DNA of 23,770 nt, taken from contig JAJRTK010000215.1 of assembly GCA_024278345.1 (NCBI GenBank), forward strand, positions 1 through 23,770, read 5' to 3'. Shown piece by piece: positions 1 to 23,770 of the stretch. Made by a program: the position numbers and the translations under genes. Within the stretch, counting starts at the first letter, position 1; the number at the start of each line of letters is the position of its first letter. A model generated the notes under the pieces. The model had not been told where the DNA came from. It saw only the letters and a list, made by a program, of their open reading frames with translations, and did no database searches. The DNA is from a bacterium (GTDB lineage: Bacteria; CSSED10-310; JAJRTK01).

Positions 1-231
1 GGCACCGAGACCACAACCGAGCCCGCCGGGGAAACTGCTGAGCCTTCCGGCGACACTTCGGAAGAATCCAGTCCGCCTGAACCTGGCACCGAGGCCACAA
101 CCGAGCCCGCCGGCGACACTGCTGAGCCTTCCGGCGACACTTCGGAAGAATCCAGTCCGCCTGAACCTGGCACCGAGACCACAACCGAGCCCGCCGGCGA
201 CACTTCGGAAGAATCCAGCCCTCCTGAAAAA
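1..231 (+). repeat. In-frame 84-bp tandem repeat, 2.75 copies
   Basis: Units start at 1, 85 and 169. The first two are 84 bases long and differ at only a few positions. The third lacks 21 bases (7 residues), ending near 231. Near-identity at nucleotide level, including third positions, suggests recent duplication. The array may continue left of the window. Confidence 0.85.
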
Positions 232-264
232 GGGGACGAGGAGCCTTCTAGCTCCCATGGCTGA
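1..264 (+). CDS. C-terminus of a repetitive Thr/Pro/Glu-rich protein (partial, 5' end outside window)
   Basis: Frame 1 is open from the first base to a TGA at 262-264, giving 87 residues of a protein that begins upstream. The visible part is built from a 28-residue unit (start GTETTTEPAG, end SSPPEP) present twice in full and once shortened to 21 residues, followed by a short acidic, Ser-rich end (EKGDEEPSSSHG). It is rich in Glu, Thr, Ser and Pro, has no Cys or aromatic residue, and is almost certainly disordered. Such sequence occurs as linkers or tails of envelope proteins and of regulators; nothing here shows which. The next gene is 180 bases away behind its own promoter, so a shared operon is not implied. 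The function cannot be assigned from this fragment. The reading frame itself is well supported because the repeats stay in frame until the stop. Confidence 0.75.
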   Translation, partial: GTETTTEPAGETAEPSGDTSEESSPPEPGTEATTEPAGDTAEPSGDTSEESSPPEPGTETTTEPAGDTSEESSPPEKGDEEPSSSHG

Positions 265-344
265 TCCAGGCGCTCGCCGCTCCAATGGATAGTCTCTGCC
301 TGGATGGGCAGGTGTTGGAGTTCGTGGTAAAAAGCCTCTTCACA

Positions 345-374
345 TTGACAACGCAGTGTGGGATTTTCTATATT
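345..374 (+). promoter_or_regulatory. Sigma70-type promoter before the response regulator gene
   Basis: A perfect -35 hexamer TTGACA (345-350) is followed after 18 bases by TATATT (369-374), five of six matches to the -10 consensus. It lies in a local AT-rich patch of an otherwise GC-rich region. Transcription would begin near 381, leaving a leader of about 65 bases before the ATG at 445. It could drive the whole rightward gene run. The spacing is one base over the optimum. Confidence 0.55.
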
Positions 375-444
375 TTGTTGTCGAATCTGGCTCCTGCGCT
401 GCTGAAGCATCCGGGAGCTTCCCCTGCCACAGGGAGAGCGGGCG

Positions 445-1911
445 ATGACAACCAGGATTCTCCTTGCCGACGATAGCGTCACCATCCAGAAGGTGGTGGA
501 GCTGACCTTTTCGGACAAGGACTATGAAGTTTTCACCGTTGGTGACGGTGATTCCGCGATCACAAAGGCGCGTGAGGTCAAGCCTGACGTCATTCTTTTG
601 GATGTGATCATGCCGGGCAAGGACGGCTATGAGGCCTGCTCGATATTGAAGCAAGACGAAGCGTTGAAGGACACGCCGATTCTCTTGTTGACTGGGACAT
701 TCGATGTTTTTGATACGGAGAAGAGCAAGCGGGTTGGCGCGGACGGCTACATCATCAAGCCATTTGAGTCTCAAGAGCTCATCGGTCGCATCCGCCGGCT
801 GGTAGGCTCTGGTGATGATCACGACTCCCATGGGTCGGACGAAGAGTTGATGCTGCCGGACTTGGATTTCGATGCGGACTCCGATCTCATCGACTTCAGC
901 GCTGGAGGAACGGCGGATACGCTTTTCGACTTCACTCCGGAAGATATCCCGGATCAGGGTTTTAGCTTGCGCTCCAGCCTTGAGGAAGATGGCGGCATCG
1001 ACGAGAAATTTACTTTTGGCCCCACAGAGAAAGAGCTGACCACAACCAAAGTGCTCCATCGGAGTGACACGGCAAGCCTATTTGGTTCAAAGAGCCCGTT
1101 GGCGCCTAAACGACAGGAAAAGCGAGACGAGGAAGTCACGTTCGAGTTTACGGGAAAAGCCGAATCCTCCAAGGTCTCGAGTCCTCGCTTCGACGTGCCC
1201 AAAAGCCAACCGACACCTGCCAACTCGCGGTCGGCCAGCGAGGCGATTGACGACATTTCGTTCGAGCCGACGCTGGCTCCGGTGAGCCGGCCAGGCAAAG
1301 CAAGCTCCCGGAAGAAGCCCAGAGTGGTGAAGAAGGCGGATCGCGAAGCCGTGGATGCTCTTGAAGCCTCGACGGAAAGGGTTTTCGTGGAGCTCGGCGC
1401 CCCACACTCAGCCAAGCATGAAAAGCATGAGGAGGCCGCGCGGCCGGCGGCAGTTTCCTCTGCTCCGCCAGTGGATCTCCAACCGCTCATGGAAAAGCTC
1501 GACGGCCTGGCGAACCGGCTGGAAGAGTTTGGAACCCGGGCAACGGCGACTCCCGAAACGGATCTCAAGGCGATGCTCCAAGGCCAGATGCTGGATTTGC
1601 AGCCGCTCATGGAGCGGCTGGATCGAATGGAGAAGCGGCTGGAAGAGTTTGGAGCCAAGGTAGCTGCTGCTCCCAAAGCGGGACTGGACCAGACGCTAGA
1701 AGAGGCGATGCCGGGGCTTGTGGAGCGGCTCACGGAGAAGCTCATCCAACCCATGGTGGAGGCGCTGCAGTCGAGACTCGTGGAGCATCTTCTTCCGGAA
1801 AACGGCCTGGACAGCCGCGAAATCGTGTCGGCCATCGCGTGGCACGTTGTGCCGGACGTGGCGGAAATGTTGGTTCGGAGGGAGCTCGAGGAGATCCAGC
1901 GGCAGGGATAG
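445..1911 (+). CDS. Response regulator with receiver domain, disordered middle and conserved C-terminal tail
   Basis: The 488-residue protein begins with a complete CheY-like receiver (residues 1-120). The acidic pair is D9/D10, the phospho-acceptor D53 (in LLDVIMPG), T83 is the switch residue and K105 the conserved lysine (IIKPFE). Residues about 125-340 are acidic, Ser/Pro-rich and probably disordered. Residues 345-414 hold two copies of a 30-residue amphipathic segment (LQPLMEKLD... and LQPLMERLD...) 40 residues apart, suggestive of coiled coil. The last 40 residues (SREIVSAIAWHVVPDVAEML...) resemble the C-terminal tail seen on receiver proteins of Acidobacteria and Myxococcus-type bacteria. 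No DNA-binding or enzymatic output domain is visible, so it probably acts through protein contacts. No partner kinase is adjacent. The start is backed by GGGAGA at 432-437. Receiver assignment is certain; the process controlled is unknown. Confidence 0.9.
   Translation: MTTRILLADDSVTIQKVVELTFSDKDYEVFTVGDGDSAITKAREVKPDVILLDVIMPGKDGYEACSILKQDEALKDTPILLLTGTFDVFDTEKSKRVGADGYIIKPFESQELIGRIRRLVGSGDDHDSHGSDEELMLPDLDFDADSDLIDFSAGGTADTLFDFTPEDIPDQGFSLRSSLEEDGGIDEKFTFGPTEKELTTTKVLHRSDTASLFGSKSPLAPKRQEKRDEEVTFEFTGKAESSKVSSPRFDVPKSQPTPANSRSASEAIDDISFEPTLAPVSRPGKASSRKKPRVVKKADREAVDALEASTERVFVELGAPHSAKHEKHEEAARPAAVSSAPPVDLQPLMEKLDGLANRLEEFGTRATATPETDLKAMLQGQMLDLQPLMERLDRMEKRLEEFGAKVAAAPKAGLDQTLEEAMPGLVERLTEKLIQPMVEALQSRLVEHLLPENGLDSREIVSAIAWHVVPDVAEMLVRRELEEIQRQG
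1477..1686 (+). repeat. Internal 120-bp-period duplication in the response regulator gene
   Basis: Two segments of about 90 bases, starting at 1477 and 1597, encode the related peptides LQPLMEKLDGLANRLEEFG and LQPLMERLDRMEKRLEEFG. The block encoding RLEEFG is nearly identical in DNA (ggctggaagagtttgga). This is an internal duplication of a helical, probably coiled-coil, segment. Confidence 0.7.
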
Positions 1912-2032
1912 CGATGCAGGCCAGCTCACCGGCAGGACTCAATTGCCACCGGGGTTCCCTGGACAACTCTGGGCCAGTCCGCTGGTCTCTTGTCGCGGGC
2001 TCGCGAACATCTGGTCGCAGGAGTTTCCGATC

Positions 2033-2869
2033 ATGAGGTTGCCCGGTGAAGTGAAGGCCTTGGTGGGCCTTGCGCTTCGAGAAGACATAGGAAGCGGAGA
2101 CATCACGAGCCAGCTCTTGGCGTCAACGGCACCAGGCCTCGCGGAGATCATTGCTCGGCAGCGCCTTGTGGTGGCGGGTGGATTCATGGTCCAGCGAGTT
2201 TTCTTGGAATTGGACCGGACCGTTGAGATCGGCCAGGTAGCACCAGAAGGCAAGACCGTGGAAGTGGGAGAACGAATCCTGTTGGTGCGCGGTCCGGAAC
2301 GCTCGATTTTCACTGCCGAGAGGACGGCTCTGAACTTTTTGGGCCATCTCTCTGGCATCGCGACGTTGACGCGGCTTTACGTGGAGGCGGTGGAAGGGAC
2401 AGGAGTCCAAATCGCCGACACCCGGAAGACGATTCCCGGCCTGCGGTGGTTGGAGAAGTACGCCGTAAGAACGGGAGGTGGCATCAATCATCGATTCGGT
2501 CTTTACGATGAGGTGATGGTGAAAAACAACCACGTTGACGCCGCTGGCGGGATGCGGGGGATCGTGGAGAGCTTCCGCCGGGCCCGGCCGCCAATTCCTC
2601 TGGCCATCGAGTGTCGGGATCTCCAGGAGGCAGAGGAAGCGGTCAAGCTCCCGCCAGACTTGCTGATGGTGGACAACCTGGGCCCTGGCGAGGTGCGTAG
2701 GATCGTGGAAGCCGTGGGTGGGCTCTGTCCCATCGAGGCAACGGGCGGCGTCAACCTGGAAACCGTGCGTCGCCTGGCAGAGACCGGCATCGACAGGATC
2801 TCCATCGGCCGTTTGACCCATTCCGCCCCGGTCGCCGACGTGAGCTTGCGTTGGATGAAGCGACCCTAG
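2033..2869 (+). CDS. nadC: Nicotinate-nucleotide pyrophosphorylase (carboxylating), quinolinate phosphoribosyltransferase
   Basis: This is the NadC enzyme of de novo NAD synthesis. It converts quinolinate and PRPP to nicotinate mononucleotide, CO2 and pyrophosphate in the cytoplasm. The 278 residues match the usual length. Diagnostic motifs are EDIGSGDIT (17-25), ERTALNFLGHLSGIAT (96-111), DTRKTIPGLR through GGGINHR (129-154, the quinolinate/PRPP site) and KNNH (164-167), with a C-terminal TGGVN phosphate-binding loop. The frame is open further upstream to 1718, but that extension is an out-of-frame reading of the regulator gene. ATG 2033 has CAGGAG nine bases upstream and starts where the family starts. 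birA and coaX follow closely, forming a cofactor block. No nadA or nadB is in the window. The frame stays open past the birA-frame ATG at 2851, but birA more likely starts at 2911, after this stop. Confidence 0.95.
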   Translation: MRLPGEVKALVGLALREDIGSGDITSQLLASTAPGLAEIIARQRLVVAGGFMVQRVFLELDRTVEIGQVAPEGKTVEVGERILLVRGPERSIFTAERTALNFLGHLSGIATLTRLYVEAVEGTGVQIADTRKTIPGLRWLEKYAVRTGGGINHRFGLYDEVMVKNNHVDAAGGMRGIVESFRRARPPIPLAIECRDLQEAEEAVKLPPDLLMVDNLGPGEVRRIVEAVGGLCPIEATGGVNLETVRRLAETGIDRISIGRLTHSAPVADVSLRWMKRP

Positions 2870-2910
2870 GAACTTGTTTTACGTTGTCAAAACCACTAGA
2901 GAGGAAGGCC

Positions 2911-3657
2911 ATGGAACTGGATCTTCGATGGTTTCCTAAACTTGAGTCAACCCATGATAAGGCTCGCGAGTTGGCTCAAGGCGGCTGCGCGGAGGGGGTT
3001 GTCGTGGTTGCGGGGGAACAAGCCCAAGGCAGAGGGCGCCGCGGGAGGTCTTGGGTCTCGGAGCCCGGGGGGCTGTACATGAGCGTAGTCCTTCGGCCAA
3101 AACTGGGGATGAGCGAAGTTCCTTTTCTCTCCTTCGCCGGCGGGATCGCAGTGGCGGAGAGATTGATGGAAAGCGGGGCTCCTGTCCGCCTCAAATGGCC
3201 CAACGATCTGCTCTTGAACGGGAAGAAGGTGGGAGGCATCCTTTGCGAGAGCCTGGGGAACAGGGAACAGGCCTTTGCCCTTGTAGGAGTAGGGATTAAC
3301 CTGTCTCAAGCTCCGGAGCGTCTTCCATCTCGGCCCATCTTTCCGGCCAGTACCCTCCTTGAGGAGTGCGGTCTCCTGCTGGAGGCGCGAGAGCTGGTGC
3401 CGGGAATTTTTGAGAGGCTTACGCGGTGGATCGGACTCCTTGTGGGCAAGGGATTCGAGCCATTGCGCCGCCGGTTTGTGGAGCTCTCGGCTCATGGGGG
3501 TCTCTGGGTGGAGCTCCACGACCGCGGAGAGCGGTTCGTGGGACAAGAGGCGGGTCTATCGGAGAGAGGCGCTCTCCGGATTGCCACGGAGCATGGGACT
3601 CGCTCCTTCGTGACAGGGGATCTATCGCGGATCTCCGAGTCTCCTTGGCCAACCTGA
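2911..3657 (+). CDS. birA: Biotin--[acetyl-CoA-carboxylase] ligase, catalytic domain only
   Basis: Biotin protein ligase activates biotin with ATP to biotinyl-5'-AMP and transfers it to the lysine of carboxyl carrier domains. The 248 residues hold LESTHDKARELA near the start, the biotinyl-AMP loop GRGRRGRSW (40-48), KWPNDL (95-100), GGILCE (108-113) and GVGIN (126-130), then the C-terminal cap domain. There is no N-terminal winged helix, so this is the monofunctional class and not a biotin-operon repressor. ATG 2911 is chosen because GAGGAAGG lies just upstream and the catalytic domain starts right after it. An in-frame ATG at 2851, overlapping the end of nadC, would add 20 residues unlike the family. 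coaX begins 16 bases after the stop. The enzyme would serve biotin carboxylases encoded elsewhere, possibly including the propionyl-CoA carboxylase that would feed the mutase at the right end. Confidence 0.94.
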   Translation: MELDLRWFPKLESTHDKARELAQGGCAEGVVVVAGEQAQGRGRRGRSWVSEPGGLYMSVVLRPKLGMSEVPFLSFAGGIAVAERLMESGAPVRLKWPNDLLLNGKKVGGILCESLGNREQAFALVGVGINLSQAPERLPSRPIFPASTLLEECGLLLEARELVPGIFERLTRWIGLLVGKGFEPLRRRFVELSAHGGLWVELHDRGERFVGQEAGLSERGALRIATEHGTRSFVTGDLSRISESPWPT

Positions 3658-3673
3658 CCCACGGAGAAAAAAG

Positions 3674-4438
3674 ATGCTTCTTGTGATCGATGTGGGAAAC
3701 ACCAATACGGTTTTCGGATTGTTCGATGAAGAGCGCCTTGTGGGAAGCTTTCGCTTTTCCACGGGCCGGCCTCGGACAGCGGATGAGTTTTACATCGACT
3801 TCACGGGGGCGCTGGATCTTCGTGGCTTTGACCCCGAAGAGGTGGGAGACGTGATTCTGGGCAGCGTTGTGCCACCGGTCATGCCGGCACTTCTGGGAAT
3901 GTGCCGGGAACACCTGGGTGTCGATCCGCTGGTGGTAGGTCCCGGGGTCAAGACCGGCATCTCCATTCGCTATAACAACCCTCGGGAAGTGGGAGCGGAT
4001 CGGATCGTCAATTCGGCGGCGGCCTTCGCCCGGGTCCAGGACTCCGTGGTGGTGGTGGACTTTGGAACGGCGACGACCTTCGACTGTATATCGTCAAGGG
4101 GCGAGTATGTGGGCGGGGTCATTGCACCGGGCATCCAGGTGTCGAGCGAGGCCCTCTTTCGTGCGACGGCAAAGCTGCCGAAAATTGATATCACCAAACC
4201 TTCGCGAGCCGTGGGCCGAACGACGGTGGGCGCCATTCAATCTGGCTTTTACTACGGCTATCTCGGGCTTATCGAAGGGATTCTCCGGGCGGTGCGCCAG
4301 GACATGGGACAGGTGGCGAAGATCTTGGCGACTGGCGGACTGGCGGAGATGTTCTCCTCGGAATCTTCGGAGATCGATGAAGTCGTGCCGGACCTGACCC
4401 TGCAAGGACTCCGGATCATTTACGACCGGAACCGGTGA
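3674..4438 (+). CDS. coaX: Type III pantothenate kinase
   Basis: CoaX phosphorylates pantothenate with ATP, the first step of CoA synthesis; the type III form needs a monovalent cation and is not feedback-inhibited by CoA. At 254 residues it has normal length. Motifs of the ASKHA fold are visible: DVGNTNT (6-12, phosphate 1), GADR (107-110, pantothenate site) and VVDFGTATTFD (127-137, phosphate 2), followed by GGVIAPG. The start is backed by ACGGAG about eight bases upstream. A birA-coaX pairing is common in many bacteria, sometimes as a fusion; here they are separate genes 16 bases apart. The product would feed the CoA pool. Confidence 0.95.
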   Translation: MLLVIDVGNTNTVFGLFDEERLVGSFRFSTGRPRTADEFYIDFTGALDLRGFDPEEVGDVILGSVVPPVMPALLGMCREHLGVDPLVVGPGVKTGISIRYNNPREVGADRIVNSAAAFARVQDSVVVVDFGTATTFDCISSRGEYVGGVIAPGIQVSSEALFRATAKLPKIDITKPSRAVGRTTVGAIQSGFYYGYLGLIEGILRAVRQDMGQVAKILATGGLAEMFSSESSEIDEVVPDLTLQGLRIIYDRNR

Positions 4439-4564
4439 AAAGCAGAAACTTGATGGTTCCGATGTAAAGTGCGGCAACGGGGTTCTCGGAGGAAGCAGTG
4501 GCGAGCAGCGGGAGCGGCCGCGACTGATGCGAGCGGAACCCAACAAAAAGAAGGCAGGAGATCC

Positions 4565-5305
4565 ATGGGCGACAACCCGGTTCACGGCGTCGAGGTTCGT
4601 GACCAGGCGGCCTTGGGCGAGGAAGAGTATCTGGACAGGGTTTACCGGCGTTTCGTCCAGCGGCGGCGGCACGGGCTGGTGCTTTCCGTTCGGGAGTGGG
4701 AGCAGATTGTGGATTGGCGGGAGCTGGGGATTCCGCTCTCGTTGGTGCTGCGAGTCATGGACTGGCATCTGGAGTCGGCGGATGGGAGAGCGCGAGCGGA
4801 ACCGATTTCGAAGATCGCACGGCGGGTGAAGCTGGCGTGGAAGGAGTGGCGGAAGTCGCAGATCGGCCAGGAGGAGGGGAGCGCGGAAGAGGTGGAAGGC
4901 TATTCAAAGAGCTTTGTTCTAGGGCAGATCCTGCCGCCGGCCCTGGACAGCTTCATGGGGAGTCTTCCGGAAGACAAAGTGGGCCATGCGGCACGAAAAG
5001 CCGTTCTGAAGGCGATTGCACGCCTCCGGCGGAGGCGTGGGCGGACGCTGAGCATGGAGCAACTCCTTCGGTGGGAGGCGAAGACCAATAAAGAGCTGGT
5101 GGACGAGGTGGCCAAGGTAGCGCCAAAGGAAATGGTGGAGGCGGCGCAGGCGAGGGCGCGGCAGATCGCGGAATCCCGGAGTGGTCGGGCGGCCGGGGTT
5201 CTGGGGCGAAAACTGTTCCAGCTTGGACTTCGGCGCAAGCTCGGCCTACAGCCCTGGTCGATGACGGTTTTGATCCCCTCCGGCGAGGGCGGAGAAGATG
5301 AGTAG
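4565..5305 (+). CDS. Conserved-looking protein of unknown function
   Basis: The 246-residue product is soluble, highly charged and apparently mostly helical, with no signal peptide or membrane segment. Residues about 18-65 (YLDRVYRRFVQRRRHGLVLS then REWEQIVDWRELGIPLSLVL) have a compact all-helical look. They recall, from memory only, an uncharacterised family in Acidobacteria and Deltaproteobacteria with a similar 'W..I..W...GIPL..VL' core. Residues about 140-160 are very basic (IARLRRRRGRT), which could contact nucleic acid. ATG 4565 is chosen because GCAGGAG lies just upstream; the frame extends to 4469 but without a ribosome site. The gene sits 126 bases after coaX and 44 bases before lptFG, all in the same direction, so it is probably in the same transcript. 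No function is proposed. Confidence 0.75.
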   Translation: MGDNPVHGVEVRDQAALGEEEYLDRVYRRFVQRRRHGLVLSVREWEQIVDWRELGIPLSLVLRVMDWHLESADGRARAEPISKIARRVKLAWKEWRKSQIGQEEGSAEEVEGYSKSFVLGQILPPALDSFMGSLPEDKVGHAARKAVLKAIARLRRRRGRTLSMEQLLRWEAKTNKELVDEVAKVAPKEMVEAAQARARQIAESRSGRAAGVLGRKLFQLGLRRKLGLQPWSMTVLIPSGEGGEDE

Positions 5306-5349
5306 GGCGCTTCTGGATCCGAAGGCGGCGAAGCTGTGAGAACGCCGGT

Positions 5350-7776
5350 ATGATCCGGCGCATCGACCGGTATTTGATCCGAGAGTTCGTGCCTCCGTTC
5401 CTTCTGGGGCTGTTCGTCCTGACTTTTACGCTGGTGACGCAGCTCATCGTGAAGCTAACCGAATGGCTTATCAACAAGGGGGTTGGATTCGAGGCAGCGC
5501 TCCGGATTCTTCTTCTATCGCTACCCTATCTTCTGGTGCTGACCGTCCCCATGGCCGTGTTGACGGGCATTCTGATGGCTTTTGGACGTCTTAGCTCCGA
5601 CAGCGAGATCGTGGCGTTCAAGGCAAATGGGGTGAGCGTCTACCGCCTGGCGCTGCCGATCTTCATCATGGCGGCGCTGGCTTATGGGGCGACGACCTAT
5701 CTCTATGTGGGGATTTTGCCATCGACAAACATGTCCCTCAAGCAGCTCAAGTTCCAGATCTTGAAGTCCAGGGCATCCATCGGGATGAAGCCTCACGTCT
5801 TTAACACCTTCTTCGACAACCACGTGATCTACATCGAGGAGATCGACGACAAGACCGGCACGCTCCACGGTGTGTTCCTCTCGTCAGTGGGCAGCCAGAA
5901 GTCTAGGGTTTTCTTCGCGAATTCGGCTCGGAAGATCGTGGACGAAGAGAAACGGCTCTTGACGATGGAGCTGAGAGACGGGATTTGGCACCAGACAGAG
6001 ACCGGGGCAAGCGACGTCTATGGACTTTCGCCGTTTCAGACCGTCCGCTTCAACCTGGAGCTCGACAGCCCTGGCTTCGGGAACAACGTTCGGAAGGGCT
6101 ACCGAGAGATGACGCTTGCGGAGCTTCGGAAAAAGCGTGCGGACATCGTGACGGAGATTCGGGATGGCAAGGTGCTGCGCGCGAAGCTGGCGGCCGATCC
6201 AGAGCTGACGGAGGTGGCGAAGAATCTGAAATTCCGCCAGATCGACCCGCACCTGGCGTTCCGTACGTCACAGCTCTACCGCCTGGACGTGGAGGTCCAG
6301 AAGAAGTTTGCCATCCCCTTTGCGTGTATCATCTTCGCCCTCATCGGAGTGCCGTTGGGGATTCGCGGAACACGGACGGGGCGCTCGGCCGGATTCGCCA
6401 TCAGCGTGGGTCTTTTCCTGCTCTACTATCTCCTGCTTGTGGGAGGTGAAGGCCTGGGGAACGAGGGAAGTCTGCCAGCCTGGATCGCCATCTGGGGCGC
6501 GAATCTTGTCTTTGGGCTCGTAGGGCTCGTGCTCATTGTGGTGGTGGGCCGTGAAAGCCTGCCGGCACCGGTGCGCTGGGTGTTGGCCGGGCTCAGGCGA
6601 GGGTTTTCGGTCTTTTCCCGTCGCGGCGGGGGAGAGGATCAGGGCCTGGGCCGGGTTGCCGGGTTGCGGCTTCTGTCGTTTCCGAAGATCCTGGATCTCT
6701 ATATCGGCCGGGACTGGATCGTGATATTCTTCGGGCTGGTGCTGTCCATCACGCTGTTGACGGCGATTGTGCATCTATTCGAGAAGCTTGAGGAATTCAA
6801 CCGCTACCAGGCAACAATGGGAGAGGTGTTTCGGTATCTGGCGGCGCGCCTGCCAGATTTTGGTGTCATCGTGATCCACGTGGCGGCCCTGGTGGCCACG
6901 GTACTTGTGGTGTCTGGGCTAAACCGCCGGAGCGAGCTGACGGCGATGCGCGCCGGAACGGTTCCACTGCTTCGAGTGGCGATGCCGCTGCTCTTCCTGG
7001 GGCTCGTGGTCTCCGGCGGCGTCTGGCTCCTGACCGAGGAAATCGTCCCCAAGACGAACCGGAAGGCCAACGACATCTACGACTACGAGATCCGAGGGCG
7101 AAAACCGAAGAAGCTGGCCTTCAACCGGAATTGGTACCGGGCGTCGCACCGGTCGATCCTCTTCTATTCGCTCCAGCAAAAGCTCAAGGATGGAGGAGTC
7201 TCCCTGAATCGGTTCACGCTGTTTCGCATCGGGCCACGTGGCCTGCCGGTTCTCCGAATCGACGCGGACAAGGCAGTCTGGATGCCGGTTCGACAAAAGT
7301 GGGTGTACCACAACGCGGTGGTTCGCCGCTTTGACGAATCGGGCGGTTTCCTTCTTCAGGTCGAGCGAAAACGCCTTCCCTCGGATCTGGAAGAGAAGCC
7401 TTCGGATTTCGAGCGGGAGCTCAGCGACGCCGACGAGATGAACTACCGGGAGCTTGGCGAATTCATCGCGACACTTTCCTCCCAAGGCGCCGATGTCCAG
7501 CCCTACCGCGTTGATCTGTACGGCAAGCTGTCGTTCTGCCTCATCAGCTTCGTCATGGTGATGGTGGGGTTTCCCTTTGCCGCGATCTCCAACAGAAGCG
7601 GTCGCTTGGCCCTGGGAATCGTCGTGGCAATTGTCATCGGCATCACCTTTTTTGTCGCCTATCGCGTGGGAATCTCCATCGGTCGTGGAGGTGGTCTGAG
7701 CCCGCTGGCAGCGGCGTTTGGACCTCTTCTATGTTATTTTGGGCTGGGTGTGGCCTTCCTGTTCCGCATGGAGTGA
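5350..7776 (+). CDS. Fused LptF-LptG permease of the lipopolysaccharide export machine
   Basis: LptF and LptG are normally two inner-membrane proteins that, with ATPase LptB, extract LPS and push it through LptC/LptA to the outer membrane. This 808-residue ORF contains both halves in tandem. Half one: three helices (about 14-36, 52-76, 98-120), a periplasmic jellyroll region (about 140-240) and three helices (about 318-340, 346-366, 378-400). A cytoplasmic linker rich in Arg and Gly (400-440) follows. Half two opens with LDLYIGRDW (448-456), the same starting motif as IDRYLIREF in half one, and has three helices, a second periplasmic region and three closing helices (about 722-806). Each half is close to the size of one ordinary subunit. 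The ribosome site before ATG 5350 is weak. The gene implies a diderm with LPS-like lipid. No lptB or lptC is in the window. Confidence 0.9.
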   Translation: MIRRIDRYLIREFVPPFLLGLFVLTFTLVTQLIVKLTEWLINKGVGFEAALRILLLSLPYLLVLTVPMAVLTGILMAFGRLSSDSEIVAFKANGVSVYRLALPIFIMAALAYGATTYLYVGILPSTNMSLKQLKFQILKSRASIGMKPHVFNTFFDNHVIYIEEIDDKTGTLHGVFLSSVGSQKSRVFFANSARKIVDEEKRLLTMELRDGIWHQTETGASDVYGLSPFQTVRFNLELDSPGFGNNVRKGYREMTLAELRKKRADIVTEIRDGKVLRAKLAADPELTEVAKNLKFRQIDPHLAFRTSQLYRLDVEVQKKFAIPFACIIFALIGVPLGIRGTRTGRSAGFAISVGLFLLYYLLLVGGEGLGNEGSLPAWIAIWGANLVFGLVGLVLIVVVGRESLPAPVRWVLAGLRRGFSVFSRRGGGEDQGLGRVAGLRLLSFPKILDLYIGRDWIVIFFGLVLSITLLTAIVHLFEKLEEFNRYQATMGEVFRYLAARLPDFGVIVIHVAALVATVLVVSGLNRRSELTAMRAGTVPLLRVAMPLLFLGLVVSGGVWLLTEEIVPKTNRKANDIYDYEIRGRKPKKLAFNRNWYRASHRSILFYSLQQKLKDGGVSLNRFTLFRIGPRGLPVLRIDADKAVWMPVRQKWVYHNAVVRRFDESGGFLLQVERKRLPSDLEEKPSDFERELSDADEMNYRELGEFIATLSSQGADVQPYRVDLYGKLSFCLISFVMVMVGFPFAAISNRSGRLALGIVVAIVIGITFFVAYRVGISIGRGGGLSPLAAAFGPLLCYFGLGVAFLFRME

Positions 7777-7821
7777 TCTTTTCTGGCATGGGTGCTTGTT
7801 CTCACAAAGAAGGCAGTTGCG

Positions 7822-10800
7822 ATGATCGTTTCGGAGACAAAGCCAAATCGGGATGAACCGGAAGCATCCTGTTCCGGGAGCTCTCGGGGAGCCGCCAGAC
7901 GTGGAAGCACCCAAAGCCGTTTTTTGCGGGCGCGTGCCTTCATTCTTGGAGCCGTTGCTCTGGGCTTGGCGGGTTTCGCCCAGATGCTCATGGTCAAGAA
8001 CGGTGTGAAGGGCGTGGATGGAGCAACGAATTGGTATGCCTTGGCGATTTTGGCGCTGATTCTAGGGTGGCACCGAACTGACAAGAATCGAAAGAGCGTG
8101 TTAGGGCTGGGGTTCTTGGGGCCAGCGGATTGCCCGCGCTCCACGGAGGAGAAGGCGCCCCAAGGAGGAAGACGCGGCCTGGCACTTCGTGCCGCTCCCT
8201 GGCTGTTGGCCCTCGCCGCCGTAGCACTCTCCGCCGCGAGCACCTGGAACCTTCGAGCCCACAACTATGATTCCGTCATGGGGGCAAGTGGTTGGGCCGT
8301 AGCCCTACTATTGCTGCTTGTGGCCGCGGTGTTGTGGGACATCCGTCACAAGTCCCGGGCTGTCATGCCCGAAAAGAGAATCGAGCGGAATCCGAAGCAT
8401 CAACGGTGGTTGGAGGGAGTCCTCTTCATCGCCATTGTGGGCTTGGCGGTAGCATTCCGGCTTTACCGGCTGGGGGATTGGACCACGGGGATGCACGGCG
8501 ACGAGGGGGAAGTTGGGATGGACGCGCTCCGCATTCTGAGCGGCCATCCGACTCCTCCCTTTCGGACCGGTTGGTTCGGGCAACCGAATTTCTATTACTG
8601 GAGCGTTGCTCTTGTGATGAAGTTCTTCGGGACGGGACTGACGGGGCTGCGGATGTTCTCCGCACTGTCGGGAATCGTCCTCGTCGTCTTTTTCTATTTC
8701 TTGGTTCGGGACTGTTTCGGGCGCAGGATGGCGATCATCTCAGGCTTCTTCCTGGCGATGTCGGACGTGGCGGTCCATTTCAGCCGACAGGAATTCAGCA
8801 ATATTACGACACCGCTCTTCATGGCGGCTGGGTTTCTTTTTTTTCTCCGTGGCCTGCGCACCGGTCGGTACTGGCATTTTGTAATGGCGGCATACTTCCA
8901 CATGCTGAATCTGCATTTCTATCTTGGAGGTCGCATTTCTCCGCTGCTCATGGGCGCATTTGGAGGATATCTTTTCCTGATTCGGCCGTTGGTCGTGGGG
9001 AGGAGAAGAGGCAGTTTCCCGCGCTTCACTGCATTGAGACACTATCGAGCCCACATCGCGATCTTCGCCATTGCCGCGGGATGCTTCGCCGCTCCGTGGA
9101 CCGCTTTCTACATGGATCACCTGACGCTCTGGAACTCGCGCCTGAAAGCCAAGCTCATCTTCCAGCATCCGGAGGTGATGGTCGCTCAGCATCACGTGAC
9201 CCACGACCCCCTATTCCTGGTCATTCGCGGACCCTTCGAGGATGGGGGGCTCCAGGCCCCAATCGTCTTTGAACCAACAGACCTCAGCGTGAAGCTGGCC
9301 GAAGACGGGTTTTGGCCGCGAGCCATCTGGGCGCAGTTGACGACCTCCCTTTCCATCTTGACCTACCGTCACGATGCCAGCTCAGTCTACACGTTCACCC
9401 GGGAGCCGGTGGCGAAACCCATGGAAGCGGCTCTCATCATCTTGGGAATTGCGTGGGCACTTTGGTGTTGGCGCAACGGCGCAATGGCCCTTCTGTCGAT
9501 CTGGTTTTGGGGTCCAGTCTTCATTGGAGGCACCCTGACCATCAACGCACCCTACATGGCGCGTTTGATCCCCATCCTACCGATGATGGCGGTTTTTGCC
9601 GCGCTGCCCCTGGACAAGTTAGCGACAGAGCTGGAGCGCCTGCTGGTGGGAAGGAATGGATCGAAACGACTGGCCTTCGCCGGTAAAGCCCTCACAAGTG
9701 TCGCGATTGCCGGAATTTTGGGATTCCTCTTGTGGCAGAATGTCCATGACTACTTCTACCGCTACCTGGAAAGCTATCCATTCCGCCCCACAACGGGACA
9801 GGCAGTCTTCGTACGCCAGATTCGGGAAAGAATCGAAGGCGAAGGCCGTCCTCCTCCAAAATTTTTCGCCATTGGCTCCCCTAAAATCTATTGGACGCAC
9901 GGCGTCAACCGCTTTCTCAATGCCGGGACCGACGGAGAAGATGTGAGAAACCTTGCCGATCTGCTTCCCATCCGGGAGGATGAGGATCGAGATGTCATCT
10001 TCTTCCTTTGGCCTCACAACAAGCAGTACTTACCCATCCTGCGGCTGTATTACCCGGATGGCGACGAAAAGGTCTTTCGCTACGGAGCACCAGGGCGCGA
10101 AACTCCTCTGCTGACCTCCTATCTGGTCCGCAAAGAAGAGATCGCGGCCCATCGCCAGTTGAAAGCAACCTACCGGATGGCTGATGGATCGGTCCTCCAA
10201 AGGATGGAATCCGGATTTGGGACCACCAAGCCACTGCCAATAGGAACCGTCTATCCCGTGGAAGCGAGCTGGTCCGGAACCATCTTGGCGCCAACCTACA
10301 GCAGCTACAGGTTCATGCTTCGAAGCGAGAAGCGAGGCGAATTGACCATCGATGGTAGACTCGTTGTGCGGACGGGAGAAGAAAGGCCGGCTGCATCGGG
10401 AAAGATCGTGCTTTCCCGGGGCTTGCACGCCGTGGAGCTTCGGGGCTTCCTCCGCCAACCCGCCGCGAAGGTCTCCATCCAGTGGGGGCGCGGTTTCAAC
10501 AAATGGCAACCTGTGGACAAAAAGGTTCTCTGGACTGGCCCGAATGCCACTTTCGCCGGCACCGTGTGGCACCTTCCCAGCAGAACAGAACCCGACCTCG
10601 CGGACCTACCCTCGGCGGCAAGCCGCCCCCTCTTATCTCGAAGAGGCGACGGCTTCCTGGGGATGCACGCCGCTCCCACCAGCATGAGTCGGAATCTTCC
10701 CTTGATCGCTTCCTGGCGAAGCAGATTTGACGTGCCCAAAGCTGGTGCATACCGGTTTTCCGCCTATTCCAACGGCGGCAGTATGATCCTCATCGATGGT

Positions 10801-11886
10801 GAAACCGTCGTGGACAACCGGCATCCTCCAGGACCTCCTCGTCGAGCCACCGGGCAGATCACCCTGGAACCTGGAGAGCACACCTTCGAGCTGCGCTACG
10901 TCTGGACCCGAGGCTTCGGGATCCTGGAAGCCTCTTGGGCGCCGCCCGGCGGAGCCCTCAGGCTGATCGCCCCCGGCGACATGCAGCCGGATCCCGCCAA
11001 GATTTCCGTGGAGCTGGACCGAAGAGGAGCCGAAGCCTCCACCGCGGGAGTCAGGCCCCTCGATGAGGCCCCGCCCATGGGCGACATTGTCCCGCACACG
11101 ATGGCCTTACAGGGCTCCCGGAGCATGGCCGCGGGTCCCGATTCAAGGCTCTATGTTGCCGATACGAAGCGCCGCCGTCTCGTTGTTCTGGACACCGACG
11201 GGAAGCTTGTCGCGGCTTTTGGAGAAGACAAAGACGGCAGCCAGAGGTTTGAGATCATCGAGGACATCTCCATCGGTCCCGCGGGCCGAATCTACATTCT
11301 GGATTCAGCGCGAAGGCAAGTCTTGGTCTGCGATGTGAGCGGCGTTTGCAGCACGCTCATTGACGGCGGCAGGGAGCTTTGCAATCCCGCCGGCTTCGAT
11401 GTGGGAAAGGAGGGCCACGTTTTCATCGCCGACACCTGTCAAGGGCGTGTCCGCCACTATGACGCGGCCGGGAAATGGGTCCGAGATTATCGTGCAAACG
11501 CCAATCCCCAAGACAGAATCGAGCAACCCATCGATGTGGCCGTCGATGACAAGAACGTCTATGTCGCGGATCTGAAAAAGCGAATCGTCAAGCTTGATCG
11601 AGAGACGGGACTCCTCGAAAAGGTCTGGCCCATCCCCGTTGGTGTTTTCAACGGCGGAAGCAGCTTAGAGATTGCCGGCTCCAAGCTCTATCTCAACAAC
11701 GCCAACCAAAACAGTCTCTTTGAGTTGGACATGGAGATCGATGACGTTCACTCCATTGGCCGGCGGGGTCAATTCACGCAACCGGTGGGGATCGCCGCCA
11801 CCGGGTCGAAGCTTTTCATCCTTGAGGGCAAAACCGGACGCATCCAGAGACTGGACAGAACGCCGGAGGAATTGCCCCATCGCTAG
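7822..11886 (+). CDS. Membrane GT-C glycosyltransferase (family 39 type) fused to two PA14-like modules and an NHL-like propeller
   Basis: The product has 1354 residues. Residues 38-175 carry about four hydrophobic segments. From about 197 the sequence looks like the PMT/ArnT superfamily, which transfers sugars from polyprenyl-phosphate donors. A first transmembrane helix leads into a loop with the acidic pair HGDEGE (D227/E228), the position of the catalytic Asp in this class, then many helices to about 660. A soluble part follows, probably periplasmic. About 805-905 and 942-1050 resemble PA14 modules (YRFMLRSEKRGELTIDGRLV and YRFSAYSNGGSMILIDGETV). About 1093-1354 is an NHL-like propeller with blade motifs such as DSRLYVADTKRRRLVVLD, GRIYILDSARRQ and GHVFIADTCQGRVRHYD. 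ATG 7822 has AAGAAGG upstream; the GTG at 7792 does not. It lies 45 bases after lptFG. PA14 modules often bind carbohydrate. The acceptor is unknown. Confidence 0.82.
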   Translation: MIVSETKPNRDEPEASCSGSSRGAARRGSTQSRFLRARAFILGAVALGLAGFAQMLMVKNGVKGVDGATNWYALAILALILGWHRTDKNRKSVLGLGFLGPADCPRSTEEKAPQGGRRGLALRAAPWLLALAAVALSAASTWNLRAHNYDSVMGASGWAVALLLLLVAAVLWDIRHKSRAVMPEKRIERNPKHQRWLEGVLFIAIVGLAVAFRLYRLGDWTTGMHGDEGEVGMDALRILSGHPTPPFRTGWFGQPNFYYWSVALVMKFFGTGLTGLRMFSALSGIVLVVFFYFLVRDCFGRRMAIISGFFLAMSDVAVHFSRQEFSNITTPLFMAAGFLFFLRGLRTGRYWHFVMAAYFHMLNLHFYLGGRISPLLMGAFGGYLFLIRPLVVGRRRGSFPRFTALRHYRAHIAIFAIAAGCFAAPWTAFYMDHLTLWNSRLKAKLIFQHPEVMVAQHHVTHDPLFLVIRGPFEDGGLQAPIVFEPTDLSVKLAEDGFWPRAIWAQLTTSLSILTYRHDASSVYTFTREPVAKPMEAALIILGIAWALWCWRNGAMALLSIWFWGPVFIGGTLTINAPYMARLIPILPMMAVFAALPLDKLATELERLLVGRNGSKRLAFAGKALTSVAIAGILGFLLWQNVHDYFYRYLESYPFRPTTGQAVFVRQIRERIEGEGRPPPKFFAIGSPKIYWTHGVNRFLNAGTDGEDVRNLADLLPIREDEDRDVIFFLWPHNKQYLPILRLYYPDGDEKVFRYGAPGRETPLLTSYLVRKEEIAAHRQLKATYRMADGSVLQRMESGFGTTKPLPIGTVYPVEASWSGTILAPTYSSYRFMLRSEKRGELTIDGRLVVRTGEERPAASGKIVLSRGLHAVELRGFLRQPAAKVSIQWGRGFNKWQPVDKKVLWTGPNATFAGTVWHLPSRTEPDLADLPSAASRPLLSRRGDGFLGMHAAPTSMSRNLPLIASWRSRFDVPKAGAYRFSAYSNGGSMILIDGETVVDNRHPPGPPRRATGQITLEPGEHTFELRYVWTRGFGILEASWAPPGGALRLIAPGDMQPDPAKISVELDRRGAEASTAGVRPLDEAPPMGDIVPHTMALQGSRSMAAGPDSRLYVADTKRRRLVVLDTDGKLVAAFGEDKDGSQRFEIIEDISIGPAGRIYILDSARRQVLVCDVSGVCSTLIDGGRELCNPAGFDVGKEGHVFIADTCQGRVRHYDAAGKWVRDYRANANPQDRIEQPIDVAVDDKNVYVADLKKRIVKLDRETGLLEKVWPIPVGVFNGGSSLEIAGSKLYLNNANQNSLFELDMEIDDVHSIGRRGQFTQPVGIAATGSKLFILEGKTGRIQRLDRTPEELPHR

Positions 11887-11969
11887 ATCGTTGAACCGAC
11901 ACCGACCCAGGACCGCGGTCTTCACCGACGGCCCTGCCGTTTGATCCATCTTGGCGATCCGGAGACTCC

Positions 11970-14585
11970 GTGGACAGGCCCAAACTCGACATCACCCAGG
12001 CTCGCCTCTGCGAAAGCTACTCGGAACATCTGTTCGTGGGGGAAGCCTACGTTTTTTTGGAACCCAGGGCGTACGAGAGTTCAGCTCTTTCGTGGGCCGG
12101 GCGAATGCTAGGGCGGCGGCGGGAGACGCCAATTCTGTCATCGCTCGTTGGGGGAACCGTCTGTTTTCCGGGAATCCGTATCCAGCCGCCACGGCTGCCG
12201 ATCCTGGATCTTTGCCAAATCCTGCCGGTGAAGGCGGTTTTCAGAGCCGGCCTGGAAAACGCGGAGCTGCTTCTGGTGGAGCCTAGTGGCTCCCGGAGAG
12301 AAAAAGCCCTGGAGATCCACTCCCCGGAACATGACACGAAGAATCTGACGGTGAAGTTGGACGAGGCGGGAATGGCCATGGTGGAGGTCGCCGGGCTGAA
12401 ACCGGGAGCTTACGAGGCCGCGGTCCTCGGGGAAGAGGGTGCCTTGGCATGGTGTGCCTTTTCGATCCTGGGGCCTCACGTCCCCGTTTTCGGGGTTCGG
12501 ATCCTGGAGGTTCCCGGAAACCACAAAGAAACGGAAACAGGAAACCTGCTCTTCTGGGTAGAACTCTGCGGCGAGCCGCTGGACGGGCCGTTGGAGGCGC
12601 TCCTGGAATTCGAGGATGGCCGGCGGGAAAAACTGACCGGCCAGGTGGTCGGTGGAACCCTGGAGCTCATCGCTCCCGGCAAGGGGAAGATCTCTCGCCT
12701 TGCCATTCGGGGCTGCTCACCGATCACTCCCACCGTAGTACTGGATCTCCTGAATTGGAATTCCCCGGGAGCAGACCGATTCCACCTGTCAAGCCTGGGG
12801 AACGAAATTTGGTGTTCCGCGGCGCCAGTCCTTCCCAACCGCCGGGTTCGTGGCCTCTATCTCAGCCGCGGGAAGGTGCGGCCGACGAACATCTGGCTGG
12901 AGCGCGTAGATACGGACTCGGCGCGCCTTCACGTCCTGAGCCCCTGTGAACCGGCGGAGATCCTGATCCTCGATCCGCGCAAGCAGCGGGGAGAGGAACG
13001 GCCGGACGTCGATCCCATCCAGGGGGCTATCGAGGCTGGCGGCCTTGCCCACGGGAAACCCGCCCAAACGGGCGGACGGTGGCGGCAGCACCGCTTCGAA
13101 AAACTGGAAAAGGGGGAGATCCTGAGCCTGGAGGTGCCGGCACCGCTCTCACTCTTGTTCATCGGGGCGGTGACTGATGGTGAGCCGTGGGAGGCCTGCG
13201 CCACGCTCCTCAAACCAAGCCCATGCCAACCGGAGATCCGTTTTCCAGCCGCAAGCGGGATAAAGTCCGGAATGGCCGTGGAAGTCCTGAGCAACAGCGA
13301 TGGGGAGTGCGAGGTCATTCTACAAGCCTGGCCGGGGAGCTTCGCGCCAGAGGATTCACTGGAACGTTCTCTCGCCAGAACCATGCTCCGGTTCCTGGAA
13401 AAGGTGCGAGGGCTGCCGCGCCTTTCCACCGCCGTTCCGAGCCTGGCCGAAGTGATGCGAAAAGGGGATCCTGGGGACGAAGGGTCCGCACCTTCCACCG
13501 CCGGTCCCCCGGGGATCAGCCCAAGCAAAGCAGCCGGGCTACTCCCGCCTTCGGGGAGGAGCGCCATCACTGGAGCCTATTTCCTGAAGGCGTCGAAGAC
13601 CTCCCATGGCGTGGCCCATTTCGAGATACCCCTTGATCCGGATATCGAACTCTACACCTTGGAGGCCTTGGTCCTCAAAAACGGGGACTGGGCAAGTTGC
13701 TCCGCTCACGCGGGATCTTCTGAAGACCCAGAGCTCAGGCTGCGGCTTCCACGGTTCCTGGGGTCGAATGAGGCCGTGAAGGCATGGGTCGTTTTGCGGT
13801 GGCGCGGCCCTCGGCCCCACTGCCGCCTCTTCCGGGACGGCGCCGAGATCTTCCTGGAACAGCCTGGCCACGCCGCGGAACCCGGTGAGAAAAAAGAAGA
13901 TGAAAAGCCGCGGACGCAACGAGCCGGCTACCCCTTCCTGGCCGTGGCCGGGCGGTACGAGGTCCTAGCTGAAGCCCCTGACGGGCGGGTCCTGGCAAGG
14001 GCGGAAGGCTCGACTTCGCTCCCTGAAACAGCCTTTCCATCCGCTATTGGCGCCAGGGGAACTCCCGCTGTGGGAGATTCTCCGCCCGGAAACGGGGAAA
14101 ACCTCCATCGGAGCGTCTCTCTCAGTGTTGGGGAAAAGGTGCCGGGGAGTTCCGAAGAGGGCCTGACTGCCTGGCTGGAACAGGGCGGCCGCCGCCGGAA
14201 AAGCGTGTCGGTGGGAGAAACGTTTCATCTTGTGGTTTCCGGGAAGTCGGGGAAAAAATTGCCGGCGGCCATGGAACTGCTCTTGCCCCAGGCAACCCGC
14301 TCCCCGAAACTGGGGAAGGGACAAGGACCGTTCGCCTTGGAGAGGGCGGATGGAGAACTGAGAGTGCCACTCCTGGCGCTGGAAGCGACTTTGGATCGGG
14401 AAGGCCAACCGGCGGTGGGACAGTTTCTGATTTGGGCCGGGTTTCCATTGGAGGTTCCCCTCCGGATTTTGGAGAATCGGCGCTGGGGCGCCAAATTGGC
14501 GCGGCGGCTGAAAAACTGTTCGCGGCGGCTCTTTGGAAAGGGGGAACTCTCTGACCTGGGTGAATCTCGGCGGACGGGTCGATGA
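11970..14585 (+). CDS. Large beta-rich protein with faint alpha-2-macroglobulin resemblance, coupled to the kinase gene
   Basis: The 871-residue protein is not confidently recognised. It reads as a chain of beta-sandwich-like segments. Two stretches recall macroglobulin domains: a segment around 105-250 (MVEVAGLKPGAYEAAVLGEE, then FGVRILEV) and one at about 555-620 (PLDPDIELYTLEALVLKNGD, then LRLPRFLGSNEAVKAWVVLR), like the 'P.FL..GD' strand pattern in bacterial alpha-2-macroglobulins. The CxEQ thioester motif is absent. No signal peptide or membrane helix is seen, so it is either cytoplasmic or exported in a non-obvious way, unlike true macroglobulins. The likely start is GTG 11970 with GGAG five bases upstream; the first internal ATG is 45 codons later. 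Its TGA overlaps the kinase ATG (ATGA, 14582-14585), implying coupled translation and probably a shared function. Macroglobulin relatedness is tentative; the ORF itself is solid. Confidence 0.7.
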   Translation: MDRPKLDITQARLCESYSEHLFVGEAYVFLEPRAYESSALSWAGRMLGRRRETPILSSLVGGTVCFPGIRIQPPRLPILDLCQILPVKAVFRAGLENAELLLVEPSGSRREKALEIHSPEHDTKNLTVKLDEAGMAMVEVAGLKPGAYEAAVLGEEGALAWCAFSILGPHVPVFGVRILEVPGNHKETETGNLLFWVELCGEPLDGPLEALLEFEDGRREKLTGQVVGGTLELIAPGKGKISRLAIRGCSPITPTVVLDLLNWNSPGADRFHLSSLGNEIWCSAAPVLPNRRVRGLYLSRGKVRPTNIWLERVDTDSARLHVLSPCEPAEILILDPRKQRGEERPDVDPIQGAIEAGGLAHGKPAQTGGRWRQHRFEKLEKGEILSLEVPAPLSLLFIGAVTDGEPWEACATLLKPSPCQPEIRFPAASGIKSGMAVEVLSNSDGECEVILQAWPGSFAPEDSLERSLARTMLRFLEKVRGLPRLSTAVPSLAEVMRKGDPGDEGSAPSTAGPPGISPSKAAGLLPPSGRSAITGAYFLKASKTSHGVAHFEIPLDPDIELYTLEALVLKNGDWASCSAHAGSSEDPELRLRLPRFLGSNEAVKAWVVLRWRGPRPHCRLFRDGAEIFLEQPGHAAEPGEKKEDEKPRTQRAGYPFLAVAGRYEVLAEAPDGRVLARAEGSTSLPETAFPSAIGARGTPAVGDSPPGNGENLHRSVSLSVGEKVPGSSEEGLTAWLEQGGRRRKSVSVGETFHLVVSGKSGKKLPAAMELLLPQATRSPKLGKGQGPFALERADGELRVPLLALEATLDREGQPAVGQFLIWAGFPLEVPLRILENRRWGAKLARRLKNCSRRLFGKGELSDLGESRRTGR

Positions 14586-16771
14586 AGGGCGGACAGCGCG
14601 CAGCGGCTGCGAGCGATGGGAGCGGAAATCAACCCAAAAAAGGATCCTTCACCTCGAAAATCAACGTCGGACAAAGCGGGAGATCGCCTAAAGTTGCATT
14701 CCCCGGCATCCCAGGCGAGAATCATCTCATGCTCCTTGAAACTGGACATCTGCTTGGAAAGCGATTTCGAATCCTGAAGCTGCTGGGCCGTGGCGGGATG
14801 GCGGAGGTTTATCTGGCCGAGGACAGGCGCCTTGGCGGCACGCTTTGCGTCAAATTGCTCCTGCCGCATCTTCGAAGCGATCCGGTGGTCTGCATTCGTT
14901 TCGAGCGGGAGGTGGCGACGGCACGGGGACTGGCGCATTCCAACATCGTTCGGATCTTCGAGCTTTGCGAAAGCGACGGGTGGCTCTATTTCACCATGGA
15001 GTATCTGGACGGCCCCGACCTCAAGCGGAGGCTCCGAAGCCGGGGGCCCCTGCCACCCCGGGAGTTGGCCGAGCTGGGTTCGGAAGTCGCCCTGGCGCTG
15101 GATGCCGCCCATGAACAGGGGATCGTTCATCGAGACGTAAAACCGCAGAACATCCTGCTCCCCAAGGATAGGCCTCCCGTGCTCGTGGACTTCGGCCTTG
15201 CGCACATGGCAAATCTCGTGGGCCTGTCCATGGGGAGCATGATGCTGGGAACGCCGGAGTACAGTGCTCCGGAGCTCCTTGACGGCGCGGTGCCCGATCC
15301 TCGCGCGGATCTTTATTCCCTGGGCGTCGTCCTCTATGAGATGGCCACGGGAAAGCTTCCCTTCCGCTCGCGCAGCCTCTATGGCGTCCTCCGGCAACAG
15401 GTGGAGACGACCGCACCCAGTATCCTGGCCCAGAATCCAGATCTTCCGCGGTGGCTGGAGAAGATCGTCGCCTGCGCCCTCTCCAAGGACCCGGAAGACC
15501 GGTTTCAGACCGCCGGGGAGATGGGGGAAATGCTCCGCCGTCAGGACGCGGCCCTCCAGGCCCTCACGCGGACTCTCGCGCCACATCCGGCGCGGCCCTG
15601 CCCACGTTGCCGGACCCCGCTTCTTCCCTCCATCCCCCTCTGCCTCGAATGTGGTTACGAGCCCCTGGTCGTCGGGAATCAGGCCACGGGAACCCACGTC
15701 CTTGTCCTCAAGGGCCCTGGCTGGGGCTGGGTGAAGCAACGGGGGATCTACGGCGGCCAGGATCCCCTGACCTACGAACAGAAATGGCGTTTCGCGGCTC
15801 TGCTCCAAGAGCTGTGCGGAAACGAACAAATCCCGGTCCACGAGATGGACTTACGCCTTCGGAACCTGCCCACGGTCGTCTTCGATAGGCTGAGCCAAGA
15901 AGATGGAGAGAAGCTCATGGACCGATTCGGGCAGATGGAGATCCCCACGGAGGTCAGGCAGCGTTTTGCCTTGAAAAACGCCGACCTTGTCACCGACAGC
16001 ACTCCCGTGGTCACGCTGGTCGCCATGATCCTCTTCTCCGCGGCACTCTTTGTGACGCTCCCCTTCTTCAACCTGCAGCTCATTGGTTCCGTGGCCTTCG
16101 GAACGATCCTGGCCACCTTCGGGCTCAAATTGGCCTTGCTCAAGCCCCTTGCGCGGCTTCCGGGAAAGAGCCACGGCTCGGCTGAAGCTTCCCCCCTCGT
16201 CTCTCTGTGCCGGGAGATCCTCCCCACACTCCGCACGCCAAGGCTCAAGAAACTCGTTCGCAAGATCCTCCTGCGTTACACCATTCTCCACAACCGCCTC
16301 CACGCCGCCGCGGAAGGTCCCACCGCCGCCCTGGCGGACGAGGCCGAGACATTCGAAACGCTGGGCCGCAAGGCTCTGGAGCTGGCGGTCAAAATCCAAA
16401 CGCTGGAGGATTCCATGGAACCTCTCCAGGAGGCAGAGCTGGTGGAGGCCGTCCAACGCCTGGACGTGGCCATCGACGAAGAAACCAATCTCGTGAGAAC
16501 CGACCAGCTCATCCTGGAACGAAAGGCAACCATGGAGGGATTGAACCACCTCGCCGAAGCCGAAGAGACGCTCTCGGCACTCTACGGCCATCTCGTTCGG
16601 GCCAGCGCCACCTTCGCTTCCGTAGTGGCCAGGCTCGGCGCCCTGGAAGGCAAGCTGGAGCTGGCCGACCCGACGCTGCCCAGAGCCTTCGCCGCCATGG
16701 AACTGGTGCTGGACCGCGCCGCCAAGGCCACGGAAAAACTCTTGCCCGAACCTACCCTTGATTCGTCGTGA
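14582..16771 (+). CDS. Membrane-associated Ser/Thr protein kinase with zinc ribbon and helical C-terminal region
   Basis: The 729-residue protein has a complete Hanks-type kinase domain at about 62-330: Gly-loop GRGGMAEV (69-76), catalytic lysine K91, HRDVKPQN (183-190), DFG (203-205) and GTPEYSAPE (223-231). All catalytic residues are present. A four-cysteine zinc ribbon follows (C340, C343, C354, C357). A segment of about 110 residues (from THVLVLKGPGWGW) has no recognised domain. Two hydrophobic segments (about 474-493 and 497-519) form a hairpin, leaving a long helical, Leu/Glu/Ala-rich, coiled-coil-like C-terminus on the same side as the kinase. No PASTA or other extracellular sensor is seen. 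The start at 14582 is coupled to the upstream stop. An in-frame ATG at 14729 lies closer to the domain and is possible, as residues 1-50 look disordered. The kinase may regulate the macroglobulin-like partner or envelope glycosylation; that is inference. Confidence 0.93.
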   Translation: MKGGQRAAAASDGSGNQPKKGSFTSKINVGQSGRSPKVAFPGIPGENHLMLLETGHLLGKRFRILKLLGRGGMAEVYLAEDRRLGGTLCVKLLLPHLRSDPVVCIRFEREVATARGLAHSNIVRIFELCESDGWLYFTMEYLDGPDLKRRLRSRGPLPPRELAELGSEVALALDAAHEQGIVHRDVKPQNILLPKDRPPVLVDFGLAHMANLVGLSMGSMMLGTPEYSAPELLDGAVPDPRADLYSLGVVLYEMATGKLPFRSRSLYGVLRQQVETTAPSILAQNPDLPRWLEKIVACALSKDPEDRFQTAGEMGEMLRRQDAALQALTRTLAPHPARPCPRCRTPLLPSIPLCLECGYEPLVVGNQATGTHVLVLKGPGWGWVKQRGIYGGQDPLTYEQKWRFAALLQELCGNEQIPVHEMDLRLRNLPTVVFDRLSQEDGEKLMDRFGQMEIPTEVRQRFALKNADLVTDSTPVVTLVAMILFSAALFVTLPFFNLQLIGSVAFGTILATFGLKLALLKPLARLPGKSHGSAEASPLVSLCREILPTLRTPRLKKLVRKILLRYTILHNRLHAAAEGPTAALADEAETFETLGRKALELAVKIQTLEDSMEPLQEAELVEAVQRLDVAIDEETNLVRTDQLILERKATMEGLNHLAEAEETLSALYGHLVRASATFASVVARLGALEGKLELADPTLPRAFAAMELVLDRAAKATEKLLPEPTLDSS

Positions 16772-16867
16772 AAAAAAAAAACTGATTCAACCATCCGCCC
16801 AAGTTTCTTGTCCCACTAGCTGAGATGCTTCCATGGGAAGTTTCTCGATGAAAAAGCGATGACTGAC

Positions 16868-16901
16868 AGCTCCGAGGCCCCCAGTGGGCTCCGCTTTTTT
16901 T
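16868..16901 (+). terminator. Probable intrinsic terminator of the rightward gene run
   Basis: The segments 16873-16880 (CGAGGCCC) and 16886-16893 (GGGCTCCG) can pair with one mismatch and one G-U around a CCAGT loop. The arms can be lengthened by AGC/GCT with a small bulge. A run of seven T follows (16895-16901). It is about 100 bases after the kinase stop and before the next gene. Confidence 0.5.
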
Positions 16902-16998
16902 CCACCTCCACGGCGGCAACCATGCGTGGTCGCCCTGAAGAAAAGCCAACTGGAGGCATCCACCCAGAGCCTCCGAAGAAATGAGAAAGGACTGCAAA

Positions 16999-17397
16999 AT
17001 GCGGCATCAACCTTGGAAGATACTGGGACTTTTTGTCCTCTTCGCCCTCCTTAGCACCCATTGTGCCACGGCCGGAAGCTGGGCGTTACTGGGCACGAAA
17101 ACCGTGAAGATCGTCGGAGAACGCGACGTGATTGTCGTCACGGGAGCCGAGGGAACCTTCAGCAAAATCAAGCTTCTGGTGAAACGCCGGGGCATCCACA
17201 TTGGAAAGATCGTCGTCCACTACGGCAACGGCACTTCCGCGAAAGTCGCCGTGCGCAAGTTCATTCCCGCCGGTGGCGAAACTCGGGCCATCGACCTCCC
17301 CGGAAACAAGAGAACCATCAAGAAGGTCGTCTTCCATTACAAGACCAAACGGGGAGCGAAAAGACGGGCCATCGTGGAACTCTTCGGGAAACACTGA
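16999..17397 (+). CDS. Small secreted protein of unknown function (DUF2541-like pattern)
   Basis: The predicted 132-residue product begins with a typical signal peptide: a basic start (MRHQPWK), a hydrophobic core (ILGLFVLFALL) and a likely cleavage after CATA. The Cys is not in a clear lipobox. The mature part of about 107 residues is basic and beta-strand-like: a GSWALLGTKTVKI opening, two strand pairs of the form 'IGKIVVHYGNG' and 'IKKVVFHYKTK', and GGETRAIDLPG between them. That layout resembles small periplasmic proteins of the DUF2541/YaaI kind, from memory only. ATG 16999 is preferred because AAAGGA sits about eight bases upstream; ATG 16981 in the same frame lacks a ribosome site and would add six residues. 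A 6-bp inverted repeat (GGAGGC at 16952, GCCTCC at 16969) lies just upstream. It follows a terminator, so it is probably transcribed separately. Confidence 0.75.
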   Translation: MRHQPWKILGLFVLFALLSTHCATAGSWALLGTKTVKIVGERDVIVVTGAEGTFSKIKLLVKRRGIHIGKIVVHYGNGTSAKVAVRKFIPAGGETRAIDLPGNKRTIKKVVFHYKTKRGAKRRAIVELFGKH

Positions 17398-17485
17398 GCC
17401 CGACTCGAACGATGGAGGATCAGACGCCTGACGGGAGATTTCCGCTCAAACGCCAGCTCTTCTTTGAGTTGGCTTCCGCTCCCGT

Positions 17486-17505
17486 CGGCGGCAATCCGTC
17501 CGCCG
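17486..17505. other. GC-rich inverted repeat between convergent genes
   Basis: CGGCGG (17486-17491) and CCGCCG (17500-17505) form a perfect 6-bp stem with an 8-base loop, lying between the secreted-protein gene and the converging meaB. No T-run follows on either strand, so it is not a classical terminator, though it could help end transcription from both sides. Confidence 0.3.
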
Positions 17506-17610
17506 CCACTCGCCCCTCATCCCCCTTGACCCAATCTCCATGCCCAAAAAGAGGAGAGGCCCACTAAAATCACAGCCGCCCTCCATGACATGACGCCAGC
17601 CAACTACCCG

Positions 17611-18633
17611 TCAGCTCTCTTTCCCCCCAAAGGCGCGCAACAACTCTTCGGCCGCCACCGAGGGGAGCATTCTCCCCGAAGAGACCTCACTCTCCAGCTC
17701 CGCCCGGAGCTCGGCTACGCCAGAGTGCGCCCGAAACCGCGTCAAAAGCCCCTCCTCCACGGATCTCCACATCCAGCTTAGAAGCTGTTGGCGGCGCTTC
17801 TTTGCCAGGAGCCCCTTCATCTCCAGCCGATGGCGGTGCTCCAGAACGCCATTCCAAAGCTCTTCCAGCCCTCGCTCCTCCAGGGCGCTACAGGTAAGAA
17901 CCCGTGGAACCGAATCCTTGCTGGCCCCGCGGAGCAACCGGAGAGCGCTGGTCCAGGCGCGCTGCTCCACAGCGGCATGCTGAGTGTTGGGGCCATCGGC
18001 CTTGTTGATGGCCACGAGATCCGCAAGCTCCATGATGCCGCGCTTGATCCCCTGGAGTTCGTCGCCACCGCCAACGAGCATCACAAGGAGAAAGCAGTCC
18101 ACCATCTCCGCCACCACGGTCTCGGACTGCCCTACACCAACGGTCTCGACGAAAACGACGTCGAAACCCGCCGCCTCGCAAAGAAGCATGAGCTCCCGCG
18201 TCCTGCTGGCCACCCCGCCCAGACTCCCCGCGCTGGGCGACGGCCGGATGAACGCTCGTTCGTCGGCCGCAAGACGATCCATGCGGGTTTTGTCCCCCAA
18301 GATGCTCCCCCCGGACAGGCCACTGGACGGGTCCACCGCCAGGACAGCCACACGCTGGCCACGGGTGGTCAAGCGGCTTCCAAGTGCGTCGATGAGCATG
18401 CTCTTCCCCGCTCCGGGAACCCCTGTAATCCCGACTCGGATCGCGCCGCCAGCCCGAGGTGCCAGGATCTCCAAGAGCTCTCGCGCACGCTCTCTGTGCC
18501 GGGGACTTGCGCTCTCCACCAGCGTCATGGCCCGCCCAAGGAGCGCCCGGTCCCCCGCAAGCACTCCCCGGGCCAGCTCCAAAGGCGGCAGCTCCCTCCG
18601 CCGCCCCGGTGGCTCCGGGCATTCATCTCTCAC
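17611..18633 (-). CDS. meaB: Methylmalonyl-CoA mutase-associated G-protein chaperone (MeaB/ArgK family)
   Basis: MeaB is a SIMIBI-class GTPase that gates cofactor B12 loading into methylmalonyl-CoA mutase and helps replace damaged cofactor. The 340 residues are close to family length. Motifs visible: Walker A GVPGAGKS (71-78), AVDPSS (99-104), [11 protein letters not shown] (108-118), ETVGVGQSE (163-171, switch region) and NKAD (210-213, guanine specificity), followed by a helical dimerisation arm at the C-terminus. The start is GTG at 18633, overlapping the TGA of mutB in the tetranucleotide GTGA. A strong Shine-Dalgarno (GGAGGAGG, complement of 18641-18648) lies seven bases upstream inside the mutB tail. 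Position and overlap directly after the mutase subunits support the assignment over the older 'arginine kinase transport' name. Its 3' end converges on the secreted-protein gene. Confidence 0.95.
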
Positions 18634-21191
18634 GGCGATTCCTCCTCCGCCCCGGAGCCGGCCTCTTCCGCAACGACATCCTCCCCCCCGGAGCCGGCCT
18701 CTTCCGCAACGACATCCTCCGCCCCGGAGCCGGCCTCTCCTGCAACGACATCCTCCGCCCCGGAGCCGGCCTCTCCTGCAACGACATCCTCACAGCCCGC
18801 CAGACCGGCGTCGGCCACCGGCCCAGCGGCCCCACCGCCTCCTCCGTCAACGGCCTCGACCACGGGACCGCCAGACACGCCGCCTCCTCCGTCAACGGCC
18901 TCGACGCTGCCTATGCAGGATCGGGTCCCTTCCTCTCGCTCCCCCCACAAGACCCAGGATCGCTCCAGACCCACGCGGTGGCAGAGCGCTCCCAGCAGAT
19001 CCTCCGCAGCCCTCCCGATGGGCGTGCCGGGACCGAAGACCGCGGCGACCCCCATTTCCCGCAGCGGCCCCACATCACCGGGAGGAACCACACCGCCCAC
19101 CACCACAAGAATGTCCTGCCGCCCAAATCGCCGAAGCTCCCCCATGAGCTGGGGAACCAGCGTCAGATGCCCGGCGGCCAACGAGCTCACCCCCACCACG
19201 TGGACGTCGTTTTCCACCGCCTGCCGCGCCGTTTCCTCCGGCGTCTGGAAGAGCGGGCCAACATCGACGTCGAATCCCAGATCGGCGAAGCCCGTGGCCA
19301 CCACCTTCTGCCCTCGGTCGTGCCCATCCTGCCCCATCTTCGCCACCAAGATCCGAGGCCGGCGGCCCTCCATCTCCGCAAACCGCCCTGTCATCTCCCG
19401 AATTCGCTTTACAATCCCCTGCCCCACTTCTCCTCCATAAACGCCAGAAACCGTCCGGATCGCCGCTCTGTGCCGCCTGAAAACCTTCTCCAGGGCACTG
19501 CTGATCTCCCCAACCGTCGCCCAAAGCCGCGCCGCCTCCACGGAGGCCTCCAAAAGATTGCCCTCACCCTCTGCCGCGCATTGCTCCAGCTCCCGGAGCG
19601 ACCGGCACACCGCATCTTCATCCCGTTCCCGCCGCAGCCGCTCCAATCTGGCGACCTGCGCCTCCCTCACGGCGCGATTGTCCACCTTCAGGATCTCCAT
19701 GTCACTGGCCTCATCCTCTTCGGCCACACCCCGGTTGACACCCAAGATCACCTGCCGCCCGGAATCGATCCGCGCCTGTGTCCGCGCCGCCGCCTCCTCG
19801 ATCCGCATCTTGGGAAGCCCGCTCTCGATGGCCCGCGCCATGCCGCCCAGATCCTCCACCTCCCGAATATGCTCCCACGCCCGAAGATAGAGGTCATGGG
19901 TCAACTGCTCCACGGCATGGCTCCCGCCCCAAGGATCGACGATGCGACAGCTCCCGGTCTCGTGCTGCAAGAAAAGTTGCGTATTCCGCGCCAACCGGGC
20001 ACTGAAATCGGTGGGCAACGCCAAGGCCTCGTCCAACGCATTGGTGTGGAGCGACTGCGTATGACCATGAACGGCGGCCATCGCCTCCAGACAGGTGCGG
20101 ACCACGTTGTTGAACGGCTCTTGCGCCGTCAAGCTCCAGCCCGAGGTCTGACAGTGAGCCCGAAGAGAAAAGCTCTTGGGGTTCCGAGGCTCGAATGGGC
20201 GCATGAGGCAAGCCCAAAGATATCGCGCCGCACGCAGCTTCGCCACCTCCAGGAAGTAATTCATGCCCACGCCCCAAAAGAAGGAAAGCCGGGGCGCGAA
20301 AGCATCCACATCCAGCCCGGCAGCCACCCCGGCCCGAACGTATTCAATGCCGTCGGCAAGAGTATAAGCCAGTTCCAGGTCCACCGTCGCCCCCGCCTCC
20401 TGCATGTGGTATCCGGAAATGCTGATGCTGTTGAAACGAGGCATCTTCCGTGACGTAAAGGCGAAAATATCCGACACGATCCGCATGGACGGCCCCGGAG
20501 GATAAATATAAGTATTCCGAACCATGAACTCCTTGAGGATGTCGTTCTGGATTGTCCCACTCAGCTTCCCAACCGGAACCCCCTGCTCCTCCGCCGCCAC
20601 GATATAGAGCGCCATGATGGGCAATACGGCGCCATTCATGGTCATGGAAACGCTCATCTTGTCCAGAGGGATCCCCTCGAAGAGAATCCGCATGTCCAGG
20701 ATCGAATCGATGGCAACCCCGGCCATCCCCACATCTCCAGCCACCCGCGGATGATCCGAATCATAGCCCCGGTGCGTCGGCAGGTCGAAGGCAATGGACA
20801 ACCCCCTCTGCCCCGACGCCAGGTTCCGCCGGTAAAAAGCGTTGCTCTCTTCCGCCGTGGAATAGCCCGCATATTGCCGAATCGTCCAGGGCCGAAGGCA
20901 ATACATCGTCCGGTAGGGTCCGCGAACGAACGGAGGATAGCCCGGCATCGTCCCAAGATGCGGAATCCCCTCCAAATCCTCCGAAACGTAGCGAGGCCGC
21001 AGCCCAATGCCTTCTGGAAGCTCCTTCACACCCTGGTGATGGTCTTCTTGGGTTGCGTTCCGCGCCCATCGCTCGCCTCCGCTGCGCGCTGGCCGCCCCT
21101 CACCACCCACAAGCCTACGCTCCAAGCCGCCAAAAACAGAAACCCGCCTGGAATCGAAATCGAACTCCGAAAAATTGGGAATCCTACTCAT
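18630..21191 (-). CDS. mutB: Methylmalonyl-CoA mutase large (catalytic, B12-binding) subunit with an extended C-terminal repeat tail
   Basis: This catalytic subunit interconverts (R)-methylmalonyl-CoA and succinyl-CoA with adenosylcobalamin. Of 853 residues, the first ~600 form the TIM barrel and substrate site. Y97 (in [10 protein letters not shown]) and THRGYDSD (139-146) match methylmalonyl-CoA mutase, not isobutyryl-CoA mutase. The cobalamin domain has DGHDRG (622-627, lower axial ligand H624), GVSSLAAGH and GGVVP. The enzyme part ends near 740, the usual family length. About 110 extra residues follow, rich in Gly, Ala, Glu and Val and made of short repeats. The true start is ATG 21191, with GGGAGGAG (complement of 21198-21205) six bases upstream. 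The frame remains open further 5', but that part overlaps mutA and is unlike the family. The start overlaps the mutA stop by eight bases, and its stop overlaps meaB. Confidence 0.96.
18641..18648 (-). promoter_or_regulatory. Shine-Dalgarno of meaB inside the mutB coding tail
   Basis: On the minus strand this reads GGAGGAGG, seven bases before the GTG at 18633. The same bases encode the Glu-rich end of MutB (AEEESP, then stop). This site decides the otherwise ambiguous GTG start. Confidence 0.75.
18649..18792 (-). repeat. Four 36-bp tandem repeats encoding the MutB tail
   Basis: Four units start at 18649, 18685, 18721 and 18757 on the plus strand (core GGAGCCGGCCTCT). They differ at only a few bases. 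On the minus strand each encodes the 12-residue unit EDVVAxEAGSGA (once GSGG). In frame, near-identical and outside the conserved enzyme, this points to recent slippage or duplication. Confidence 0.9.
18835..18905 (-). repeat. Duplicated 26-bp segment in the MutB tail
   Basis: The same 26-base sequence occurs at 18835-18860 and 18880-18905, 45 bases apart and in frame. On the minus strand it encodes VEAVDGGGG each time. Together with the 36-bp array it makes almost the whole tail repetitive. Confidence 0.8.
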
Positions 21192-23355
21192 GATCCGCTC
21201 CTCCCGCTCTCCCGGAACCAGATGCCAGCCACTCCCGCTCGTAGGGTTCCGCATCCCGAAGAGGCCTGAAAGGCGGGATCTCCGGCCCCACCGCACTCCC
21301 GGCCACCGCCGCCTCGATCTGGCCCAGGCTGGCGCCAGCCCTGGCCGCCTCCAGAGCCGTCTCAAACGTGGCTCCCGAACCGGCGGCCTCTTCCCGAAGC
21401 CGCTCCAGGAAGAGCCGGACACTCTTCTCCGTCACGCCGTATTTGGCCTCACTCAACGCCAACCCCGCATCAGGATGGGAAGCTGGTGAACCATCCCCAC
21501 CTCCCTGGCCCCACAATTGAGAGGCCCGGGCATCTTCTCCCAGGCCGCCGGGTTCAGTGCCGCAGTCCCGGCCTTCCCCCGGGCCAGCGGCGGAGGGCCC
21601 GGTCGGTTCTGTGCCGTGATCCCGCTTTTTGTCCAGGCCAGAGCCGGAAAGCCGGACTTCCCGAGCATCTGCTCCAGAGCGGTCGGATTCGATCCCGTGG
21701 AGGCGCCCTTCGTCCAGGCCAGAGCCGGAAAGCCCGCCGCCAGCTCCAGAAGCCAGGGCACCAGGGAAAGCCGGCGCCTCCTCGTGGGGATCGGGAAAGA
21801 TCGTCACCCCGACAATAGAGTGCCGCACCGCCTCAGCCTCCAGGTCACATCTCTCCCGGCTACCAGAGTCGCCACGCGCCACACCCCGCCCGGCGCCCTT
21901 TCCTTCGGCCAAGCCCTCACGCTTTCCCTGGTTCCTGGCCTCTCGAACCCCCAGGCCCCGCTCCTCCGGACACTCCAGAACCCATCGGTGAATCGTGCCC
22001 TTCTCAAGAGCAGCCGCCATGCCGCCCTGACCCTCGATCTCCTGGAACATACCCCAAGCCAGCCGGGCAAGGCGGTCGGTAAGCGCTTCCACGGCATAGC
22101 TCCCAGCCGCGGGATCGGCTATCCTGCCAAGCCCGGCCTCCTCGGACAAGATCTTCTGGGTATTCAGCGCCATCTTCAGGCCCAACCGGCTCGTTTCGGG
22201 GCGAAGCTCGTCGTACGGGGTTGTCAGAATCCCGTCTGCGCCGCCGGTGACCGCCGCAAAGGTCTCCGCTGTCACCCGCAGGAGGTTGACCCAAGGATCC
22301 CGGATCGTCTTCGTCCGGGGCGAACAGCGTGCGTACACGGGAACCGCCTGAACCAGGCCCACCCCACAACCGTGGAGCATCTTGCCCCAAAGAATCCGCG
22401 CCGCCCGAAGCTTGGCCATCTCCACGAAGATATCCGTGTCCACCCCAAAAAGGAGCATACTGCTCTCGCGGACGCTCTCCAGCGCCACCCCCTGGCTCTC
22501 CAGCCGGCGAAACACCTCCACCGCCGTCGCCAGCATCACCGCCAGCTCCAGAGTGGGACTTGCACCGGCGGAATGGTACGGCAACGTCGAAACCAGGAGC
22601 ACCCGCATCCCCGGTGCATGGACCAAGCTCCACTGGACAAGCCGGGCAAGTCGGTCGAAAGCGGCGTCATCGGGAAGCCTTCCGCCCTCCACGGCCACCG
22701 CGCCAAAAGGATCGGCGCAAAACCCGCCGAGCGCCGCGGCCAAACCGCCATCCGGACCACTAGCCAAAGCCGCCAACAGCGCGGCGGCTCCAAAAAAGCC
22801 CGTACCTCCATCCAGATAGAGAGCCGTCTTTTCCGACTCCACGCCCTCCAGCACCTGGGAGAGCTTCTTCAGGTTCAACTCCCTGGCCGCCGAGAGACCG
22901 CTCCCATTGGAAACTCCGGAACCGAGCCACAGGGCATCCGCTCCCCGAACCAAGAAGAGATCCCAGGCTCCCGCCGCCGCTTTCAGGTCAGCGAGGCCGA
23001 TCTCTTGAACCGATTGCCACCCACGCCCGGGACCCCCGCGGCCATCACCGGAAAGCTCCCGATCCTGAATCCGCGGCTCCGGGGAACCTGGCCGCTCAGC
23101 CGCCGCGGCACCGGCTTCTGTCTCCTGCATCCGCGCCTCCAGGGAACGAGGCCCAGGCCGCTCCCCTCCCCTTCTCCCGACTCCGGGAAGAAACTCCTCC
23201 GTAAAAAGAGGAGAGACTCGCAAACCGCCGGGCAAAACTCTGAGCAGCCGCTCGTGGAACAAACTGCCCCGAAGATCCTTCTCTACCCCGCTCCGCCATT
23301 CCTCCGACAAAATCCGAGGAAAACCACCCATATCTTGGAACATCGATTCATCCAT
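21184..23355 (-). CDS. mutA: Methylmalonyl-CoA mutase small subunit, with low-complexity inserts and no B12-like domain
   Basis: The small subunit pairs with MutB and is normally non-catalytic. The 723 residues contain a recognisable mutase barrel: [71 protein letters not shown] and [13 protein letters not shown]. Residues about 57-118 ([17 protein letters not shown]...) replace the usual short linker with low-complexity sequence. A second insert precedes [10 protein letters not shown] (near 510) and a third, repetitive one spans about 537-620. The protein ends about 20 residues after [10 protein letters not shown], the point where the degenerate cobalamin-like domain of many small subunits would begin, so that domain is absent. 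Start ATG 23355 has AGAGGA eight bases upstream. An in-frame ATG at 23343 is an alternative. The stop overlaps the mutB start. The inserts make it longer than usual despite the missing domain. Confidence 0.93.
21198..21205 (-). promoter_or_regulatory. Shine-Dalgarno fixing the mutB start
   Basis: The minus strand reads GGGAGGAG six bases before ATG 21191. It lies within the last codons of mutA and rules out the longer upstream reading of mutB. Confidence 0.75.
21549..21734 (-). repeat. Imperfect tandem repeats within the MutA insert
   Basis: A shared block (GTCCAGGCCAGAGCCGGAAA on the plus strand) occurs at 21631 and 21712, 81 bases apart. A more diverged, shorter third unit begins near 21549. 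On the minus strand they encode repeats such as [17 protein letters not shown] and [16 protein letters not shown]. The array remains in frame with MutA. Confidence 0.7.
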
Positions 23356-23606
23356 CCGCTTGATCCTCTACAACACTGAATACCCCGTTCTTTGATCATC
23401 CAGGCCTTCGTTTCCTCGCTCTTGACCTGCCCTTGCCTCCACCTGACGACTACCTGAAGTTCCCCTTCTTGGCCAATCCAATAAACTCGGAACTCTCATC
23501 ACGTCTCTACCGCGGCAGCCGATCCATCGGTGGCGCCTTCGGCAGCTCTCGCTGACGCTCGGCCCCCACCGGCGTCCTCGTCGGGCGGCTCCTCGACGGT
23601 CTGCAT

Positions 23607-23639
23607 GGGTGGGTTGAGGTGGGTTGATGGGTGGGTTGA
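23607..23639 (+). repeat. G-rich tandem array (GTGGGTTGA units), possible G-quadruplex
   Basis: Three copies of a GTGGGTTGA-like unit lie back to back. Five runs of three G start at 23607, 23611, 23621, 23629 and 23633, separated by 1, 7, 5 and 1 bases. That meets the usual G3+N1-7 rule for a quadruplex on the plus strand, which is the template strand for mutA. Confidence 0.55.
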
Positions 23640-23657
23640 AAAACCGGGTATCCACTT

Positions 23658-23675
23658 ACCATGAAAGTACATGGT
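23658..23675. promoter_or_regulatory. Perfect 6-bp inverted repeat upstream of mutA (possible operator)
   Basis: ACCATG (23658-23663) and CATGGT (23670-23675) are perfect complements separated by six bases. The size and symmetry fit a dimeric regulator site, but such short repeats also occur by chance. It is about 300 bases upstream of the mutA start. Confidence 0.25.
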
Positions 23676-23700
23676 TAAATCCATCTTCGACGGCGTGGTT

Positions 23701-23717
23701 ATGGCGCTCGGCGCCAT
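23701..23717. other. Perfect 7-bp hairpin near the right edge
   Basis: ATGGCGC (23701-23707) and GCGCCAT (23711-23717) pair perfectly around a TCG loop. No T-run follows on either strand, so it is not a classical terminator. Its role is unknown. Confidence 0.35.
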
Positions 23718-23770
23718 TCACTTTCATCTTCCGGGGTGTGGTCGCCGGGATCATGCTCGTTAAGCCGGGA

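What the first reader, a model, noticed from the sequence alone, without database searches (positions are those of the whole stretch)
7822..16771. Possible undescribed envelope system: GT-C transferase / macroglobulin-like protein / membrane Ser-Thr kinase
Three very large genes in a row encode a polyprenyl-sugar-type membrane glycosyltransferase with PA14-like and propeller modules, an 871-residue beta-rich protein, and a kinase anchored by a membrane hairpin. Gaps are 83 bases and then a 4-base overlap, all in one direction, directly after the LPS export permease. I know of no named system with this composition. The functional link is inference from order, direction and overlap.
Basis: partly seen in the sequence, partly recalled or inferred. 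Interest (0 to 1): 0.62.

Follow-up and report, generated by a model that had tools for sequence, protein, structure and literature searches.

The report
Cytosolic macroglobulin-like protein beside a kinase
A bacterial gene next to a membrane protein kinase encodes a protein shaped like the immune-system protein alpha-2-macroglobulin but apparently kept inside the cell, and relatives in other bacteria carry signalling domains exactly where the macroglobulin bait loop should be, which suggests an unstudied intracellular use of this fold.

Summary
The three genes exist, but the "4-base overlap" is almost certainly a false start: the kinase most likely begins at 14729, leaving a gap of about 143 bases. 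The GT-C gene is an ordinary PMT/GT39-type transferase with PA14 and NHL modules. It never accompanies the other two elsewhere, and none of the three follows lptFG in other genomes of the phylum.

The real finding is the 871-residue protein. It has no Pfam, NCBIfam or PDB sequence match of its own. Homologues in about a dozen Myxococcota and other genomes, a family profile (human A2M, E 2.8e-7) and an AlphaFold model (best PDB matches nearly all A2M, complement, TEP1 or CD109) show an alpha-2-macroglobulin fold. The core family has no signal peptide. Two relatives carry FHA or MshEN signalling domains inside the bait-region loop and a third has MshEN at its N-terminus, so the family is probably cytosolic. 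Eight of 13 core members keep a C-x-E-Q thioester motif; the window protein has lost the thioester domain.

A same-strand Ser/Thr kinase is the immediate neighbour in 3 of 13 loci (0.4 expected). Best reading: a thioester-less cytosolic A2M-fold scaffold acting with the adjacent membrane kinase. The envelope system is not supported.

The parts
11970..14585 (+). 871-residue cytosolic alpha-2-macroglobulin-fold protein without a thioester domain (the core of the finding)
   Evidence: Homologues, PF00207 in homologues above cut-off, family profile against human A2M E 2.8e-7, AF2 model against A2M/C3/C5/TEP1/CD109; no signal peptide
13368..13568 (+). Bait-region-like loop of the 871-aa protein (residues 467-533, P/G/S/T/A-rich), the position where relatives L105 and L092 carry FHA or MshEN/T2SSE modules
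   Evidence: Alignment, Pfam, low pLDDT around residues 499-536
14478..14531 (+). Basic amphipathic C-terminal helix (residues 837-854, net charge +8), possible membrane-surface contact
   Evidence: Highest hydrophobic moment of all 854 windows in the protein; similar tails in several relatives
14729..16771 (+). Membrane-anchored Hanks-type Ser/Thr kinase, likely true start at 14729 (ORF listed from 14582)
   Evidence: PF00069 E 2.9e-47; start inferred from paralogue alignment and codon-position GC
15599..15652 (+). Zinc ribbon of the kinase (C340-x2-C343 ... C354-x2-C357)
   Evidence: Conserved in the paralogue
15986..16099 (+). Hydrophobic hairpin of the kinase (residues about 469-506)
   Evidence: Hydropathy; also present in the paralogue
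7822..11886 (+). GT-C (PMT/GT39-type) membrane glycosyltransferase with C-terminal PA14 and NHL modules; neighbour, probably not part of a common system
   Evidence: Pfam PMT_2, PA14, NHL; never next to homologues of the 871-aa protein
5350..7776 (+). lptF-lptG fusion, end of a conserved housekeeping block; not part of a common system
   Evidence: TIGR04407/TIGR04408 above cut-off; lptFG found in 6 of the 7 other genomes of the phylum

Best explanation
The 871-residue protein is a divergent member of a family of alpha-2-macroglobulin-fold proteins that stay in the cytosol; the window member has lost the thioester domain. SHOWN by computation: the macroglobulin fold; the absence of a signal peptide in the core family; a conserved C-x-E-Q motif in 8 of 13 core members; FHA or MshEN signalling modules at the bait-region position of two members; no thioester domain in the window protein. 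INFERRED: (1) cytosolic location; (2) the bait-loop position acts as an input site, read by binding or phosphorylation rather than by a protease, and changes the shape of the macroglobulin ring; (3) in the window, where covalent capture is no longer possible, the protein works as a non-covalent scaffold or cage held at the inner membrane surface by its basic C-terminal helix; (4) the adjacent membrane-anchored Ser/Thr kinase is its partner, either phosphorylating the S/T-rich loop or being bound and controlled by the scaffold. The GT-C gene is taken to be an unrelated neighbour.
For: Homologues found by profile and motif search. PF00207 (A2M) above the gathering cut-off in L076, L048 and L103. 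Profile against human A2M with colinear MG, A2M and TED segments, E 2.8e-7. AF2 model with 8 sequences: best Foldseek hits nearly all A2M, TEP1, C5 and CD109 (E down to 1.7e-16); VIA Z 15.7. No N-terminal signal, and a conserved block starting about 20 residues in. FHA E 3.6e-18 and MshEN E 4e-22 inside the bait segment, MshEN E 1.9e-17 at the N-terminus of a third. Same-strand immediate kinase neighbour at the window, at L091 (both sides) and at L104: 3 of 13 against 0.40 expected, P about 0.007. Kinase motifs intact in sequence (HRDVKPQN, DFG). Basic amphipathic tail.
Against: The kinase link is statistically modest: these genomes hold roughly 90 to 350 kinases each (G370 only 9), kinases cluster, the test was made after seeing the data, and 10 of 13 loci lack an immediate kinase neighbour. 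The window protein lies on a long branch (2.48 changes per column), so it may be specialised or decaying. AF2 confidence is moderate (mean pLDDT 58.7). The window loop itself carries no FHA or MshEN. Two more distant relatives (L093, L106) do have signal peptides, so the broader group is not exclusively cytosolic. No expression or localisation data exist.
Confidence: 0.45

Rival explanations
1. The macroglobulin-like protein is a stand-alone cytosolic factor, for example an intracellular protease trap or an anti-invasion factor, and the kinase is an unrelated neighbour in a genome that has about 120 of them.
For: 120 kinase matches in 6.06 Mb; 10 of 13 loci lack an immediate kinase neighbour; the closest kinase paralogue in the genome has no such partner.
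Against: Same-strand adjacency in 3 independent genomes against 0.40 expected; L091 has kinases on both sides; an FHA domain, a phosphothreonine reader, sits inside one relative.
Confidence: 0.32
2. One reading: GT-C, 871-aa protein and kinase form one envelope system encoded as an operon after lptFG.
For: Order and direction; 83-base gap; no sigma-70-type promoter match in the region, although such a scan is weak evidence.
Against: No GT-C near any other family locus; lptFG is not followed by these genes in related genomes; the kinase overlap is an artefact; no signal peptide on the 871-aa protein.
Confidence: 0.07
3. It is a bacterial type II (thioester-less, MagD-like) A2M that works in the periplasm as a non-covalent protease trap.
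For: Macroglobulin fold without a thioester motif, as described for MagD (PMC5764988).
Against: No signal peptide or lipobox; no mag-type neighbours; nearest relatives retain CxEQ and carry cytosolic domains; the genome separately encodes a canonical 2096-residue A2M with bMG3, BRD, A2M and bMG10 domains.
Confidence: 0.06
4. The window copy is a decaying remnant of a thioester-bearing cytosolic A2M.
For: Thioester domain lost; long branch; no close relative in the phylum.
Against: Open 871-codon frame with coding-like codon-position GC nearly throughout; a separate branch, L048, lacks the domain too, so domain-less forms exist elsewhere.
Confidence: 0.1

Closest known systems
Bacterial type I alpha-2-macroglobulin (ECAM/YfhM, Salmonella A2M)
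   Same: MG-domain array with A2M (MG7) domain and bait-like loop; family relatives keep C-x-E-Q
   Different: No signal peptide or lipobox; about half the size; the window member lacks the thioester domain; bait position carries FHA or MshEN in relatives; no PBP1c gene in the window neighbourhood
Bacterial type II A2M (MagD of the mag operon, PMC5764988)
   Same: No thioester, macroglobulin fold
   Different: MagD has a signal peptide, is periplasmic and sits in a six-gene operon; none of this is seen here
Eukaryotic A2M, complement C3/C5, insect TEP1, CD109
   Same: Fold of residues about 18-687 (Z mostly 11-15)
   Different: Secreted or surface proteins with signal peptides; very low sequence identity (7-15%)
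Hanks-type bacterial Ser/Thr kinases (PknB/Stk1 group)
   Same: Kinase domain and catalytic motifs
   Different: No PASTA sensor; instead zinc ribbon, hydrophobic hairpin and a C-terminal region found so far only in two paralogues of this genome
GT39/PMT and Agl23-like GT-C transferases (TIGR03663)
   Same: PMT_2 domain
   Different: C-terminal PA14 and NHL modules; similar combinations occur in other genomes of the phylum

Membership tests
Alpha-2-macroglobulin superfamily (fold level) | Array of MG beta-sandwich domains ending in the A2M (MG7) domain | tested here: met
   Foldseek E 1.7e-16 to A2M, VIA Z up to 15.7 over residues 18-690; family profile against human A2M E 2.8e-7
Alpha-2-macroglobulin superfamily (fold level) | Pfam A2M domain PF00207 | tested here: inconclusive
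   Above cut-off in homologues L076, L048, L103 but no hit for the window protein itself
Bacterial type I A2M | Thioester domain with C-x-E-Q | tested here: not met
   Window protein has no TED and no motif; 8 of 12 other core members have C-x-E-Q
Bacterial type I A2M | Signal peptide or lipobox, periplasmic | tested here: not met
   No N-terminal hydrophobic segment; conserved N-terminus
Bacterial type I A2M | Neighbouring PBP1c (pbpC) gene | tested here: not met
   Window neighbours are GT-C and kinase
Bacterial type II A2M (MagD) | No thioester motif | tested here: met
Bacterial type II A2M (MagD) | Signal peptide and six-gene mag operon | tested here: not met
   No signal; the window neighbours are a GT-C and a kinase, not mag-type genes
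Cytosolic A2M-like family proposed here | Similarity to the family profile and a [PC][WF]E[GA]-type motif before the bait segment | tested here: met
   Profile hit over positions 2-885, E 5.6e-245, by construction; single-sequence phmmer with the window protein E 1.3e-43 to Archangium L085/L096; motif PWEAC
Cytosolic A2M-like family proposed here | Cytosolic location | not testable with these tools
   Inferred from absent signal peptides and FHA/MshEN modules in relatives
Hanks-type Ser/Thr kinase | Kinase domain with catalytic HRD and DFG motifs | tested here: met
   PF00069 E 2.9e-47; HRDVKPQN and DFG in sequence
   No GT-C near 12 other core family loci; lptFG not followed by them in the phylum

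The most novel reading that the evidence does not exclude
Bacteria have an intracellular complement-like system: cytosolic macroglobulin proteins whose bait loop has been replaced by signal readers (FHA for phosphothreonine, MshEN possibly for c-di-GMP), so that signalling and not proteolysis triggers the conformational change and, in thioester-bearing members, covalent attachment to targets. The window shows a derived, thioester-less form coupled to a membrane Ser/Thr kinase.
Probability: 0.2. Interest if true: 0.88.

Novelty: new variant of a known kind. Interest (0 to 1): 0.6.

Why it matters
Alpha-2-macroglobulins and complement proteins are known as secreted or periplasmic proteins, the A2Ms being traps triggered by proteolysis of a bait region. 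A sparse bacterial family without signal peptides, with an often intact thioester motif and, in some members, FHA or MshEN modules at the bait position, would be a different use of the fold: a signal-gated intracellular switch. Thioesters working in the cytosol would raise the question of what they attach to. One family member is in a named isolate, Archangium lansinium MIWBW (L085), so the question may be open to genetics.

Tried and rejected
Single-sequence AF2 of the 871-aa protein gave pLDDT 33 and was not used. A genome scan with the kinase C-terminus found no relative. PADLOC matches of the kinase to PD-T4-6 and MAD6 are generic kinase-domain matches; the macroglobulin proteins have none. 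I first counted L092 as having an immediate kinase neighbour; a MerR-type gene lies between, so it is not counted. In the structure search the residues after about 690 were barely tested; no claim is made about their fold. No paper on a cytosolic bacterial A2M or an A2M-FHA fusion was found in the open-access library; subscription papers are not covered.

Full report
WHAT IS THERE. The window is contig C139 of a 6.06 Mb, 550-contig genome from a small phylum (only seven other genomes held, all of other genera). The region begins with a housekeeping block: response-regulator protein, nadC, birA, coaX, a 278-aa ORF and an lptF-lptG fusion (nadC, birA and coaX named from sequence). Then follow, on the same strand, a GT-C protein (7822-11886; PMT_2, two PA14 stretches, NHL), an 871-residue protein (11970-14585) and a Ser/Thr kinase (ORF 14582-16771; PF00069 E 2.9e-47).

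THE OVERLAP IS NOT REAL. The genome encodes a full-length, 49% identical paralogue of the kinase (G000:C90). It begins at the residue that matches M50 of the window ORF. The 147 bases before M50 have flat codon-position GC (0.57/0.55/0.57), unlike the kinase body (0.70/0.43/0.76). The kinase most likely starts at 14729, about 143 bases after the 871-aa gene. The paralogue has no 871-like neighbour.

THE THREE-GENE SYSTEM IS NOT SUPPORTED. In the six other genomes of the phylum where an lptFG locus was read, lptFG often follows coaX, but GT-C, 871-aa and kinase genes never come next. No GT-C or LptFG homologue was found within the fetched flanks of any other family locus. The kinase C-terminal region has no relative in the phylum outside this genome, and a genome-collection scan found none. 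GT-C proteins with PA14 and NHL parts are common in the phylum.

WHAT THE 871-AA PROTEIN IS. Alone it matches nothing in Pfam, NCBIfam or the PDB. A protein search over 386 genomes found three distant homologues; profile searches and a designed DNA pattern for the family motif GAFxxxxPWEGW added more. In the phylum of Archangium only 5 of 195 genomes have a hit at E up to 1e-20, so distribution is patchy. Homologues match PF00207 above cut-off. A profile of nine sequences matches human A2M (E 2.8e-7) with colinear MG, A2M and thioester-domain segments, and E. coli YfhM at 0.003. AF2 with eight sequences gave mean pLDDT 58.7; its best PDB matches are nearly all A2M, TEP1, complement and CD109 (Foldseek E 1.7e-16; VIA Z 15.7, residues 18-690).

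WHY IT IS PROBABLY CYTOSOLIC. None of the 13 core members examined has an N-terminal signal-like hydrophobic segment, and in most the conserved region starts about 20 residues from the N-terminus. L105 has an FHA domain (E 3.6e-18) and L092 an MshEN domain plus part of a T2SSE domain (E 4e-22, 1.7e-16), both inside the segment directly before the A2M domain, where the bait region lies in A2M. L104 has MshEN at its N-terminus (E 1.9e-17) and L048 an N-terminal zinc-ribbon-like stretch. L105 and L092 are sisters in the tree (99/99), carry different modules at the same place, and both have a MerR-type gene just upstream. Two more distant relatives (L093, L106) do have signal peptides, so the broader group is mixed.

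THIOESTER. C-x-E-Q is kept in L080, L082, L083, L085, L086, L103, L105 (CCEQ) and L104 (CSEQ). It is altered in L081, L075 and L092, and the whole domain is missing in the window protein and in L048, which lie in different parts of the tree. The window protein may keep a remnant of the final MG domain and has a basic amphipathic tail; that part of the model has low confidence.

THE KINASE LINK. Of 13 core loci, three have a Ser/Thr kinase as immediate same-strand neighbour: the window, L091 (kinases on both sides, with a second one downstream) and L104. From kinase counts per genome 0.40 is expected, P about 0.007. The figure for four loci in that call included L092, where a MerR gene intervenes, and is not used. 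This is suggestive only: kinases cluster, and the test was made after seeing the data. The FHA insertion is independent support for a phospho-signalling connection of the family.

HOW IT MOST LIKELY WORKS. I propose a cytosolic macroglobulin scaffold at the inner membrane surface with its bait-like loop (residues 467-533) as input site for the neighbouring membrane kinase. The fold and domain arrangement are shown; location, input and partner are inferred. In thioester-bearing relatives the same switch could expose a covalent trap. None of this has been tested experimentally.

NOVELTY. Secreted and periplasmic A2Ms of types I and II are known (PMC5764988). I found no description of signal-peptide-less bacterial A2Ms with FHA or MshEN modules in the open-access library, which is not the whole literature. 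I rate it a new variant of a known kind.

Noticed in passing
L105:4874-8926 and L092:7053-11165: Signal-peptide-less A2M-like proteins with FHA (L105) or MshEN plus T2SSE (L092) inserted at the bait-region position, each with a MerR-type gene directly upstream.
   Followed up: partly
L091:4974-17130: In a MAG labelled Candidatus Riflebacteria, the A2M-like gene is flanked by three Ser/Thr kinase genes on the same strand (one upstream, two downstream).
   Followed up: partly
window 5350-7776; L129-L134: LptF and LptG are fused into one protein in most genomes of this small phylum, at the end of a conserved RR-(valS)-nadC-birA-coaX-X-lptFG block.
   Followed up: partly
window 18643-18791: Four copies of a 36-base repeat encode an acidic tail ([12 protein letters not shown] type) at the C-terminus of the methylmalonyl-CoA mutase-like protein on the minus strand.
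   Followed up: no
window 1-204: 84-base tandem repeat, 2.4 copies, 96% matches, at the contig end.
   Followed up: no
L107:4635-10925 (G000:C446): The same genome encodes a canonical 2096-residue bacterial A2M (bMG3, BRD, A2M, bMG10), separate from the 871-aa protein.
   Followed up: yes
G000, whole genome: About 120 Ser/Thr kinase matches in 6 Mb; G391 has 347 first-look candidates in 8.4 Mb.
   Followed up: no
window 16981-17397: Small protein with a DUF2541 match (E 6e-8) after the kinase.
   Followed up: no
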